Of a DNA stretch of 64,000 nt, positions 1 to 64,000 are shown one piece after another. How positions within the stretch are numbered: the stretch's first letter is position 1; each line of letters begins with the position of its first letter. Made by a program: the position numbers and the translations under genes. The notes beneath the pieces were generated by a model, which did not search any database, was not told the origin of the DNA, and worked only from the letters and a program-made list of their open reading frames with translations. Source of the stretch: Selenomonadales bacterium (GTDB lineage Bacteria > Bacillota > Negativicutes > Sporomusales > UBA7701); the NCBI GenBank assembly GCA_029975165.1, contig JARKPR010000036.1, positions 1 to 64,000 of the forward strand, written 5' to 3'.

Positions 1-85
1 AGGGAGAGGTTCCACTCTTAGTAAAGCAGTCTTTGCCGCAAGGAGGGATAGGAATCCTCACCCCATACGAGCTTATTATATCTCA

Positions 86-99
86 CGGTCAATTGACCG
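86..99. promoter_or_regulatory. perfect 14-bp palindrome upstream of the PfpI-like gene
   Basis: CGGTCAATTGACCG is a perfect palindrome about 50 bases before the PfpI-like start codon. It follows a TATTATA stretch that could be a -10 element. It could be an operator for a small dimeric repressor, but no regulator gene is adjacent and one 14-bp palindrome can occur by chance. The remaining first 147 bases hold no convincing coding sequence. Confidence 0.3.
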
Positions 100-147
100 G
101 CGATATACGCCTTATAACCAAAACTAATTATAGTAGGAGGAGCGAAA

Positions 148-738
148 TTGATAGAAAACGTCGGGATTTTTTTGTTCGACGATATCGAACTGCTCGATTT
201 CGCCGGGCCGTACGAGGTATTCTCGGTAACCTCCGAGCTGAACGACCACAAGCTCTTCAAGGTTTTTTCGCTTACCCGCGACGGCCGCGGGATAAAATCG
301 GTCAACGGTTTGCGGGTCACGCCCGATTACAGCTTCACCGACCACCCGCCGATCGACATCCTCGTCATCCCCGGCGGAGTAGGGACGCGGGCGGAAATCA
401 CCAAGCAGGACGTACTCGACTGGGTCAACAAAACGCATCAAAGCGCCAAAATAACCATGACGGTATGCTCGGGCGCCAGGCTGCCCGCCGCGCTCGGCCT
501 CCTCGACGGGCTGGAGTCGGTCACGCACCATACCGTTTTCGAAAGCCTGAAGAAGCTGGCACCGCGCACGACCATCAACGCCGGCAAGCGCTTCATCGAC
601 AACGGCAAGCTCATGACCTCGGGCGGGATCTCGGCCGGCATCGACCTGGCGCTCCACATCGTCCGGAAGCTCTACGGCGAAGAGATAGCCAAAAAAACGG
701 TAAAATACATGGAGTACGGCGACTGGCGCGCCCTGTAG
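148..738 (+). CDS. DJ-1/PfpI family protein (isonitrile hydratase/GlxA-type amidotransferase-like domain)
   Basis: A single-domain 196-residue protein of the class I glutamine amidotransferase-like DJ-1/PfpI superfamily. The N-terminus (GIFLFDDIELLDFAGPYEVF) is typical of the branch that includes isonitrile hydratases and the N-terminal half of GlxA/FtrA AraC-type regulators. The nucleophile elbow is visible as VCSGA with Cys107. No C-terminal AraC DNA-binding domain follows, so this is a stand-alone enzyme or chaperone rather than a regulator. The TTG start at 148 is supported by AGGAGG 6-11 bases upstream. The substrate cannot be read from the sequence. Isonitrile hydratase, protease-like and glyoxalase activities are all known in the family. 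It is monocistronic, since a hairpin follows at once and the next gene has its own promoter. Confidence 0.85.
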   Translation: MIENVGIFLFDDIELLDFAGPYEVFSVTSELNDHKLFKVFSLTRDGRGIKSVNGLRVTPDYSFTDHPPIDILVIPGGVGTRAEITKQDVLDWVNKTHQSAKITMTVCSGARLPAALGLLDGLESVTHHTVFESLKKLAPRTTINAGKRFIDNGKLMTSGGISAGIDLALHIVRKLYGEEIAKKTVKYMEYGDWRAL

Positions 739-747
739 CCAGAAAAT

Positions 748-777
748 AAAACCCGCAAGCCGGTTGACTTTCGGGTT
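748..777 (+). terminator. weak hairpin after the PfpI-like gene
   Basis: AAACCCG and CGGGTTT pair, extended inward by AAG/CTT across one mismatch. There is no clear T-tract beyond the arm's own TTT, so termination is probably weak. The stem sequence resembles the terminators at 1402 and 12500. Confidence 0.4.
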
Positions 778-808
778 TGAAGGCGCATATTTATGGCCAT
801 ATAATTAA

Positions 809-823
809 TAATTATTATTATAA
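809..823. promoter_or_regulatory. PerR/Fur-like box upstream of ferritin
   Basis: TAATTATTATTATAA matches the Bacillus PerR consensus TTATAATNATTATAA at 12 of 14 defined positions. It lies about 30 bases upstream of the likely -35 element of the ferritin gene. PerR and Fur commonly control ferritin-like genes in Firmicutes, so the position fits. The tract is very AT-rich, so some similarity is expected by chance. Confidence 0.4.
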
Positions 824-838
824 AATAATTAAAAGCCA

Positions 839-868
839 TTGAATAAACATTGCCGCCTATGCTAAAAT
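839..868 (+). promoter_or_regulatory. probable SigA promoter of the ferritin gene
   Basis: TTGAAT (839-844), an 18-base spacer and TAAAAT (863-868). The -10 is preceded by TGC, giving an extended -10. It lies 33 bases before the ferritin start codon. Confidence 0.5.
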
Positions 869-900
869 TATCCTTGGAAAACATTCTAGGAGGTGTACAT

Positions 901-1386
901 ATGCTTGCGAAAAAAGTACAAGACGCCCTGAACGACCAAATCCAGGCCGAGATGGCCTCCGCGTATCTCTATCTGGCCATGGCCGCCTACTGTGAAGCCA
1001 TGAACCTGAAAGGCTTCGGCCATTGGCTCCGCGCCCAGTATAACGAAGAAGTCGGCCATGCGATGAAAATGTTCGACTATGTTATCGAGCGCGGCGGCCA
1101 GGTCGCCCTAAAGGCCATCGAGGCGCCTCCCGCCGAATTCGGATCGCCGGCGGATGTTTTCGCCAAGGTGCTGGCCCATGAACAGCATGTTACGGCCCGC
1201 ATCAACAGCCTTTACGAGCTGGCGGTGGCGGAAAAGGACTACGCCACGCAGATATTCCTGCAGTGGTTCATCAGTGAGCAGGTCGAAGAGGAAGCCTCGG
1301 CCGACGAAATCATCGAACGGATGAAGCTGGCCGGCGACAAGGGCAGCGCCCTCGTCTGGCTGGACAAGGAACTGGGCAAGCGCTAG
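901..1386 (+). CDS. ftnA: ferritin (non-haem, FtnA type)
   Basis: A 161-residue four-helix-bundle ferritin that stores iron as a ferric mineral in a 24-mer shell and oxidises Fe(II) at a dinuclear centre. Ferroxidase ligands are visible in order: Glu in [12 protein letters not shown], the Glu/His pair in NEEVGHAMK, Glu in [10 protein letters not shown] and Gln in [12 protein letters not shown]. The length matches bacterial ferritin, and the Met haem ligand of bacterioferritin is not evident. The longer frame beginning at 850 lacks a ribosome site. The ATG at 901 sits 7 bases after AGGAGG and gives the family's usual N-terminus. The gene is monocistronic between its own promoter, which may be PerR/Fur-controlled, and a strong terminator. 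Confidence 0.95.
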
Positions 1387-1401
1387 CATCAGGCGACAAG
1401 G

Positions 1402-1435
1402 AAAACCCGAAAGTCCATCAGGACTTTCGGGTTTT
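1402..1435. terminator. strong bidirectional terminator between ferritin and the convergent repair gene
   Basis: A perfect 15-bp stem (AAAACCCGAAAGTCC with its complement) and an ATCA loop. The arms carry AAAA and TTTT at their ends, so it can terminate transcripts from both convergent genes. Confidence 0.9.
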
Positions 1436-1447
1436 ATGTTGCCCGCT

Positions 1448-4400
1448 CTATGAATCGAACAGCCCCGCCTGCTTATACTGCCTGGGCGTAAAAGCGCTCT
1501 CCCTGAGGAGCTGCCCGGCGGCTATGTCGGCCAGGAACGGCGACGGGGTGCGCGACGTCACCATGATAAGCTCGTCGCGGGCCCGCGTCATGCCGACGTA
1601 GAAAAGCCGCCGCTCCTCGGCCGCATCGCAGTCGCCGCCGCTGCCGCGCAGCGGGAACAGGCCGTCGTTTGCGCCGCAGATGAACGTCACCGGGAACTCC
1701 AGCCCCTTGGCCGCATGGACCGTCATCAGCGCCACCGCGTCCGGCGTGTAAACCTTGCTCCCGCTGCGGACGATATCACTTTCCCGGCCCAGCGTCAAGT
1801 TCTGGATGAAGGAGGCCATCGCGCCGTGCGCCACCGACGTATGCAAAAGCCGCTCCATGCACTTCGTGCCGGCGAGAGCATTGTCGCTTATCCAGGAATC
1901 GATGACCCGCCACGGCTTTTCCGTACGGAGAAGCGGCGCATACTTTTCGGCCATCGCCAGAAAATCCCGGCGGCCGTCCGCTTGGCCGGCCGGCCCCGGC
2001 GCCGCGGCAAATAGTTTCTCCAGGACGGCTGCGGCGTTATTGCCTGGGCAATAACCGTTCGGGGCCGCCCGGCCCGGCGCGGGCAAAGCGATGTTCCTCG
2101 CCTTGAGGCAAAACAACAGGGACGCGGTGTCCGCCGGATTGAGCAAGAACCGGAAAAACGCCAGCGCTTCCCGGACCGGCTTTTCGGCAAGGAAATCGTC
2201 CCGCCCGACGACCACGTACGGGATGCCTTCTTTCAGGCAGCACTGCTCGAGCGCTTCCGCCTGGCGGTTCGTGCGGTAGAGCACCGCGATATCGGCGAAC
2301 CCGCGCGGCTGCCCGGCGGCCGGCCTGGCCTTGCGGGCCGCCGCCCGCGCTTGCGCGGCCAGCATATCGACGCCGCCCACCAGCCGGTTTATCTCCTTGG
2401 CGACGAAAATCGCCGCCGCGAACTCGTCGCCGGTTTCCACAAGCCTGACCTTGGCGCCGCTCGCCCGCGTCGCAGCCAGCAGGCAGGCATCCTCGCCGGC
2501 GGCCTTGCCGGCGATCACTGCCCGGGCGGCGGCGATGACCTCGGGAGTCGAACGATAATTCTGTGTCAGCCGGACGCACCGGATGCCGGGGAACTCGGCC
2601 GCGAACCGCGCGAAATAGCGATGGTCCGAACCCCGGAACCCGTAGATCGACTGGTCGGGATCGCCGATGATGAAAATGCTTTCGCTTTCCCGGCCCCATT
2701 CCGCGATCAGGCGGTATTGCAGCTCGTTTATATCCTGGAACTCGTCCACCAGCAGGTAGGCGCAGGCCTTGGCCGCATCGCCGGCGTCGCCGGCCGCGAA
2801 GCGGTCGAGGACTGCGCGGAGGATATCATCGAAGTCCAGCACGCCGTAATCTTTCAGCTGTGCGCAGTACGCGTCGTAAACCGCCGCCAGGACAGCCGCT
2901 TTTTCCCCGTCGCCGGCCGGCCGGGCGGCGCTTTTGCGCAGCGAGATCTCTTTCAGCGCCTCGCGAGGGGAAATGTTCGCCCCATGCTTTTCACTATTTC
3001 CTCGACGATGGCCAGGGCGGTATCTTCGTCGATGAGCGTCACGCCGTCCTTGCCCCGCCATTGGGACAACATGCGCAGGCAGATGGCGTGAAACGTCCCG
3101 ATGGTCATGGCGCCGGCGACCTGTTGGCCCGCGAAATGCTGCTCGAGGCGGCTGCGCATCTCCTGGGCCGCTTTGTTGGTAAACGTCACGGCGGTGATCT
3201 GGGCGGGCGGCACGCCGCAGTGCTCGACAAGGTGGGCGATCCGGCTGACCAGCGTTTTGGTCTTGCCTGTTCCCGGGCCGGCGATTACCGCGATCGCCCG
3301 GTCGCCGGCGGCAACGGCCGCCCACTGTTCCCTGTTCAAGCCGTAAGGGTGGTCAGCGGCGGCGGCCGGGCCTTGCCCCGGCTCTCCTTCCCTGCCGGGC
3401 TCCTCCGCGGCGGCTGCGGCTGCTGGTATTGCCGGTTCCCGGCGGCAAGTCGCCGCCGCCTCGGCGACCGGCTCGTTCAGCAAAGCCAGCTGGCCGGAGA
3501 ACAGCTCGATTTCGCTCTTGTCCAATACCTTCACGATGCCGTACTCGCCGTCATAGCCGGGCCGGATGTCGACCTTGCCGGCCCGCAGCCTGCGGATGCC
3601 TTCGGCGATGCAGGGGCCGGCCGCCGCTTCGATAGCCGCCGGCGGCGCCTCGCGGAGGATGAACAGTTCGGGCCCGAGGTTCTGCAACAGATGGTCGTAT
3701 TTTTGCCTGACCTTCGTGCTGGCGACCGTGGCCCCCAGCGACGACGCGATGATCTCCTGCAGCGGGACGAGGCTCTCGAAATGCTTGGCCGCCGCCGGTA
3801 CGAGGCCCTCCTCCCTGTCGGCCAGGGCTTCCACCCGGTGCAGCACGCCGACGGTCAGCTTGCCGCCGCATACCGGGCAGACGCCGCCCGCGGCCCTGGT
3901 CGCCGCCGGCTGCCAGCACACCTTGCAGTCCCGGTGCCCGTCATAATGATACTTGCCTTCCTCCGGGAAAAATTCGATCGTCCCGTAGAACTCCTTTGTC
4001 CCCCGGTTCATGAGCGCCTGCCGCATATGCGGATAAGAAAGGCCGGTGGCGAAAATATTGGCTTCGCGGGCCAGATTGGCCGGCGAATGGGCGTCCGAAT
4101 TGGAAACCAGCGTATAGCCGTCGAGGGCGGACAGGCGCCGGTTCATGGGCGGATCGGACGACAGGCCGGTTTCGAGGGCATAGATATGGCCGGTGAGGTC
4201 GCCGAAACACTCCTCGATGGCGTCGAAGCCCGAATAGGCGCCAAAAAGGGAAAAATGCGGCGTCCAGATATGCGCCGGGATAAAGATGGCCTCAGGGCAG
4301 GCGTCGAGGACGATCTCCAGCAGGTCCCGGCTGTCGAGGCCCAGGATCGGCCGGCCGTCCGAACGCAGATTGCCGAGGGCCTCCAGTACGCCGGCGATCC

Positions 4401-4752
4401 GCTCGGCCTGTTCCAGGCCCGGCAGCAGGATGAGGTTGTGCACCTTGCGCACCCGGCCGTTCTTCTTATATATGGAGCTGATCTCCCCGGAAACCACGAA
4501 CCGCGGCGTAAAATCCGCGCCGGCGACATTATCGGCCAGGCGATATTCGTCCTTCAGGGCGTAAAGGCCGTCGCCCGCCGGGACGAGCTTCTCCTTCAGC
4601 TCCTTGCGCCAGGCCGGATGGGTGAAATCCCCCGTGCCGAGGACGTGCAGCCCCTTGCGCCGCGCCCACAAGGCGAGCGTTTCCGGCACGCACTCCCGGC
4701 TGGTGGCGCGGGAATACTTGGAATGGATGTGAAAATCGGCGATAAACATCAT
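1448..4752 (-). pseudogene. EndoQ-like PHP/zinc endonuclease fused to a UvrD/PcrA-type helicase, split by a one-base frameshift
   Basis: Reading leftwards, the first frame (4752 to 2953) encodes a PHP-type nuclease of the endonuclease Q family. Motifs are DFHIHS (residues 6-11), GTGDFTHP (39-46), HIWTPHFS (161-168), SNSDAHS (217-223) and a zinc ribbon with Cys276, 279, 292 and 295. The UvrD helicase begins with AGPGTGKT at 491-498. After VKSMG (about residue 591) the frame runs into a stop. The next frame continues exactly with ANISPREALKEIS, LVDEFQD, GDPDQSIYGFRGS, LTQNYRST, TVHAAKGLEF and LFYVGMTRARDE to the stop at 1448. Adding one C to the CCCC run at 2980-2983 (plus strand) restores a protein of about 1,100 residues. 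EndoQ enzymes cut 5' of deaminated bases, so the helicase may open DNA at the nick. The frameshift may be a real lesion or a homopolymer sequencing error. Confidence 0.85.
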
Positions 4753-4975
4753 GCTGCCTCCGGTCTACTTTGGTATTACCTTTCTGGCCTGTACACAAAC
4801 GGCGCGTGCAAACAGTCAATTTTCATTATACGGGTTATATATGGCATAATCATCCCGAATTTAGTTATTTCGCCGCATGAATTTATAATAGTAATTCTCA
4901 TCGATGAGTTCCTCTTCCTTCCCGGAAGAAGCCAAAAAGCTCCTTACCGGCTGCGGCAGCCGCACGGTCGATATT

Positions 4976-5008
4976 AAAATATGCCCGGAACTGCACGGTT
5001 CCGGGCAT
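4976..5008 (-). terminator. terminator of the racemase-GNAT operon
   Basis: On the minus strand an 11-bp perfect stem ATGCCCGGAAC/GTTCCGGGCAT with a 6-base loop is followed by ATTTTAATAT, directly after the acetyltransferase stop. The remaining 4753-4975 is an AT-rich leader of the repair gene with TATAAT-like and TTGACT-like words on the minus strand, but no spacing I would call a promoter. Confidence 0.8.
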
Positions 5009-5013
5009 TGCTG

Positions 5014-5523
5014 TTATTCCGCGTTCCGATGCGGATATTCGTAAGTAACCTGACCATCTTCTTCCCCGCATAACTTCAGCTTTTTTGTCATTACCAGCCT
5101 GTCCTGCCCTTCGCCGTATTCATCAGGCAGCAGAGCCGACCGCCGAAAACCCAGTTTATCTTGATAAACCCTGATGGCGGCGGAATTGTCGGGAGCCACC
5201 GTCAACTCAACCTCAGATATATTCTCGCGCGATAACACCGCGAGGCTTGCCGCGAAAAGCTCCGTGCCAAGACTGCGGCCCCGCCAATCTTGGTGGATTG
5301 AGATGCCGACGACATAGGCTTTGCAACGATTTTCCCAGTCCAGCATGTATTGGATTGCCCCCAGGATTTCGTCATCCTTGCGAATGACAAAGACCCTGCC
5401 ATGCCTGATGAGAGGAACCAGTTGCCACACGTTTAGCCCGCCGGAGCCGAAAGCCGCCTTTTCCAAATCCACCAGCCGCTGCATGGTAACAGGGTCGTTC
5501 GTTCGTATTAGCTCAATCGTCAT
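5014..5523 (-). CDS. GNAT family N-acetyltransferase
   Basis: A 169-residue GCN5-related N-acetyltransferase. The acetyl-CoA loop is visible as QDWRGRSLGTEL (motif A), followed by the beta-bulge and helix TVAPDNSAAIRVYQDKLGF, as in RimI-like enzymes. The start follows GGGAGG by seven bases and overlaps the stop of the racemase-like gene by four bases (ATGA), so the two are translationally coupled and probably act on the same substrate. If the upstream enzyme makes a D-amino acid, this protein could N-acetylate it. That is inference from coupling only. The last 20 residues extend beyond the GNAT fold and are not recognised. Confidence 0.85.
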   Translation of the reverse strand: MTIELIRTNDPVTMQRLVDLEKAAFGSGGLNVWQLVPLIRHGRVFVIRKDDEILGAIQYMLDWENRCKAYVVGISIHQDWRGRSLGTELFAASLAVLSRENISEVELTVAPDNSAAIRVYQDKLGFRRSALLPDEYGEGQDRLVMTKKLKLCGEEDGQVTYEYPHRNAE

Positions 5524-6608
5524 CGCGTGTCCTCCCGATAAACCTTTGCTATATACTTGGAGCCGGAAGCCGACAATAGTCCGAAATAGGTAAGAGAAAA
5601 AGCGACATTGTCCCCCAGCTTGAATTGGTCGTTCGCATCTGTAATATCCACAATCAGATGGTCGCTGCTGGCGCCTAGAATTTTCACCCTGTCGTCAATG
5701 GGGACGATCCCTTCTATATAGGCGTCTTGCCTGCCGATCGACAAGATCGCGCGTTTTCTTATGCCGATGTCCTCAAACTGAGGCCGGTTCCCGAGCACAT
5801 CGCGGCCAATATTGCCAATCGGAACGGAAGGCTTGGATTTTAATTCTATAATCTCGGCCAGTAACCGGAAAGAATCTTGGTGCAGCCAGGAGATTACCCG
5901 GTTATGGGTAGTATCGGTGCCCAGCAAAATTCCTTCCCCTATTCTAAGTTGATTGATACCGGGAGGAATCTCGCCTCTTTCAAGAAGAAACAACGATGAG
6001 GTTCCGCCGCCTGACAAAATGTCCAGCTTAACCCCATAGTGCTTGTAAACCGCATCGCCTATCTCCACTATCATATTCAAGTTGCCGGGCTCGGGCAAGA
6101 CGCCGCCGAAGCAGCCTACGTTGGTGCCGAGGCCCGCAAGTCTGACGCCGCGCAGCTTAAGAATGCAACCAACAGCCCCAAGCGCATGCTCCTTCAATAC
6201 TCCTTCGCGCAGATCGCCCACGTCGATCATCAGAATAACGCTGTGAGTCTTGCCTGCAGCCAGGGCGGCCGCGGACAAGGCTGCTACCACCGACACTTCC
6301 GAATTGACGCTGGCGTCGGCGTATTTGACTACACGGGCCACGTTGCTCAAGCGGGGAATGCGCAACAGGGTAATTGGCAGATCGATCCCCCGTTTTCTCA
6401 GTTCGATGATGTTTTCCATTCGGGCATCGGCCAATCCGTCAATGCCGCCGGCTATCATGGCGGAAACAATCCGGGGAAGGGCGCTGAACCCTTTGGTAAC
6501 CCCTAGCGCCTCGATTCCCCTGTCGTGGCACCTTTCCACCACCTGGGAGGTATTGTATTTAATCTTAGCCAAATCAATCTCTAAATAGGGGCTTGCCTGG
6601 CCGCTCAT
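5520..6608 (-). CDS. PLP-dependent alanine/ornithine racemase-like protein
   Basis: A 362-residue protein of the alanine/ornithine racemase family (alanine racemase N-terminal TIM barrel plus a beta domain). The pyridoxal phosphate lysine is Lys39 in EALGVTKG. The family signature also shows in IDVGDLREG and SGGGTSSL. Compared with the canonical Alr at 36538-37650, it lacks the C-terminal catalytic tyrosine motif YGCTF and has the long C-terminal domain of ornithine racemase (Orr) and YhfX-like proteins. Substrate is not certain: ornithine, alanine or another amino acid is possible. It is the first gene of a two-gene operon with the GNAT gene. The initiating ATG has only a weak purine-rich site (AGAGGA) 13 bases upstream. 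Confidence 0.8.
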   Translation of the reverse strand: MSGQASPYLEIDLAKIKYNTSQVVERCHDRGIEALGVTKGFSALPRIVSAMIAGGIDGLADARMENIIELRKRGIDLPITLLRIPRLSNVARVVKYADASVNSEVSVVAALSAAALAAGKTHSVILMIDVGDLREGVLKEHALGAVGCILKLRGVRLAGLGTNVGCFGGVLPEPGNLNMIVEIGDAVYKHYGVKLDILSGGGTSSLFLLERGEIPPGINQLRIGEGILLGTDTTHNRVISWLHQDSFRLLAEIIELKSKPSVPIGNIGRDVLGNRPQFEDIGIRKRAILSIGRQDAYIEGIVPIDDRVKILGASSDHLIVDITDANDQFKLGDNVAFSLTYFGLLSASGSKYIAKVYREDTR

Positions 6609-6779
6609 ATTCTTTACACCGTCCTCTGCGGTTAGCTCCGTCTTTTTGGCGGAATAGCCCGCGCCGCCGCGGTATCCTGCCGGGAACCTTCTGCCTAATT
6701 ATAATTCCCGAAACACAGCTCCCGAAACTAGGCTGCCGGTCATATGCCCGGCGGCATTATCATTTAACACGCGTTAATA

Positions 6780-6811
6780 AAGAATACCCCGAGAGCTTAC
6801 GGCTTTCGGGG
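6780..6811 (-). terminator. terminator of the glycosyltransferase gene
   Basis: On the minus strand CCCCGAAAGC pairs with GCTCTCGGGG across one G-T wobble and is followed by TATTCTTTATT. It lies about 80 bases after the glycosyltransferase stop and before the racemase operon. The interval 6609-6892 holds nothing else I can support. Confidence 0.65.
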
Positions 6812-6892
6812 GCAGACTCCATTAAAACTATGCGGTCCTGTAATCGTCGGTCAGCTTGTCGAGCTGGCAGGCTTTAGCCGGCCTGTGTTGTC

Positions 6893-8242
6893 TTATTTCC
6901 AGATTCGTCGCATATGAAACATTTCTTGGATATAACCATATACCGTCGCCGGGGCCAGAATCATCTGGTAGAGCAGAAGATAGCCGATGAAGCCGTATAC
7001 ATTCTTCTTGTAATGCAGATTAAGCTTTGCGCACACCCGCTGCTGGTAGACGAACAACAGGACATAGATCGCCAGCATCACCGGCAGCACGAACAGCGTA
7101 TTCGGCCCCACGATCCAATACAGGCCGAAACAGCTGAGCACAAGTCCCGGGAGCCATAATAAAGTATAAGAAACATCCAGGTACGGAAGGAGCAGGTCCA
7201 GGCTGGTGAAAAACTTCGGTAAAGGGTGATGCAGCGTCCACGGCTTTACCCGTTTGAGCGCCTCGATCATGCCGCGAGCCCAGCGGCTCCTCTGGCGGAC
7301 AAACTGGCGAAAGCTATGCGGCACCGCGGTGAACGCAATGGCGGATGGCTCGAAACAGACCCGCCGGTTGTTTTCGAACAGCTTCCAGGTCAAAACGATA
7401 TCCTCCCCGATAGAATCGGGCCAGCCGTTCACTTCCCGGACCGCGTTGGTCCGAAACAGGCTGAAAGCGCCCTGGGCCACCAGCGTGGAACGGTACATAC
7501 TCTGCATTCTTTTGATGGAAGCAATGCTGAGGAAGTATTCCCACTCCTGAAGCTTGGCCAAAAAGGACGATTGGCGCTTGTCCACCAGCAACGAGCCGGC
7601 GACCGCACAGACATCCGCCGGCGAGCTCCGCAATCTTGATACGAGATGCCGTACTGCCGCCGTATGTAACAGGGTATCGGCGTCGAGCGTAATAAAAAGA
7701 CTTGTCCTTACGTGCGGCAGGCCGGTGTTCAAAGCATGGTGCTTACCCTTTTTTTCTTCCTTCAGAACGGTAAAATCCAGCCCCGACTGGCCTGCCGCCT
7801 CACGCGCCACCCGGGACGTGCCGTCGGCCGATCCGTTGTCGACGACAATAACCCTTAGCTGTCCCGCATAATCTTGTTGCCCGATATGCTTGAGCGTATC
7901 GGCAATATTCTTTTCCTCGTTCAAGGCAGCGATAAGGATGGTAACCGGCTCCGTAGGGTTTTCGTTTACAAACGGGGCATGCCGCTCCTGCAGCAGGCTT
8001 AGAACGGTAAATACGCTCAAGTACCCCGGAATGTAGGCCAGTCCGGCGATTACCAGCAGCGCCGGCGCGATGCCGACCACAGCGGCCAGCCGGTCAAACC
8101 ACGGCACGGAGAACCATACCGAGAATAACGTCCACAATACCGCGCCTGCTTGACTAAGCCAGAAGGAGCGGGCAACGGACAGGGTGTCTTCCGTTGTCCG
8201 GGAATAAATTGCCGTATGAGCCTGCGGTGGTGGTATTGACAT
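6893..8242 (-). CDS. membrane glycosyltransferase family 2 (PgaC/IcaA-like polysaccharide synthase)
   Basis: A 449-residue processive-type GT2 enzyme. Two N-terminal membrane segments (about 30-45 and 57-80) precede the GT-A domain with VTILIAALNEE, VVDNGSADGT, TLDADT, GEDIVLTW and the QRSRWARG (Q-x-x-R-W) motif. At least three more membrane segments follow (about 335-430). This layout fits synthases of poly-N-acetylglucosamine, hyaluronan or cellulose-like polymers at the inner membrane. There is no PgaB, PgaD or PilZ partner beside it, so the sugar is unknown. The start follows GGAGG. It is divergent from the two-component operon at 8645, and both read from a shared 400-base control region, so the response regulator may control this gene too. 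Confidence 0.85.
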   Translation of the reverse strand: MSIPPPQAHTAIYSRTTEDTLSVARSFWLSQAGAVLWTLFSVWFSVPWFDRLAAVVGIAPALLVIAGLAYIPGYLSVFTVLSLLQERHAPFVNENPTEPVTILIAALNEEKNIADTLKHIGQQDYAGQLRVIVVDNGSADGTSRVAREAAGQSGLDFTVLKEEKKGKHHALNTGLPHVRTSLFITLDADTLLHTAAVRHLVSRLRSSPADVCAVAGSLLVDKRQSSFLAKLQEWEYFLSIASIKRMQSMYRSTLVAQGAFSLFRTNAVREVNGWPDSIGEDIVLTWKLFENNRRVCFEPSAIAFTAVPHSFRQFVRQRSRWARGMIEALKRVKPWTLHHPLPKFFTSLDLLLPYLDVSYTLLWLPGLVLSCFGLYWIVGPNTLFVLPVMLAIYVLLFVYQQRVCAKLNLHYKKNVYGFIGYLLLYQMILAPATVYGYIQEMFHMRRIWK

Positions 8243-8338
8243 TGAGCCTCCATATTATAGATTTCGTTTTGCGAAAAGCCGGCCGGCCAGCTCGCATCGC
8301 AGCAAACGCGAGCAGACTTTCTGCAGCCTATACGTGGA

Positions 8339-8352
8339 TGACTGATCAGTCA
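8339..8352. promoter_or_regulatory. 14-bp palindrome, TetR-type operator-like
   Basis: TGACTGATCAGTCA is a perfect palindrome, extended by a further GTCA on the right. TetR-family operators often have this appearance. No TetR gene lies within the window. It sits about 100 bases upstream of the glycosyltransferase start on its own strand. Confidence 0.35.
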
Positions 8353-8472
8353 GTCAAAACGCTGCCTGCCCGTGGATAAACGGCTAACCTGCCTGCTGGC
8401 GATTTGATACCGTGAACCGCTTGCAACCGGCCGACCGTTACCAAGAGCTTAGTAGATAAACATTATGCAATC

Positions 8473-8590
8473 ATTAAAATAGGATTAAAATTCCATTAAA
8501 ACCCGCCCGGTTTAATGCGCAAGGCCAGCTGCAGCGGCGGCTGCGCCCATAAATTAAAATTGCATTAAAAGCAATAGTTATGCTTTTAAT
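8473..8590 (+). promoter_or_regulatory. phased ATTAAAA repeats, predicted binding sites of the adjacent OmpR-type regulator
   Basis: ATTAAAA occurs at 8473, 8484 and 8495 (exactly 11-base spacing) and again at 8553 and 8564 (11-base spacing). An inverted copy, TTTTAAT, is at 8584. The 8564-8590 part forms an inverted repeat with 10-base arms (ATTAAAAGCA). OmpR/PhoB-family regulators bind as head-to-tail dimers to direct repeats spaced 11 bp, and such a regulator starts at 8645. The rest of the 8243-8644 interval is otherwise unremarkable. Confidence 0.6.
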
Positions 8591-8607
8591 ATGCCGGGAA
8601 ATGTTTA

Positions 8608-8613
8608 TATAAT
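8608..8613 (+). promoter_or_regulatory. -10 element of the two-component operon
   Basis: TATAAT, 32 bases before the regulator start. The matching -35 position (8585-8590) falls inside the inverted repeat described above, so regulator binding would overlap the polymerase contact. Confidence 0.5.
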
Positions 8614-8644
8614 TAATTAAACAAAGCCACGCTTACTGGAAGGG

Positions 8645-9346
8645 GTGGTTTCAATAGAACCAGGCAATAAAAAAATTTTGATCGTGGAAGACGAATGGAA
8701 AATCGCCCGTTTTTTGCAGATAGAACTGGGGCATGAAAATTATCAAAGTACGATTGAAGTAAACGGCCAACGGGCCTTTGACCGGATCATGCAGGAAGCC
8801 TTCGATTTGATCCTGCTGGACATAATGCTGCCGGAAATGGACGGGGCGGAGATATGCAAGCGGGTCCGCGAAGTATCCAATGTTCCGATCATCATGGTTA
8901 CTGCCAGGCAAAGCGTCGAAGACAGAGTACGCGGTCTCGACAGCGGCGCGGACGATTATATCGTCAAACCGTTTGCAATTCAGGAACTGCTTGCCCGCAT
9001 CCGGGCCATATTCCGCAAACAAGCCTCGTTGCATCAAGTTCCCGACGAAAAGGAACTGCGCATCAAAAATCTCACCTTATATCCCGAACGTTTCGAAGCA
9101 TTCATCAATAGCCAGCCCATTGCGCTGACAAAAAAAGAATACGATCTCCTGTTGTTCCTGGTTCTCAACAAACAGATCGTGCTGAGCCGCGAACGCATCC
9201 TCCAGGAAGTCTGGGGCTACGACTACACCGGAGATACCAATACTGTGGATGTTTTTATCCGCTTCCTGCGTGCCAAAATTGATGAAGTCTGCGGCGAGAA
9301 ATACATCTATACCGTCAGAGGAGTAGGCTATGTGGTCAAGGATTAA
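8645..9346 (+). CDS. OmpR/PhoB-family response regulator
   Basis: A 233-residue two-domain regulator. The receiver domain (about 9-123) has the acidic pocket (VEDE), the phosphoacceptor Asp59 in LLDIMLPEMDG and the conserved Lys in IVKPF. The winged-helix DNA-binding domain (about 135-232) shows LTKKEYDLLLFLV, SRERILQEVWGYDY, TVDVFIRFLRAKI and IYTVRGVGYVVKD. The start is uncertain. GTG at 8645 lies too close to the purine-rich AAGGGG, which would be better placed for the in-frame ATA at 8654, a rare start. The gene overlaps its kinase by 17 bases. The ordered repeats upstream suggest autoregulation. Confidence 0.93.
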   Translation: MVSIEPGNKKILIVEDEWKIARFLQIELGHENYQSTIEVNGQRAFDRIMQEAFDLILLDIMLPEMDGAEICKRVREVSNVPIIMVTARQSVEDRVRGLDSGADDYIVKPFAIQELLARIRAIFRKQASLHQVPDEKELRIKNLTLYPERFEAFINSQPIALTKKEYDLLLFLVLNKQIVLSRERILQEVWGYDYTGDTNTVDVFIRFLRAKIDEVCGEKYIYTVRGVGYVVKD

Positions 9347-10757
9347 ACTGCGGGCCACCATATCGATCAAAATTACCCTGCTTTACACCCTGATCTTATG
9401 CGGTATCCTTCTCTTTACCAGTCTTTTGACCTATGCGGGCATACAATATTACTTTGTGGCCAATGCCAAAAAAGACGTCAAAATTAGTATGGAAAATGTC
9501 AAACGCTATCTGGAAGCAGGAAACTCGCTGGCCAAATTGCTATCGAAAGAAACCCTGCTTATCCCGGGAGTCAGGCTTAAGGTATTTGACGAACAAAATA
9601 ATCCGCTCGGCGAAAGCGGATCTTTTAACACGGTAAAACAGCTGCGGGTCGCGGACGACGAATACAGCATCCGCCATCACAACCTGCCTCTTATCCAGCT
9701 GATAGCTATGGAGGACTATTTTGCCGACGAGTTAGTTTTCGGGAATTACGGCGTCTATCATTTGCAATTCATTCGGAGAATGTCGGTAGAATCCCACTTT
9801 CTCAAGGTCTTGACCGAGAAAATGCTGATGGCCAATATCCTGGGGTTATTTGTCGTTGTCATTTCGGGGGTATTCGTCAGCCGCCGAATCCTGCGCCCCA
9901 TCCGCGATATAATTGATACCACCAAGGAAATAGAAATCAATAATCTGGAAAAGCGGCTTGACGAAAGCAGTCCTAAAGACGAGCTGCAGGAACTGGCCAA
10001 AACGATAAATCATATGCTGACTCGAATCCAAACCGGCGTCGAGCAGCATCAACGATTCATCTCCGCTGCTTCCCATGAACTGCGAACCCCTATAACGGTG
10101 ATCAGCGGATATGTAAACATGCTCGACCGCTGGGGAAAACACGATGCTTTCATACTGGACGAAGGCGTCGCCGCGATTAAATCTGAAGCATCCAGTATGC
10201 AAAACTTAATCGAGAAGCTGCTTTTTCTGGCGAGTGTCGACCAAGGTGAACAAATGTTGAAAAAAGAACCGCTGGAAATGGAAGGACTTATCCAAGAAGT
10301 CTTTCAGGAAACGCGAGTCATTGCCCCGGATCATAAAATCGCCTTGGATAAGAATGATCCGGCTGTTATTTGGGCCGATGCTTCGGCGATAAAACAGCTT
10401 CTCCGAATATTTGTCGAGAATAGTATTAAATATACCCCTGCCGGCGGAAGTATAAATCTTGCCGCGCGGAAAACCGGCGACCATCTGACGGTTACCGTAC
10501 AAGACACCGGTATTGGCATACCCGAGGAAGAGCAACCGAAGATCTTCGACCGGTTTTATCGCGTAGATAAATCCCGGTCGAAAGTTACCGGCGGCACCGG
10601 CCTTGGTCTATCCATCGCCCGTTGGATTGTAGAACAGCATTCCAGTACAATTCACTTATTCAGTAAGCCTGGGAAAGGTACGGTTATAACGGTTATATTT
10701 CCCGTATGCTGTCAACCGGGAAGGCCCTTTATGCTGCCCTCTTACCCCCGATTTTAG
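9330..10757 (+). CDS. sensor histidine kinase, partner of the upstream regulator
   Basis: A 475-residue classical membrane kinase: membrane segment about 14-38, extracytoplasmic sensor of about 125 residues, second membrane segment about 165-188, HAMP linker, HisKA with SHELRTP (phosphorylated His), and a HATPase_c domain with N box VENSIKYTP, G1 DTGIGIP, F box FDRFYR and G2 GTGLGLSIAR. The sensor region has no recognisable named domain. The gene starts inside the regulator gene, so the two are made together. The glycosyltransferase on the other side of the shared promoter region is a plausible target. The last 15 residues after the ATPase fold are proline-rich and unconserved-looking. Confidence 0.93.
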   Translation: MWSRIKLRATISIKITLLYTLILCGILLFTSLLTYAGIQYYFVANAKKDVKISMENVKRYLEAGNSLAKLLSKETLLIPGVRLKVFDEQNNPLGESGSFNTVKQLRVADDEYSIRHHNLPLIQLIAMEDYFADELVFGNYGVYHLQFIRRMSVESHFLKVLTEKMLMANILGLFVVVISGVFVSRRILRPIRDIIDTTKEIEINNLEKRLDESSPKDELQELAKTINHMLTRIQTGVEQHQRFISAASHELRTPITVISGYVNMLDRWGKHDAFILDEGVAAIKSEASSMQNLIEKLLFLASVDQGEQMLKKEPLEMEGLIQEVFQETRVIAPDHKIALDKNDPAVIWADASAIKQLLRIFVENSIKYTPAGGSINLAARKTGDHLTVTVQDTGIGIPEEEQPKIFDRFYRVDKSRSKVTGGTGLGLSIARWIVEQHSSTIHLFSKPGKGTVITVIFPVCCQPGRPFMLPSYPRF

Positions 10758-11050
10758 GAATACCCGGAAAATATATGCCAGATATTCGGCCAGCCTAATG
10801 GTTGCGTGCGGCCTATACGGCTTTCGGCGGCTCAGGCAGTTTAATAGTAAGCCCTATTTGGGGCAAAAACGGACTACGGGAGTCCCTCCTCTGAGGCGGT
10901 AATCCATAGAATATGGCATCAAGGGGCTGTATGCGTATAACATTTTTTAATTTAAATCGTTCTATCGCAAGGATAATTAGTCCCGTTCTATAATACAAAT
11001 CATTAAGCGGATAAATAACCCATGCACTTTCAACGATGGGAGGCAATAAG
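10758..11050. other. intergenic region before the cupin gene
   Basis: No credible gene. TATAAT at 10989-10994 could be the -10 of the cupin gene but has no good -35. No hairpin with a T-tract follows the kinase gene. Confidence 0.4.
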
Positions 11051-11446
11051 ATGCATAATAAAAACATTCTTTTCCAGGCAATTAATTGGGAGCAGATCCC
11101 GAAGCTGGAATATAAAGGCGCAAAGGGCACTGCTACGTGGCAGACGCTGCAATTCGAAGGTTTACGAATTAGAATTGTCAGTTACTCTAAAGGCTATTTT
11201 GCCGATCACTGGTGTAAAAAAGGTCACATCGTGCATTGTTTAGAAGGTAGCTTCATTAGTGAAATGCAGTCCGGTGAACGGCATTATTTCTCTGCGGGAA
11301 TGTCATATATCGTCTCTGATGAAGTCAGTTCACATCGTTCAACCACGGAAGAAGGTGTGAAATTGTTGATTATTGATGGTGATTTCCTGCAATATTATCC
11401 TTCAAGTGAATCACCTTCGCCAGAAGCAGCTCCGAAAAATAAATAG
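11051..11446 (+). CDS. small cupin-fold protein (DHCW-motif type)
   Basis: A 131-residue single-domain protein. The segment FADHWCKKGHIVHCLEG resembles the 'DHCW motif cupin fold protein' family, a small jelly-roll group of unknown function. The GSF, GMSY and SSHRSTTEEGVKLLIIDG strands fit a cupin barrel. The ATG at 11051 follows GGGAGG. The in-frame GTG-type starts further upstream overlap the ribosome site. The gene is compositionally more AT-rich than the core genes around it. Its biochemical role is unknown. Confidence 0.75.
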   Translation: MHNKNILFQAINWEQIPKLEYKGAKGTATWQTLQFEGLRIRIVSYSKGYFADHWCKKGHIVHCLEGSFISEMQSGERHYFSAGMSYIVSDEVSSHRSTTEEGVKLLIIDGDFLQYYPSSESPSPEAAPKNK

Positions 11447-11452
11447 CAATTA

Positions 11453-11493
11453 TTTAATGCCCGTATCAATAATTGACCGGGCATTAAATTTTG
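11453..11493 (+). terminator. terminator after the cupin gene
   Basis: An 11-bp stem TTTAATGCCCG/CGGGCATTAAA followed by TTTTG. A weaker, related hairpin (CCCG...CGGG around an ATCAATTGAT centre) follows at about 11497-11518 and looks like a degenerate second copy. Confidence 0.8.
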
Positions 11494-11531
11494 CTTCCCG
11501 TTCATCAATTGATCGGGCTTTGGGACTTGTT

Positions 11532-12383
11532 TTATCTGTCGGGAAAGATGTAATCTAATTTAGCCATACGGAAAAGACACATTACAACAGGCACCACAAT
11601 TATTGGCACCAAGATAAGCTGCCACGCCGAAATATCATCGGCATGGGGAACAAAAATGTGATACTCGCCCATGATCCAGTATACAAAAGTCAAAAATACA
11701 ACACCAAGCAACCGGTAATGCCAAGGCAGTTTCAAACCTATTAATAATGTAATAATCATGCTAGTCATCAAAAGATAGAGGTAAAAAAATCCCTGGTGAA
11801 ACTTTTCGGGGTCCCCGGCCAGAGGAACTTGAAATCTAAATAATTGGCCCCCTTTGTTTGCCAAGAAAAGGATTATATTATGGATGGAGGCATAGGTTAG
11901 ATAAATGACGGTGAGTTTAAAAACTGGACAGCGCCTCTTCTCCTGCAGCCCTGACCAAATCATCCTGCTTATTTTATAGAGAATGATAAGCCCGATGCCG
12001 GTATAAGCCGATTTCCACCAAAAGTGCTGATAAATGCCGAGTGTTGTGAAGTACCAATCGATACCGGTGAAGATAACAGCAATACCCACCGCATATTTCC
12101 AGGAAAGTGAAAACGCATTTATGGCTACCGCCGAAACCGGTACAATGAGGGAATTAGATACATATGACCCCAAATAATTATCCAGCCTCGGGTCCGCAAG
12201 AATACCGGGCGAATAGCGATATGCATCCATTAGTATCAATACTACGATCTCGAACGGGTGAATTATGCCGGCAATAGTTAGCTGCAGCACCAGTAGCTTC
12301 CAATCTTTTCTATATATCAGTGAAACAGCCAGCAGGACCAGAGCGATAAGGACTAATCCATAGTACCAATAGGCGGATGGCAT
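11532..12383 (-). CDS. integral membrane protein of unknown function
   Basis: A 283-residue protein with eight or nine hydrophobic membrane segments across its whole length and short polar loops, including RKDW, RYSPGILADPRLDNYLG and PLAGDPEKFHQG. The hydrophobic pattern and the aromatic-rich helices (WKYAVG, WKSAYTG, IMGEYHIFV) resemble uncharacterised membrane proteins of spore-forming Bacillota, but I do not recognise a named family or catalytic motif. It is convergent with the cupin gene and is followed upstream by the spore protein gene on the same strand, separated by that gene's terminator, so it is probably a separate transcript. No signal peptide is evident. Confidence 0.7.
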   Translation of the reverse strand: MPSAYWYYGLVLIALVLLAVSLIYRKDWKLLVLQLTIAGIIHPFEIVVLILMDAYRYSPGILADPRLDNYLGSYVSNSLIVPVSAVAINAFSLSWKYAVGIAVIFTGIDWYFTTLGIYQHFWWKSAYTGIGLIILYKISRMIWSGLQEKRRCPVFKLTVIYLTYASIHNIILFLANKGGQLFRFQVPLAGDPEKFHQGFFYLYLLMTSMIITLLIGLKLPWHYRLLGVVFLTFVYWIMGEYHIFVPHADDISAWQLILVPIIVVPVVMCLFRMAKLDYIFPDR

Positions 12384-12499
12384 AACTTTCTCCTATCGCA
12401 AAGAAAATATATTCAGCCAGTATTCCGGATTATCATAAATCAGTCGAAACAAATGCTACCTTTATGACATGGCCCATGATGGAATTATTGATAAAGATA

Positions 12500-12536
12500 A
12501 CCCCGAAAGCCTAATCAACAACGAGACTTTCGGGGT
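12500..12536 (-). terminator. terminator of the spore-protein-like gene
   Basis: A 10-bp stem ACCCCGAAAG/CTTTCGGGGT, then TTATCTTTATC on the minus strand, just after the stop at 12543. Confidence 0.75.
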
Positions 12537-12542
12537 CTTAAC

Positions 12543-12746
12543 TTATTCCGCGTTCTGATGGGCCTTCCCATTCGCCCTGGCTTCCTCGGCCATCGCCTGT
12601 TCACCGCGCTTGACGGCTTCCCGGACCATCGAGCCGACTTCGCCGGTGGTGACGTCGCTCCAGTCGCCGTCGGCGACTTTGTCGCCGAATCCCAGGTCGT
12701 TGGCCAACTGGACCTTGGTCTTTTCCGACATTACTCCTTTGTCCAT
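12543..12746 (-). CDS. small acid-soluble spore protein-like (alpha/beta type, divergent)
   Basis: A 67-residue protein rich in Lys, Glu, Asp and Gly. LANDLGFGDKV and TTGEVGSMVREAVKRGEQAM line up with the two conserved segments of alpha/beta-type SASPs: the first helix plus the germination-protease region, and the GG-x-x-x-R-x-L-V-x-x-AEQ-type second helix. These proteins coat spore DNA and protect it from UV and heat. The match is weaker than for the gene at 42110, so function is inferred. The start follows GGAGGTG by six bases. A second ATG five codons on is possible. It is monocistronic with its own terminator, as is usual for SASP genes. Confidence 0.6.
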   Translation of the reverse strand: MDKGVMSEKTKVQLANDLGFGDKVADGDWSDVTTGEVGSMVREAVKRGEQAMAEEARANGKAHQNAE

Positions 12747-12951
12747 GATTACACCTCCAGCTTTCGCAGGCTTCCTGCTTAGTATGCCCGGAGGGCCGGC
12801 GATTAGCCGGGCGATTAGCCGGGCGATATTTTCCGGGTATACTAGTTGCCGGCATGAGAGGATGAAGGTGGGTGGACGGCGAAAAAATGTCAGAGGAATG
12901 TTAGGGCAAAATGTTAGATAAATGCCAGACTTGGACAGAAGGGGTGGCGGA

Positions 12952-13569
12952 ATGGAAAAAATAGCCTACCGGCAAGGCGTGTTGGCGATCCTGGCGGAGC
13001 TCCTGCAGGCGCCTGACGGGGATTTGCCGGGCGAGCTGCCGGGGATGGCGGCTTATTTGGGCGAGGCATTCGCGGCGCTCGCTTACCCGGTCCTGCCGCC
13101 GGCTTACCGGGATTGGCCGCAGCTCGGCGGCGACGCGGCGGCGCTGGCCCGGGACTACAACCGCAGCTTCGTTTATCCGCCGGAGAGCCGGGTGGTGCCG
13201 GTGGAGTCGGTGTACCGCCAGTGGACGCAGGACACCGGCGCCCGGGTGCCGTTCGCCAAGGAGAAGGGCTATCTGATGGGCGACGCCGCCCTGCATATGA
13301 GGGCCCTCTACGAGAGCTACGGCCTGGAAATACCGGCGGAATTCGCCGCGACCCCCGACCACCTGGGCCTGGAGCTCGAATTCGCCAATTTCCTGCTGGC
13401 GCATGAGACGCCCGAGCGGCAGGCGATTTTCTGGCGGGAGCATCTCGACTGGGTCGACGAGCTTTCCCGGGACGCTGACAAGGCCGGGATTCCGCTGCTT
13501 TACCGCCAGGTGCTGGCGGTGACGGCCGCTTTTCTCCGCGCCGAGCGGGAATATTACGGGCTAGCCTAG
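12952..13569 (+). CDS. TorD/DmsD-family molybdoenzyme chaperone
   Basis: A 205-residue all-helical protein of the TorD/NarJ superfamily. These chaperones bind the twin-arginine leader of a molybdopterin oxidoreductase and help insert its cofactor. The family signature is visible as PDHLGLELEFANFLL near residue 140, and DYNRSFVYP marks the N-terminal half. The ATG at 12952 follows AAGGGG. A longer frame from 12922 lacks a ribosome site. moeA starts 20 bases downstream, so the pair form a molybdenum cofactor maturation operon. The client enzyme is not in this window. Confidence 0.85.
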   Translation: MEKIAYRQGVLAILAELLQAPDGDLPGELPGMAAYLGEAFAALAYPVLPPAYRDWPQLGGDAAALARDYNRSFVYPPESRVVPVESVYRQWTQDTGARVPFAKEKGYLMGDAALHMRALYESYGLEIPAEFAATPDHLGLELEFANFLLAHETPERQAIFWREHLDWVDELSRDADKAGIPLLYRQVLAVTAAFLRAEREYYGLA

Positions 13570-13588
13570 GAAATGGGAGGTGAACCGG

Positions 13589-14803
13589 ATGGCGATGCTA
13601 TTGGAGGCGGCGCAGGAGATGTTGCTCGCCGGCGCGCGGACGGCGGCGACGGAGGAGGTGGCACTGGCGGATTGCTGGCGGCGGGTGCTGGCGGCGCCGG
13701 TCGTGGCTGACGCCGATTTCCCGCCGTTCGACCGTTCGCCGCTCGACGGGTACGCGCTAATTGCCGCCGAGGCGGCGGAAGCCTCGCTGCCCCGGCCCGT
13801 CCTGCTCAAGGTGGTGGACGACATCCCCGCCGGCAGCCTGCCGCATGTGGACGTACGGCTGGGAGAGGCGTCGCGGATCATGACCGGGGCGCCGGTACCG
13901 GCCGGGGCCACCGGCGTGGTCCGCCGCGAGGACACCTGCGAAATGGACGGCCGGGTGGCGATTTTCGCCGCCGCCGGCGCGGCCGCCAACATCTGCCGGC
14001 GCGGCGAGGAGATCGCCGGCGGCGAGCAGGTTGTGGCGGCCGGCACGGTCGTGAACGCCGGGGTGATGGGGTTGCTGGCCCTCCTGGGGGTGGCGAGGCC
14101 GCTGGTGTATAAACGGCCGCGGGTCGCGCTGCTGGCGACCGGCAGCGAGATCGTGCCGGTAGACGGGCCGCTGGCGCCAGGCACTATCCGCAACTCCAAC
14201 AGCTACATGCTGGCCGCGCAGGTCCGCGAGGCCGGGGCCGAGCCGGTCCTGGCCGGCATCGTCCGCGACGAGGTGGCGGCAATCGCCGCCGGGCTGCAGG
14301 AGGCGGCGGGCTGCGATATCGTAGTGACCACCGGCGGCGTGTCGACCGGCGATTATGATCTGCTGGCCGACGTTTACCGGGAGCTGGGGATCGAGATCCT
14401 GTTCGACCGGGTGGGGATGAAGCCGGGGATGCCGGTGCTGGCCGGCCGCAAGGACGGCAAGCAGTATATCGGCCTGTCGGGCAACCCGGCGGCGGCCAGC
14501 GTGGCGTTCGAGCAGCTGGTCCGCCCGCTGCTGCTGAGGATGGGCGGCCGCAACGATCTGTGGCGGCCGCGGGCTAAGGCGATGCTGACGGCATCATTCG
14601 CCAAGTCCTCGGGGACGACGCGGTTCGTGTGGGCCAGATGCCGGCTCCTGGACGGGGGGTTGACGGCCGAGCCACTGCGACTGCAGGGGAACGGGATGCT
14701 CAAGTCGGCGGTGGCCGCCAACGCCTTGATCGTCATCCCGGCCGACAGCCCGCCCCTGGCCCCCGGCAGCACCGTGGAGGTGCGACTGCTGGCCGACCTA
14801 TAA
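13589..14803 (+). CDS. moeA: molybdopterin molybdenumtransferase MoeA
   Basis: A 404-residue enzyme that inserts molybdate into adenylylated molybdopterin, the last step of Mo-cofactor synthesis. Motifs: FDRSPLDGYA (domain with the substrate Asp), RIMTGAPVPAGA, the MPT-binding segments LLATGSEIVP, VVTTGGVSTGDYDL and YIGLSGNPAAASVAFEQL, and the C-terminal domain IV. Length is normal for the family. The ATG at 13589 is well spaced from GGGAGG. The GTG at 13580 would overlap the ribosome site. It is the second gene of the operon with the TorD-like chaperone and is separated from the next gene by 120 bases. Confidence 0.95.
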   Translation: MAMLLEAAQEMLLAGARTAATEEVALADCWRRVLAAPVVADADFPPFDRSPLDGYALIAAEAAEASLPRPVLLKVVDDIPAGSLPHVDVRLGEASRIMTGAPVPAGATGVVRREDTCEMDGRVAIFAAAGAAANICRRGEEIAGGEQVVAAGTVVNAGVMGLLALLGVARPLVYKRPRVALLATGSEIVPVDGPLAPGTIRNSNSYMLAAQVREAGAEPVLAGIVRDEVAAIAAGLQEAAGCDIVVTTGGVSTGDYDLLADVYRELGIEILFDRVGMKPGMPVLAGRKDGKQYIGLSGNPAAASVAFEQLVRPLLLRMGGRNDLWRPRAKAMLTASFAKSSGTTRFVWARCRLLDGGLTAEPLRLQGNGMLKSAVAANALIVIPADSPPLAPGSTVEVRLLADL

Positions 14804-14925
14804 GTTTTTCGCTATAGGGAGATAAGAAAGACGGTTTTTCAATTCCGGGTATTTTATTGATTTTGTTACGGACTGAACATACAATCAAAATGATGGGAAG
14901 ATTTGCGGTTAAGGGGGAGTACCGA

Positions 14926-16602
14926 ATGAAAATCGTGGTTATCGGCGCGGTGGCCGCCGGTCTCAAGGCGGCGGCCAGGGCCAGGAGGAACGACCCCGCC
15001 GCCGAGATAACGGTGGTGGAGAAGGGCAAGCTGATCTCGTACGGGGCGTGCGGCCTGCCATATTATGTGGCCGGCGACGTGCAGGACATCGGCCAGTTGA
15101 TGACGACACCCGCCGGGGCGACGCGCAATCCCGCCTTCTTCAAGAATGTCAAGGATATCACCGTGCTTACCGAGACGCTGGCCACCGGCATCGACCGCGC
15201 CGCCAGGCAGGTGACGGTGAAGGACCTCGCCAGCGGCGAGGAACGGCAACTGCCGTACGACAAGCTGGTCATCGCCACCGGGGCGCTGCCTGTGAAGCCG
15301 CCGCTGCCGGGCGTCGACCTGGCCAACGTGTTCCAGCTCTGGCATCCCGACGACGCCAAGGCCATCCGCGAGGGGCTGGAGCGGGGCAGGTTCGCGAACG
15401 CCGCCATCATCGGCGCCGGGCTGGTGGGGATGGAGATGGCCGAAGCGCTGAAGATGTGGGACGTCAATACGACGATCATCGAGATGAAGGACCAGGTATT
15501 CCCGGCTTTCCTCGACGAGGAGGTCGCCGGGTCGGTGGCCAAGTACGTCCGCGAGCAGGGGCTGACTGTCCTGACGGGCGAGAAGGTGGAGAAGTTCACC
15601 GGCGACGGGGCGGTGCAGGCGGTGGTGACCGACAAGCGGACCGTTCCCGCCGATCTGGTCATCCTGGCGATCGGCGTGCGGCCGAACGTCGAACTGGCCA
15701 AGGCCGCCGGCCTCACCATCGGGCCGACAGGCGCGATCGCGGTCGACGGCGGCCTGCGGACCAGCGACGACGATATCTTCGCCGGCGGCGACTGCGTGGA
15801 GAACACTCACCTCGTTTCCGGGGAAAAGGTGTTCGTGCCGATGGGCTCGACGGCCAACAAGCACGGCCGCGTGATCGGCGACAATATTTTCGGCGGGCGG
15901 GAGACGTTCCACGGCATCCTCGGCACGGTGGCTGTGAAGGTGCTCGACATGAACGTCGCCAAGACCGGCCTCACCGAGCGCGACGCCAAGCGCCTCGGCT
16001 ACGAGTACGTCACCGCCATGATCGGCGGCCACGACCGGCCGCATTACATGCCGGAGGCCAAGCTCATCACCGTCAAGCTGATCGCCGAGGCGGCCACCGG
16101 CCGCATCCTGGGCGCCCAGGCGTTCGGCACGGGCGAGGTGGACAAGCGCATCGACATCGTGGCCACGGCCATCGTCCTCGGCGGGAAGGTGGGCGACCTG
16201 CTCGACGTCGATCTCGCCTACGCGCCGCCCTACAGTCCGCCGCTCGACAACGTGGCGGTGGCGGCTTCGGCCGTGCAGAACAAGCTGGCCGGCAAGCTCA
16301 AGGGCATCTCGTCGCTGACGGCCAAGGAGAAGATGGACGGCAAGACGGTCTTCCTCGACGTCCGCACGCCGGAAGAGTGCAAGCAGCAGGGCTGCCTGCC
16401 CTACGAGAATGTGCAGTACATCCCGCTGGGGCAGCTCAGGAGCCGCCTGGCCGAGCTGAACAAGGGCGACGAGATCGTCGCGCTCTGCAAAATCAGCCTG
16501 CGGGGCTACGAAGCGGCGCTCATCCTCGAAGGCGAGGACTTCGACAAGGTGAAGGTGATGGAGGGCGGCATCAACGCCTGGCCCTTCGAGTGCAAAAAAT
16601 GA
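14926..16602 (+). CDS. CoA-disulfide reductase/NADH oxidase with C-terminal rhodanese domain
   Basis: A 558-residue flavoprotein of the CoA-disulfide reductase (Cdr/PSR) class. The N-terminal FAD-binding domain begins KIVVIGAVAAGLKAAARARR (GxGxxG is replaced by GAVAAG as in this family). The single redox cysteine is in SYGACGLPYYVAGD. The NAD(P)-binding GAGLVGMEMAE, the FAD segment FAGGDCVE and the dimerisation domain follow. A rhodanese module occupies about 460-558 with FLDVRTPEE and active-site Cys in ALCKISLRGYEA. Such fusions reduce CoA persulfide, CoA disulfide or polysulfide in sulfur and redox metabolism. The ATG at 14926 follows GGGGGAG. A Rho-independent terminator follows at once. 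Confidence 0.92.
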   Translation: MKIVVIGAVAAGLKAAARARRNDPAAEITVVEKGKLISYGACGLPYYVAGDVQDIGQLMTTPAGATRNPAFFKNVKDITVLTETLATGIDRAARQVTVKDLASGEERQLPYDKLVIATGALPVKPPLPGVDLANVFQLWHPDDAKAIREGLERGRFANAAIIGAGLVGMEMAEALKMWDVNTTIIEMKDQVFPAFLDEEVAGSVAKYVREQGLTVLTGEKVEKFTGDGAVQAVVTDKRTVPADLVILAIGVRPNVELAKAAGLTIGPTGAIAVDGGLRTSDDDIFAGGDCVENTHLVSGEKVFVPMGSTANKHGRVIGDNIFGGRETFHGILGTVAVKVLDMNVAKTGLTERDAKRLGYEYVTAMIGGHDRPHYMPEAKLITVKLIAEAATGRILGAQAFGTGEVDKRIDIVATAIVLGGKVGDLLDVDLAYAPPYSPPLDNVAVAASAVQNKLAGKLKGISSLTAKEKMDGKTVFLDVRTPEECKQQGCLPYENVQYIPLGQLRSRLAELNKGDEIVALCKISLRGYEAALILEGEDFDKVKVMEGGINAWPFECKK

Positions 16603-16611
16603 TTTGACGGA

Positions 16612-16638
16612 AAAGAGCCGCTTGAGCGGCTCTTTTTT
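16612..16638 (+). terminator. terminator of the CoA-disulfide reductase gene
   Basis: Stem AAGAGCCGCT/AGCGGCTCTT with a TG loop followed by a run of T. The 16640-16744 stretch after it is featureless. Confidence 0.9.
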
Positions 16639-16744
16639 GATGTTGGCCCTGTGGCTCTTTGTACATTGCGAGGAACCAAGATGAATTTTTGTTCGCTGTT
16701 GCATTAATAGTAAAAACAATTGTTGGTACGGCCTTATCTTTCAA

Positions 16745-17731
16745 TCATAAATTTTCTGGAGTTAAAATTAATTCGCCGTTCGTGTATTGGTATGTTAACA
16801 AGGCCACTTCTTTGCGCTCTATTTCTTTGCGTATGCGAAGATAGGCTTTAACATCGTCACTGAAAGAATTAGCTATTGCCGTGGTCCTGAGCATACTATA
16901 GTCACCGTTGGCTTTCTTCTTTAAGAACCAGTCTTCGTATTGTAATAATTGACTTAACCCCTTCTGGTCGAATACTTCTCGCTTGACTTCAATTATGTTA
17001 TAGGAAATTATCCTTTTCACATCCACGGGACTATTGAACACGAGCAAAATGTCTATTTCCCTTTCAAAGCTTGTTGGCACATAACATATGTAATCCGTAT
17101 AGTTACCAAATAAACTTTTATATCTCCCTTTTGCAAATCCATTCATGAGCAACGACATAATCGTATATTCATACTTAGGAATAGGACCAGGACCGAAAGT
17201 TAGTTTGTCAAGTAGATTAGGCTCGAAGTAGGGGTACGGTTCTCTAATCTGCTTCGGTTGTTGGTAATCGGGGTTTAACTTCAAAAAAAGTGTCAGTAGC
17301 TCATTATATTCGGCATCAGTAATTGAAAACATTGCATTTGTCGTCGTACTGTTCGGGCGTTTAAGGCTGAATGTCCAACTTAGGCCATTATCTTTCAAAT
17401 CGAAAATATCACTTAACATAATAGGGGTCGAAAAGCTATATACAGAATTATCAATTCGTACCCTGAATGGGTATAGCTGTCCCTCTTCTTTGACTGGCCA
17501 GACTTTCGTTTCATCATAAAAAGGATATTCTAGAACCTTGAATACACCACGAAGCTCCTTCTTGACAATAACGTAGAACAAAACCAAGTCATCGGGTTTT
17601 ACTAACGCCATTCTCGATATTAAGCCATCATTGGTATTAGGGCTTTTCAATGAATTGGGGATTGCAGCTAACCCTTTTTTTACGCAAATTTCATAGTTTA
17701 TCTCATCTACGACAAAAACATGCACAGCCAT
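16745..17731 (-). CDS. EVE-like domain protein with C-terminal PD-(D/E)XK nuclease motif
   Basis: A 328-residue protein. The first 95 residues look like an EVE/PUA-like reader domain: LVKPDDLVLFYV, then RGVFKVLEYPFYDETKVWP. Such domains bind modified bases. The C-terminal half carries a restriction-nuclease-like core, with EREIDILLVF (Asp227) then SYNIIEVKRE (Glu248, Lys250), matching D-(x)n-E-x-K. The combination suggests a modification-dependent endonuclease, possibly anti-phage, but the architecture is my reading and not a recognised family. The start is ATG at 17731 after AGAGGTG. The longer frame to 18031 has no ribosome site. The gene is clearly more AT-rich than its neighbours and stands alone, which points to horizontal acquisition. 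Confidence 0.65.
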   Translation of the reverse strand: MAVHVFVVDEINYEICVKKGLAAIPNSLKSPNTNDGLISRMALVKPDDLVLFYVIVKKELRGVFKVLEYPFYDETKVWPVKEEGQLYPFRVRIDNSVYSFSTPIMLSDIFDLKDNGLSWTFSLKRPNSTTTNAMFSITDAEYNELLTLFLKLNPDYQQPKQIREPYPYFEPNLLDKLTFGPGPIPKYEYTIMSLLMNGFAKGRYKSLFGNYTDYICYVPTSFEREIDILLVFNSPVDVKRIISYNIIEVKREVFDQKGLSQLLQYEDWFLKKKANGDYSMLRTTAIANSFSDDVKAYLRIRKEIERKEVALLTYQYTNGELILTPENL

Positions 17732-17918
17732 GAAATAACACCTCTTATCCCGAGAATTCTTCAAGGGTCTTATTTGATATTTGTTCTTTTCGACAGATGT
17801 TTTCCTTTTCCTACCAGAGGGAGATAGCCGTGTGATCGCTAAGCAGCGGATAATGAAAGTGATAAAACCTATGGTCCGTATCTCGTCGTAATAACACACT
17901 GTTCTTAAGAATAGTTGA

Positions 17919-18131
17919 ATTGTGAGGGACCGCAGGCGAATGGCGACTTTGCGGAGGAAGCTACGCGCCGTTGGCGACGCGGTCGTAGCGACGCGGCACG
18001 CCCGGCCATGGACGGCCGGGCGAGGAGCCATCAGTCAGGAGACTGTTGGCGACGGTGCCGGCGGCGCAAGACCCAAGCCTTACGCGCGTGCTTCTGGAGC
18101 TACGGAGCCTGAGTCTGCGGTCCCTCACAAT
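17919..18131. repeat. 213-bp multi-hairpin element bounded by a perfect 17-bp inverted repeat
   Basis: The ends ATTGTGAGGGACCGCAG and its exact complement pair over 17 bp. Inside are further hairpins: CGCCCGGCC/GGCCGGGCG (17999-18022), CAGTC/GACTG near 18030-18044, GTCG/CGAC near 17982, and a repeated GCGACGCGG. It is GC-rich in contrast to the AT-rich nuclease gene beside it. No frame in it looks coding. It could be a structured RNA closed by a long terminal stem, or a small terminal-inverted-repeat transposable element. No clear target duplication flanks it. Confidence 0.6.
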
Positions 18132-18146
18132 GGGCAGAAACAATGC

Positions 18147-18173
18147 AAAAGAGCCACGCGGGCTCTTTTTTTT
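18147..18173. terminator. terminator between the inverted-repeat element and the sugar operon
   Basis: AAAAGAGCC/GGCTCTTTT with a 5-base loop. There are eight T on the plus strand and four T on the minus strand, so it probably ends the leftward ABC operon and also any rightward transcript of the 213-bp element. Confidence 0.85.
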
Positions 18174-18187
18174 GTCGTCCTATTCTC

Positions 18188-18982
18188 TTATCCTAAAACC
18201 CGCTTGATATAGGCGACATCCTGTATTATGCCGTCGGTGTCGCGGCTGCAGTGCCGGCCGTATTCGAGGACGATGTCCGCCTCGGGAGTGTACTCCTTAT
18301 ACCAGGCGAAAAAGCGGGCGAAGTCCAGCGTCCCGTCGCCGATGCGGTTGTGGTCGTCGTCGCGCTGATAATTATTGTGCACGTGGTAGGCAACGATTTT
18401 GGGCGCCAGTTTTGCCATCACGTGCGGCAAATCCCAGCCGTTGATATGGGCATGGCCCACATCCAGCAGAATGTTGTCGGGTTCGTTTTCGGCCATGGCG
18501 ATGAACTGTTGTTCGTCGAACAGCATGTTCCCCCGGGGCAGGACACCGGCATTTTCGATGACCAGCGGGACATTGACAAGCGCCGCCTCGCGCCGGAGTT
18601 CGCGGAGATTCTCCGTGGCGATATCGATCATCTGCTGCCGCTGCGCCGGCTCCATCCGGCAGTTGTTGTGATGAAAGACGATGTACCGGCTGTTGAGCTT
18701 GCCCGCCAGCGCCAGCGTCTGCCGGAAATAGGCCGTCGACCGGGCGTACTCTCCGGTACCGCGCGCTTTGCTGTGCTCGGTGCCGTAATAAGGGCCGTGC
18801 AGAGAGCTCGGCCGCTGCCGGAACTCGCCGCTATATTCGGCGACGAGCCGGTTGAAGGCGTCGCTTTGCCATTCCGGAAACAACTCTATGCCCACCGAAC
18901 GGTCGCCGATTTTAGCGAGCAGCGAAAACACGTCCGGCAGTTGCTCCGGTTTATAAAGATTTGTACTGATAAACAGGCTCAT
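18188..18982 (-). CDS. sugar phosphate isomerase/epimerase-like TIM-barrel protein
   Basis: A 264-residue protein of the xylose isomerase-like/AP endonuclease 2 TIM-barrel superfamily. Metal ligands are suggested by VIENAG (Glu), LDVGHAHINGW (Asp/His), AYHVHNN (His) and VLEYGRH (Glu), the usual order for divalent-metal isomerases and epimerases of sugars or inositols. The ATG at 18982 follows GGAGG by six bases. It overlaps the 3' end of the ABC ATPase gene by 32 bases, so it belongs to the transporter operon as its last gene. It probably acts on the imported sugar, whose identity is not evident. Confidence 0.8.
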   Translation of the reverse strand: MSLFISTNLYKPEQLPDVFSLLAKIGDRSVGIELFPEWQSDAFNRLVAEYSGEFRQRPSSLHGPYYGTEHSKARGTGEYARSTAYFRQTLALAGKLNSRYIVFHHNNCRMEPAQRQQMIDIATENLRELRREAALVNVPLVIENAGVLPRGNMLFDEQQFIAMAENEPDNILLDVGHAHINGWDLPHVMAKLAPKIVAYHVHNNYQRDDDHNRIGDGTLDFARFFAWYKEYTPEADIVLEYGRHCSRDTDGIIQDVAYIKRVLG

Positions 18983-20069
18983 TATATACCTCCGGGTAGC
19001 CGATGTTTTCTTTCGTCTGTTTGTCGAAGACATGAAGCTTGGCGGCGTCGATCGCGAAGGAGACGCGTTTGCCCGGCCAGGCGTCGGCCTTGTCGCCGAT
19101 GGCGACGAGCTCGTTGTCCTCGATGTCCAAATAGATGCCGCAGCGGTTGCCGTATTCTTCGATATATTTGACCGTGCCGGAAAATACATTGTCGGTCCGG
19201 TCCCGCTCCAGGCGGATATGCTCCGGCCGGATGCCCAGGTAGAAGTCCCGGCAGCCCTTTTGCCCCAGAAAGGCGCTCCAGAACTCGGGCAATCTGACCG
19301 CCTGCCGGCCGATGTGGAGCGCGCGGTCGGCGTAGTGGGCCGCCAAAATATTGGTGGACGGCGAGCCGATGAATCGGGCCGTAAATACGTTGGCCGGCCG
19401 GTTGTAAACATTGGCCGGGGTATCCAGCATTTGCAGCTGTCCTTCGTGCAGCAGCGCGATCCGGTTGCCGACCGTCATCGCCTCCACCTGGTCATGGGTC
19501 ACGTAAACGAAGGTCTGGCGATAGGTTTGGTGAATCTTGACCAGTTCCTTCCGGGCGTGGACCCTGAGCTGGGCGTCCAGGTTGGAAAGCGGCTCATCCA
19601 AAAGGAGCACGTCGCTGCGCTTCACCACCGCCCGCGCCAGGGCCACCCGCTGCCGCTGCCCGCCCGACAGATCCCGCGGTTTCCGGCCCTCCAGGCCGTT
19701 GAGTTCCAGCATGTCCACCGCCGCTTGGAGCCGCTGGCCGATTTCCTCTTTCGGCAGCTTTTGAATCTTCAGCCCGTAAACGATATTGTCGGCCACCGTC
19801 ATATGGGGATAGAGGGCGTAATTTTGGAACACCATGCTCACGTTGCGCTCGCCGCTGGCCAGGTCGTTGATCCGCTGGCCGTTCATGTATAGATTGCCGG
19901 CGGTGATTTGCTCCAGGCCGGCTATCATCCGCAAGGTCGTGGACTTGCCGCAGCCGGATGCCCCCAGCAGGATCAGCCGTTCCCCCGGCCGGATGGTGAG
20001 GTTGAGATGCTCGATAACGGTGGTTTTGCCATATGCCTTGGACACATTTTCGAACACTATTTCCTTCAT
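18951..20069 (-). CDS. ABC transporter ATP-binding protein (MalK/UgpC/MsmK family)
   Basis: A 372-residue ATPase energising the permease pair encoded just upstream. Walker A is LLGASGCGKST, the signature is LSGGQRQRVALARA, Walker B is DVLLLDEPLSNLD and the H-loop is YVTHD. The C-terminal 130 residues form the OB-fold regulatory domain of carbohydrate ATPases (LGIRPEHI, VKYIEEYGNR, KRVSFAIDAAKLHVFD). Length matches the family. It lies 35 bases after the second permease gene and overlaps the isomerase gene. Some such ATPases serve several sugar importers. Confidence 0.93.
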   Translation of the reverse strand: MKEIVFENVSKAYGKTTVIEHLNLTIRPGERLILLGASGCGKSTTLRMIAGLEQITAGNLYMNGQRINDLASGERNVSMVFQNYALYPHMTVADNIVYGLKIQKLPKEEIGQRLQAAVDMLELNGLEGRKPRDLSGGQRQRVALARAVVKRSDVLLLDEPLSNLDAQLRVHARKELVKIHQTYRQTFVYVTHDQVEAMTVGNRIALLHEGQLQMLDTPANVYNRPANVFTARFIGSPSTNILAAHYADRALHIGRQAVRLPEFWSAFLGQKGCRDFYLGIRPEHIRLERDRTDNVFSGTVKYIEEYGNRCGIYLDIEDNELVAIGDKADAWPGKRVSFAIDAAKLHVFDKQTKENIGYPEVYNEPVYQYKSL

Positions 20070-20104
20070 AATGGTTTCCGCCTTTCCCGGAAGCGTTGTC
20101 CCTG

Positions 20105-20926
20105 TCAGCCTTTGACGCCGGAGGAAGTGAACGTGCTGATGATATAGCGCTGGAAGATGAGGTAGAGGACCAGGGGAATGATCATCGTTATGACCGACAC
20201 GGCCATGGCGATGGTGAAGTCCGTGCCGCCCTCGGAGCTTATGAACAGCTGCAGGGCCAGGGGCAGCGTGTAATTGACCTTGTCCTTGAGGATGAGGACC
20301 GGCCAGACGTATTCGTTCCAGGAGTTGATGAAAAACATTATCCCGGTGGAAACGACCGCCGGCCTTATCAGCGGCAGGACAATGCTCGCGAGAATTTTCA
20401 GGTGGCCGGCCTGCTCGATGCGCGCCGCCTCGATCAGCGAGCGGGGGATGGTCCGCATGGCCTGCCTGATGAGGAAAATGCCGGTGGCGTCGCTGAGCTG
20501 CGGCAGGATGACGCCGATGATGTTATTCCGGAAGCCGAGCTGGGATATTGTCAGGTAGTTGGGGATCATCGTGACGGTAAAGGGAATGAAGATCGTGCTG
20601 ATGAGGATGAAATACAGGACGTTTTTTCCCCGAAAATCGAAATATACGAACGCATAGGCCGCCAGCGCGCTGGTAACCGTTTTGAAGACGGTGGCCGCCA
20701 GGGCGACCATGAAGGTGTTGGCGGTGATCTGCCCCAGCGGCAGGCGCGAAAACACCAGCAGATAGTTGCCGATGGTCGGATGCTCCGGTATGAGGCTGAA
20801 TACGTTGTTGTAGGCCTCGCTCAGTTCTTTGAAGGAGTTGGCGATCGCGAAGGCGATCGGCAGCAGGGACAGAAGCAGCGCGCCCCCGAGCAGGATATGC
20901 CACTGGGCCTCGCGGTCAATTCTCAT
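20105..20926 (-). CDS. carbohydrate ABC transporter permease (MalG/UgpE type)
   Basis: A 273-residue inner-membrane subunit with six membrane segments. The ATPase-contact EAA loop is IEAARIEQAGHLKILASIVLPL. The C-terminus FTSSGVKG is typical of the second permease of CUT1 sugar importers. It overlaps the first permease gene by 11 bases and pairs with it to form the translocation channel. Confidence 0.92.
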   Translation of the reverse strand: MRIDREAQWHILLGGALLLSLLPIAFAIANSFKELSEAYNNVFSLIPEHPTIGNYLLVFSRLPLGQITANTFMVALAATVFKTVTSALAAYAFVYFDFRGKNVLYFILISTIFIPFTVTMIPNYLTISQLGFRNNIIGVILPQLSDATGIFLIRQAMRTIPRSLIEAARIEQAGHLKILASIVLPLIRPAVVSTGIMFFINSWNEYVWPVLILKDKVNYTLPLALQLFISSEGGTDFTIAMAVSVITMIIPLVLYLIFQRYIISTFTSSGVKG

Positions 20927-21848
20927 AATAGATGCCCTTCTCCACGTACTTGAATTCGGCCAGCAGCAAAACGACGAACAGAACCATCGTCACGATGGCA
21001 AAGGCGGAGGCGTAGCCGGTGTGGTACAGCGTGAAGCCTTCCTGGTAGACGTTGTAGATGGCGTTGGAGCTGGCGTTGTCCGGGCCGCCCTGGGTGACGA
21101 CCTTGATGGGGGTAAAGACATACTGCAGGCCCTGGACGATGGTCATGATGAAGATGTACACGCCGGTGGCGCTGCTCATCGGCAGGACGATATCGAGGAA
21201 AATGCGGTGCAGCGGCACATTGTCGATTTTGGCCGCCTCGATGACCTCCTGCGGTACGCCGGTGATGCCGCCGAACAGGACGATAAAATTGTAGCCGAAC
21301 ACCTTCCAGGTGGTAATGATGCTGAGCACGCCGATGACCAGCCCCTGGGTCTTGCTCCATACCGGGATGGTGATGCCGAAGAACTTGGCGATAATCGCCA
21401 CCGGGCCGGATATGGGGTTAAGTATCCACAGGTATAGGATGGAGCCGACCACCAGCGAGATAACGCTCGGCAGGAAAAAGGCGCTTTTGTAGAAATCCCG
21501 GCCCCGCCTGATCACGAACGACAGGATGAAGGCCAATATATACGGCGCCGCGCAGTTGAGCAGAAGCAAGATCACGATATACGCGAAGGTGTTTTTCAGC
21601 ACCACATAGGTCAGCGGGTCCTGCAACAGGGCGATATAGTTGCCCCAGCCGACGAACGCCTTCACGGGCTTGATCATGTTCCATTCAAAAAAGCTCAGAT
21701 AGACGGTATAGAGCAGCGGATAAAACATAAATACCGCAAAGACCAGCAGGGAAGGCAGAATAAAACCATAAGCCAGGAGGGCGTTGCCGGACATGAAGCG
21801 GGTCAATGGTTGCCGCGCTTTTATTTTCTTCACCTTCTTCGTTGCCAT
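20916..21848 (-). CDS. carbohydrate ABC transporter permease (MalF/UgpA type)
   Basis: A 310-residue inner-membrane subunit with six main membrane segments. The EAA loop is IEAAKIDNVPLHRIFLDIVLPM. The N-terminus is Lys/Arg-rich before the first helix (MATKKVKKIKARQ). I chose ATG at 21848. TTG two codons upstream is also possible. No good Shine-Dalgarno sequence precedes either start, and a hairpin-terminator lies only 17 bases upstream, so translation here is probably inefficient compared with the binding protein. Confidence 0.92.
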   Translation of the reverse strand: MATKKVKKIKARQPLTRFMSGNALLAYGFILPSLLVFAVFMFYPLLYTVYLSFFEWNMIKPVKAFVGWGNYIALLQDPLTYVVLKNTFAYIVILLLLNCAAPYILAFILSFVIRRGRDFYKSAFFLPSVISLVVGSILYLWILNPISGPVAIIAKFFGITIPVWSKTQGLVIGVLSIITTWKVFGYNFIVLFGGITGVPQEVIEAAKIDNVPLHRIFLDIVLPMSSATGVYIFIMTIVQGLQYVFTPIKVVTQGGPDNASSNAIYNVYQEGFTLYHTGYASAFAIVTMVLFVVLLLAEFKYVEKGIYYEN

Positions 21849-21859
21849 AGGCAAATTTA

Positions 21860-21900
21860 AAAAGAAACGGTGGCCCGGGCGTATGCTGAGGCCACCGTTT
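21860..21900 (-). terminator. intercistronic attenuator between binding protein and permease genes
   Basis: An 11-bp stem AAACGGTGGCC/GGCCACCGTTT is followed on the minus strand by CTTTTT. It lies inside the operon, so it should reduce transcription into the permease genes and leave the binding-protein mRNA in excess and protected at its 3' end. Confidence 0.75.
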
Positions 21901-21968
21901 CTACGCTTCCCGCCCGTTTTCGCAGGGCCTGTCCGCCCGTCATCGGGGGTGTTTTCAGTTGGCGAGCT

Positions 21969-23267
21969 TTATTTCAGCAGCTCGTTTATCTTGGTTTGGG
22001 TCTGCACCAGGCCTTCGCGGGCGGAGATACCCCCGCTCAGGATCCGGTCCCTGGAGTCCAGCAGCATTTGTTCGGCCTGGAGGCCGGCGTCGCCCGGGAA
22101 GGAAGTCCAGGGCACCACGCCCGCCATCTGCGAGGTGGCGGCGGCCATCATTTTGTTCTCGGCCAGAAAGCTTTTCAGGCCGTTTTCCGCGTCGGCGACA
22201 TCTTTGCGGGGCGGCACATAGCCGGTGCCCTTGGTCCAGGCTGCCATGGATTCGATGCTGTACAGGAATTTGACGAATTTCCAGGCCGCTTTCTGCTCGG
22301 CTTCCGATTTCGCGGTGACGGCGAGGAAGCAGCCGCCGGCCGGCAGCCGAGGCTGCTTGCCCTGCCAGGCGGGCGAAGATATGGCCGCGACGTCAAACTT
22401 CGCACCCTTTTGCACATTGGCCCGTTGGGCGATGGTTGTGTACAGCATGGCGACATTGCCGTCGACAAAGGATTGTACGCCCTCGCCCCAGGAAATGTGC
22501 AGCGCCGACTTCGTTTTCAGCACCATATCGGCATACGCCTCGAAGGCTTTTATCCCTTCTTCGGAGGCGAAGCTGGCCTTGCCGTTGGTCATCATCCGCG
22601 CCCCGTTGCTTTCCAGCAGCGCCTGCTGAGCCCAGTAATCGGCAGGCTCCTGGATGTATAGGCCGTATTTCCCCGTCTTTTCCTTGACGGTATTGGCGAA
22701 AACGACAAGCTCTTCCCACGTTTTGGGGCCATTCTCGGCCAGGCCCGCCTGCCGCAGCAGGTCTCTGTTGATATACAGCACCGGGGTGCTCAGGGAGTAA
22801 GGAATGCCGACCTGGCTGCCTTTGCTGTTTTTGGCGAGCCCCAGAACGTTGGGGAGAAATTTGTCCTGCAAAAAGGTCTTGTCGCCCTGGTCGAAGGAAT
22901 CGACCAGTTTCTGCGGCTCGACGTAAGTGAAGTTGTTGGAAAAATAGTCGAGAAATGCCCAGCCGATCTGCACCACGGCCGGCGATTTACCGGTGGCCAC
23001 TTCGGCCTGCAGGTTCTGCATCAGGCCCTTGTACATATCGGGATTATAACGGGCTACGACTTCCACGTCGCTGTTTTGGGCATTGAACTGCTTGACAAGC
23101 TCTTCGATCGTTTTCCCGCCCAGGGTTTCGGCATTGACATGCCAGTATTCGATTTTGGTTTTCTGGCCGCCGGCCGGATTCGCCGGCGAGCTTTGCTGTC
23201 CGCAGCCCGCCAGCAGCAAGGTGCTGAGCACGCCCACGGATACTAGCTTCAGGAAAACGTTTTTCAT
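21969..23267 (-). CDS. sugar-binding lipoprotein of the ABC transporter (CUT1 family)
   Basis: A 432-residue extracellular solute-binding protein of the UgpB/MalE-like family. A lipobox STLLLAGC at residues 16-23 predicts a lipid-anchored mature protein starting at Cys. The mature part opens with IEYWHVNAETLGGKTIEELVKQFNAQ, similar to glycerol-3-phosphate and maltooligosaccharide binders. Only the sugar class can be inferred. The ATG at 23267 lies downstream of AAGGGGA. The longer frame to 23375 has no support. It is the first gene of the five-gene operon with two permeases, ATPase and isomerase. Confidence 0.92.
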   Translation of the reverse strand: MKNVFLKLVSVGVLSTLLLAGCGQQSSPANPAGGQKTKIEYWHVNAETLGGKTIEELVKQFNAQNSDVEVVARYNPDMYKGLMQNLQAEVATGKSPAVVQIGWAFLDYFSNNFTYVEPQKLVDSFDQGDKTFLQDKFLPNVLGLAKNSKGSQVGIPYSLSTPVLYINRDLLRQAGLAENGPKTWEELVVFANTVKEKTGKYGLYIQEPADYWAQQALLESNGARMMTNGKASFASEEGIKAFEAYADMVLKTKSALHISWGEGVQSFVDGNVAMLYTTIAQRANVQKGAKFDVAAISSPAWQGKQPRLPAGGCFLAVTAKSEAEQKAAWKFVKFLYSIESMAAWTKGTGYVPPRKDVADAENGLKSFLAENKMMAAATSQMAGVVPWTSFPGDAGLQAEQMLLDSRDRILSGGISAREGLVQTQTKINELLK

Positions 23268-23301
23268 CGTTATATCCGTCCCCTTTACTGATATTTGTTT
23301 C

Positions 23302-23310
23302 AGTATAGCA
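23302..23310 (-). promoter_or_regulatory. extended -10 of the ABC operon
   Basis: On the minus strand TGCTATACT matches TGnTATAAT, about 35 bases before the binding-protein start. No convincing -35 was seen, as is common for extended -10 promoters. Confidence 0.45.
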
Positions 23311-23439
23311 TTCGCCAGTAAACAGGGCGTTAAGCTCGTGTTAAGTTTCGATGAAATTTGCTCCAATGCCGCCATTATGTTCCTGCGCTGCGGAGCCGGA
23401 GGCTGCGTCCTCCGCGATGGACGGGGAAGCGGCCGGAAT

Positions 23440-23463
23440 AAAAAAAAGCCGCTGATGCGGCTC
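23440..23463 (-). terminator. terminator of the EamA transporter gene
   Basis: Minus-strand stem AGCCGC/GCGGCT around an ATCA loop followed by seven T, immediately after the stop. Confidence 0.9.
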
Positions 23464-23468
23464 TTGTG

Positions 23469-24395
23469 TCATGCGGTACGGTCTGCTGCGGCCGTTTGCC
23501 CGGTGCGCTGGTGTTTGACGCGGAAGATGCCGACGACGCTGATGATTACGAGGAAGGCGCCGAGCAGGGTCCAGGCGCCGATCGATTCGTCGAGCAGCAG
23601 CCAGCCCAGGAAGAGGGCGAGCACCGGGTTGACGTAGGCGTAGGTCATGGCGATGTTGATGGGCAACAGCCGCAGGGAGAAGATGTAGGATGTGAAGGCG
23701 AAGACGGAGCCGAAGATCACCAGGTATAGCCAGGCGAGCCAGGCGGCGGTCGTTGGGTGGGGCGACGGTTCCCCGAGCGCCAGGGAGACGAGCCCGAAGC
23801 CGATGAAGGCGGCCAGTTGGTGATAGCCGGACATGGCCTGCGGCGAGAGGCTGACCGGACGGCGGCTTTGCAATACCGAGCCGAGCGCCCAGCAAACGGA
23901 CGAGAACAGCAGGGCGATGACGGCGAAGGTGTCGTTGGAGAAGTCGCTGCGGAAGGTGGGGATGCAGAGAACGGCTACGCCCAGGAAGCCGACGAGGAGG
24001 GAAAAGATGAGCAGACCGGAAGGTTTCTTCTTGTAGAGGATGAGTTCGATTATCGTCGCCCAGATGGGGGCGGCGGAAACGAGCAGGCAGGTAAAGCCGG
24101 ATTCGACGTATTGTTCGGCCCATAATACCAGGCCGTTGCCGCCCAGCCACAAGAGGTTGCCGACGGTGAACAGGGTGACGAATTCGGACTTGGTCGGTCT
24201 GATGGACTGTTTTTGCATGCGGGCCAGCGCCAGTAGAATCAGGGCGGCGACAAGCATCCGGGCTGCGCCGAATATGAAGGGGGGAGCGCCGTTGCCGGGG
24301 TCGACGCCGACGCGCATCGCCAGATAGGTGGTGCTCCAAACGGTGTAGACGACGAATAAGTTCAGAAGGCCTTTTTTGGAAAGAGATTCGCCCAT
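23469..24395 (-). CDS. DMT-superfamily (EamA) transporter
   Basis: A 308-residue membrane protein with ten predicted helices arranged as two EamA repeats (about 10-140 and 155-295). The N-terminal VYTVWSTTYLAMRVGV and the second-repeat AWLYLVIFGSVFAFTSYIF and YAYVNPVLALFLGWLLLDE segments are characteristic of drug/metabolite exporters of the RhaT/YdcZ group. Substrates of this family include amino acids and nucleotides, and none can be assigned here. The start follows AGGAG. The gene is monocistronic and divergent from the MFS gene. Confidence 0.9.
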   Translation of the reverse strand: MGESLSKKGLLNLFVVYTVWSTTYLAMRVGVDPGNGAPPFIFGAARMLVAALILLALARMQKQSIRPTKSEFVTLFTVGNLLWLGGNGLVLWAEQYVESGFTCLLVSAAPIWATIIELILYKKKPSGLLIFSLLVGFLGVAVLCIPTFRSDFSNDTFAVIALLFSSVCWALGSVLQSRRPVSLSPQAMSGYHQLAAFIGFGLVSLALGEPSPHPTTAAWLAWLYLVIFGSVFAFTSYIFSLRLLPINIAMTYAYVNPVLALFLGWLLLDESIGAWTLLGAFLVIISVVGIFRVKHQRTGQTAAADRTA

Positions 24396-24529
24396 GGTTG
24401 CTCCTGTAAAGAAGTAGTAGTGCCATTTTACACCTATTTCCGTTCGGCTGCAATCGCAAAATGAGACGCGGGGGTATCGCCGGGCGGCCGGAAAGAGGGG
24501 GACGCCTGGTTTCGGCCGCCGGGATGTAG

Positions 24530-24535
24530 TATAAT
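24530..24535 (+). promoter_or_regulatory. -10 element of the MFS gene
   Basis: TATAAT 36 bases before the MFS start codon. No recognisable -35 lies at the right distance. Confidence 0.4.
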
Positions 24536-24570
24536 ATAAGATGCTTTCTTACATTTTTCGAGGTGACCAT

Positions 24571-25794
24571 ATGGCCTGGCAGCGAAATTTATGGGTTCTC
24601 TGCGCCGGCGCGTCTCTGGCCGGCGCGAGCTATACGATGTCGATACCGTTTTTGCCGCTTTATCTGCTGGAGCTCGGGGTGAGCCAGAGCAGCGTTACCG
24701 CGTGGTCGGGGGCGGTTTTTTCGGCGACTTTCCTGGTGGCTGCCCTGCTCGCGCCGTACTGGGGCCGGCTGGCCGACCGCACGGGCAAGAAGCGCATGCT
24801 GCTGCGGGCCGGCTACTGTCTGGCGATTACTTATTTTTTGGGCTATCTTGTGCAGGACCCGTATCAGTTGCTGGGGATGCGCCTGCTGCAGGGCGTGGCC
24901 AACGGGTTCGTGCCGGCGGCGTTCGCGATCGTTTCGTCAAGCGTTCCCGAAAACAGGATCGGCCAGAGTCTCGGCTTCATGCAGACCGGGCTGCTGACCG
25001 GCGGCATCGTGGGGCCGCTGATTGGCGGCGCGTTGGCGCATGCGTTCGGGATGCGCCAGTCGTTCGCGGTGTCGGCGGCGGTGATCCTGCTGGCGACGGT
25101 GGCAGCCTGGCTGCTTGTGGAGGAGCCGAGAAGCGCGGCGCCCGCCAAGGCCGGCAGCATCGTGGAGGATATCAGGACGGCGTTCGCCAACCGCCCGCTC
25201 ATATATCTGCTGGGACTGCTGCTGCTTGTCTATATGACGGCGATGGTGCTGCAGCCGCTGATAACCGTTTTTGTGGCCGAGCTGCAGGGCACGGTCAAGG
25301 GCGCCGAGCTGAGCTCCGGCTTTATTTTCGGACTGGCGGGCATCGCCGGGGCGATTGCCGCGCCCTTGTGGGGAAGGTTAGGCCAGAAGCAGGGTTTTTT
25401 CCGCGTCCTGGTGGCCGCTATGGCCTGCGCGGGAGTGATAAGCATGCTGCAGTTTTTCATCGGCAATATCGTCGAGTTCGCGGTTGCCCAGTTCGTCTTC
25501 GGCCTGTTTATCGCCGGGGTGGTGCCGGCCATCAACGCCATGGTCATCGCCTGTACGGGCAGCGATTTCCGCGGCCGGGCCTTCGGACTGACATCGAGCG
25601 CCAACCAGCTGGGGTCGATGCTGGGGCCGATATTGGGCGGGGTTGCCGGTTCGTTCGCCGGGATAAAGGCGGTATTCGTGCTTACGGGTTTGCTGCTGCT
25701 GGCGGCTGCTGCTGCGGTCTGGCGGAACGCGGCGCTGCGCCGCGCGGCTGCGCAACCGGATAAGAGCACCCTCTCGGATGCTATGGGCAGTTGA
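24571..25794 (+). CDS. MFS transporter (DHA1-like drug efflux family)
   Basis: A 407-residue 12-helix major facilitator. Motif A between helices 2 and 3 is APYWGRLADRTGKKRMLL, and a second copy-like loop PLWGRLGQKQGFFR lies between helices 8 and 9. GLLTGGIVGPLIGG in helix 5 is the motif C of drug:H+ antiporters, so export of a toxic compound is likely. The ATG at 24571 follows AGGTGA. An upstream ATG at 24541 would add ten unlikely residues. The gene ends at a strong terminator shared with the next gene. Confidence 0.9.
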   Translation: MAWQRNLWVLCAGASLAGASYTMSIPFLPLYLLELGVSQSSVTAWSGAVFSATFLVAALLAPYWGRLADRTGKKRMLLRAGYCLAITYFLGYLVQDPYQLLGMRLLQGVANGFVPAAFAIVSSSVPENRIGQSLGFMQTGLLTGGIVGPLIGGALAHAFGMRQSFAVSAAVILLATVAAWLLVEEPRSAAPAKAGSIVEDIRTAFANRPLIYLLGLLLLVYMTAMVLQPLITVFVAELQGTVKGAELSSGFIFGLAGIAGAIAAPLWGRLGQKQGFFRVLVAAMACAGVISMLQFFIGNIVEFAVAQFVFGLFIAGVVPAINAMVIACTGSDFRGRAFGLTSSANQLGSMLGPILGGVAGSFAGIKAVFVLTGLLLLAAAAAVWRNAALRRAAAQPDKSTLSDAMGS

Positions 25795-25808
25795 TGCGTT
25801 ATAAAAAC

Positions 25809-25833
25809 AAAAGAGCCGATACGGCTCTTTTTT
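25809..25833. terminator. bidirectional terminator between MFS and GerD-like genes
   Basis: Ten-bp stem AAAAGAGCCG/CGGCTCTTTT with an ATA loop and T-runs on both strands, four bases from the stop of the convergent gene. Confidence 0.9.
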
Positions 25834-25836
25834 AGT

Positions 25837-26307
25837 CTAGAAGTATGGGTCGGCGGCGGCGGGCGCGGTGGGCTGGGGGTCCCAGACGATGGCCGAGGAG
25901 AGGAGGGTGATGGTCCGCATTTCGGGCGTGTCTTTGACGATTTCGAGGACGGCGCCCCGGAATTCGGGTATTTCCATCAGCTTGAGGATGGCGGTCCGCA
26001 TTTCGGGCGACTGGATGTTTTCCGACATGGCCTTGACCATCTCGGGCGACTTTATGAGTTCCGCCAGGCGGGCTTTGCCTTCCGGGGAGCGGAGGTAGAC
26101 GATGACCTGCTGCTTGACCGCCGCCTGGATTTCGGGGTTGTTGAGGCCGGTCTCGATCAAGGCCGCGACCATTTTCTGGTCGGGGCTGACGCGCTGGCCG
26201 ATGTGGAAGGTGTTGAATAATACGGCCGCCGAGAGCCAGAGCCCCGCAACGACGACGAGGCCGGTGGTGAGCCCGGCCGCTAACCAGGGCGATAGTTTCT
26301 GCAACAC
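25837..26307 (-). CDS. membrane-anchored helical-repeat protein, GerD-like
   Basis: A 156-residue protein with one N-terminal membrane segment (about 10-32) and an outer helical domain made of short repeats. 'PE' recurs every 13-14 residues: PEGKARLAELIKS, PEMVKAMSENIQS, PEMRTAILKLMEI, PEFRGAVLEIVKD, PEMRT. The pattern resembles the repeated helices of GerD, the spore germination protein that clusters germinant receptors. GerD is a lipoprotein, while this one has a membrane helix. Function is therefore a guess supported by the repeat style and by other spore genes nearby. The start is taken as GTG at 26307, eight bases after AAAGGAG. The frame continues upstream without a ribosome site. Confidence 0.55.
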   Translation of the reverse strand: MLQKLSPWLAAGLTTGLVVVAGLWLSAAVLFNTFHIGQRVSPDQKMVAALIETGLNNPEIQAAVKQQVIVYLRSPEGKARLAELIKSPEMVKAMSENIQSPEMRTAILKLMEIPEFRGAVLEIVKDTPEMRTITLLSSAIVWDPQPTAPAAADPYF

Positions 26308-26356
26308 TGCGCCAACTCCTTTGCAGGCCGTTGATAAAGCCCCATCTGCGGCGTTG

Positions 26357-26517
26357 TAAGCGACCGCATCGTCGCTGAAGCGTCGTGCGTCTGACTTATC
26401 AGAGCGCTTGCTAGCGTACGCAACCAAGTACGCGTCGCGGCGCGCTCGCACCCTTTCGGGTATAAGCGATCACATCAACGCTGAAGCGTTGTGTGTCTGC
26501 TTATCCGGTGCGCCTTG
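26357..26517. repeat. two imperfect copies of a 54-bp hairpin-bearing repeat
   Basis: Copy 1 (26357-26410) and copy 2 (26463-26517) both read TAAGCGA-C/T-C-G/A-CATC, then CGCTGAAGCG, then GTCTG-CTTATC and GCGC. In each, CGCT-GA-AGCG can form a small hairpin, and flanking changes in copy 2 (AACGCT/AGCGTT) keep or improve the pairing. They lie in the 296-base leader between the rhomboid gene and the GerD-like gene. No protein frame across them is convincing. Confidence 0.5.
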
Positions 26518-26603
26518 CATCTGGGACTTTCTGAACGGCCTGTTGTGTAATACCTTTGACGGGTATGCAGATAGGTTGGCCCGGATGCAGGGGCTTTATA
26601 CGG

Positions 26604-27263
26604 CTAAGGCCTGACGTTTCTTACCAGCGCGAAGCCGGCGACGAAGCCGCCGATGTGGGCCCACCAGGCGACACCGGTGCCGGTGACGGCGAGGGAGACG
26701 GCGCCTTGCCAGAGCTGGAGGAGGAACCATAGGGGCAGGAAGAGGAGGGCGGGGATCTGGAGGATGGGGAAGAAGGGGAAGAGGGGGATGAGGGTGGCGA
26801 TGCGGGCCCGCGGGAAGAGCATGAGGTAGCCGCCGAGCACGCCGGAGATGGCGCCGCTGGCCCCGATGGTGGGCACGGCGGAGCCGGGGTCGGCGATGAT
26901 CTGGGCGGCGTTGGCGATGACGCCGCAGAGGAGGTAGTAGAAGACGAAGCGCAGTTTGCCGAGGCGGTCTTCGATGTTGTCGCCGAAGATCCACAGGTAC
27001 CACATGTTGCCGAGGAGGTGGACCCAGCCGCCGTGGAGGAAGAGGTTGGTGACCAGGGGCAGGTAGGCCGCGAGGTTGAGCGGGTCGCGGGCCAGCCCGG
27101 CGAGGAAGGCGGCCGGCACGAGGCCCCAGGTGCCGATGAAGCTGTCGAGGGCCGCGTCGCTGAGGATGAGTTCCTGGTAGAAGAAGTAGAAGTTGGCGAG
27201 GATGAGGAGGACGGTGGCGACCGGCCAGGTGCGGGAGGGGATGTTGTCGTGGAGAGGGAACAC
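26604..27263 (-). CDS. rhomboid-family intramembrane serine protease
   Basis: A 219-residue polytopic membrane protease. The catalytic serine is in TIGASGAISGVLGGY and the catalytic histidine in WWAHIGGFVAGF. The family's LFLHGGWVHLLGNMWYLWIFGDNIED loop precedes them. It cleaves transmembrane substrates within the membrane; the substrate is unknown. The GTG start at 27263 follows AGAGGAGG by eight bases. The gene is probably transcribed alone, possibly reading into the GerD-like gene downstream. Confidence 0.92.
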   Translation of the reverse strand: MFPLHDNIPSRTWPVATVLLILANFYFFYQELILSDAALDSFIGTWGLVPAAFLAGLARDPLNLAAYLPLVTNLFLHGGWVHLLGNMWYLWIFGDNIEDRLGKLRFVFYYLLCGVIANAAQIIADPGSAVPTIGASGAISGVLGGYLMLFPRARIATLIPLFPFFPILQIPALLFLPLWFLLQLWQGAVSLAVTGTGVAWWAHIGGFVAGFALVRNVRP

Positions 27264-27394
27264 GGGGCGGGCCTCCTCTCAAGGGATTATTTTATATTTT
27301 ACTGCCCGGCGCGCAGTTTTGCCAGTGGTGCTGATGGAGTTTTTCCGGAGGGGGGATAATATAGCGTGGAAAAACGCGGCGAGGAGTGGATGCC

Positions 27395-28420
27395 ATGCAA
27401 CGTTTCGTCCCGGCCCGCGCCTTTTTCGAGCCGGCCGCCCTCGATTATCCCCTTGGACGCCAACTGTACGACCGCCTGCGGGCGATGAAGGTGCCTGTGG
27501 AGCTGACCGGCTCGCATAACCGCGTGACCGGCCTGCCGGGCAAGACGGCGGGGGAAGCGTACCGCGAGGCCAAGCGGACGCTGGTGGTCGGGGTGAGGAA
27601 AAGCGCCGACTTCGCGCCCTGCAAGCCGTCGGCCCATTTCCAGCTGCCGCTGGCCACCAGCTGCCCGGGGATGTGCGAGTACTGCTACCTGGCGACCACG
27701 CTCGGACGGCGGCCGTACCTGCGGGTGTACGTTAATATCGACGAGGTGCTGGCCAAGGCCCGCTCGTATATCGAGGCGCGGGCGCCGGCGGTGACGGTGT
27801 TCGAGGGGGCGGCGACCTCCGATCCGTTGCCGACCGAGTATCTTACCAACCTGCTGCATAGGGCGATCGAGTTTTTCGGCCGCGAGCCGCTGGGGAGGTT
27901 CCGGTTCGTCACCAAGCACTGCGACGTGACACCGCTCTTGGACGCCGCCCACAACGGGCATACGCGCTTCCGTTTCAGCCTCAACGCCTCGTCGGTCATC
28001 AGCCGGTACGAGCATCATACCCCGGCCCTCGCCGACCGGGTGGCGGCGGCGGCGCGGGTGGCGGGCGCCGGCTATCCGCTGGGGTTCATCGTCGCCCCGA
28101 TCTTCGCGTTCCCCGCCTGGCGGGAGGAGTATGGCGACCTGTTCCGCAGCCTGGCGGCGGCGTTGCCGGCGGCGGCCGGGAACGGCCTGACGTTCGAGTT
28201 CATCACCCACCGCTTCACCAAGAGGGCCAAGGCCAACATTGCCGCCATTTTCCCGCAGACGGCGCTGCCGATGGACGAAGAGGAGCGCATGTTCAAGTTC
28301 GGCCAGTTCGGTTACGGCAAATATCTCTACAACCAGGAGACGCGGCGGGAGATGGAGGCGTTCATGGGCGAGCAGGTTGCCGCGTATTTCCCGGCGGCCA
28401 AGGTGGAGTATTTCGTGTGA
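27395..28420 (+). CDS. splB: spore photoproduct lyase (radical SAM)
   Basis: A 341-residue radical SAM enzyme that reverses the thymine dimer peculiar to UV-irradiated spores. The 4Fe-4S motif is CPGMCEYC (C-x3-C-x2-C) in TSCPGMCEYCYLATTLG. EGAATSDPLPTEYLT and RFSLNASSVISRYEHHTP are typical SPL segments. SPL in B. subtilis needs a separate conserved Cys near the C-terminus as H-donor; I do not see a clear equivalent, so the Negativicutes/Clostridia type may use another residue. The ATG at 27395 is eight bases after GAGGAG. It confirms the host is a spore-former. Confidence 0.88.
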   Translation: MQRFVPARAFFEPAALDYPLGRQLYDRLRAMKVPVELTGSHNRVTGLPGKTAGEAYREAKRTLVVGVRKSADFAPCKPSAHFQLPLATSCPGMCEYCYLATTLGRRPYLRVYVNIDEVLAKARSYIEARAPAVTVFEGAATSDPLPTEYLTNLLHRAIEFFGREPLGRFRFVTKHCDVTPLLDAAHNGHTRFRFSLNASSVISRYEHHTPALADRVAAAARVAGAGYPLGFIVAPIFAFPAWREEYGDLFRSLAAALPAAAGNGLTFEFITHRFTKRAKANIAAIFPQTALPMDEEERMFKFGQFGYGKYLYNQETRREMEAFMGEQVAAYFPAAKVEYFV

Positions 28421-28433
28421 TTTGCCGGACATG

Positions 28434-28465
28434 CTAAAAGCCCTTGCCGTGGCAAGGGCTTTTAG
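28434..28465. terminator. bidirectional terminator after spore photoproduct lyase
   Basis: A perfect 15-bp stem CTAAAAGCCCTTGCC with its complement and a two-base loop, between convergent genes. Confidence 0.9.
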
Positions 28466-28473
28466 CGGTGTCG

Positions 28474-28878
28474 CTACTGGTTGGCGGGCGGCTGCTGTTG
28501 CTGCTGGAAGCAGGGGGCGTTGCCGGGACCGAAGCCAGGGCCGAAGCCGTGGCGGGGGCCATGGTGGCCGAAGCCTTTGCCCATGCCGGGGATGAAGCCG
28601 TTCTGGAGGCGCTGGTTCATGCGTTCCTGCATCATGGTGTTACGCTGGTCGGCCTGCCATTGGGTGATGTAGCCGAAGTCCACGTATTTCTGGGTAATCT
28701 GCTTCTGGATTTCGGTCATCTGGTTGTAGAGGGGGGCGAGTTCCTGCTTCTGGGCGTCGGTGAGGGTCGGGATCTGGCGCTGGGGACCGGGCTGGCCGGG
28801 GGCGGCGCTGACGACGAGTGAGGCGGCGACGACCAGCACGAGGGCGGCGACGGTGATGACGGCGATGGTCTTTTTCAT
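28474..28878 (-). CDS. secreted DUF2680-type protein with His/Gly/Phe-rich tail
   Basis: A 134-residue exported protein with a signal peptide (residues 1-26, ending VVSAAPG). The central LTDAQKQELAPLYNQMTEIQKQITQKYVDFGYITQWQADQ matches the DUF2680 family, small cell-envelope proteins of unknown function with a Spy-like helical look. The C-terminus (GFGHHGPRHGFGPGFGPG, then poly-Gln) is rich in histidine and glycine and could bind metal. The second ATG (28878) is preferred because the first lies only two bases from the AAGGAGG site. Confidence 0.75.
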   Translation of the reverse strand: MKKTIAVITVAALVLVVAASLVVSAAPGQPGPQRQIPTLTDAQKQELAPLYNQMTEIQKQITQKYVDFGYITQWQADQRNTMMQERMNQRLQNGFIPGMGKGFGHHGPRHGFGPGFGPGNAPCFQQQQQPPANQ

Positions 28879-29067
28879 TTCCATTCCTCCTTCGGTTGTT
28901 TGCTTTTATTATAAAAAACCATTTTGGCAAAAATATGGCGCAGTTGTGACAAAAATGTGAAAACCTGCCGGCGGCGGCGAAGAGGGAATTTTACCCATGA
29001 CAGGCAGGGAACGGGGCCGGGAAAACGAAGTATTAGGGAGAAAATATTGTCGGAGCGGGGTGGCGGG

Positions 29068-29451
29068 ATGATTCTGGGTATCGGCACGGATATTATCGAG
29101 ATCGGCCGCGTCAGGGAGGCCCTGGAGCGGCCCGGGTTCGCCGAGCGCGTTTTCACCGCCGCCGAGCGCGAGTACTGCGCAGGGCGGGGCGCGCAGCGCT
29201 GGGCCTCATTCGCCGCCCGCTTCGCCGGCAAGGAGGCGGTGCTGAAGGCGTTCGGCACGGGCCTTTCGGCCGGCAGGTGGCAGGATGTGGAGATATTGCC
29301 GGACGCGGCCGGCCGGCCGGCGGTCGGGCTTAAGGGTTATTTCGCGACCCTGGCCGCCGAAAGGGGCGTGGCCGAGGTGCACGTTTCCCTCAGCCATGCC
29401 CGCGATTACGCGACGGCGCAGGCGATTTTGTGGGGAGGGGACGCACGGTGA
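29068..29451 (+). CDS. acpS: holo-[acyl-carrier-protein] synthase
   Basis: A 127-residue 4'-phosphopantetheinyl transferase that activates acyl carrier protein. Signatures: GIGTDIIEIGRV at the N-terminus, and RFAGKEAVLKAFGTG with the Mg-binding Glu. VHVSLSHARDYATAQ closes the fold. The ATG at 29068 gives the family length. A longer frame to 28924 lacks support. It overlaps nnr by four bases (GTGA), a common Firmicutes arrangement. Confidence 0.95.
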   Translation: MILGIGTDIIEIGRVREALERPGFAERVFTAAEREYCAGRGAQRWASFAARFAGKEAVLKAFGTGLSAGRWQDVEILPDAAGRPAVGLKGYFATLAAERGVAEVHVSLSHARDYATAQAILWGGDAR

Positions 29452-30995
29452 AGGTTGCGACGGCGGCGGAGATGCGCCGTATCGACGCGCGGGCGATCGG
29501 GGAGTACGGGCTTCCCGGCGTGGCGCTGATGGAGAACGCCGGCGGCGCGGTGGCCCGCAAGGTGATGGAGATCGTGGGCGAGCCGGCCGACAAGAAGGTG
29601 TGCATTTTCGCCGGCCGGGGCAACAACGGCGGCGACGGGTTCGTGGCCGCCCGCCATCTGGCCGGGAGAGGGGCCAGGGTCAAGGTTTTCTTGCTGGGGG
29701 CGGCGGCGGTCGGCGGCGACGCGGGCGTTAATCTCGCCATTTTGCTCAAGATGGGCGCCGAGGTGTTCGAGGTAGCCGGCGAGCGCGATTGCGACAAGGC
29801 CGCGGTGGCGGCCGCGGTGGCCGATTGCCTCGTGGACGCGCTGCTGGGCACGGGTTTCCGCGGCGAGGCGGACGGGGACCTGGCGGCGCTGATCAATATC
29901 ATCAACGCGGCCGGCAAGCCGGTCGTGGCCGTGGACATCCCCACAGGCATCGACGCCGACAGCGGCCAGGCGCGCGGCTTGGCGGTCAGCGCCACGCATA
30001 CGGTGACGTTCGGCTTGCCCAAGCCGGGGTTGCTTTTCCAGCCGGGGGCGGCCCACGCCGGCCTGGTCACGGTGGCCGATATCGGCCTGCCTGCCGCTCT
30101 GCTCGAGGATGCGGCCATCAGGCAGAACGCCGTGACCGCCGGCCTTGTCCGCCGCCTGCTGCCGCTGCGCGAGCCGTGGGCCCACAAGGGGGCAAACGGC
30201 CGGGTGGCGCTGGTGGCCGGGTCGACCGGCCTAACGGGCGCGGCGGCGCTGGCGGCGCTGGCGGCGGTGCGCGCCGGCGCCGGCCTGGTGACGCTGGGCG
30301 TGGCCGCCGGCCTGAGCGCGATTATGGCGGTCAAGCTGACCGAGGTGATGACCAGGCCGCTGCCGGAAGGGGCGAGCGGCGTGGTCGGCCTGGCGGCGGT
30401 GACCGATGTCGTGGCGTTGGCGGAGAGCGCCGATGTGCTGGCCGTCGGCCCCGGTCTCGGCCGGGCGGAGGATACCGGCGCGGCGGTGCGGGAGATCGTT
30501 AGGCATGTCCGCTGCCCGCTGGTGCTCGACGCCGACGGGCTGAACGCGCTGGCCGGCCACGGCGAAGTCCTGCAGCAGGCGGCCGTCCCCGCGGTGCTGA
30601 CGCCCCATCCCGGCGAGCTGGCCCGCCTGACCGGCAAGGCGCCGGCGGCGATCAACGCCGACCGGCTGGCGGCGGCCCGTGACGCGGCCGAAAGCCTGGG
30701 GGCGGTCGTCGTCCTCAAGGGCCCGGGAACGGTCGTCGCTTTCCCGGACGGGGAGGCGTTCATCAATTCGACCGGCAATGCCGCCCTGGCCACGGGCGGG
30801 ACGGGGGACGTGCTGACCGGCGTGATCGCCGCCCTCATCGCCCAGGGCCTCACCAGCCGGGAAGCGGCCGTGGCCGGCGTCTTTCTCCATGGCCTGGCGG
30901 GCGAGCTGGCGGCCAGGGGCGGCCTGATCGGCATGGCGGCCGGCGACCTGCTGCCGGCGCTGCCGGCGGCAATCGCTTCGCTGCGGGACGGCTGA
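29448..30995 (+). CDS. nnr: bifunctional NAD(P)H-hydrate epimerase/ADP-dependent NAD(P)H-hydrate dehydratase
   Basis: A 515-residue repair enzyme for hydrated NADH and NADPH. The N-terminal YjeF epimerase domain (about 1-210) has MENAG, GRGNNGGDGFVAARHL and VAVDIPTGIDADSG. The C-terminal ribokinase-like dehydratase domain (about 220-510) has HKGANGRVALVAGS, VGPGLG, LTPHPGELARLTG and TGGTGDVLTGVIAALIAQG. The GTG at 29448 lies seven bases after GGAGGGG and overlaps acpS. Composition is strongly GC-rich like other core genes here. Confidence 0.95.
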   Translation: MKVATAAEMRRIDARAIGEYGLPGVALMENAGGAVARKVMEIVGEPADKKVCIFAGRGNNGGDGFVAARHLAGRGARVKVFLLGAAAVGGDAGVNLAILLKMGAEVFEVAGERDCDKAAVAAAVADCLVDALLGTGFRGEADGDLAALINIINAAGKPVVAVDIPTGIDADSGQARGLAVSATHTVTFGLPKPGLLFQPGAAHAGLVTVADIGLPAALLEDAAIRQNAVTAGLVRRLLPLREPWAHKGANGRVALVAGSTGLTGAAALAALAAVRAGAGLVTLGVAAGLSAIMAVKLTEVMTRPLPEGASGVVGLAAVTDVVALAESADVLAVGPGLGRAEDTGAAVREIVRHVRCPLVLDADGLNALAGHGEVLQQAAVPAVLTPHPGELARLTGKAPAAINADRLAAARDAAESLGAVVVLKGPGTVVAFPDGEAFINSTGNAALATGGTGDVLTGVIAALIAQGLTSREAAVAGVFLHGLAGELAARGGLIGMAAGDLLPALPAAIASLRDG

Positions 30996-31118
30996 TCTGG
31001 CAATTATTGCGTTCGGCGGCATAATTTGCGTCTTGCTAATGCATACTTAACATGGTACAGTACAAGCGGGCAGCCAACGATTGGCAGGCCGGAAAGCGGC
31101 CGGAGTATATCAATTTCA

Positions 31119-31148
31119 TTGACATTGTTATAGCGATGCTCATATAAT
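31119..31148 (+). promoter_or_regulatory. SigA promoter of mazEF
   Basis: TTGACA (31119-31124), 18-base spacer, TATAAT (31143-31148), 52 bases before the antitoxin start. Confidence 0.7.
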
Positions 31149-31200
31149 GTTTATATACTGAGTAGTGTGTGCGTGCATAACCTGAGGCGGGGGTGATGGT

Positions 31201-31476
31201 GTGGCCGAATTGAAGCGTATCATGATAAGCATCCCGAACAGCTTGCTGCAGGAGGTCGACGGTTTCATCGCCATGGAGAAGCTGAGCCGCAGCCAGTTCG
31301 TGCGGGAAGCCATGCGCCTCTATATCGAGGAACGCAAGCGCAAGGCGGTAAGAGACTTGATGCGCAAGGGCTACCAGGAAATGGCCGTCATCAACCTGAC
31401 GTTGGCCGAGGAAGGCCTGTCCGCCGACGCGGAAGTGTACGAGATGATGCCCACCTTGCTAGTGGAGCGTGAATAG
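31201..31476 (+). CDS. mazE: ribbon-helix-helix antitoxin (EndoAI/MazE type)
   Basis: A 91-residue CopG-like antitoxin. The N-terminal [21 protein letters not shown] and [19 protein letters not shown] form a ribbon-helix-helix DNA-binding domain. The C-terminal half wraps the toxin. The start is GTG at 31201. The stop lies directly before the toxin start, so the pair are co-translated. As in other toxin-antitoxin systems the antitoxin probably represses its own promoter. Confidence 0.92.
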
Positions 31477-31477
31477 G

Positions 31478-31828
31478 ATGATCGTAAAGCGCGGGGATAT
31501 TTACTACGCGAACCTGAGCCCGGTTGTCGGATCGGAGCAGGGGGGACACCGGCCCGTGCTGGTCATTCAGAACGATGTTGGCAATAAGTACAGTCCCACG
31601 GTAATCGTCGCCGCCATAACGTCGCAGATTTCCAAGGCCAAATTGCCAACCCACGTCGAGATCAGCGCCAAACAGTTCAACCTCGACAAGGATTCGGTCG
31701 TACTGCTTGAGCAGCTCAGGACAATCGATAAACGCCGCCTGAAGGAGAAGGTAACGCATTTGAGCGAAGAAGTCATGACGAAGGTGGACGAGGCCACCAG
31801 GATAAGCTTGGGGCTCATTCAGCTTTGA
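31478..31828 (+). CDS. mazF: endoribonuclease toxin MazF/EndoA
   Basis: A 116-residue protein, the exact length of B. subtilis EndoA/NdoA, with near-textbook sequence: [41 protein letters not shown] and [13 protein letters not shown]. It cleaves mRNA at a short U-rich motif (UACAU in B. subtilis; specificity here is inferred). The ATG at 31478 is better spaced from GGAG than the GTG at 31469. It is conserved in this position in many spore-forming Firmicutes next to alr or acpS-type genes. Confidence 0.95.
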
Positions 31829-31835
31829 TTGGGCG

Positions 31836-31860
31836 ATAGGCGCACGTGTGCCTATTTTTT
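31836..31860 (+). terminator. terminator of mazEF
   Basis: Ten-bp stem ATAGGCGCAC/GTGTGCCTAT (one wobble) running into T6. Confidence 0.85.
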
Positions 31861-31929
31861 ATTTTACGCCGCCGGCGGTTTATGAGGACAACTTGTCGAA
31901 GTTAAGATCCGCAACAGAGGAGGCAGAAG

Positions 31930-32799
31930 ATGCAGTTCAGACGCAGATGGGCGGTCGCCTTCGCGGCGCTGGCGCTGGTGCTGGCCGTCGCGGCCGGGTG
32001 CGGCGCGCCGGCCGCCGACCGCGCCAAGGTGGACAACCTCGTGGTCAACGTTATCGACGTCGGCCAGGGGGACGCCATCCTTATCCGCACTCCCGGCCAG
32101 GTGACGCTGGTCGACAGCGGCGATACGCCGGCCCGGGACAAGCTGGTGGCCTACTTGAAGAAGCAGGGCGTGACGACGATCGATAATTTCATCGTCACCC
32201 ATCCCCATGCCGACCACATCGGCGGCGCCGCGGCCATCCTGGACAATTTCGCCGTCCGCAAGGTTTTCGACAGCGGCCAGACGGCGACCAGCGCCATTTA
32301 CCGCCAGTATTTGGCGGCGGTGAAGAAGAAGGATATTCCCTTCGCCCTGCTGGCCGCCGGCCAGGAGATCGATATCGGCGGCGGCGCGCTCAAGGTGTTG
32401 AATCCGCCGGCGACGCCCTTCACCGGCGAGGCGGCCGTGAACAACAATTCGATCGTCGCCAGGCTGACTTACGGCAACTTCGCGATGCTGCTGGCCGCCG
32501 ACGCCGAGCAGGACGCGGAGGCGGCGATGGTGAAGAGGTACGGCGCCGGGCTGAAGAGCCAGGTGCTGAAGAGCGGCCACCACGGCAGCCGCACTTCTTC
32601 GTCGGCGGCGTTCCTCAAGGCGGTGGACCCGGAGGCGGCGGTCATCTCCCTGGGGAAGGACAACGAGTACCATCATCCTCACCCGTCGCTGCTTAAGCGC
32701 TACGCGGACAGGAAGCTCAAGGTCTACCGCACCGACACGGACGGTACGGTGACGGTGAGCAGCGACGGCAAGACGTATAAAATCGCCAAGGAGAGATGA
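31930..32799 (+). CDS. exported ComEC-like metallo-beta-lactamase-fold hydrolase (lipoprotein)
   Basis: A 289-residue protein whose N-terminus has a lipobox (LAVAAGC, Cys at about 24), so it should be anchored outside the cytoplasmic membrane. The mature part is the MBL domain found at the C-terminus of ComEC: VIDVGQGDAILI, LVDSGD, the metal motif THPHADHIGG, LLAADAE and SGHHGSRTSSS. ComEC's nuclease-like domain is thought to degrade one strand of incoming DNA. This free-standing form lacks the channel part. It is followed two bases later by DUF3006, the usual partner. Confidence 0.88.
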   Translation: MQFRRRWAVAFAALALVLAVAAGCGAPAADRAKVDNLVVNVIDVGQGDAILIRTPGQVTLVDSGDTPARDKLVAYLKKQGVTTIDNFIVTHPHADHIGGAAAILDNFAVRKVFDSGQTATSAIYRQYLAAVKKKDIPFALLAAGQEIDIGGGALKVLNPPATPFTGEAAVNNNSIVARLTYGNFAMLLAADAEQDAEAAMVKRYGAGLKSQVLKSGHHGSRTSSSAAFLKAVDPEAAVISLGKDNEYHHPHPSLLKRYADRKLKVYRTDTDGTVTVSSDGKTYKIAKER

Positions 32800-32800
32800 T

Positions 32801-33031
32801 ATGCGGGTGAAGGCGGTTTTGGACAGGTTCGAGGCGGACAAGGCCGTTTTGCTTGTCGGCGAGGACGAGAGCAGCGTGGCCTGGCCGCGGCGGCTGCTGC
32901 CGGACGGGGCCAAGGAGGGCGACGTGCTGTGGCTGGCGCTGAGCGTGGACGAGGCGGCGACGCGCGCGGCGCGGGCCGAGGCGGAGGGGCTGCTGCGGGA
33001 GCTGCTGGACCGTAGTAAGGGCGGCCGATAA
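32801..33031 (+). CDS. DUF3006 family protein
   Basis: A 76-residue acidic protein. VKAVLDRFEADKAVLLVGEDE and LLPDGAKEGDVLWL match DUF3006, small beta-rich proteins of unknown function commonly encoded right after ComEC-like hydrolases. The ATG follows AAGGAGAG and lies one base after the hydrolase stop, so the two are coupled. The C-terminal 30 residues are Ala/Arg/Glu-rich and probably helical. Confidence 0.8.
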   Translation: MRVKAVLDRFEADKAVLLVGEDESSVAWPRRLLPDGAKEGDVLWLALSVDEAATRAARAEAEGLLRELLDRSKGGR

Positions 33032-33197
33032 GTGGGCGACCGCTCGCTGAGGGTAGGACGGGGAGCCGCTTTACTCTTTCGCAACTTTCGCGGTTGCGGA
33101 GCGATTGTGAACGTAACATAAAAAATCTACTGAAAACCCTGCAGGATTTTGGAGATAAAAGGCGAATTATAACATAACACGTCGCAAAGGAGGTGTT

Positions 33198-34346
33198 GTG
33201 TTGCGCCGCGTTCTCTGTTTCGCGTTCCTGATCGCTTTGTTGGCCGTTTCCCAGGTGGGTTACGCGGCTAAAGCCGCGACGTCTCTGCAAACGAACGAGC
33301 AGGCCGGCAAACGCCTGCTGGCCGTGATAAAGACGGCGGGGGCCTCTACCGCGCCCGGCCGCGAGCAATTGACGCAGATCCGCTGGGCCAACCATATCGA
33401 CGCCGTTACCGGTGCCGGGCGGTTGCGCATCGTTATCGACGCTACCGGGCCGGTGCAGGCTGCCGGCTCGCTGGAGGCCGCCACGACGCCTCGCTTGGTG
33501 GTGAACGTCAAGGGGGCGGTTCCCGGCCAGACCGATTGCGACCTCACGCTTGACGGCCGGATCGCCGACAGCGTGACCATGAAGGCTGACGACGGCAAGA
33601 ATACCGTCATTGTCGTGGATATGCCGCTGCTGGCCGACGAGGACGGGTACAAGGTGTTCACCCTGCCCCAGGACCCGGCCAACAAGAAGCCGTTCCGGGT
33701 TGTCATCGATATCAACCAGCCCTTTCCGCCGATAAAGTTCAATTTCACCCCCGGACTGAAAGGCAAGACCATCGTCATCGATCCCGGCCACGGCGGCAGC
33801 GATCCCGGGGCGATCGGCCTTTCCGGCCTGCAGGAGAAGGCCGTCAATCTCGCCGTCTCCCTCCGGGTGAAAGCGCTCTTGGATAAGGCCGGCGCCAAGG
33901 TGCTGATGACCCGCCAGGACGACCGCGACGTCTTCGGCCCCAACGCTTCGGCCGTCGATGAGCTGAAGGCGCGGGCTTCGGTCGCCAACTTCAAAAAGGC
34001 CGATATATTCGTAAGCATCCATGCCAACGCCGCCACGAACCGCGACGCCGACGGCACGACTACATACTATTTCCAGAAGACCCGCTACGATTCGCTGCTG
34101 GCGAGAAACCTGCAGGCCGGCATGGTTCAGGCGGTCGGGCTGAAGGACAAGGGGTTCCTGACGGCGAACTTCTACGTGATCAAGCGGACGATAATGCCGG
34201 CGGCGCTCGTTGAGCTCGCTTTCCTGTCCAATCCGGCCGAGGAGAAGCTGCTGGCTAATCCCCAGATTCAGCAGAAGATGGCCGAGGGAATCGTGCAGGG
34301 TATGGAGCGGTTTTTCGCCCAGGCTGCCAAGGGGGGTGAGCAGTGA
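33198..34346 (+). CDS. N-acetylmuramoyl-L-alanine amidase with AMIN domain
   Basis: A 382-residue exported cell-wall hydrolase. Signal peptide about 1-22, AMIN-type envelope-targeting domain about 50-170, then Amidase_3 domain with IVIDPGHGGSDPGAIG (zinc His), LQEKAVNL (zinc Glu), SIHANA (zinc His) and ALVELAFLSNP (catalytic Glu). It cuts the bond between N-acetylmuramic acid and the stem peptide. The start may be GTG at 33198 or TTG at 33201 after AAAGGAGG. Its stop overlaps the GerMN gene by one base, so a role in spore or septal peptidoglycan is plausible. Confidence 0.92.
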   Translation: MLRRVLCFAFLIALLAVSQVGYAAKAATSLQTNEQAGKRLLAVIKTAGASTAPGREQLTQIRWANHIDAVTGAGRLRIVIDATGPVQAAGSLEAATTPRLVVNVKGAVPGQTDCDLTLDGRIADSVTMKADDGKNTVIVVDMPLLADEDGYKVFTLPQDPANKKPFRVVIDINQPFPPIKFNFTPGLKGKTIVIDPGHGGSDPGAIGLSGLQEKAVNLAVSLRVKALLDKAGAKVLMTRQDDRDVFGPNASAVDELKARASVANFKKADIFVSIHANAATNRDADGTTTYYFQKTRYDSLLARNLQAGMVQAVGLKDKGFLTANFYVIKRTIMPAALVELAFLSNPAEEKLLANPQIQQKMAEGIVQGMERFFAQAAKGGEQ

Positions 34347-34909
34347 TGCCCAGACGCGGTAAAATTTTCGCTTTGTTGCTGGCAGTATTGATTGTCATTT
34401 TTGCGGCAGGCTGTGAACCCGAGCAGGCCGTTACCGGCCAGCCGCCGCAGGTGTCGCCGGCGGAAAAGCAGCCTTCGCCGCCGGCCGCTGAGAAGACGAT
34501 GCAGGTCACCGTTTATTTCGCCACGAAGGATGCCATGTATCTCGTGCCGGAGACCCGCACCGTGCCGAAGAGCGATAAGCCCATCGAGGCCGCGGTGGCG
34601 GAGCTGCTGGGCGAGCCGAAAAACGCCGCGCTCGTGCGGGCGCTGCCGGCGGGGACCAAGCTCAAGGGGATAACGGTGAAGGACCATATCGCTTACGTGG
34701 ACTTCAACGATAAGCTGGTCAAGGGCCATGGCGGCTCGGCCGGCGAGATTCTGGCCGTGGGCGCCATTGTCAATACCGTGACCGAGTTCGCCGATATTTA
34801 CAAGGTCCAGATCATGGTGGAAGGCAAGAAGGTCGCCACGCTTTACGGCCACCTCGATACGAGCGAGCCGCTCAGCCGGTCGGAGAAGATCGTCAAAAAG
34901 ACCTTGTGA
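34346..34909 (+). CDS. GerMN-domain lipoprotein
   Basis: A 187-residue lipoprotein (lipobox IFAAGC, Cys at about 23) with a Pro-rich linker and one GerMN domain (about 50-170): VTVYFATKDAMYLVPETRTV and IVNTVTEFADIYKVQIMVEGKK. GerM in B. subtilis has two such domains and is needed for spore formation and germination. Single-domain versions occur next to amidases in Clostridia and Negativicutes. The ATG overlaps the amidase stop (TGATG) and is preceded by GGGGGTGAG. Confidence 0.88.
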   Translation: MPRRGKIFALLLAVLIVIFAAGCEPEQAVTGQPPQVSPAEKQPSPPAAEKTMQVTVYFATKDAMYLVPETRTVPKSDKPIEAAVAELLGEPKNAALVRALPAGTKLKGITVKDHIAYVDFNDKLVKGHGGSAGEILAVGAIVNTVTEFADIYKVQIMVEGKKVATLYGHLDTSEPLSRSEKIVKKTL

Positions 34910-34956
34910 GCGGGCGGATAATCTGATAGAATGGGACTGCAACTGAAAACAGCACA

Positions 34957-35036
34957 CCACTAGGGGAGCATAATGCTGAGAGGCGCAAGCCGACCCTTGG
35001 AACCTGATTCTGGTTAATACCAGCGTAGGGAAGTGG
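34957..35036 (+). ncRNA. TPP riboswitch (THI box) of thiC
   Basis: The thiamine pyrophosphate aptamer is complete: closing stem CCACT/AGTGG, the conserved AGGGGAGC, GCTGAGAGG, ACCCTTGGAACCTGA and the pyrophosphate-arm TTAATACCAGCGTAGGGAAG. High TPP should favour the terminator at 35055 and shut off thiC. Confidence 0.97.
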
Positions 35037-35054
35037 TTTTTCCAGGCAAACTGG

Positions 35055-35091
35055 CAGCCATCAACCTTTCGGTGGTGGCTGTTATTTTTTT
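35055..35091 (+). terminator. expression-platform terminator of the TPP riboswitch
   Basis: CAGCCA...TGGCTG with an inner ACC/GGT pair and a TTATTTTTTT tail, between the aptamer and the thiC start. Confidence 0.8.
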
Positions 35092-35132
35092 GCCCGCTTT
35101 TCGGCGGCATCATATTTTGAGGAGGCTTTATT

Positions 35133-36434
35133 ATGGCTACCCAGATGGAGCTCGCCCGGCAGGGGCGGATTACGCCCGCCATGGAGGCGGTGGCGGCGGA
35201 AGAGGGGCTGGCGGCGGAGGTTGTCCGCGAGCGGGTCGCGGCCGGCACGGTGACGATCTGCGCCAACGTCAACCACGCTACCCTCACACCGAAGGGCTTC
35301 GGCCTCGGCTTGAGGACGAAGGTGAACGCCAATATCGGCACGTCGAGCGCTTTTCCGGCCGTGGAGCCCGAGCTGGCCAAGCTGCGGGCGGCCGTGGCGG
35401 CGGGGGCCGACGCGGTGATGGACCTGAGCACCGGCGACGATATCGATTATTCGCGGCGCGAGATCGTGAGGAATTCGCCTGTGCCGGTGGGGACGGTGCC
35501 GATATACCAGGCCACGGTCGAGGCGATAAAGGGCCAGGGGGCGATCGTCGCCATGACGGGCGACGACATTTTCGCCACGGTCGAGAAGCATGCCAGGGAC
35601 GGCGTGGATTTCATGACTATCCATTGCGGCATCACGCAGGCGAGTATCGCCAGGCTGCGCCAGCAGGGGCGGGTGACGGATATCGTCAGCCGCGGCGGGT
35701 CGTTCATCACCGGCTGGATGCTGCACAACGACAAGGAGAATCCCCTGTACGAGCGGTACGACGAGCTGATGGACATCTGCGCGGCCTACGACGTGACGAT
35801 CAGCCTGGGCGACGGCCTGCGGCCGGGCTGCCTGGCCGACGCCACCGACCGCGCCCAGGTGGAGGAGCTGCTGACGCTGGGCGAGCTGGTGGACCGGGCG
35901 TGGGCCAAGGGCGTGCAGGTGCTGGTGGAGGGGCCGGGCCATGTGCCGTATAATCAGATCGAGGCCAATATAAAGCTGCAGAAGCAGATTTGCAAGGGCG
36001 CGCCTTTCTATGTGCTGGGGCCGCTGGTGACCGACGTGGCTCCCGGCTACGACCACATCACGGCGGCTATCGGCGGCACGCTGGCGGCGGCGGCCGGCGC
36101 CGATTTCCTCTGCTATGTCACGCCGGCCGAGCATCTCGGCCTGCCGACGATCGACGATGTGCGCGAAGGGGTGATCGCCTCGCGTATCGCCGGGCATGCC
36201 GCCGATATCGTCAAGGGCGTGAAGGGGGCGTGGGAGTGGGATATGTCCATGGCCAAGGCCCGCAAGGCGCTCGACTGGGAGAAGCAGGTGGCGCTGGCCA
36301 TCGACCCGGTGAAGGCGGCCCGCTACCGCCAGGAGCGCAACCCCGGCGGCGCGGAGGCGTGCTCGATGTGCGGCAATTATTGCGCGATGAAGATCGTGAG
36401 CGAGTATTTGGGCAAGCCGGTCGAAAGGTGCTGA
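35133..36434 (+). CDS. thiC: phosphomethylpyrimidine synthase ThiC
   Basis: A 433-residue radical SAM enzyme converting aminoimidazole ribotide to hydroxymethylpyrimidine phosphate in thiamine synthesis. Conserved blocks: [73 protein letters not shown] and [15 protein letters not shown]. The C-terminal [11 protein letters not shown] (C-x2-C-x4-C) holds the iron-sulfur cluster. Length is that of the short bacterial form. It is controlled by the TPP riboswitch upstream and ends at a strong terminator, and no other thiamine gene is in this transcript. Confidence 0.97.
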
Positions 36435-36440
36435 ACAGGC

Positions 36441-36474
36441 AAAAAAGCGTCCCGCGGGAGCGGGACGCTTTTTT
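36441..36474. terminator. bidirectional terminator between thiC and alr
   Basis: A 14-bp stem AAAAAAGCGTCCCG with its complement and A6/T6 ends. Confidence 0.92.
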
Positions 36475-36537
36475 CTGCGCGGCGATTGCCGGCCGTCGCC
36501 TTCGCTGCCGCCGCCGGGGAGGGCGGCGAGCAAGTGG

Positions 36538-37650
36538 TCATTCGTTGAGATATACCCTGGGAACCCGCGGGCTGACGGCGCAGGCCAGCTCGTAATTTAT
36601 GGTGCCGGCCAGGTCGGCGAGTTCGGTGAGGGTGATTTCTTCCCTGCCCTGGCGGCCGAAGAGGACGGCTTCGTCGCCGATGGACGCGTCGCCGTCCGGG
36701 CCGAGGTCGACGACGAGCTGGTCCATGCATACCCGGCCCACGACCGGACAGCGTTTGCCACCGATGAGGACGGCGGCTTTGTTGGATAGGTGGCGGCTGT
36801 AGCCGTCGGCGTAGCCGACCGGCAGGGTGGCGAGGAAGGTGGCGCGGTCGGTGGTGAAGGTGCAGCCGTAGCTGACGGCCGTGCCGGCGGACACTTCTTT
36901 GATGTAGGCGATGCGGGTCTTGAGCTGCATGGCGGGTTTCAGGTCGAGGCTGCGGCGCATCTCGTGGGACGGCGGCAGGCCGTAGATGATGATGCCGGGG
37001 CGGACGGTGTTGAAGTGGCCGTGGGGCAGGTCGATTACGGCGGCGCTGTTGGCGGCCGATATGTAGGTGAGGCTGGTTTTGGCCGCCAGCCGGTCGACGG
37101 CGGCGTTGAAGGCGGCGAGCTGCTTGTCGGCATAGGTTTTGTCGGCGGCGTCGGCGGTGGCGAGGTGGGTGAAGATGCCGACGAGTTCGACGCCGGGGCT
37201 GGCCTGGATGTACTGGCGGAATTCCTCGATCTGGACGGGGGCGATGCCGATCCGTCCCATGCCGGTGTCGGTCTTGAGCATGATGCGGCAGCGGCGGCCG
37301 GCCTCGCGGGCGGCGTGGGCGAGGGCCCGGATGTTGTCCATGGTGGCGACGGCGGCAATGAGGTGGTAGTCGACGACCATGCGGGCCTGTTCGGGCGAGG
37401 TGAGGCCGAGGAGGAAGATGGGTACGGCCAGGCCGGCCGACCGCAGCTCGGCGCCTTCCTCGGGGATGGCTACGGCCAGGCAGTCGGCGCCCGCCTCCAG
37501 GGCGGCCAGGCTGACCTTTACGGCGCCGTGCCCGTAGGCGTTGGCCTTGACGACCGCCACCAGCTTGACGGCCGGGCCGGCGACGCCGCGGATCTGGCGG
37601 ATGTTGTGGCGTATGGCCGCCAGGTCGATTTCGGCGTAGGTTGGTCGCAT
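36538..37650 (-). CDS. alr: alanine racemase
   Basis: A 370-residue PLP enzyme making D-alanine for peptidoglycan. The PLP lysine is in VVKANAYGHG, and the opposing catalytic tyrosine is in AVSYGCTF. Also present are KTDTGMGRIG, VRPGIIIYG, LPVGYADGYSR and VGRVCMDQ. Length is standard. It lies one base after the TyrR-like regulator gene, so it is cotranscribed with it, with its ribosome site inside the regulator's last codons. Confidence 0.97.
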   Translation of the reverse strand: MRPTYAEIDLAAIRHNIRQIRGVAGPAVKLVAVVKANAYGHGAVKVSLAALEAGADCLAVAIPEEGAELRSAGLAVPIFLLGLTSPEQARMVVDYHLIAAVATMDNIRALAHAAREAGRRCRIMLKTDTGMGRIGIAPVQIEEFRQYIQASPGVELVGIFTHLATADAADKTYADKQLAAFNAAVDRLAAKTSLTYISAANSAAVIDLPHGHFNTVRPGIIIYGLPPSHEMRRSLDLKPAMQLKTRIAYIKEVSAGTAVSYGCTFTTDRATFLATLPVGYADGYSRHLSNKAAVLIGGKRCPVVGRVCMDQLVVDLGPDGDASIGDEAVLFGRQGREEITLTELADLAGTINYELACAVSPRVPRVYLNE

Positions 37651-37651
37651 G

Positions 37652-39220
37652 CTATCCCTTCTTATCGTCGTTATTGTCGATAGCCAGACCGTACTTGCGG
37701 AGTTTTTTCAGGACGGCGGTGTGGGAGAGGCCGAGGGCGGCTCCCAGCTGCCGCGATGTCCGGTGGCGCTTGCGGGCCTGGAGGAGGAGGTCCCGCTCGA
37801 CTTCGGCGAGCGTTTCCGCCAGCGGTCGCCCGGGGGCGTCCGTGCCGCGCGGCGGCGGGGTGCGGCCGTGGTCGAGGACAATGTGGCTGGCGAGGATGAT
37901 TTTGTCGCCGACGATATTGACCGCCCGTTCGATGACGTTTTCCAGTTCGCGGATGTTGCCGGGCCAGTGGTAGGCGGTCAGTTTGGCGAGGGCGGTCTCG
38001 CTGATGGCGTCGACGGGTTTTTGCAGTTTGGCGGCGAAGCGTTTGAGGAAGTGGTCGGCGAGGAGGGGGATGTCTTCGCTTCTTTCCCGCAGAGGCGGCA
38101 GGAAGAGGGGGATGACGTTGAGCCGGTAGTAGAGGTCTTCGCGGAAGGAGCCTTTGGCGATCATGTCTTCGAGGTGACGGTTGGTGGCGGCGAGGATGCG
38201 GACGTTGACGGCGTTTTCCCGCGTGCCGCCGATGCGGCGCACTTTGCCGTCCTGCAGCACGCGCAGCAGCTTGGCCTGGAGGTGGGCGGAGAGCTCGCCG
38301 ATCTCGTCGAGGAAGAGGGTGCCGCTGTGGGCGAATTCGAACAGGCCCTGTTTGCCGCCTTTGGCGGCGCCGGTGAACGCGCCTTCTTCGTAGCCGAACA
38401 GTTCGCTCTCCAGCAGGGTGTCGGGGACGGCGGCGCAGTTGAGGGGGACGAAGACTTTGCCGGCCCGCGGCGAGGCGGCGTGGATGGCGCGGGCGAACAG
38501 TTCCTTGCCTGTGCCGGTTTCGCCGCGGATGAGCACGGTGGAGTCGCCGCGGGCGATGGTGCCGGCGACGGTCACGACCTGGCGCATGGCGGCGCTTGTG
38601 TATAGTATTTCGTCGAAGGTGAAGGTCATTTGCCCGGTTACGGTGTAGACCAGTTCGCGCACGTCGCTGATGTCTTTGAGGACGGCGACGGCGCCGATGA
38701 TCCGGCCCCATTCGCCCAGGATGGGGCGGCCGCTCGCTAGGTAGTGGCTTTTCGTCCGCTCGAGGACGATTTCGCGGTTGTCGTATTTGGCGCCGGTCCG
38801 CAATGTTTCCAGCAGGGGCAGGCCGGAGGATATCTCGGCCAGGGGGCGGCCGATGACTTGATAATAGGGGAGGCGGACGATTTTTTCCGCCGCCGGGTTG
38901 TAGTGGGTCACCCGGCCGCGGTGGTCGATGGCGACGATGCCTTCGCCGACCGAGGCCAGCACGGCTTTGATCTGTTCGGCTTTCACCTGGTGGGGCATGA
39001 GGTCGATCTCGGCGGCGTCGATAACCTGGGGCACGGTTTTCAGGGCGGCGATGATCGTTTCCTTGTCGGCCGGCAGGATGGCCTCGATTTCGAGATAGAC
39101 GGTGTTGGGTTCGACTTCCATGGTGAGGATATTGAAATGGCGGGCGGCGAGGACCTGTGAGATGTCGTGGACCAGCCCGACCCGGTCGATGTTCGGGATG
39201 CGCAGACGGAGCGGCTGCAT
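37652..39220 (-). CDS. sigma-54-dependent TyrR-like regulator (ACT-PAS-AAA+-HTH)
   Basis: A 522-residue enhancer-binding protein. Order: ACT domain (about 1-72, [19 protein letters not shown]), PAS (about 78-185, [19 protein letters not shown]), AAA+ sigma-54 activator domain (about 205-435) with [21 protein letters not shown] (the loop contacting sigma-54) and LFLDEIGEL, then a TyrR-type C-terminal helix-turn-helix ([23 protein letters not shown]). The ACT domain suggests amino-acid sensing. It sits directly upstream of alr and may control it or amino-acid uptake. The predicted partner promoters (TGGCAC-N5-TTGCA type) were not seen nearby. Confidence 0.93.
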
Positions 39221-39309
39221 GGCCGGCCCCCTTCCGATACGGAATATGACTAACAGTTAAACACCGGGCCGGCAGAATCCTCCGCCTGGTACAACTTTTT
39301 TTGCCGGCG

Positions 39310-39318
39310 TGGTATACT
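39310..39318 (+). promoter_or_regulatory. extended -10 upstream of thiL
   Basis: TGGTATACT matches an extended -10 (TGnTATAAT), 45 bases before thiL, in the 143-base divergent region shared with the TyrR-like gene. Confidence 0.5.
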
Positions 39319-39363
39319 AGCTATTGAAATGGTATTATAAGCCAAAGACGAGACGGTGATGCG

Positions 39364-40353
39364 ATGAATCTGCACGAAGTAGGCGAATTCGGCCTTATCG
39401 ATCTTATCAGGGAAAATACGGTCGCCGACCCGTCGGCGGTGGTGGCCGGGATCGGCGACGACGCCGCCGTCTACCGGCCGGGAGCGGGGCTTTATCAGCT
39501 GCTGACCACCGATATGCTGGTGGAGAACATCCACTTCCTGCTCGCCCGTACCACGCCGTGGCAATTGGGCTACCGGGCGATCGCCGTCAATTTGAGCGAT
39601 ATCGCCGCGATGGGCGGCCGGCCGCGGCATGCCGTGGTGGCGGTGGGGCTGCCGCCGCGGCTGCCGGTGGAGTTCGTCGTGGCGCTTTACGACGGCATGA
39701 AGGAGATCTGCCGCGAGTTCGCGGTGAATATCGTCGGCGGCGATACGGTCGCCAGCCCGCACGGCCTGGTGATCAACGCCGCGGTGACGGGCGAGGTCGC
39801 GCCGGACGGGCTGCTGCTGCGCTCCGGGGCCCGCCCCGGGGACGCGGTGGTCGTGACCGGCACGCTCGGCGACGCGGCCTGCGGCCTGGAGCTTTTACTC
39901 ACGGAGGACTGGGAGCGGCACGAGTTCGCCTGGCCGCTCGTGACCGCCCACCTGACGCCGCGGCCGCAGGTGGCCACCGGCCCGCTGCTGGCCGGCTGGG
40001 GCGCGACCAGCGCCGACGACATCAGCGACGGCCTGGCGAGCGAGGCCCACGAGATCGCCAAAGCCAGCGGGGTGGGCATCCGCCTGTACGCCGACCGCAT
40101 CCCGCTGTCGTCGCAGCTGACGGCCGCCGCGGTCCTGCTTGGCAAGCCGCCGCTCGATTATGCGCTGTACGGCGGCGAGGATTTCCAGCTCGTTTTCACC
40201 ATCGGCCAGGATAAGGTCGGCCGTCTGGCCGGCAAGGGCGGGCCGCTGACCGTGGTCGGCGAGGTGACCGCCAGGGAGGACGGGGTGGTGCTGGTGGCCG
40301 CGGACGGCGCGGCTGCGGCGCTCAGGCCCCGCGGCTACAACCATTTCCGTTAG
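39364..40353 (+). CDS. thiL: thiamine-monophosphate kinase
   Basis: A 329-residue enzyme of the PurM-like superfamily that phosphorylates TMP to TPP. Motifs: GEFGLIDLI, IGDDAAVY, LTTDMLVENIHF, AVNLSDIAAMGG, NIVGGDTVAS, GTLGDAACGLELL, ADDISDGLASEAHEIA and ALYGGEDFQLVF. First gene of the thiL-tsaE-tsaB-rimI operon that is widespread in Firmicutes. Only ten bases separate it from tsaE. Confidence 0.96.
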   Translation: MNLHEVGEFGLIDLIRENTVADPSAVVAGIGDDAAVYRPGAGLYQLLTTDMLVENIHFLLARTTPWQLGYRAIAVNLSDIAAMGGRPRHAVVAVGLPPRLPVEFVVALYDGMKEICREFAVNIVGGDTVASPHGLVINAAVTGEVAPDGLLLRSGARPGDAVVVTGTLGDAACGLELLLTEDWERHEFAWPLVTAHLTPRPQVATGPLLAGWGATSADDISDGLASEAHEIAKASGVGIRLYADRIPLSSQLTAAAVLLGKPPLDYALYGGEDFQLVFTIGQDKVGRLAGKGGPLTVVGEVTAREDGVVLVAADGAAAALRPRGYNHFR

Positions 40354-40363
40354 AGGAGAAAAC

Positions 40364-40831
40364 ATGTTTGCTATAACAATGGAGAATCCGGCGGCGACGG
40401 CGGCTTTCGGCCGCGCTCTCGGCCGGCGCCTGGCCGCCGGGGATGTCGTCTGCCTGGCCGGCGACCTGGGGGCCGGCAAGACGCTGCTTGTCCAGGGGAT
40501 CGCCGCCGGCCTCGGGGTGACCGAGGAGGTCACCAGCCCCACGTTCACTATCCTGCAGGTTTACGACAGCGGCCGTCTGCCGCTTAACCATTTCGACCTT
40601 TATCGGCTGGAAACCCCGGCCGAGCTTGAAGATGTCGGCTTTGCGGAGTATACCGGCGGCGACGCCGCGGCGGTTATCGAGTGGGCGGACAAGTTCGCCG
40701 CCGCCATGCCGGACGAGCGCCTGTGGATCGAGATCAAGGGCGGCGCCGGCCCGAGCGAGCGCCTGCTGGCGCTGACGCCGGCCGGGGAGCGCTACCGCCG
40801 CCTGTGCGAGGAGCTGATGGCGGCATGCTGA
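40364..40831 (+). CDS. tsaE: tRNA threonylcarbamoyladenosine synthesis ATPase TsaE
   Basis: A 155-residue P-loop protein that, with TsaB and TsaD, makes t6A37 in ANN-decoding tRNAs. Walker A is AGDLGAGKTLLVQGIA. TSPTFTILQVYD and NHFDLYRLE are the switch and Walker B-like segments. Overlaps tsaB by seven bases. TsaD is encoded 1.6 kb further on, so all three complex partners are in this window. Confidence 0.95.
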   Translation: MFAITMENPAATAAFGRALGRRLAAGDVVCLAGDLGAGKTLLVQGIAAGLGVTEEVTSPTFTILQVYDSGRLPLNHFDLYRLETPAELEDVGFAEYTGGDAAAVIEWADKFAAAMPDERLWIEIKGGAGPSERLLALTPAGERYRRLCEELMAAC

Positions 40832-41529
40832 TCCTGGCTCTGGACACCGCCACCCTGGTTTCGAGCGTGGCCCTGGCCGCTCCGGACCGGCTGCTGGGCG
40901 AGCTGACGCTCCAGACGCGCAAGACCCATTCCGAGCGCCTGATGCCCCATGTGGAGCAGCTGCTCGCCCTGGCGGAGACGGACAAGGCCGCTATCGGCGC
41001 TATCGCCGTCAGTATCGGGCCGGGTTCGTTCACCGGCCTGCGGATCGGCCTGGCGACCGCCAAGGCGCTGGCTTACGCGCTGCGCATCCCGCTGGTGGGC
41101 GTGCCGACCCTGGCGGCCCTGGCGTTCGGCTGCCCGGTGCCGGGGGCGCTGCTGGCGCCGACCATGGACGCGCAGAAGGGCAATATCTACCTGGCGCTGT
41201 ACCGCTGGCAGGCCGGCGACCTGGAGGAGGTCATGCCGCCGGCGGTGCTGGACCATGAGGCGGCGGCGGCCGAGTTGGCCGCGCGGCCCGGCGGGGCCGT
41301 GGTGCTCGGCGAGGCGGTGGCGCTTTACGGTGAGGCGTTCCGGCAGGCCGGGGTCGCATTGGCTGAACCCCATGTGGCCATGCCGCGGGCCGGCAGCGTC
41401 GCCCTGCTGGGCGCGAGGCTGCTCGCCGCCGGGGTGCGCCACGGGGCGATGGACCTCGAGCCCTTGTATATCAGACGGTCGGAAGCGGAGGAGTTATGGG
41501 AGAAGCGTCGGAGCTGCCGTTCGCGCTGA
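40825..41529 (+). CDS. tsaB: tRNA threonylcarbamoyladenosine synthesis protein TsaB
   Basis: A 234-residue ASKHA-fold scaffold paralogous to TsaD but without catalysis. Blocks: ILALDTATLVSSVAL, HSERLMPHVEQLL, VSIGPGSFTGLRIGLATAKALAYA and APTMDAQKGNIYLALY. The ATG at 40825 is inside the end of tsaE. A much longer frame in the databases-style start at 40681 would overlap tsaE by 150 bases and is rejected. It overlaps rimI by 34 bases. Confidence 0.95.
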   Translation: MLILALDTATLVSSVALAAPDRLLGELTLQTRKTHSERLMPHVEQLLALAETDKAAIGAIAVSIGPGSFTGLRIGLATAKALAYALRIPLVGVPTLAALAFGCPVPGALLAPTMDAQKGNIYLALYRWQAGDLEEVMPPAVLDHEAAAAELAARPGGAVVLGEAVALYGEAFRQAGVALAEPHVAMPRAGSVALLGARLLAAGVRHGAMDLEPLYIRRSEAEELWEKRRSCRSR

Positions 41530-41966
41530 GCATCCGCGCCATGGAGCTGGCCGATGTGGATGCGGTGCTGAAGGTGGAGGAAGCGTCGTTCGTGAGCCCC
41601 TGGTCGCGGGCGGCGTTCGTGGCCGAGGTCGGCGATAACGATCTGGCGTGTTACCTGGTGGCCGAGGCCGACGGGCAGGTCATCGGCTACGCCGGCATGT
41701 GGCTGATCGTCGACGAGGCGCATGTGACGAATGTGGCCCTGCTGCCGGCGTACCGCGGCCAGGGACTGGGAAACTTGCTCATGGCGGCGCTGTGCGGGGT
41801 GGCTAAGGCGGTTGGGGCGCGGCGGATGACGCTCGAGGTAAGGCCGTCGAACACCGCGGCCCAGCGCCTGTACGCCAAGCTGGGCTTCGTAGTGCGGGGC
41901 GTGCGGCCGGGGTACTACACGGACACCAAGGAAGACGCCCTCATCATGTGGCTGGACAGGCTGTAG
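41496..41966 (+). CDS. rimI: ribosomal-protein-alanine N-acetyltransferase RimI
   Basis: A 156-residue GNAT enzyme that acetylates the N-terminus of ribosomal protein S18. Motif A is LPAYRGQGLGNLLM. EVRPSNTAAQRLYAKLGFVVRGVRPGYY is the RimI C-terminal signature. The ATG at 41496 follows GAGGAG and lies inside tsaB, so the two are coupled. It is the last gene of the operon. Confidence 0.94.
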   Translation: MGEASELPFALSIRAMELADVDAVLKVEEASFVSPWSRAAFVAEVGDNDLACYLVAEADGQVIGYAGMWLIVDEAHVTNVALLPAYRGQGLGNLLMAALCGVAKAVGARRMTLEVRPSNTAAQRLYAKLGFVVRGVRPGYYTDTKEDALIMWLDRL

Positions 41967-41968
41967 GC

Positions 41969-41993
41969 AAAAAAAGAGCCACTTGGCGTGGCT
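41969..41993 (-). terminator. second terminator for the SASP transcript
   Basis: On the minus strand AGCCAC/GTGGCT with a 5-base loop, then C and seven T. On the plus strand no T-run follows, so it does not serve rimI well. Confidence 0.6.
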
Positions 41994-42079
41994 AAGGGTG
42001 ATTGCAGTATAGGGTATGCGGCGGTTGCGCCGGTTGTTACCGGCGGCCCCGCCCGGCCGTCCGGCCGCGGGGAAATAAA

Positions 42080-42099
42080 AGGGCGGCCGCAGCCGCCCT
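42080..42099 (-). terminator. terminator of the SASP gene
   Basis: Eight-bp stem AGGGCGGC/GCCGCCCT, CGCA-type loop, then TTTATTT on the minus strand, ten bases after the SASP stop. Confidence 0.7.
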
Positions 42100-42109
42100 C
42101 GTGAACCGG

Positions 42110-42313
42110 TTAGGTGAGGTTGTTAGATTCATACTGCTCGATCATTTTGCGGACCATATGGCCGCCAACGCGGCCGCAGTCAGCCGAGGTCATGGTATTC
42201 CAACCCTGGGAACGAACGCGCTCGGCGATACCCAGCTCGGAAGCGATTTCGAATTTCATGGTGTCAAGAGCGTTTTCGGCGGCAGGATTAACGGGTTTTC
42301 TCGAGCGTGCCAT
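42110..42313 (-). CDS. alpha/beta-type small acid-soluble spore protein
   Basis: A 67-residue DNA-binding spore protein. ALDTMKFEIASELGIAE is the first conserved helix with the germination-protease cleavage region, and SADCGRVGGHMVRKMIEQYE is the second helix with the hallmark GRVGG-x-M. Such proteins saturate spore DNA and change its UV photochemistry, linking to the photoproduct lyase at 27395. The ATG at 42313 (MARSRKP) follows GGGGGG by eight bases. An upstream in-frame start at 42337 overlaps that site and is rejected. No sigma-G promoter was assigned with confidence. Confidence 0.93.
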   Translation of the reverse strand: MARSRKPVNPAAENALDTMKFEIASELGIAERVRSQGWNTMTSADCGRVGGHMVRKMIEQYESNNLT

Positions 42314-42424
42314 TGATTTTCCCCCCCTTCCGGGCAAGCTTTTGTTTCATGCCCGTTAATATTCTGTGCTTTTTTCTTCGACGGATACATTGTAAATATT
42401 ACTACAAAAAGGAGCGGTCAGCCC

Positions 42425-43441
42425 TTGTCCCTGATTATCGGCCTGGAAACAAGCTGCGACGAAACATCGGCCGCTGTTGTCGCCGACGGACGGACAGTGT
42501 TGTCGAATATCATCTCTTCCCAGGTGGACCTGCATCAGCGTTACGGCGGGGTGGTGCCGGAGATCGCTTCCCGCAAGCATATCGAAAACGTGATGCCTGT
42601 CGTCCACGAGGCCCTGGCCGCCGCCGGCGCCGATCTGGCCGACGTCGACGCCATCGGCGTGACGTACGGGCCGGGATTGGTGGGCGCGCTGCTGGTGGGG
42701 GTGGCTACGGCCAAGGCCCTGGCGTTCGCTGCCGGCAAGCGGCTTATCGGCGTCAACCATCTCGAGGGGCATGTGTTCGCCAATTTCCTCGCCGCAGCGG
42801 AGCTGGCGCCGCCGCTTGTCGCCCTGGTGGTGTCGGGCGGCCACACGTCGCTGGTGGCGCTGGCCGATTGCAACAGCTTCCGCCTGCTCGGCCAGACGCG
42901 CGACGACGCGGCCGGGGAGGCGTTCGACAAGGTGGCCAGGGTTCTGCGGCTGCCGTATCCCGGCGGGCCGCAGATCGAGCGGCTGGCGGCGCAGGGCGAC
43001 CCGGCGGCGATCGCTTTTCCCCGCGCCTTGAGCGGCACGGGCTGCGAGTTCAGCTTCAGCGGCCTGAAGTCGGCCGTCCTGAACTACCTCAACGCCGCCC
43101 GCCAGAAGGGCGAACCGGTGAATGAGGCGGACGTCGCCGCCAGCTTCCAGGCGGCGGTCGTCGATGTGCTGGTGGCCAAGACGATGCAGGCGGCGAAAAT
43201 GGCCGGTATCGGCCGCGTTGTCCTGGCCGGAGGGGTGGCGGCCAATTCCCGCCTGCGGAGCGACATGGCGGCTGCCTGCGCGGCCGCGGGCATGACGCTC
43301 CACTACCCGCCGCCCGTTTACTGCACCGACAACGCGGCCATGATCGCCTGCCGCGCTTATTACCAGCATCTGGCCGGCGACTGGGCGGGACTGAATCTGA
43401 ACGCTGTGCCGGCGCTCCGGCTGGGCGAGAAAAAGTACTGA
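42425..43441 (+). CDS. tsaD: tRNA N6-adenosine threonylcarbamoyltransferase TsaD
   Basis: A 338-residue ASKHA-fold enzyme that transfers threonylcarbamoyl to A37. Motifs: [10 protein letters not shown]-like [14 protein letters not shown], the iron ligands [11 protein letters not shown] (H-x3-H), [48 protein letters not shown] and CTDNAAMIA. The TTG start at 42425 is ten bases after AAGGAG and gives [11 protein letters not shown]. It is transcribed separately from tsaE-tsaB. Confidence 0.96.
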
Positions 43442-43443
43442 CG

Positions 43444-43550
43444 TGTGGAAAAAAATTGTCGGACAAATGTGGATAAGGTGGCTAGCGGCGGCCGAAAAGA
43501 CGGAAATCAAGACTTGTTTTTGTGGATAAACCTGTGAATTATGTGGATAA
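43444..43550 (+). promoter_or_regulatory. cluster of DnaA boxes
   Basis: Three exact DnaA boxes, TGTGGATAA (complement TTATCCACA), lie in one orientation at 43468, 43521 and 43542, with a one-mismatch copy (TGTGGAAAA) at 43444. All are in the 382-base gap between tsaD and the sensor kinase. The gap also has AT-rich tracts (about 43580-43660) and a TTGTCGA word at 43625-43631 that resembles a Spo0A box. No gene is seen in the gap. No replication genes flank it, so this is more likely DnaA-dependent regulation or titration than oriC. Confidence 0.65.
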
Positions 43551-43823
43551 CTCCGGGATGACCGGGCGGTCATGAATTCGGCGGTTAAAAAGTTTACCGA
43601 ACGATAAACGAAAATAGCTGTTTTTGTCGATGCATTTGTCAGATTTTCCCTAAAGACAGCGAAATTTGCCGGCCCTGTGTGCCCCGGCGGGCGGACGCGC
43701 GGCCGGCTTTGCCTTACCGGCGCCAGGCAACCGGGGAACAGCGATATTTTGCCCCGGAAAACAAGGAATTTTCCCGGCCAAGGTGGAATACTATCAAACT
43801 TATATACACCCCTGGAGGAATCG

Positions 43824-45242
43824 ATGGGCATCGTCGGCGATATCTGCAAAAAGAACACCGCATTAACCGCCGCACAGGTCGAGGTTCTGGAAGAAATCGC
43901 CGCCGCTTTGCAGATCGTGGCCGATCTGGCCCACGCCCAGGTGACGATTTACGCCCTGTCGCGGGACGACGGCCTGCTGGTGATAACCGCCCAGGCCAAG
44001 CCGCACACCGGTTTCCTCCAGTATAAGCTCAATGTTCTGGGGACGACGGTCAGCGCGGCGGAGGAGCCGCTGGTATGGCGGACGATCACCGCCGGCGAGA
44101 CCATCCGCGGCCGGCGGGAATGGGCGCTGGGCATGGAGGTTCTCGCCATGCAGACCTTCCCGGTGACGGCTGCTGACGGCGACGTCATCGCCGCCGTCAG
44201 CTTCGAGTTCAACATCGAGGATGACGCCGGCGGCGACCACGACATCCTCATCGAAACGGCGTGCCAGTTCCTGATGTCGGCCCGCATCACGACCGGTTCG
44301 GTCGTCAAGCCGCTAACCGCCCGCGAGGGGGTAATAATCGTCGACGACCGCGGCCGGGTGGTGTACGCCAATGCCGCCGCCATCAGCATTTATAAGCTTT
44401 TCGGCATCAGCCGCATCGTCGGCCGCCGCGTCCACGACCGCTCGGTCAACATCCGCCTGGCCCTGAAGGCGGCCAGCAGCCGGCAGCCTCAGGAGCACGA
44501 GTTGGAAATCGGCAACGTCGTCCTTGCCCAGCGGGCGATACCCATCGTCCGCGGCGGCCAGACGGTGCGGACCATCCTGATCGTCGCCGATATCACCGAG
44601 ATAAAGAAGAAGGAGAAAGAGCTGCTCATCAAGGCGGCGGTCATCCAGGAGATCCACCACCGCGTGAAGAACAATCTGCAGACGATCGCCAGCCTGCTGA
44701 GGTTGCAGGCCCGCCGCACTTCGTCGCCCGAGGTGAAGGCCGCGCTCCGCGAGAGCGTCAACCGCATCCTCAGCATTTCGGTGGTGCACGAGTTCCTTTC
44801 CCAGCAGGATGCCGAGGTCATCGACGTGGCCGAGGTGGCCAGGAATATCCTCGATCAGGTCATCGAGAATATGGTCGAACCGGATTTCAATATCAAAACG
44901 CTGTTCAACGGCCAGCAGATGGTGCTGCCTTCCGACCAGGCGATCAGCCTGGCCCTGGCCATCAACGAGCTCATTCAAAATGCCATCGAACACGGCTTCA
45001 CCGGCCGGCGGGAGGGGACTGTCGGCGTGGATATCGCCGCAGGCCAGGGCGCCTACCGGGTGGAGATCTGGGACGATGGCGTGGGGCTGCCGGCCGATTT
45101 CGGCCAACGGGAGTCCAACAGCCTGGGCCTGCAGATCATCAGGACGCTTGTCGAGCACGACCTGGGCGGCGCGTTCCGCCTGGAGTCGCGCGGCGGCACC
45201 CGGGCGATCATTACCGTACCGCGGACAGCGGAGGGAGGATAA
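43824..45242 (+). CDS. PdtaS/EutW-like sensor histidine kinase (HisKA_2)
   Basis: A 472-residue soluble kinase. An N-terminal GAF-like sensor (about 15-150) is followed by a PAS domain (about 165-275, GVIIVDDRGRVVYANAAA), a HisKA_2 dimerisation helix with phosphoacceptor in IHHRVKNNLQTIASLLRLQ, and an HATPase_c domain (LAINELIQNAIEHGF, WDDGVGLP, SLGLQIIRTLV). The ATG at 43824 follows GGAGG, and upstream frame extension is unsupported. Three bases later starts its ANTAR partner. The pair should control transcription antitermination. The signal is unknown, though GAF-PAS forms often sense small metabolites or redox. Its promoter region carries the DnaA boxes. Confidence 0.93.
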   Translation: MGIVGDICKKNTALTAAQVEVLEEIAAALQIVADLAHAQVTIYALSRDDGLLVITAQAKPHTGFLQYKLNVLGTTVSAAEEPLVWRTITAGETIRGRREWALGMEVLAMQTFPVTAADGDVIAAVSFEFNIEDDAGGDHDILIETACQFLMSARITTGSVVKPLTAREGVIIVDDRGRVVYANAAAISIYKLFGISRIVGRRVHDRSVNIRLALKAASSRQPQEHELEIGNVVLAQRAIPIVRGGQTVRTILIVADITEIKKKEKELLIKAAVIQEIHHRVKNNLQTIASLLRLQARRTSSPEVKAALRESVNRILSISVVHEFLSQQDAEVIDVAEVARNILDQVIENMVEPDFNIKTLFNGQQMVLPSDQAISLALAINELIQNAIEHGFTGRREGTVGVDIAAGQGAYRVEIWDDGVGLPADFGQRESNSLGLQIIRTLVEHDLGGAFRLESRGGTRAIITVPRTAEGG

Positions 45243-45244
45243 TT

Positions 45245-45826
45245 ATGCAGTCGTTACGCATCGTCATCGCCGACAATGAATCGATAATCCGCATGGACCT
45301 GAAGGAGCTGCTCGAAGAGGCGGGCCATACCGTCGTGGGCGAGGCGGCCGACGGCGTCAAGGCGATCGAGCTGACCCGCAAGCACCGTCCCGACCTTGTC
45401 GTCATGGACATCAAGATGCCGGAGATGGACGGGATAACGGCCGCCAAGATCATTTCGAACGAGAAGCTGGCTCCCGTCCTGCTCCTTACCGCCTTCAGCC
45501 AGAAGGAGATCGTCGAGAAGGCCAAGGAATCGGGGGTGCTGGCGTATCTTGTCAAGCCGGTGAAGGAGGCCAACCTTTTCCCGGCGATCGAGATCGCCCT
45601 GTCGCGGTTCCAGGAGTTCGCCGAGCTGGAGCGGGAGCTGGAGGAAGTGAAGAATTCCCTCGAGACCCGCAAGGTGCTCGACCGGGCCAAGGGCATCCTC
45701 ATGGATACGTATAACCTCAGCGAGAGTGAGGCTTACCGCCGCATCCAGCAGTACAGCATGTCGAAGCGCAAGTCGATCAGGGAGGTGGCGGAGGCCATAG
45801 TAGAGGCCGCCACCAAGAAGAAGTAA
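45245..45826 (+). CDS. ANTAR-domain response regulator (PdtaR/EutV-like antiterminator)
   Basis: A 193-residue regulator. The receiver domain has VIADNESIIRMDL, phosphoacceptor Asp in VVMDIKMPEMDG and Lys in YLVKPVKE. A coiled-coil linker leads to the RNA-binding ANTAR domain (about 135-190): VLDRAKGILMDTYNLSESEAYRRIQQYSM. Phosphorylation promotes dimerisation and binding to paired hexaloop hairpins that block terminators. I did not find such tandem hairpins next to it. Targets are elsewhere. Confidence 0.94.
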   Translation: MQSLRIVIADNESIIRMDLKELLEEAGHTVVGEAADGVKAIELTRKHRPDLVVMDIKMPEMDGITAAKIISNEKLAPVLLLTAFSQKEIVEKAKESGVLAYLVKPVKEANLFPAIEIALSRFQEFAELERELEEVKNSLETRKVLDRAKGILMDTYNLSESEAYRRIQQYSMSKRKSIREVAEAIVEAATKKK

Positions 45827-45840
45827 AGAGGCTGCTTGCT

Positions 45841-46329
45841 ATGGCTAAGCGTCGTTACGAAGTTAACCACGTGTCCGGCAAGAATTCGCTGCGCTTCTGG
45901 CCGGAGGCGGTGAGCCCGCTCAGAGTCATCTGGAATTTTACCATCATTTCCCTCGGCCGCATATCCCCGTCCTTCGCCGTCAAGGACTTCCTTTACCGTT
46001 TGCTGGGGGTAAAGATCGGCAAGAACGCCTCGGTGGGGCTGATGGTTATGCTGGATATATTTTTCCCCGAGATGATCGAGATCGGCGACAATGTCATCAT
46101 CGGCTACAACACGACCCTGCTCGGCCACGAGTTCCTCAAGGACGAGTGGCGCAAAGGCAGGGTGGTCATCGAGAAGGATGTCGTCATCGGCGCCAATTGC
46201 ACCGTGCTGCCGGGGGTGGTCATCGGCGAGGGCGCGGTGGTGTCGGCGATGTCGCTCGTCAACCGCGACATCCCCCCTTATTCCTTTTATGGCGGCGTGC
46301 CGGCGCGGGACCTGAGGACGGAGCGATGA
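45841..46329 (+). CDS. left-handed beta-helix acyltransferase (hexapeptide repeat, MaaA/WbbJ-like)
   Basis: A 162-residue trimeric-type transferase. Hexapeptide repeats run from about 60 to 150 (IGDNVIIGYNT, VIEKDVVIGANCTVLPGVVIGEGAVVSAMSLV). The catalytic His is probably in LLGHEFL. The N-terminus carries an amphipathic segment (ISLGRISPSFAVKDFLYRLLGVKIG) seen in maltose/galactoside and envelope O-acetyltransferases. Substrate is unknown. It overlaps the next gene by four bases (ATGA). Confidence 0.87.
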   Translation: MAKRRYEVNHVSGKNSLRFWPEAVSPLRVIWNFTIISLGRISPSFAVKDFLYRLLGVKIGKNASVGLMVMLDIFFPEMIEIGDNVIIGYNTTLLGHEFLKDEWRKGRVVIEKDVVIGANCTVLPGVVIGEGAVVSAMSLVNRDIPPYSFYGGVPARDLRTER

Positions 46330-46919
46330 CGGACCTGTTTTACCGGCGCTGGTTTCTGCTGGCCCTGGTGGCGGTGAATGCCGCCGGCACCGTGTGGGGT
46401 TTCGTGTGGTACTGGGAGCAGCTCACGGCTACGCCCTGGTATTTTTTGCTGTTCGTGCCCGATTCGCCCGGCCATGCCGCCGTCTTTGCGCTGTACATCT
46501 GGTGGCTGGCGGCCGGCCGAGCCGGCCGCCTCGGGCCGTGGCAGCGTTTTTTCGCCTGGACGGGCGTGCTAGGGGTGATCAAGTACGGCCTGTGGACGAC
46601 GGTTATTATCAGCCAGTACCTTCTCGCCCAGGGGAGCCAGCCGGGGGTCGAGGACTGGATGCTGTATGCCAGCCATGGCGGCATGGCCGTGCAGGGCCTG
46701 GTGTATATGGGGCGGCTGCCCCGCGTGGCGCTGCCGGCGGCGCTGACCGTGCTGTGGCTGGCGGTCAACGACTTCTTCGACTATGTCCTGTTCACCCATC
46801 CCCGTTTGCCGTTGCCCGATCAGGTGGCGGCGGCCGCCGGGACGAACGTCGCCCTGACGCTGGCGGTGGCGGCGCTGGCGGTGTGGCTGCTGAGAAGGAA
46901 TATGACCGGCAGGGAATGA
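46326..46919 (+). CDS. DUF1405 family membrane protein (YpjA-like)
   Basis: A 197-residue membrane protein with six hydrophobic helices. YWEQLTATPWYFLLFVPDSPGHAAVFALYIWW and KYGLWTTVIISQYL match DUF1405, an uncharacterised family represented by B. subtilis YpjA. It starts inside the end of the acyltransferase gene, so the two are coupled. No catalytic role can be inferred. Confidence 0.85.
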   Translation: MTDLFYRRWFLLALVAVNAAGTVWGFVWYWEQLTATPWYFLLFVPDSPGHAAVFALYIWWLAAGRAGRLGPWQRFFAWTGVLGVIKYGLWTTVIISQYLLAQGSQPGVEDWMLYASHGGMAVQGLVYMGRLPRVALPAALTVLWLAVNDFFDYVLFTHPRLPLPDQVAAAAGTNVALTLAVAALAVWLLRRNMTGRE

Positions 46920-47075
46920 GCCCGGCCGGTTTTTTATTGCGTGGCAGGCTTGCCGCTGTAAGTGAATCGGGCGGCCGGAATGTATAAAATAACCGTAAGA
47001 TGAAGAAAATACCGGCGACGTGGCCGGCGGAGCAAAAAAAATTGTAAAAAGTGCTGATTTTGCCTGCTTGTGGTC

Positions 47076-47104
47076 TTGATTTTTCGAGACGAATTATATA
47101 TCAT
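47076..47104 (+). promoter_or_regulatory. SigA promoter of groESL
   Basis: TTGATT (47076-47081), 17-base spacer, TATCAT (47099-47104), 12 bases upstream of the CIRCE operator. Confidence 0.7.
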
Positions 47105-47115
47105 AATTTATGGAA

Positions 47116-47142
47116 TTAGCACTCGTTCTCGGTGAGTGCTAA
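47116..47142. promoter_or_regulatory. CIRCE operator (HrcA binding site)
   Basis: TTAGCACTC, nine bases, GAGTGCTAA: a perfect 9-9-9 CIRCE inverted repeat just downstream of the groESL promoter. HrcA repression should be relieved on heat shock. Confidence 0.98.
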
Positions 47143-47189
47143 CAATAACGATACATAAAGCAAAGATACAAAAAGGAGGTTGTCCCCAC

Positions 47190-47474
47190 ATGATCAAACC
47201 GTTGGGCGACAGGGTAGTCATCAAGGTTCTCGAAAAGGAAGAGAAGACCAAGAGCGGCATCGTTCTTCCCGACACCGCCAAAGAGAAGCCCCAGGAGGGC
47301 AAAATCGTGGCCGTGGGCACCGGCAAGGTGCTGGAGAACGGTACGCGGGTCGCACTGGACGTCAAGGAAGGCGACAAGGTCATATTCTCGAAATACGCCG
47401 GCACCGAAGTGAAGATCGACGGCCAGGATTATCTGATCCTCAGCGAACGCGACGTTCTGGCGATTGTTGAGTAA
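47190..47474 (+). CDS. groES: co-chaperonin GroES
   Basis: A 94-residue Hsp10. [19 protein letters not shown] at the start, the mobile loop [22 protein letters not shown] and the C-terminal [21 protein letters not shown] are standard. It caps the GroEL cavity. The ATG at 47190 follows AAAGGAGG. First gene of the CIRCE-controlled operon. Confidence 0.98.
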
Positions 47475-47487
47475 TATAAGGGGGTAA

Positions 47488-49128
<1,641 letters not shown>

Positions 49129-49137
49129 CGTGGCCCT

Positions 49138-49162
49138 AGAACCCTTGATTTTGCTGGGTTCT
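49138..49162 (+). other. small hairpin directly after groEL
   Basis: AGAACCC/GGGTTCT with an 11-base loop and no T-tract. It may protect the mRNA end or be half of a degenerate terminator. Confidence 0.4.
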
Positions 49163-49180
49163 TGACTCGCCAAAGTGCCA

Positions 49181-49436
49181 ATGCTAACATTTTGCTAACA
49201 TAATTTAGCGAAACAAAAATCAGAGGCTGTTCACGGGTTCGTCGAACTTGTGAGCGGCCTCTTTTTTTATGGATAACTCCTTGCATTTATGCAAGTACGT
49301 GGCAATACTTGGGCAATAATGCCAAGAATTATTACATTGTTTTCCTTATCTGGACGGTGATGTTACAGAGATAAGTAGTTTACGGGGCGCACACAAATGC
49401 TAACATAGAACCCCCAATGCTAACGAAATGCTAACA
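49181..49436. other. attP-like region: five TGCTAAC repeats around the hairpin core
   Basis: A/TTGCTAAC-A/G occurs at 49181, 49192, 49397, 49417 and 49428. The spacings 11, then (after the hairpin at 49222-49268) 20 and 11, are like arm-type sites of tyrosine integrases on both sides of a core. The 49129-49535 interval has no other gene. An active attP, or a junction of two successive elements, would look like this. Confidence 0.5.
49222..49268 (+). terminator. groEL terminator hairpin, probable integration core (copy 1)
   Basis: AGAGGCTG...CGGCCTCT with inner GTTCG/CGAAC and seven T: a strong Rho-independent terminator for groESL. It matches 41 of 46 bases of the terminal segment of the integrase gene (52954-52999). 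On the minus strand it would encode IKKEAAHKFDEPVNSL, almost the integrase C-terminus. Homology stops at the T-tract, as expected for an attachment core rather than an integrase remnant. Confidence 0.65.
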
Positions 49437-49535
49437 TGAAATAGCACGGGGGCCAGATTTCCTACGACTAGCAACAAATCTCGAATAAATTGGATGTGGA
49501 GGCCATTGACATTCGGCTAGGAATTACGCCAGGAG

Positions 49536-49757
49536 ATGTCTGCGCTGGTCAGGCTGAACCTGACGGCGGGAGTTAACGCCGAGATATACGCCGTGGAATA
49601 TAAGCGGATAAACGGCGAAATGGAGGACCTTCAGGATAGGCGATCGGTCGTAACGCGGGCAGAGATCGCTCGGAGGGAAACGCTCGACCGGGTGAGGGAG
49701 ATCGATAAGGCGCTGTGGGGTATGGACGGGGTGCCCGAATTTGACGAGGGGCTGTAA
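49536..49757 (+). pseudogene. fragment of a large serine recombinase (C-terminal coiled-coil part)
   Basis: A 73-residue frame. EYKRINGEMEDLQDRRSVV, then ARRETLDRVREIDKALWGMDGVPEFDEGL, resembles the C-terminal coiled coil of site-specific serine recombinases, which normally continue with a 'LWRALVDRVTV'-like strand that is missing here. The catalytic resolvase domain is absent. A GC-rich terminator follows at 49821. It suggests an older mobile element decayed at this site. The match is by pattern only, so a phage coiled-coil protein is possible. Confidence 0.45.
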
Positions 49758-49820
49758 ATGAGATTCGTCCTGGTGCTACGAGGACTAGTCTCCATCATGC
49801 AAATCCGGAAAAGCCGAAAG

Positions 49821-49846
49821 CCCGCGGGTAGACCGCGGGTGTTTTA
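49821..49846 (+). terminator. terminator after the recombinase fragment
   Basis: CCCGCGG/CCGCGGG with a 5-base loop, then GTTTTATTG. It separates the fragment from the riboswitch promoter. Confidence 0.7.
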
Positions 49847-49945
49847 TTGTTTGTGGGGGGTGATCGTTGTAGTAGGCTTGCCTTTAGTCAGTTTTACCTG
49901 AAAACCTGCTAGTATTCCTTGCTCGAATGCATAGCTTTAGCGTAC

Positions 49946-49954
49946 TGGTATAAT
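49946..49954 (+). promoter_or_regulatory. extended -10 promoter of the c-di-GMP riboswitch operon
   Basis: TGGTATAAT, a full extended -10, about 20-25 bases before the aptamer. No clear -35. Between the preceding terminator and this site there is nothing else recognisable. Confidence 0.6.
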
Positions 49955-49971
49955 AAAAATATACTTTGCCG

Positions 49972-50055
49972 AAAATTTGGTAAATTTATCGAAAGGTAAG
50001 GACGCAAAGCCATGGGCCTAAAGGCTGAAGCCGATGTTGCCGGATAGCGGTTTTG
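49972..50055 (+). ncRNA. cyclic di-GMP-I (GEMM-I) riboswitch
   Basis: The hallmark GGACGCAAAGCC and GGGCCTAAAGGC are present, with the first hairpin TTATC-GAAA-GGTAA and the second arm GCCGATGTTGCCGG. The aptamer is followed at once by two mutually exclusive hairpins, a usual transcription switch. It precedes the two secreted-protein genes, so c-di-GMP should control them. A 3',3'-cGAMP-selective variant cannot be excluded by eye. Confidence 0.9.
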
Positions 50056-50082
50056 GGCAAAAGCTATGATTTGCCGGTTTTT
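50045..50082 (+). terminator. expression platform of the c-di-GMP riboswitch
   Basis: GGCAAA/TTTGCC (50056-50075) followed by GGTTTTT is a terminator. The overlapping ATAGC...GCTAT hairpin (50045-50067) competes with it through the AAAGCTAT segment, so ligand binding could switch between the two. Whether c-di-GMP turns the genes on or off cannot be decided by eye. The rest of the leader to 50237 is an unremarkable 155 bases. Confidence 0.65.
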
Positions 50083-50237
50083 CGTTTACGCCTGACCTGA
50101 TGCAGGTCTTTCTTTGTGCCCGGAACTGTGAATTGCGGATTGGAGGAGGAACGCCAAAAGCACGTTGTGGAAAACCATCGTCCTGACCAAGGTCGCGTGA
50201 AGGCCAAGAGGCAATTAATTTCAAGGAGGAATAACCG

Positions 50238-51743
50238 ATGAATTTTTCGCGAGGAGCCATGTCAAGAATTGCCTTGTCACTGATTTTGGCGCTTGGTGTT
50301 TTTTTCGGCGCCGTGGCGCAGGCGGACAGTACCACGCCTCAACTGCCTAGCCCGCCGTCGTCCCAGTATGTGGTGCTAGGCTCTTACGGCAGTTTGCCGG
50401 TGGTGGTATTAAATCTGACGCAGTCGGCGATAAATTTCAATGTATCGACTACCTCAGGGGCCTACGGGACAACTCTGCCGCTGGCCGCCGGTCTGCCAGG
50501 AGTATATATGAACCAGGGCGGAGCCACGGCGATGTTCAATAATATTCTCACGCCCAACACGCCCCCCAACGGTACCGCTTCATCAGCGTCGCTGATACCG
50601 CAGGTTGTCCTGAATCCGTCCACGAACGCCATTGCGGTCAATCCCGCCGCCAGTTACGGCTGGATGAGCTTGTTTACGGTTTTTCCCTCCTGGTCGCAGC
50701 CCGGCAGCTATAACCAGGTGGTATATCAGACGCTGAGCGGGTTAACCAATCAGGGGGCGGCGGCAACCCAGTATGGAGTGGTTTCCGGTTACCCCGACGG
50801 AAACACTAAAAACGCCAGCGGGTCCAGCCACTCCACCACCGCCTCGGCGCTGAATGCCGCCCAAGCCGTCAATACTTACATCAACCTGTACTTGATGAAC
50901 AACGGGGCAACCGCTGCGACATACAAGATCGACATCAACAGCCTGGGCGGGGGCACGTCCGGCAATATTCCGCAGGAAAGCACCGGCGTCGCTATCCTGA
51001 AAGCCATGCACTGTATCCTTGACGTCGCCACCAATATTTCCGTATTTGCCGCCGGAGACCCGCTGGGGATCGCCGATTACATCGCCGGACTGCCGGCGAC
51101 CGTTAGCGGGATAATATCCCAGGGGAATTCAGCCAATGCGGGTGTTGTCACCAATGCGGCCTATCCGGCAAGGTCTCTGGGGGTTCATGTTTCGGCTTCG
51201 GCGCTTTTCTCCGACAACAACGGCGAAGTTCTCACCCCCGTCGAAGGGGACAGCCAGTCGCTATTCTACCAGGTGAAGTCCGGTACCAATCAAGCCCTTC
51301 CGTTGTTCCAGCAAAACGGCGTGATAATCACCACCTTCCGGCAGAAGCCGAATATTAACGTCGGCGTTCCCCTGCCCAACGGCGCCGATATCTTATTTGT
51401 CGCGATAGTGAATCAGGGCGTTTACGCTTCGCAGCAGCTACAGGGATATATCAATAATAACGCAGGCCAGCAGGCGGTAGGAGCAACTTTATCCAAGCCG
51501 ATCAGAGATCAGGCCGACGATATGATTAAAATACTGGGGGTACTGACGGCTATCGCCCAAAAAGATCCCCAGGACGCAAAATACATCATCGACATGTTCG
51601 GCATTCACGGCCAGTACCCCCGGATAAAAGACGACTCCACCGCCGTCAAAGCCATGAACAGCCAGCTGCAGGCCATTTTTGACAAATACAGCCGGGAACT
51701 GCCGGCGGCGGCGACCTACGCGGCGAAACTGGCTGGGAAATAA
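50238..51743 (+). CDS. secreted protein of unknown family under c-di-GMP control (first of pair)
   Basis: A 501-residue exported protein. Signal peptide about 1-29 (ALSLILALGVFFGAVAQAD, AxA cleavage). The mature part is rich in Asn, Thr, Ser, Gly and Ala, with beta-type segments (VVVLNLTQSAINFNV, SLFTVFPSW) and a long central region with NNGATAATYKIDINSLGGG. The last 90 residues turn helical and charged (KPIRDQADDMIKILGVLTAIAQKDPQDAKY, QLQAIFDKYSREL). There is no lipobox, LPXTG, dockerin or SLH motif. I do not recognise a family. The ATG at 50238 follows GGAGG by eight bases. It is co-transcribed with the next secreted protein. A surface, matrix or toxin-like role is only a guess. Confidence 0.85.
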   Translation: MNFSRGAMSRIALSLILALGVFFGAVAQADSTTPQLPSPPSSQYVVLGSYGSLPVVVLNLTQSAINFNVSTTSGAYGTTLPLAAGLPGVYMNQGGATAMFNNILTPNTPPNGTASSASLIPQVVLNPSTNAIAVNPAASYGWMSLFTVFPSWSQPGSYNQVVYQTLSGLTNQGAAATQYGVVSGYPDGNTKNASGSSHSTTASALNAAQAVNTYINLYLMNNGATAATYKIDINSLGGGTSGNIPQESTGVAILKAMHCILDVATNISVFAAGDPLGIADYIAGLPATVSGIISQGNSANAGVVTNAAYPARSLGVHVSASALFSDNNGEVLTPVEGDSQSLFYQVKSGTNQALPLFQQNGVIITTFRQKPNINVGVPLPNGADILFVAIVNQGVYASQQLQGYINNNAGQQAVGATLSKPIRDQADDMIKILGVLTAIAQKDPQDAKYIIDMFGIHGQYPRIKDDSTAVKAMNSQLQAIFDKYSRELPAAATYAAKLAGK

Positions 51744-51774
51744 CCCGAAACATTGATGAAGAGAGGGAATGTCG

Positions 51775-52734
51775 ATGTACAATAAGATACTGCTCTGTAC
51801 GCTGGCGCTGCTACTCACCGTCTGCAGCGGTCTGGCGTCCGCCGCCCCCCCGTACGCCAGCATCATAGCTTATAACGGCCACAGCGGCAAACCGAACGTG
51901 TCGACGCTGGGAGTACTGGACATCATCAACATGACGCCCTGGGACATATCAGTCGGCAATGGCCCGCTGGGAACAACGATGCTGTACGGCATGACAGCGC
52001 AAACGGTAACGTCGTTCTGGCTGGCCGGATTCCACCAGCCAGGCACCAGCAACTCCAATTTCGGCAATAACTTCGCCTTTCATTCCATGCAGATACCGCT
52101 CAGCAACCTGAACAACATGTGGCCGTTGGCGACCAGCCCCGCCAACGGGAAAAACGTCAGCGGGCAGAATACCTATTCCTACACCACCGTTTACGAAACC
52201 ATACCGATCGTCTTCAACAGCAACTCTTTCACCCAGACAGGCAATACGGTCGCCCTCGATTTCAGCGCCACGTCAAGCGCGGGGTTCGAAGTAAGGTACA
52301 CGCTGGCCGGCATGCCGCCCATCACCGAGTATTATCCCGCGACCGCGCTCAGCATCGGCGACGGCACCAATAATTACGGCTGGGTAAGCTGCGATTACAC
52401 CGCCGGTCAATACAGCACCATCGTGCATTTCCTCACGATTCAGCAGCTGCAGGCCCAGGGCGGGAACAGCTGGCAGCCGATAACCAGCAATTTGGGCGGC
52501 GTCAACCAGAATGTGCAAAATAGTCAATACAAGTTCGGGTCGTCGCCGAATACGCCGGTGAAGAGCCCGGCCTATCTCAACATCGGCGGTATGGTCTATC
52601 CGAATTTCTCCCAGGTGGCCGGCGACAACGCAGGCCTGGACCTGGTGGTCATCCTCCAAGCCGGCGGTTATACCGATATGCAGCTCCTGTTCCTGGCGGT
52701 GCCGCACAGCAACAATGCCTTCTTGAAGCAATAG
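51775..52734 (+). CDS. secreted protein of unknown family under c-di-GMP control (second of pair)
   Basis: A 319-residue exported protein with a signal peptide about 1-24 (LLCTLALLLTVCSGLASAAP). The mature part is Asn/Ser/Thr/Gly-rich and beta-like throughout. VLDIINMTPWDISVGNG near the start echoes PVVVLNLTQSAINFNV in its neighbour, so the two may share a fold module. No cysteine pattern, repeat or anchoring motif is evident, and no family is recognised. The ATG at 51775 is better spaced from GAGAGGG than the one at 51769. The gene starts 31 bases after the first and ends at a good terminator, so the operon has just these two genes. Confidence 0.85.
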   Translation: MYNKILLCTLALLLTVCSGLASAAPPYASIIAYNGHSGKPNVSTLGVLDIINMTPWDISVGNGPLGTTMLYGMTAQTVTSFWLAGFHQPGTSNSNFGNNFAFHSMQIPLSNLNNMWPLATSPANGKNVSGQNTYSYTTVYETIPIVFNSNSFTQTGNTVALDFSATSSAGFEVRYTLAGMPPITEYYPATALSIGDGTNNYGWVSCDYTAGQYSTIVHFLTIQQLQAQGGNSWQPITSNLGGVNQNVQNSQYKFGSSPNTPVKSPAYLNIGGMVYPNFSQVAGDNAGLDLVVILQAGGYTDMQLLFLAVPHSNNAFLKQ

Positions 52735-52843
52735 AAACATATACCCTAAAATAGCGGCCTCCTGCCACAAGCAAGAAGCACGGCATTGTGTGGGTGGGAT
52801 CTGCATAGTCGCGGTTCGCCGCACCGAACCCCTGTCAAACTAT

Positions 52844-52887
52844 ACACCGGCTACGACCGCATCGGTCTTAGCCGGTGTTTTCTTTTC
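52844..52887 (+). terminator. terminator of the secreted-protein operon
   Basis: Nine-bp stem ACACCGGCT/AGCCGGTGT with an inner GACC/GGTC helix, followed by TTTTCTTTT. Confidence 0.88.
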
Positions 52888-52951
52888 GCACCTTTATTTG
52901 ACCGCTCCATCACACGAGTGCGTAGTGAATGAGTTCATTTTGCAAAAAAAA

Positions 52952-54115
52952 TTAGAGGCTGTTCATGAGTTCATCGAACTTATGAGCAGCCTCTTTTTTC
53001 ATATCCTTGGTAACGTGCAGATAAACCCTTCTGGTCGTGTCGTCGTCGGTGTGGCCTAAGCGTTCCATGATTTCCTCAAGGCCGACGCCTGCCTCGGCCA
53101 GCAGAGACGTATGCGTGTGTCTTAGCGAATGAGGAGTAAGCTTCGGATTTAATCCGGCTATTTTAAGTATCCTGGCCATCCGTCCTTCGATAAGCTTAAG
53201 GTAGATTGGATACCCGGGATGCTTGTCGACGCAAAAAACAAAATTCTCATCATGCCAGATGTCCCTATTTCGCATCTTCGTTTTGTTCTGTCTGGCCTGG
53301 TGCTTTTCCAATTCTTTGATAATCTTCTGGGAGACAATGATAACTCGCTTGGAGGATCGCGTCTTAGGCGGCTGTAACTCGTACAGCTTTATGTTGTTTT
53401 GGGGATTGAAGTAAGTTTTCGTGATTTTGATGGTTCGGTTTTCGAAGTCGATATCTGACCATTTCAAGGCGCAGAGCTCACCGCCCCTGATCCCCGTGTA
53501 GGCCAGCAAAGTGAAGATAGCGTAGTCGTCTTTCAATCCCGCGTCATGGGCCATTCGCAGAAAAGCTGCCAGCTCTTCTTTTTCAAGGAACTTTGGCAGC
53601 TCATCCGATTTTTCGATATCCTCTAAAGTTTCTACCTTGCGCGGAGGACGGGCATATTCTGTCGGGTCCTTCTTTATGACCTCAAGCTCGACCGCTTTCT
53701 TAAAGATCATCCGGGCTGTTCCGTGAATACCGGCGATAGTCCTTTCGGCAAAGCCGCGTTTCGGCAGATCGTATAAAGCGTTTTGATATTGCTTTTTTGT
53801 TATATCTTTCAACTTTATCCGGTCAAAATAGCGGAGCAAGTTATTGACCTCATGCTGGCGGATGCGGGTCGTACTTTTTTTGACTTGCGAAGAATACATT
53901 TCAAGCCATTCCTGGGAGAACTCCCTGAAAGTGATTTCAGCCTCCTCAATAAAGGTGCCCTTCGATAATTCGTTTGATAACTGGGCCGCAGCTTCTTCGG
54001 CTTCCTTTTTGGTGCGGAATCCGCCAATTTGTCGCTGCTTCCTTTTGCCGTTTTTGTCGATGCCGACATCCATTGTGAGAGTCCAGGTTTTTCCGCGCTT
54101 GTAGAAACTTGCCAC
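52952..54115 (-). CDS. phage-type tyrosine integrase
   Basis: A 387-residue site-specific recombinase with three parts: an N-terminal arm-binding domain (about 1-55, DVGIDKNGKRKQRQIGGFRTKKEAE), a SAM-like core-binding domain (about 60-160) and the catalytic domain with Arg210 (YTGIRGGELCAL), Lys251, His329-x2-Arg332 (HSLRHTH), His355 (LGHTD) and nucleophile Tyr365. The GTG at 54115 is well placed after GGAGG. The GTG at 54121 overlaps it. It directly follows the repressor gene on the same transcript. Its last 16 codons overlap a hairpin repeated after groEL, the probable attachment core. Confidence 0.95.
   Translation of the reverse strand: MASFYKRGKTWTLTMDVGIDKNGKRKQRQIGGFRTKKEAEEAAAQLSNELSKGTFIEEAEITFREFSQEWLEMYSSQVKKSTTRIRQHEVNNLLRYFDRIKLKDITKKQYQNALYDLPKRGFAERTIAGIHGTARMIFKKAVELEVIKKDPTEYARPPRKVETLEDIEKSDELPKFLEKEELAAFLRMAHDAGLKDDYAIFTLLAYTGIRGGELCALKWSDIDFENRTIKITKTYFNPQNNIKLYELQPPKTRSSKRVIIVSQKIIKELEKHQARQNKTKMRNRDIWHDENFVFCVDKHPGYPIYLKLIEGRMARILKIAGLNPKLTPHSLRHTHTSLLAEAGVGLEEIMERLGHTDDDTTRRVYLHVTKDMKKEAAHKFDELMNSL
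52954..52999 (+). repeat. probable attachment core, copy 2, inside the integrase 3' end
   Basis: AGAGGCTG...CAGCCTCT followed by T6 on the plus strand, 41 of 46 bases identical to 49222-49267. It forms a terminator-like hairpin while encoding KKEAAHKFDELMNSL on the minus strand. It marks the left end of the prophage and the right end of the 3.7-kb riboswitch cassette. Confidence 0.6.
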
Positions 54116-54117
54116 GA

Positions 54118-55224
54118 TCACACCTCCGGGTCATGTTTTTTCTTGATGAGATTCAGCGCCATGGTAGCGTGCATTTCTATCATGCTTTGAATAGCTTCCG
54201 GCGTTATGCCGAGCTCTATTGCCGACATGATCGTTTTTGACCACCGGTCATTGGCCCCGGACTTTGCAGTGAGCATGAATTCGTAATCGAACAAGGATGG
54301 TGCGGATTCGCGGATAAGGCCTACCATAGCGCCGATTATTTGCTGATCTGCATCCAGTTCGATGTCTTCATATTCCGGATTGGCCGAACGCAATAATGCC
54401 CGGCCGTCGTTTTCTATGAAGTATCCTATATGGGCATTCTCTGTTTTGCTAATGTCCCGTATCGCAACAACTTGCCCGCTATAAGGCTCGGAACCCTCGC
54501 GGAACAAAACAATGTCGCCAGCGTGAATCCCGGCAAAGATCATTCTATCCCCTTCGGCCCTCGTTGCGAAGTCTGCCTTAATACCGGCAGGGGGGCGTGC
54601 TTGCTCTTCCCAGTTGGATTCATCCAAAAGGGGGACGCTATCTCGAATCTTGCCGAGAACCGGTACTGCGGGATCGTCACTTTCCCTGTGTTCGTAAAGA
54701 GAGAATTGTTTTTCCTTAACCCGATTCAGGATATCGAGAAAGTCCATCTTTGATGTAATGTCAAGATCAAGCTCTTTCAATATCTTTCTGATGCCGCCAG
54801 GGGTGTAGGCAAAGGATATTTCGTGTTTCTGGCGAAAGTTCCGAGACTCTTCTTCGATTAAGTCGATAACTTCCCGGGGAAATTCGATAGAAAACTTCCC
54901 CCGCTTCGACAAAGAAAGGATTGCACTTTCGATTTCGTTATTCAGCCGGCTATGGTCATCGAAGAATCCCGCCACAAGCTCCTTTTTTTCTTCGGGCATC
55001 CCGTCGAAGTAGCCGGCCTTCATCATTAGTTCGGCATAGCTGACCTGCAGATACTTTGACAGCGTCATCAAGGTATCGGGAAACGGCTTCTGTATTTCTC
55101 CTTCAACGCGGGACAGCGTGGTTTGGGATATGCCTGAAGCAACCGATAAATCCTTCTGGGTTTTATATCCAGCCTTTAATCTAAGCTCCCTGATATACTT
55201 GCCCACGCTAAGGTTGTCTTCCAA
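54118..55224 (-). CDS. prophage repressor: XRE helix-turn-helix plus degenerate S24/LexA-like domain
   Basis: A 368-residue regulator. The N-terminal HTH (about 6-62) reads LRLKAGYKTQKDLSVASGISQTTLSRVE. After a linker of about 120 residues comes an S24/LexA fold (about 187-310). The three sites needed for RecA-stimulated self-cleavage are changed: the Ala-Gly bond position is Asp-Ser (IRDSVP, 194-199), the catalytic Ser is Arg227 (EGDRMIFAGI), and the catalytic Lys position is Gly267 (AHIGYFIEN). It should therefore bind operators but not autocleave. It is divergent from the Cro-like gene and cotranscribed with the integrase, whose coding frame starts within its last codons. Confidence 0.88.
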   Translation of the reverse strand: MEDNLSVGKYIRELRLKAGYKTQKDLSVASGISQTTLSRVEGEIQKPFPDTLMTLSKYLQVSYAELMMKAGYFDGMPEEKKELVAGFFDDHSRLNNEIESAILSLSKRGKFSIEFPREVIDLIEEESRNFRQKHEISFAYTPGGIRKILKELDLDITSKMDFLDILNRVKEKQFSLYEHRESDDPAVPVLGKIRDSVPLLDESNWEEQARPPAGIKADFATRAEGDRMIFAGIHAGDIVLFREGSEPYSGQVVAIRDISKTENAHIGYFIENDGRALLRSANPEYEDIELDADQQIIGAMVGLIRESAPSLFDYEFMLTAKSGANDRWSKTIMSAIELGITPEAIQSMIEMHATMALNLIKKKHDPEV

Positions 55225-55256
55225 AAGTCGTCACCCTCTTCATCATAGTCAAGCAT

Positions 55257-55374
55257 AGTATACCCCGATAATTGCGCGAGCGCAATTATTTTTTTAATTT
55301 AATGCAAAAAGATTGCGTCGGGGATTATTTTGCGGTATATTGAATTCGCCGACGCAATTAGATATTGCGATGGC
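55257..55374. promoter_or_regulatory. divergent repressor/Cro promoters with operators (lysogeny switch)
   Basis: Leftward promoter: TTGCGC (minus, 55280-55285), 17-base spacer, TATACT (55257-55262). Rightward promoter: TTGCGT (55313-55318), 17-base spacer, TATATT (55336-55341). Operators share the half-site ATTGCG-C/T: a perfect palindrome with ATAATTGCGC arms at 55268-55289 covering the leftward -35; GATTGCGTCG (55311) and its inverse CGACGCAATT (55350) flanking the rightward promoter; and an ATTGCGATGGCGCAT-type site near 55364. The layout is lambda-like. Confidence 0.75.
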
Positions 55375-55402
55375 GCATAAATAAAGAGAGGAATTACCAA
55401 GA

Positions 55403-55645
55403 GTGACAAGAAAAGTAATCCGGCTAAAAGTGAAAGAGTTGATGAAGGCTCAAATCGAAGCGAACATTTCCACCGATAGCGCCTTGGCCAAAGTGATTGG
55501 TGTCTCGGTATCGCAGATATGGCGGGCAAAGCTACCTGTCACTGATGCTCGCTATAACGCGCCGGGCAGTCAATTTATCGCTGGGGTAATCGGAGCTTTT
55601 CAGGGACGATTCGAAGATTTCTTTTATGTTGATGAGGTGTCGTGA
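55403..55645 (+). CDS. Cro-like small DNA-binding protein
   Basis: An 80-residue protein and the first rightward gene from the lysogeny switch. VKELMKAQIEANISTDSALAKVIGVSVSQIWRAKLP is a helix-turn-helix of the XRE/Cro type, and GVIGAFQGRFEDFFYVD is the C-terminal strand common in phage Cro-like proteins. By position it should repress the lysogenic promoter. GAGAGG precedes the GTG start. Its stop overlaps the next gene's ATG (TGATG). Confidence 0.8.
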   Translation: MTRKVIRLKVKELMKAQIEANISTDSALAKVIGVSVSQIWRAKLPVTDARYNAPGSQFIAGVIGAFQGRFEDFFYVDEVS

Positions 55646-56025
55646 TGAGTGCGAAAGACATACTGCAAAACATCACAACCGAAGAGCTTCCCGATATCCT
55701 CACCGCAAAGCATATCAGTGAACATCTCCATGTTTCGAAGCGACGGGCGTATGAACTGCTTCAGATATCGCCTTCGGGCGGCGGAATCAAAAGTTTTACT
55801 TTCGGACGGTCGGTTCGGGCAAGGAAAGAGGATTACTTAAAATGGCTAGATGCCCTTAACGGCAACTGTCTGACACTCGCGGCAAACGCCAACTCTTTGA
55901 CCAAAAGGAAAGAACGCCAAAAAATAGCTGAAAGAGAAAGGAGCCAAGAAGATGGCAAAACGTTATGCAGTGAAACTGATCGGCGAGACTCCGCTTCTGA
56001 TGCACAAAGACAATATTTCCTATAG
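55645..56025 (+). CDS. excisionase-like helix-turn-helix protein
   Basis: A 126-residue protein. LPDILTAKHISEHLHVSKRRAYELLQ and FTFGRSVRARKEDYLKWL give the winged-helix pattern of MerR/Xis-type DNA-binding proteins. The C-terminal 50 residues are hydrophilic and charged (KRKERQKIAERERSQEDGK). It may be the excision factor or an early regulator. The ATG at 55645 is read after GAGGTG, and the 3' end overlaps the next gene by 74 bases in another frame. Confidence 0.7.
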   Translation: MSAKDILQNITTEELPDILTAKHISEHLHVSKRRAYELLQISPSGGGIKSFTFGRSVRARKEDYLKWLDALNGNCLTLAANANSLTKRKERQKIAERERSQEDGKTLCSETDRRDSASDAQRQYFL

Positions 56026-56614
56026 CGAAAAGGTGAGGGCGTGGTCGAAGGACCCCAACAACAAAAAGATTAGTGTGGCCGGCGATGACCGGACCCCCGC
56101 GTGGAGCTGGCTTGGCTACTGCTACCACGACAATAAACGGCTGACCATTGACGCCGACAATCTGATGTCCGTCCTCCGGGATGGCGGCAAGAGATGTCCG
56201 GCGCCGACCGGCAAGGGCACCATGAAGGCACTCACCCAATCCGGCATCATGGTGAACGAGATCGGCTGGCCGCTTCTGGTGAACGGCGCACCTATCCCCT
56301 GGAGTGACTTTACGCTACTGGAGGATGAGATGGACTTCGCGGTTCACGAACAGTTCGCCCTCGACCACGGCTTCGAACTGTTCGTCAAGCGAGCGAAAAT
56401 TGGGACTGCAAAGCATGTGCGCGTCCGCCCCCGCTTCGACCAATGGGAAGCGGTCGGCAGCTTGACGGTTCTTGACTCCCAAATCACAAAACCGGTTCTG
56501 GAAATGGTTCTGAAATTTGCCGGTGTCTACTGTGGCCTTGGGGATTGGCGGCCGTCTTCGCAGCAGTCTCCCGGTCAGTTCGGGCGGTTTTCCGTTATAG
56601 TAACCGAGGACTAA
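55952..56614 (+). CDS. conserved phage protein of unknown function ('TPLLMH' type)
   Basis: A 220-residue protein beginning KRYAVKLIGETPLLMHKDN, an opening I associate with uncharacterised early proteins of Firmicutes prophages. Other notable segments are WSWLGYCYHDNKRLTIDADNLMSVLRDGGKRCPAPTGKGTMK and FVKRAKIGTAKHVRVRPRFDQWE. The last part is glycine- and aromatic-rich (GVYCGLGDWRPSSQQSPGQFGRF) and might form an RRM/RAMP-like beta fold, but this is speculative. The ATG at 55952 follows AAAGGAG. It is in the early operon ahead of the replication genes. Confidence 0.7.
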   Translation: MAKRYAVKLIGETPLLMHKDNISYSEKVRAWSKDPNNKKISVAGDDRTPAWSWLGYCYHDNKRLTIDADNLMSVLRDGGKRCPAPTGKGTMKALTQSGIMVNEIGWPLLVNGAPIPWSDFTLLEDEMDFAVHEQFALDHGFELFVKRAKIGTAKHVRVRPRFDQWEAVGSLTVLDSQITKPVLEMVLKFAGVYCGLGDWRPSSQQSPGQFGRFSVIVTED

Positions 56615-56912
56615 GGCCAGGATTGGCGGGGCCGAGCTTGGCGGTGTTTGCAAGGCAAGGATTAGGCCTAGTGCGGCGCGGCGAAGCCGGGCAAGGCGGG
56701 GCAAGTCTTGGCGCGGCTAGTGGGGCGTGGCTTATGGCGAGGTTGGGCTCGGCACGGCAAGGCTTGACAGGGCGTGGCTGGGCAAGGCGAGGATTATGGC
56801 TTGGCCAGGCAAGGCACGGCCGGGCGAGGCAAGGCTTGGAGCGAGGCGAGGATAGGTCGGGCGGGGATGGCTAGGCTTGGCCCGGCAAGGCAGGGAACGT
56901 GGCACGGCTACT
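56615..56912 (+). repeat. GGCNN pentanucleotide array, strand-asymmetric and G-rich
   Basis: About 60 consecutive five-base units, mostly GGCNN with common forms GGCAA, GGCGA, GGCTT, GGCGG and GGCAC, and occasional one-base phase slips. Almost all G runs are on the plus strand. Frames across it give low-complexity ARQG/ARRG-type peptides, with no Shine-Dalgarno or conserved domain, so I do not call a gene. It lies inside the prophage early operon, between two real phage genes that read in the same direction. Confidence 0.85.
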
Positions 56913-56935
56913 ATTTAACGAAAGGAGGGAACCAA

Positions 56936-57364
56936 ATGGCAAGGACATTTTTCCGGGGTGTTCCGACCGAGGTGGATGTTCGGCGGCTCGAAGACGCTTT
57001 CGGGTTGCCTGCGGAAGATACTCTCATTGAGTACGCGGCAATCGAGGAGGCCCTACAACTGGCGAAAGAAAGCAACCGCTTTGAAACTGTAGTTCGCGCC
57101 TGGCGCGACAAGTTATACGACCAGTATAACCTTCTCCTGGTCGCAGTTCGCGGCCAAGGGCTAAAGGCGGCCACGCCGGACACCCGGGTTTCTGTCGCGA
57201 GCAAGAAGCAACAGCAAGGACGCAAGCTCATAATGCGAGGCACCCACATCGCCGTTAGAACCGATGCTGAACGCTTGAGCGACGGTAAGAGACGAGAACT
57301 ACGCCAGTTCTTAATCGATGTCCCGACGCGGCTCCGGCTACAAGAATCGCTATCAATGAAATAA
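56936..57364 (+). CDS. prophage early protein of unknown function
   Basis: A 142-residue, mostly helical basic protein (TLIEYAAIEEALQLAKESNRFETVVRAWRDKLYDQYN, then a basic C-terminus GRKLIMRGTHIAVRTDAERLSDGKRRELRQFL). It could bind nucleic acid, but I recognise no family. The ATG at 56936 follows AAAGGAGG. The frame is open far upstream, but only because the pentamer array lacks stops. Confidence 0.65.
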   Translation: MARTFFRGVPTEVDVRRLEDAFGLPAEDTLIEYAAIEEALQLAKESNRFETVVRAWRDKLYDQYNLLLVAVRGQGLKAATPDTRVSVASKKQQQGRKLIMRGTHIAVRTDAERLSDGKRRELRQFLIDVPTRLRLQESLSMK

Positions 57365-57378
57365 AGGAGAGGGACACC

Positions 57379-57669
57379 GTGGCAAAAATCGCCGTACACA
57401 TTGAGGCCGACAACACGGCCGACTTCCGCGCTACTCTCCAGGAGTTGCTCAGCGGCGCCGCGACCGAAGCCCCGGCCGCTCTGGAACCGGTCAAACCGGC
57501 CAAAACGAAAAAAGCGGTCGAGAAAAAGCCTCCCGAGCCAGTGGACACCGAGGAGACGGCCCCGATTGCTGCCGCCCCGGTCGCAGAAACACAGGAAGTG
57601 CCCGCTGCCGATCCGGAATCGGCCACCGGCAAGACCTATACTCAAGAAGAGCTGCGGAAGGCTATCTAA
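57379..57669 (+). CDS. prophage protein with acidic-Pro/Ala linker, 5' part of an interrupted gene
   Basis: A 96-residue frame with GTG start after AAAGGAG. An N-terminal KIAVHIEADNTADFRATLQELLSG is followed by a low-complexity Ala/Pro/Glu/Lys linker, then TYTQEELRKAI and TAA. The same frame continues straight after the stop with a helical segment typical of what follows 'EELRKA' in related phage proteins. The stop at 57667-57669 therefore looks like an in-frame nonsense codon splitting a gene of about 152 codons. Readthrough or re-initiation (see next entry) is possible. Confidence 0.55.
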   Translation: MAKIAVHIEADNTADFRATLQELLSGAATEAPAALEPVKPAKTKKAVEKKPPEPVDTEETAPIAAAPVAETQEVPAADPESATGKTYTQEELRKAI

Positions 57670-57837
57670 GTGCTTCGAGGAACCGTCGCCCGCCAACTGG
57701 TGGCCGAATTCAGCGGCAATGCTCTGGAGCCCAAACTGAGCGATGTTCCTGCCGAAAAGCACGCAGAGCTGGTAGCCGAGGTCCAAAGGCTTGCGCAGCT
57801 ACCGGAAAATGTGAAGCAGGGAGCCACAAATGAGTGA
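57670..57837 (+). CDS. 3' part of the interrupted prophage gene (possible re-initiated small protein)
   Basis: A 55-residue frame starting with GTG immediately after the TAA and in the same frame. GTVARQLVAEFSG and LSDVPAEKHAELVAEVQRLAQLPENV are the expected C-terminal helices of small phage proteins that stabilise partner enzymes. GGAAGG lies eight bases before the GTG, so translational re-initiation is feasible. It overlaps the start of the DUF2800 gene by eight bases. Confidence 0.45.
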   Translation: MLRGTVARQLVAEFSGNALEPKLSDVPAEKHAELVAEVQRLAQLPENVKQGATNE

Positions 57838-59008
57838 ACACGCCCTGCTCGCTGCCTCCAGCGCGAAACGCTGGCTGAACTGCCCGCCGAGCGCGAGGGT
57901 CGAGAGCGTCATGCCGGAACAGCAGAGCCTATTTGCAACCGAAGGGTCTTTTGCCCACGAGGTCGCCCACATGCTATTAACGGAGTTCCTGGGCACCATG
58001 CCGGCAGCCGAGTTGGAGGGATGGCGCCGGCGACTGTCCGTCGACGCTCTCTATACTAAGGATTTAGTTGATAATGTCCGGATTTACGTCGAACTGGTCA
58101 TCGAAAAAATCAACGCCGCTCGGGCGGTGTCCCGCGATGCGGTGATTCTCCTGGAGCAACGGCTGGATTACTCTCCTTGGGCGCCAAGAGGCTTCGGGAC
58201 CGGCGATACGGTGATTTACGCCGACGGCTTATGTGAGGTCGTGGACCTTAAATTCGGCAAAGGCGTCTTTGTGCAGGCCGAGAATAATCCCCAGCTACGA
58301 CTGTACGGCCTGGGCGCCCTAAACCGGCTGGATGCCTACCTCTACAGCATCGTAAACGTGACCATGACGATCGTCCAACCGCGACTGGACAGCATCACAA
58401 GCGAAACCCTAAGCGCTGCCGACCTACTCGCCTGGGCGGAGGCCGAGGTCAAACCGAAGGCCCTGCTGGCCTACGAAGGCAAAGGCGAATTCTGCGCCGG
58501 CGATTGGTGCCGATTCTGCAAAACAAAGCATACTTGCCGGCCCCGTGCCGACCAGGCCCTGGCGCTCGAAGCCTATGGCCGCGCGAAACCACAGCAGCTC
58601 ACAGTTCCGGAAGTCGCGGACATACTTGGCAAGGCCGATCTACTAATGGCCTGGGCAGCCGACGTCAAGTCCTGGGCGCTCGAACAGGCCGCGAACCACC
58701 GAATTGTTTATCCTGGCTGGAAACTGGTCGAAGGCCGCAGCAACCGGGCCTATGCGGACCGGGAACAGGTACAGAACAGGTTGATGGAGGCCGGCTACCT
58801 GGACGAAGTGATACACAAAGAGCCGGAGTTGCTCGGCATCTCGGAAATGGAGAAGCTACTCGGCCGAAGAGAGTTCGCCAAGTTGCTCGACGGCCTAGTC
58901 GTCAAGCCTCCCGGGAAACCGGTCCTGGCGCCAGCCAGCGACAAACGGCCGGCAATCAACTCCGTGGAAGCCGTCCGCCTCGACTTCGCCGATCCGTTAC
59001 CAGAATAA
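57830..59008 (+). CDS. DUF2800 phage nuclease (Cas4/RecB-like PD-(D/E)XK with Fe-S cysteines)
   Basis: A 392-residue protein of the DUF2800 family. The nuclease core reads EGSFAHEVAHMLL, then GTGDTVIYADGLCEVVDLKFGKG (Asp and D-L-K). The cysteines NCPPS near the N-terminus plus CAGDWCRFCKTKHTC near residue 235 would bind a 4Fe-4S cluster, as in Cas4 and AddB. Such exonucleases are standard in Firmicutes siphophage replication modules and process ends for recombination. The ATG at 57830 is read within the end of the preceding frame. Next come a small HTH protein and DUF2815. Confidence 0.88.
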   Translation: MSEHALLAASSAKRWLNCPPSARVESVMPEQQSLFATEGSFAHEVAHMLLTEFLGTMPAAELEGWRRRLSVDALYTKDLVDNVRIYVELVIEKINAARAVSRDAVILLEQRLDYSPWAPRGFGTGDTVIYADGLCEVVDLKFGKGVFVQAENNPQLRLYGLGALNRLDAYLYSIVNVTMTIVQPRLDSITSETLSAADLLAWAEAEVKPKALLAYEGKGEFCAGDWCRFCKTKHTCRPRADQALALEAYGRAKPQQLTVPEVADILGKADLLMAWAADVKSWALEQAANHRIVYPGWKLVEGRSNRAYADREQVQNRLMEAGYLDEVIHKEPELLGISEMEKLLGRREFAKLLDGLVVKPPGKPVLAPASDKRPAINSVEAVRLDFADPLPE

Positions 59009-59027
59009 AACGAAGTGGGGAATAAAA

Positions 59028-59222
59028 ATGGAAACGAATATCAAACAAAAACTCTACACTATCGACGAAATCACGAAGATCATCCCTATGAGCAAAGCCG
59101 GCATCTACAAAGTTTGCTCAGAGGGGAAGATTCCAACCGTCAAAGTTGGGAAAAGAGTGTTTATACCTGGTTGGTATGTAAGCAGCCTTCTGGACGGTCC
59201 CGAAACGAGGTCGACCCAATGA
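59028..59222 (+). CDS. small helix-turn-helix (excisionase family) protein
   Basis: A 64-residue protein. LYTIDEITKIIPMSKAGIYKVCSEGKIPTVKVGKRVFIPGW is a classical Xis/MerR-like winged helix (helix, turn, then KVGKR wing). It may be a second recombination-directionality factor or an early transcriptional regulator. Its stop overlaps the following ATG (ATGA). Confidence 0.8.
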   Translation: METNIKQKLYTIDEITKIIPMSKAGIYKVCSEGKIPTVKVGKRVFIPGWYVSSLLDGPETRSTQ

Positions 59223-59671
59223 CCAAAGCCGGGCATAAGGTCACCGGCGTCGGCCCGGACGCGCCCACCGTCGTCAACGAGAAGGGCGCCAAGCAATCAG
59301 CGATGCCGTACAAGTTCACGGACTTCGACGCCAGACATGTCCTGCGGGTGGCGGCTGTATCAGCCCGCGGCTGTCAGAAATACGGCCCGAAGAACTACAT
59401 GGGCATCTCGACCCTCGATCACCTGGATCATGCCCTGACGCATATTAACGCATTCTTGGCGGAGGACCCCCAGGAGGACCACCTGGCCCACGCCATCTGC
59501 CGCATATACTTCGCCATGGCGACCAGTGAGGCGGCCATTGCGCCCACTTTCGCGGTTCCTGCTCCTGAGAGCCGGTGCCCTGACCGGTCGGCCGGCTGCC
59601 CGGCAGAATGCAAGGCCGGCGCCGGTGACCCCTGCCCCATGGACCCGTTAGACGAGCGAAACAGTAAGTAA
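59219..59671 (+). CDS. phage dATP/dGTP diphosphohydrolase-like protein (DUF5664 type)
   Basis: A 150-residue protein. FTDFDARHVLRVAAVSARGCQKYGPKNYMGI, then DHLDHALTHINAFLAEDPQEDHLAHAICRIYFAMATSE, matches the 'dATP/dGTP diphosphohydrolase, N-terminal' domain of phage proteins, with the metal-binding acidic and His residues (DHLDHALTH, EDHLAHA). It probably trims dNTPs during phage replication. The C-terminal tail has six cysteines (CPDRSAGCPAECKAGAGDPC) and may bind a metal. Activity is inferred from domain similarity only. Confidence 0.75.
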   Translation: MTKAGHKVTGVGPDAPTVVNEKGAKQSAMPYKFTDFDARHVLRVAAVSARGCQKYGPKNYMGISTLDHLDHALTHINAFLAEDPQEDHLAHAICRIYFAMATSEAAIAPTFAVPAPESRCPDRSAGCPAECKAGAGDPCPMDPLDERNSK

Positions 59672-59698
59672 ACGGAAACACAAAAGGAGTTTTATTCA

Positions 59699-60256
59699 AT
59701 GGCAAACAAGCTGCAGCCCAACTCGTGCGTAACCGGTAAGGTCCGCCTCTCCTATGTCTATCTCAACAAGCCCAAGAAAAACGAGGCCGGGGAGGACGTC
59801 TGGTCCTGCCAGTTACTTATCCCCAAGACCGACAAAGAAACCCTCGACAAGATCAAAGCCTGCATCGCGGCCGTCAAGACCAACGCCAACGCCATAAACA
59901 AATGGGGCGGGAAGGTGCCCGGCGAGCTGAAGCTGCCGCTACGGGACGGCGACGCCACCGCGGACGAGTTCCCGGAGCGCAAGGGATGCTGGTTTACGAA
60001 CTGTAACGCCTGGCAGCGGGTTCCGGTCTTTAACCGCGATAGGGAAGAAATCATGGACCCCACGGAAATCTACAGCGGCATGTACGCGCGGGTGAGTCTG
60101 GACTTCTATGCTTTCAACAACTCCGGTAATAAGGGCATCGCGGTCGCCCTGGTCGGCGTACAAAAACTCGCCGATGGTGAGCCGCTCGGCGGCGTTCGCC
60201 GCGACCCGGGGAATGATTTCGAGGACGGCTACGAGGATGACGATTTCCTTGGCTAA
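59699..60256 (+). CDS. DUF2815 single-stranded DNA-binding protein
   Basis: A 185-residue OB-fold protein. KVRLSYVYLNKPKKNEAGEDVWSCQLLIPK, then IYSGMYARVSLDFYAFNNSGNKGIAVALVGVQKL, fit DUF2815, phage SSB-like proteins. The acidic tail DGYEDDDFLG is the partner-recruiting end typical of SSB proteins. It sits between the nuclease and the polymerase, as in many prophages, and is followed by its own strong terminator hairpin. Confidence 0.88.
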   Translation: MANKLQPNSCVTGKVRLSYVYLNKPKKNEAGEDVWSCQLLIPKTDKETLDKIKACIAAVKTNANAINKWGGKVPGELKLPLRDGDATADEFPERKGCWFTNCNAWQRVPVFNRDREEIMDPTEIYSGMYARVSLDFYAFNNSGNKGIAVALVGVQKLADGEPLGGVRRDPGNDFEDGYEDDDFLG

Positions 60257-60265
60257 AACCAGCAT

Positions 60266-60302
60266 AGGCCGATGTGCTTCCACACATCGGCCTCACTTTT
60301 TT
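60266..60302 (+). terminator. intra-operon terminator between SSB and DNA polymerase genes
   Basis: An 11-bp perfect stem AGGCCGATGTG/CACATCGGCCT with a 6-base loop, then CACTTTTTT. It probably keeps SSB-like protein levels above polymerase levels, or acts as a late switch. Confidence 0.8.
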
Positions 60303-60316
60303 CTAAGGAGGAAATC

Positions 60317-62293
60317 TTGGACGTTCTCGGGATAGATATCGAAACCTATTCGCCGGTTCCGCTCCCGAAGTCCGGCGTTTATCCTTATGCCGAACACCCG
60401 GACTTCTCCGTTCTCCTGTTCGGCTACGCCTTCAACGACGACCCGGTGCGCGTCGTGGACCTGGCCGGCGGCGAACAGCTGCCCGGTGAGGTGTACGACG
60501 CGCTCACCGACCATCGCGTGCTGAAAACGGCTTATAACGCGGCGTTCGAGAGAATCTGTCTATCGCGCTTCCTGGACGCCGGCGAATTCCTCCCGGCCGA
60601 ACAATGGGCCTGCACGATGGTGCAGGCGTTGACGCTGGGCTTGCCGGGCCACCTGGCCGAAGTGGCGAGGGTGCTGTTCAACGGACAGCAGGAGAAGCAG
60701 AAGATGGCCGAGGGGAAGGCCCTTATCCGGTATTTCTGCATCCCCTGCAGACCCACGAAAGCCAACGGCGGCCGTACCCGGAACCTTCCGCAGCACGCGC
60801 CGGAGAAGTGGGCTATCTTCAAATCCTACTGCGGTCAGGACGTGGAGGTGGAACGCGCCATCCGGCTCAAAATCGCCCGCTACCCGCTGACCGAATCCGA
60901 GCGGCGGCTCTGGGTGCTGGATCAGCAAATCAACGATCGCGGAATCTTGATTGATCTTCCGCTCGTTCGCCAGGCAATCCGCTGCGACGAAGAGGACAAG
61001 GCCCGCGCCATGGCTGAGGCCGTCCGCCTGACCGGCCTTGATAATCCGGCGAGCGTGGCACAGCTCAAGGAATGGCTGTTCGAGGAAACAGCCGAGACGG
61101 TGACGTCGCTGAACAAGAAGACGATTCCCGCCATGCTCAAAGCCACCGACAACGATACCGTCCGACAGGTCTTATTGCTACGTCAGGAGCTGTCGAAGAC
61201 CAGTGTTAAAAAGTATACGGCCATGGAAAACGCCGTCGGCGCCGATTCCAGGGTCCGGGGCCTGCTCCAGTTCTATGGCGCCAACCGCACCGGCCGGTGG
61301 GCCGGTAGGCTCGTCCAGGTGCAGAATCTCCCGCAGAACAAGTACAAAGACCTCGACCTCGCCCGGCGCCTGCTCCTTGAGGGCGACTTCGACATGATAG
61401 ACCTTCTTTACGGAGGCGTCCAGAACGTTCTCTCCCAGCTCATCAGAACCGCGTTCATCCCGGACGCCGGCTACCGCTTCCTAGTCGCCGACTTCTCCGC
61501 CATCGAGGCCCGCGTGATTGCGTGGCTCGCCGGTGAGGAGTGGCGCCTGGAGGTGTTCCGGACACACGGCAAGATTTACGAGGCGTCGGCCGCGGCGATG
61601 TTCAAGGTGCCGATCGAGAGCATCACCAAGGCGTCACCGCTTCGGCAAAAAGGAAAAGTGGCGGAACTGGCCCTCGGCTACCAGGGCGGCCCGCGTGCTC
61701 TTATCGCTATGGGCGCTCTGGACATGGGCTTGGCGGAGGACGAACTGCCCGGCCTGGTGTCGGCCTGGCGTGAGTCCAACCCTCATATCGTCCAGCTCTG
61801 GTGGGATACCGAGCGGGCGGCCATCGAAGCCCTGCGGACGAAGGGCACCGTCAAGCTCCGAATGGGGGTCTCCTACACCTACGAGAAGGGGATGCTGTTC
61901 GCCAATCTCCCCAGCGGCCGGCGCCTGGCGTATGCCCGGCCGAAAATGGAGCCGCACCCAAAGCTGGATAAGCTGTCGCTGACCTACGAGGGCCTCGACC
62001 AGATCACCAAAAAGTGGCGGCAGCTACCGACCTATGGTGGGAAGCTGGTCGAAAACCTGGTGCAAGCGATCGCCAGGGATTGCCTGGCCGCCGCGCTCGT
62101 CCAACTGGACGCCGCCGGCTACCCGATCAGGATGCACGTCCACGACGAGGCCGTCATCGAGGTGCCGGCCGCCGGCGTAGAGGCTGAGCTGGTAAAAGCC
62201 TGTGCTATCATGGGCCGGCCGCTCGACTGGGCGCCGGGCCTGCCGCTCCGGGCGGACGGTTTCGTCTGCAACTACTACAAGAAGGATGATTAA
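60317..62293 (+). CDS. phage family A DNA polymerase with 3'-5' exonuclease
   Basis: A 658-residue PolA-type replicative polymerase of Firmicutes phages. The exonuclease begins at the very N-terminus with GIDIETYSP (DxE). Polymerase motif A is FLVADFSAIEARVIAWLAGE, motif B is RQKGKVAELALGYQGG and motif C is MHVHDEAVIEVP. No 5'-nuclease domain is present. The TTG start at 60317 follows AAGGAGG by five bases and gives MDVLGIDIET. The longer frame to 60272 runs through the terminator hairpin and is rejected. A MazG-like protein follows immediately. Confidence 0.95.
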   Translation: MDVLGIDIETYSPVPLPKSGVYPYAEHPDFSVLLFGYAFNDDPVRVVDLAGGEQLPGEVYDALTDHRVLKTAYNAAFERICLSRFLDAGEFLPAEQWACTMVQALTLGLPGHLAEVARVLFNGQQEKQKMAEGKALIRYFCIPCRPTKANGGRTRNLPQHAPEKWAIFKSYCGQDVEVERAIRLKIARYPLTESERRLWVLDQQINDRGILIDLPLVRQAIRCDEEDKARAMAEAVRLTGLDNPASVAQLKEWLFEETAETVTSLNKKTIPAMLKATDNDTVRQVLLLRQELSKTSVKKYTAMENAVGADSRVRGLLQFYGANRTGRWAGRLVQVQNLPQNKYKDLDLARRLLLEGDFDMIDLLYGGVQNVLSQLIRTAFIPDAGYRFLVADFSAIEARVIAWLAGEEWRLEVFRTHGKIYEASAAAMFKVPIESITKASPLRQKGKVAELALGYQGGPRALIAMGALDMGLAEDELPGLVSAWRESNPHIVQLWWDTERAAIEALRTKGTVKLRMGVSYTYEKGMLFANLPSGRRLAYARPKMEPHPKLDKLSLTYEGLDQITKKWRQLPTYGGKLVENLVQAIARDCLAAALVQLDAAGYPIRMHVHDEAVIEVPAAGVEAELVKACAIMGRPLDWAPGLPLRADGFVCNYYKKDD

Positions 62294-62294
62294 C

Positions 62295-62729
62295 GTGAGA
62301 GCCGTCGAGAGGATGCTTTCTCTTTGGAATATCATAACCACCCGAGGTTCGCAAGAGTACCGGCGCCAGGACATCGCCCTGGCCGATGAGCTGATCCAGG
62401 CCCTCCGCAAAGAGAGCGGTCTGCACAATCCGACCGAGCTGCGGGCCTGCCGGAAGTTCTTTGGTAACACCCTGCACCAGCAGATGGTCGCAATAGGCAA
62501 GGAATTCCAAGAAGTGCATTACGCCTACATGGGTCTTGCCGACCCGAACTGCAAAGGCCAGGAGGCTTATATGAGCCTTCTGGCCGAAGAGCTGGTCGAC
62601 CTACAGACGGCCTGCCAGACGCTATTGGTCATCCTCGGGGCGGATATCGACAAAGTCCGCGGGGAGGTTATCGAAAAAAATTCAGCCAGAGGCTATTACC
62701 AGGCCTCAGAAAAGGAGGCTTCATCATGA
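62295..62729 (+). CDS. MazG-like nucleotide pyrophosphohydrolase
   Basis: A 144-residue helical protein. FQEVHYAYM, EELVDLQTACQTLLVILGADIDKVRGEVIEKNSARGYY fits the MazG/dUTPase-type all-alpha NTP pyrophosphatase fold (E-x2-E ... E-E-x2-D metal motif). It may hydrolyse non-canonical or excess dNTPs. The GTG at 62295 is preferred. An ATG at 62286 overlaps the ribosome site. It is coupled to the polymerase gene. Confidence 0.7.
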   Translation: MRAVERMLSLWNIITTRGSQEYRRQDIALADELIQALRKESGLHNPTELRACRKFFGNTLHQQMVAIGKEFQEVHYAYMGLADPNCKGQEAYMSLLAEELVDLQTACQTLLVILGADIDKVRGEVIEKNSARGYYQASEKEASS

Positions 62730-63181
62730 ACGTGTTTCGCTGCCCGGACACCAGCAAGCCAACCTATCCCGCCAAATGTAAGAGCGAATGCCCCCAAGCC
62801 TCCAAGTGCCTTGACTATCAGAAGGAGTCTCACACCGGCTATTTCAGCAAACAGCGGGTCGAACCGAAAGGCATCAAAACCCGGGGAACCAGGCACTTCG
62901 ACGGCATCCCGGTTCTGTGCCCGGAAGGCCTAACCGACGAGGAGTTTCAGGCCGTCTGCGCCGTGGAAGTCAAACTGTGGGCGGCCCGCCAGCGGGCGAT
63001 CAGCTCTATCGACATCTCCATCGACGGCGACGAGCTGGTCGTCTTCACCCGCGAGAAAAGCCCCATTAAGCGGGTTCGGCGCATAACGGGCTACCTCAGC
63101 GTCCTGGATTCGTTCAACGACGCCAAACAGGTCGAGGCGGCCGACCGTGTCTCTCATCTAAAAAACGGAGGCCAGGCATAA
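62726..63181 (+). CDS. small NrdD-like protein with N-terminal cysteine cluster
   Basis: A 151-residue protein. N-terminal CPDTSKPTYPAKCKSECPQASKC has four cysteines suitable for a metal site. The C-terminal SPIKRVRRITGYLSVLDSFNDAKQVEAADRVSH resembles the terminal segment of anaerobic ribonucleoside-triphosphate reductase (NRDD family) that is found alone in some phages. The glycyl-radical and active-site parts are absent, so it is not a reductase on its own. Overlaps the MazG-like gene by four bases. Confidence 0.6.
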   Translation: MNVFRCPDTSKPTYPAKCKSECPQASKCLDYQKESHTGYFSKQRVEPKGIKTRGTRHFDGIPVLCPEGLTDEEFQAVCAVEVKLWAARQRAISSIDISIDGDELVVFTREKSPIKRVRRITGYLSVLDSFNDAKQVEAADRVSHLKNGGQA

Positions 63182-63501
63182 TGAAACGAGTCTATATTGC
63201 CCACCCGCTACGGGGCGCCAAGTGGCGGGAAAACATCGAGAAAGCCGGTCGGTATTGCCGGAAATACGCCGAGGATGGAGAGGTCGTTCCGGTATCACCG
63301 TTACATGCATTCGGCTTCCTCGACCCGCATATCTTCGACCCGGATAAGGGAATGACTTTCTGTTTTTCGCTGCTGGAGACGTGCGAAGAACTTTGGGTTC
63401 ACGGCGCCTGGGAAACCTCGGAGGGTTGTCAAAAAGAGATAATCTTCGCCTGGGAAAAAGGTATCAAGGTGCGATTCGTCACCGACGAGGTGTCGGCATG
63501 A
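63181..63501 (+). CDS. nucleoside 2-deoxyribosyltransferase-like/DUF4406 protein
   Basis: A 106-residue Rossmann-like protein. YIAHPLRGAKWRENIEKAGRYCRKYAE, VVPVSPLHAFGFLDP and LLETCEELWVHGAWETSEGCQKEI match the DUF4406 and nucleoside deoxyribosyltransferase-related group common in phages. The family's catalytic Glu is likely in TSEGC or EELW. It probably modifies or salvages nucleotides. It overlaps both neighbours by a few bases. Confidence 0.78.
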   Translation: MKRVYIAHPLRGAKWRENIEKAGRYCRKYAEDGEVVPVSPLHAFGFLDPHIFDPDKGMTFCFSLLETCEELWVHGAWETSEGCQKEIIFAWEKGIKVRFVTDEVSA

Positions 63502-64000
63502 GTATCCCCGGCGCCTTCCTCAGCCTCCGACATGACGGACAACTCGCCGTTGCCACCGGTCGCAGCCGGTTCGAGAAGGAGTGGAAAAATAAAGAACTGC
63601 CCTGGTCGGAGCTGGTGCGGAAACTCAGCCAGACGACGCGGACCCGGGAGACGTTGGCCGAGTACGGCGCTATGCCGAAGACCGAACAAGACGAGTTGAA
63701 GGATGTCGGGGCCTTCGTAGGCGGGCTGCTCAAAGGCGGCCGGCGCACAGCTCAGGCGGTCGCCTGGCGCCAGATCATCACCCTCGACGCGGACTTCGCG
63801 TCGCCTGATCTCTGGGACACCTTCGTGCTGCTCAACGACTACGCCTGCGCCGTTTACTCCACGCATAAGCACCAGCCGGAGCGGCCGCGTCTGCGGTTCG
63901 TCATCCCGCTGGCGCGGGCGGTCAATCCGGACGAATACCAGGCCGTCGCGAGAAAAATCGCCGAGGGACTCGGGATGGATTACTTCGACGACACCACCTA
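63498..64000 (+). CDS. phage primase/VapE-type replication protein (5' part, cut by window end)
   Basis: The first 167 codons of a gene that continues past the window. ITLDADFASPDLWDTFVLL, then STHKHQPERPRLRFVIPLARAV and MDYFDDTT, is the N-terminal AEP-type primase-like domain of the virulence-associated E/D5 helicase-primase family of Firmicutes prophages. It would act with the polymerase. The ATG at 63498 overlaps the previous stop by four bases. Confidence 0.85.
   Translation, partial: MSIPGAFLSLRHDGQLAVATGRSRFEKEWKNKELPWSELVRKLSQTTRTRETLAEYGAMPKTEQDELKDVGAFVGGLLKGGRRTAQAVAWRQIITLDADFASPDLWDTFVLLNDYACAVYSTHKHQPERPRLRFVIPLARAVNPDEYQAVARKIAEGLGMDYFDDTT

Follow-up and report, generated by a model that had tools for sequence, protein, structure and literature searches.

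A pentameric GGY/NN array beside a Cas7-like gene in a Selenomonadales prophage, a probable guide RNA array of a VIPR system

VIPR was described in a preprint whose first version dates from 27 April 2026 and whose main text presents it as a phage RAMP protein acting with guide RNAs (vrRNAs) of 9–16 YNNGG repeats (PMC13142463). According to that text, the NN pairs of the guides read DNA as NNxNNxNN, and each guide carries an invariable structured 3′ tail. The protein, Vipr, is about 20 kD and is accompanied by a vap accessory gene, and the systems are found mostly in phages or proviruses (PMC13142463). The same main text reports that the vrRNA is transcribed and bound by Vipr, along with dsDNA binding and repression; the type II system characterized is that of Escherichia phage SUSP1 (KT454805), whose guides were used in testing the skip code, and the authors place VIPR before CRISPR (PMC13142463). 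Literature searches returned no further work on vrRNA or VIPR among the matches listed, and none on other phage pentameric repeats that was relevant by title among the matches listed. The present study concerns a 64,000-nt stretch of DNA from a Selenomonadales bacterium (the window), in which a tract of pentamers very probably constitutes the vrRNA array of a prophage VIPR system (probability roughly 0.93). This identification is based on the homology of two neighboring genes to SUSP1 vipr and vap1, the RAMP fold of the predicted protein, the co-occurrence of such genes with such arrays, the array of a sister prophage, and targets that match when one base is skipped. The locus combines a small RAMP protein, adjacent GGY/NN repeats with hypervariable NN, a vap gene, and a prophage setting.

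An earlier note, made from the letters of the window, had reported about 60 GGCNN pentamers in strict phase within a prophage early operon. The array is indeed present, although a dynamic-programming parse of the tract gave 56 units from 56615 to 56910. Exactly 5 nt was the length of 48 of these units, and the other eight deviated (Table 1); the phase is strict only within blocks and is interrupted eight times. In the 299-nt tract that was scanned, GGC occurs 41 times and 24 successive GGC pairs lie exactly 5 nt apart; in 1000 dinucleotide shuffles the number of such pairs averaged 1.8 and never exceeded 7. The lag-5 identity of the tract is 0.514, compared with 0.314 ± 0.025 and a maximum of 0.418 in 2000 shuffles, so the period of five survived the comparison with shuffled sequence that had been set beforehand. 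The tract has 23 GGC..GGC pairs per 300 nt, and the runner-up anywhere in the 64-kb window has five. Run with the default score, Tandem Repeats Finder did not list the tract, and no Rfam match at the gathering score was obtained between 52000 and 60000.

The tract begins directly at the vipr stop codon and lies on the same strand. Small HTH or excisionase-like genes precede vipr on the plus strand, while the accessory gene that lies beyond the array is followed by a 96-aa ORF without matches and then by genes for an exonuclease, SSB, and DNA polymerase A. This neighborhood looks like a prophage early operon, and the integrase, repressor, exonuclease, SSB, and DNA polymerase genes surrounding the tract support the placement given in the earlier note.

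Table 1. Features of the candidate VIPR locus and its context (positions in the window).
Feature	Position	Strand	Remarks
Prophage tyrosine integrase	52952..54121	-	Context
Repressor, CI/LexA-like	54118..55224	-	Context; HTH and S24 peptidase domains
vipr	55952..56614	+	220-aa RAMP (Cas7-like), PHROG 4652; profile, tblastn, AlphaFold2, structure matches
Putative vrRNA array	56608..56910	+	GGY/NN pentamers in blocks; starts on vipr stop codon
Candidate delimiter GGACTAA	56608..56614	+	7 nt, class GGANYNN; overlaps vipr stop codon
Candidate guide block W1	56615..56658	+	Worn GGY anchors; target not found
Candidate guide block W2	56665..56728	+	Several worn GGY anchors; target not found
Candidate delimiter GGCTTAT	56729..56735	+	7 nt
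Candidate guide block W3	56736..56790	+	11 units; one-skip match antisense to satellite portal gene
Candidate delimiter GGATTAT	56791..56797	+	7 nt, GGANYNN
Candidate guide block W4	56798..56837	+	8 units; one-skip match just upstream of satellite integrase ORF
Candidate delimiter GGAGCGA	56838..56844	+	7 nt, GGANYNN
Candidate guide block W5	56845..56893	+	Includes one 4-nt unit; target not found
Candidate delimiter GGAACGT	56894..56900	+	7 nt, GGANYNN
Irregular units, start (length in nt)	56640 (9), 56659 (6), 56715 (9), 56729 (7), 56791 (7), 56838 (7), 56865 (4), 56894 (7)		
vap1-like accessory gene	56936..57364	+	142 aa, PHROG 5926
Phage exonuclease (DUF2800)	57830..59008	+	Context; replication genes begin

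The 220-aa protein encoded immediately before the array matched PHROG 4652 (E = 3.5e-21), the family that also contains SUSP1 Vipr (1.4e-96), and a tblastn comparison with the SUSP1 gene at 28474-29061 gave 27.1% identity over 99% (E = 2e-14). That SUSP1 gene is taken to be the Vipr of the preprint's main text (PMC13142463) because one tract lies upstream of it and several GGT-NN tracts lie downstream. An AlphaFold2 model of the window protein, built with 68 sequences, reached a pLDDT of 94.1 and a pTM of 0.89. Its best match in the PDB was type VII Cas7 (Foldseek E = 4.7e-6; VIA-align Z = 11.6 over 163 residues, 3.6 Å), followed by type III proteins such as Csm3, and the best 50 rows from Foldseek and the best 50 from VIA-align all represented CRISPR types III and VII, Cas7-11 included. 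The protein also contains a glycine-rich C-terminal stretch, GxGDWRP...GRF, which is probably the RAMP G-loop. The accessory protein matched PHROG 5926 (E = 4.1e-6), as did the product of the second SUSP1 gene (1.1e-75); a profile made from the SUSP1 accessory protein and its viral relatives gave the window protein 71.7 bits, and the reverse profile gave the SUSP1 accessory protein 49.5 bits.

The RAMP fold and the glycine-rich C-terminal stretch are thus shared with Class 1 CRISPR-Cas systems (type VII Cas7, type III Csm3), but the window differs from these in having 5-nt repeats rather than contiguous spacers. No CRISPR-like repeat-spacer array was present among the tandem repeats of the 64-kb window, PADLOC gave no match for five neighboring proteins, and no cas family was found among the 10 proteins scanned. 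The likeness to SUSP1 is closer, in that Vipr and the accessory gene share PHROG 4652 and 5926, GGY/NN repeats adjoin vipr, one base is skipped, and the targets lie in satellites (for SUSP1, according to the main text of PMC13142463). The repeats of SUSP1 are mostly GGT and form separate units with tails, one guide upstream and three downstream (from the sequence and the main text of PMC13142463), whereas in the window the repeats are mostly GGC and form one continuous array, interrupted by 7-nt words and flanked by vipr and the accessory gene. The main text of the preprint also mentions staggered VIPR arrays, in which vrRNAs overlap, and the continuous, internally broken array of the window fits that description (PMC13142463).

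The association of Vipr with such arrays was assessed in viral contigs. At least 120 contigs contain the GGCNN pattern, and the 120 listed were used as a sample, as was a listed set of 120 with the backward pattern, which served as a control. A Vipr homolog was encoded by 81 of the 120 listed GGCNN contigs, as detected with a profile iterated on these same contigs (76 ORFs before iteration, seeds included), and by 9 of the 120 listed control contigs, with four contigs common to both sets. Contigs L036 and L052 seem to hold one array and are both counted in the 81, L036 having been omitted only from the database used for the accessory profile and the general skip test. The densest array lay on the same strand as the Vipr gene in 79 of the 81 contigs (downstream in 59, upstream in 20) and on the other strand in two. 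When the contigs were grouped by GGY pairs per 150 nt, 76 had at least 16 pairs and Vipr was found in 64 of these, in 14 of 24 with 12–15 pairs, and in 3 of 20 with fewer than 12; within the control set dense GGYNN arrays occurred in 7 of 9 Vipr-bearing contigs vs 3 of 111 others. The 39 array contigs without a Vipr hit, some with dense arrays, were counted as misses (e.g., L096, L076, and L031); some of them may be cut contigs or may encode Vipr types that have diverged beyond the reach of the profile. The accessory-gene profile matched 23 of the 120 contigs, 21 of which were Vipr-bearing.

Beyond this sample, a tblastn search with Vipr against 50,697 phage records gave 125 at E up to 0.01, mostly from enterobacterial phages, and the two checked for taxonomy belonged to Ounavirinae. 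A search of viral contigs with a single-sequence peptide pattern yielded no confirmed close relative. Relatives with 45–56% identity were present in genome records of Geothrix, Pseudorhodoferax, Steroidobacteraceae, Desulfovibrio, and Desulfovibrionaceae, and GGYNN runs were found in all five of these named bacterial records. PHROG 4652 was present in two genomes from a set of 60 to which that of the window belonged, namely, the window's own and another of the same genus, G001. In phage wV8 (L129), deposited 58-bp repeats named DR_4, at 2756-2813 and 4149-4206, lie on either side of the homologs of Vipr and of the accessory gene and may represent guide tails that were earlier recorded as direct repeats.

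G001 carries a sister prophage with the same gene order, in which vipr is 81% and the accessory gene 75% identical to the window's at the DNA level. The genes flanking the array are collinear, whereas the arrays differ in length, ~297 nt in the window vs ~187 nt in the sister, with ends set by eye. Their nucleotide identity is 77%, and random GGC-NN text has a mean of 79%; the comparison therefore shows no retained guides. The G001 array is the cleaner of the two and consists of blocks of 9–10 units, with the delimiters GGATTAT, GGACTAA, and GGACCGA spaced 52 nt apart. Across the Vipr loci examined, all 16 NN pairs are in use. Among the irregular units of these loci, 18 of 28 with a length of 7 nt follow GGANYNN, a form confined to the window, G001, and a further four loci whose Vipr is related to that of the window, and 91 of 97 with a length of 4 nt read GGCA and belong to many other loci. 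The 7-nt words probably separate guides. GGCA, apparently another delimiter word, recurs within the GGCNN arrays of viral contigs L091, L085, L061, L072, L071, and others. No 3′ guide tail resembling the SUSP1 tails could be recognized, only the recurring 7-nt words, and neither delimiter words nor a 5′ seed were seen in the main text of the preprint (PMC13142463). A long GGT/GGC-NN array of Desulfovibrio sp. An276 (L302, 2616-3464) comprises several guides of 14–16 units, most of them ending in GGACTTC or GGACTTT, and its neighboring guides at 3102 and 3184 resemble diverged copies of one another.

Eight blocks, W1–W5 of the window and T1–T3 of G001, were decoded at a one-base skip and compared with genomic DNA. 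Block T2 matched at 18 of 18 positions in G001 and in a second genome, G002; across the 28 genomes searched, all from the order, no other T2 match had fewer than two mismatches. Within two mismatches, the true pattern was found at nine places in eight genomes and the backward control at 12 places in five genomes; since the backward pattern is no rarer at this level, only the exact T2 matches and their position count. T3 matched at 17 of 18 positions in the same element of G001 and G002, 2.4 kb from the T2 site, and its other matches had two mismatches. W4 matched at 15 of 16 positions in G002, where its site and that of T2 are 158 bp apart, at 14 of 16 in G001, and at 13 of 16 in three contigs. 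Elsewhere, W4 was exact at two places in G025 and had seven one-mismatch places in other genera, the backward control giving none; the W4 match is weak when taken alone, its weight coming from its position. W3 was scanned only in fetched stretches, after the other blocks had fixed the element, and matched at 18 of 22 positions in G001, at 16 of 22 at the homologous position in G002, and at 19 of 22 in four satellites of viral contigs. Neither W3 nor W4 has a perfect match on the satellite element.

When the letters of the blocks were shuffled and compared with the two genomic satellites at a skip of one, matches as good were obtained in 0 (T2), 0 (T3), 2 (W3), and 2 (W4) of 1000 shuffles; at skips of 0, 2, and 3, the seven blocks tested (W1 was added later) never fell below 88 of 1000. 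The 1-nt skip rule of VIPR was found for four of the eight decoded blocks (T2, T3, W3, and W4), all with matches to one satellite-like element. W1, W2, W5, and T1 had no target in the DNA searched, several phasings of the three window blocks having been tried, and in the 28 genomes W2 and T1 had only two-mismatch matches (10 and 4, vs 7 and 2 for the backward control). A general skip test, in which 164 runs taken from 66 other loci were compared with 2.4 Mb of DNA, gave no excess at any skip, the best single match being 19 of 20 positions at a skip of one. Two Desulfovibrio (L302) guides of nine units each matched nothing with fewer than two mismatches in 99 genomes, and one of the two was also without a match in the L302 genome itself.

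The T2 site lies within the integrase gene of the element, the T3 and W3 sites (the latter antisense) within the portal gene, and the W4 site between a SpoVG-like gene and the integrase ORF. The skipped base coincides with codon position 3 in all three coding targets (T2, T3, and W3). Mismatches are mostly in units 5 and later, a placement that hints at a 5′ seed and could also be ascertainment. The NN pair preceding a 7-nt word fits at T3 and at three of four W3 sites, not at T2 or W4, and the NN pair following the word fits at T2 and T3, not at W3 or W4.

The target element encodes a Prim-Pol/D5 primase-helicase, a portal, a phage capsid, a SpoVG-like protein, and a tyrosine integrase. It appears to be satellite-like because of this gene content, the lack of a tail or large terminase gene among its listed ORFs, which were profiled in part, and its location between tRNA-Gly repeats; we take it to resemble capsid-forming phage satellites. 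The G001 element spans L271 12228-20000 and L272 1-6951, a 14.7-kb unit with methylase-like genes (delimited by eye), flanked by 48–49 bp repeats of the tRNA-Gly 3′ end. A second unit of ~12.7 kb sits between the intact tRNA and the 14.7-kb element, an apparent tandem integration. The att repeat of the G002 copy was not found, and the contig ends 519 bp past the integrase. The portal of the element shares 31% identity with a portal at G000:C71:73702, which lies on the window's contig, and a search of the window's own genome (G000) gave no homolog that was closer. G001 holds both a VIPR prophage and a satellite with the perfect T2 match, from which we infer that repression fits better than cleavage.

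Following the main text of PMC13142463, vipr, the array, and the vap1-like gene would be transcribed together as part of the early operon, and 7-nt words, in most cases GGANYNN, would divide the array into guides of about 8–11 GGYNN repeats. Vipr, as a Cas7-like RAMP protein, would polymerize along each guide, hold the GGY letters, and present the NN pairs, which would read double-stranded DNA with one base skipped per pair. The RNP formation, DNA binding, and repression assumed here are those of the system described in that text (PMC13142463). Guides of the window and of the sister point to the portal gene and integrase region of one same-genus satellite-like element, and the effect is likely transcriptional repression of a competitor. 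A more detailed reading is given somewhat less than an even chance: that two same-genus prophages maintain VIPR guide sets that are distinct and change quickly but are both directed at the portal and integrase region of a single satellite, one that encodes a capsid and is integrated at a tRNA; that their arrays are continuous, staggered text in which GGANYNN (in other clades, the 4-nt GGCA) serves both as the end of one guide and as the start of the following one; and that about the first six NN pairs anchor pairing as a 5′ seed.

Some features of the window array would also be expected if the locus were VIPR by descent and the array worn, with some or none of its guides still working. The eight irregular units, anchors mutated to AGC, GTC, GAC, and AGT, the imperfect W3 and W4 targets, the lack of targets for W1, W2, and W5, and the cleaner sister array with its 18/18 and 17/18 targets are all consistent with wear. 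This is nonetheless unlikely, as Vipr is intact and confidently modeled, the vap-like gene is intact, and the W3 and W4 matches stay above those of shuffles. Regulation of the prophage's own genes or those of its host, which the position of the array beside lysogeny control genes might suggest, is improbable: no block stood out at a one-base skip in a scan of the window, made without a shuffle control, and T2, T3, and W4 were unmatched in the prophage's own genome within the mismatches allowed.

Two further explanations go back to the earlier note, which had proposed either a function, through R-loop or G-quadruplex formation, replication pausing, recombination, or an RNA element, or a relic of replication slippage. 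Its suggestion of a function, possibly as an RNA element, is supported, whereas R-loops, G-quadruplexes, pausing, and slippage are unsupported because the NN letters carry target information that those readings do not predict. A DNA or RNA structure (G-quadruplex, R-loop, replication pause, or recombination site) would account for the G-rich strand and for a predicted RNA that folds somewhat better than shuffled sequence (z = −3.06, with 1 of 100 shuffles equally good), yet it is very improbable, leaving unexplained the hypervariable NN, the linkage to a RAMP gene, and the one-skip matches to the satellite. We give hardly any credence to a slippage relic or low-complexity coding sequence, even though open frames run through the tract: slippage should produce similar neighboring units, yet all 16 NN pairs are used across loci, and the sister prophages keep their genes but not the length of the array. 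Those frames are of low complexity, as the note had held in seeing no gene signal beyond low-complexity shadows, and no conserved protein-coding region is present in the tract; a protein-coding reading was therefore rejected. The statement that the tract fits no described class is out of date, the class being that of the preprint's main text (PMC13142463).

As a VIPR locus, the array and its neighbors extend the comparison to a Vipr protein that is 27% identical to that of SUSP1, and they support the skip code by sequence alone. Guides of two prophages land on one satellite, and the locus provides guide and target pairs that can be taken directly to the bench; from the delimiter words one can see how the division of a continuous array into guides might work.
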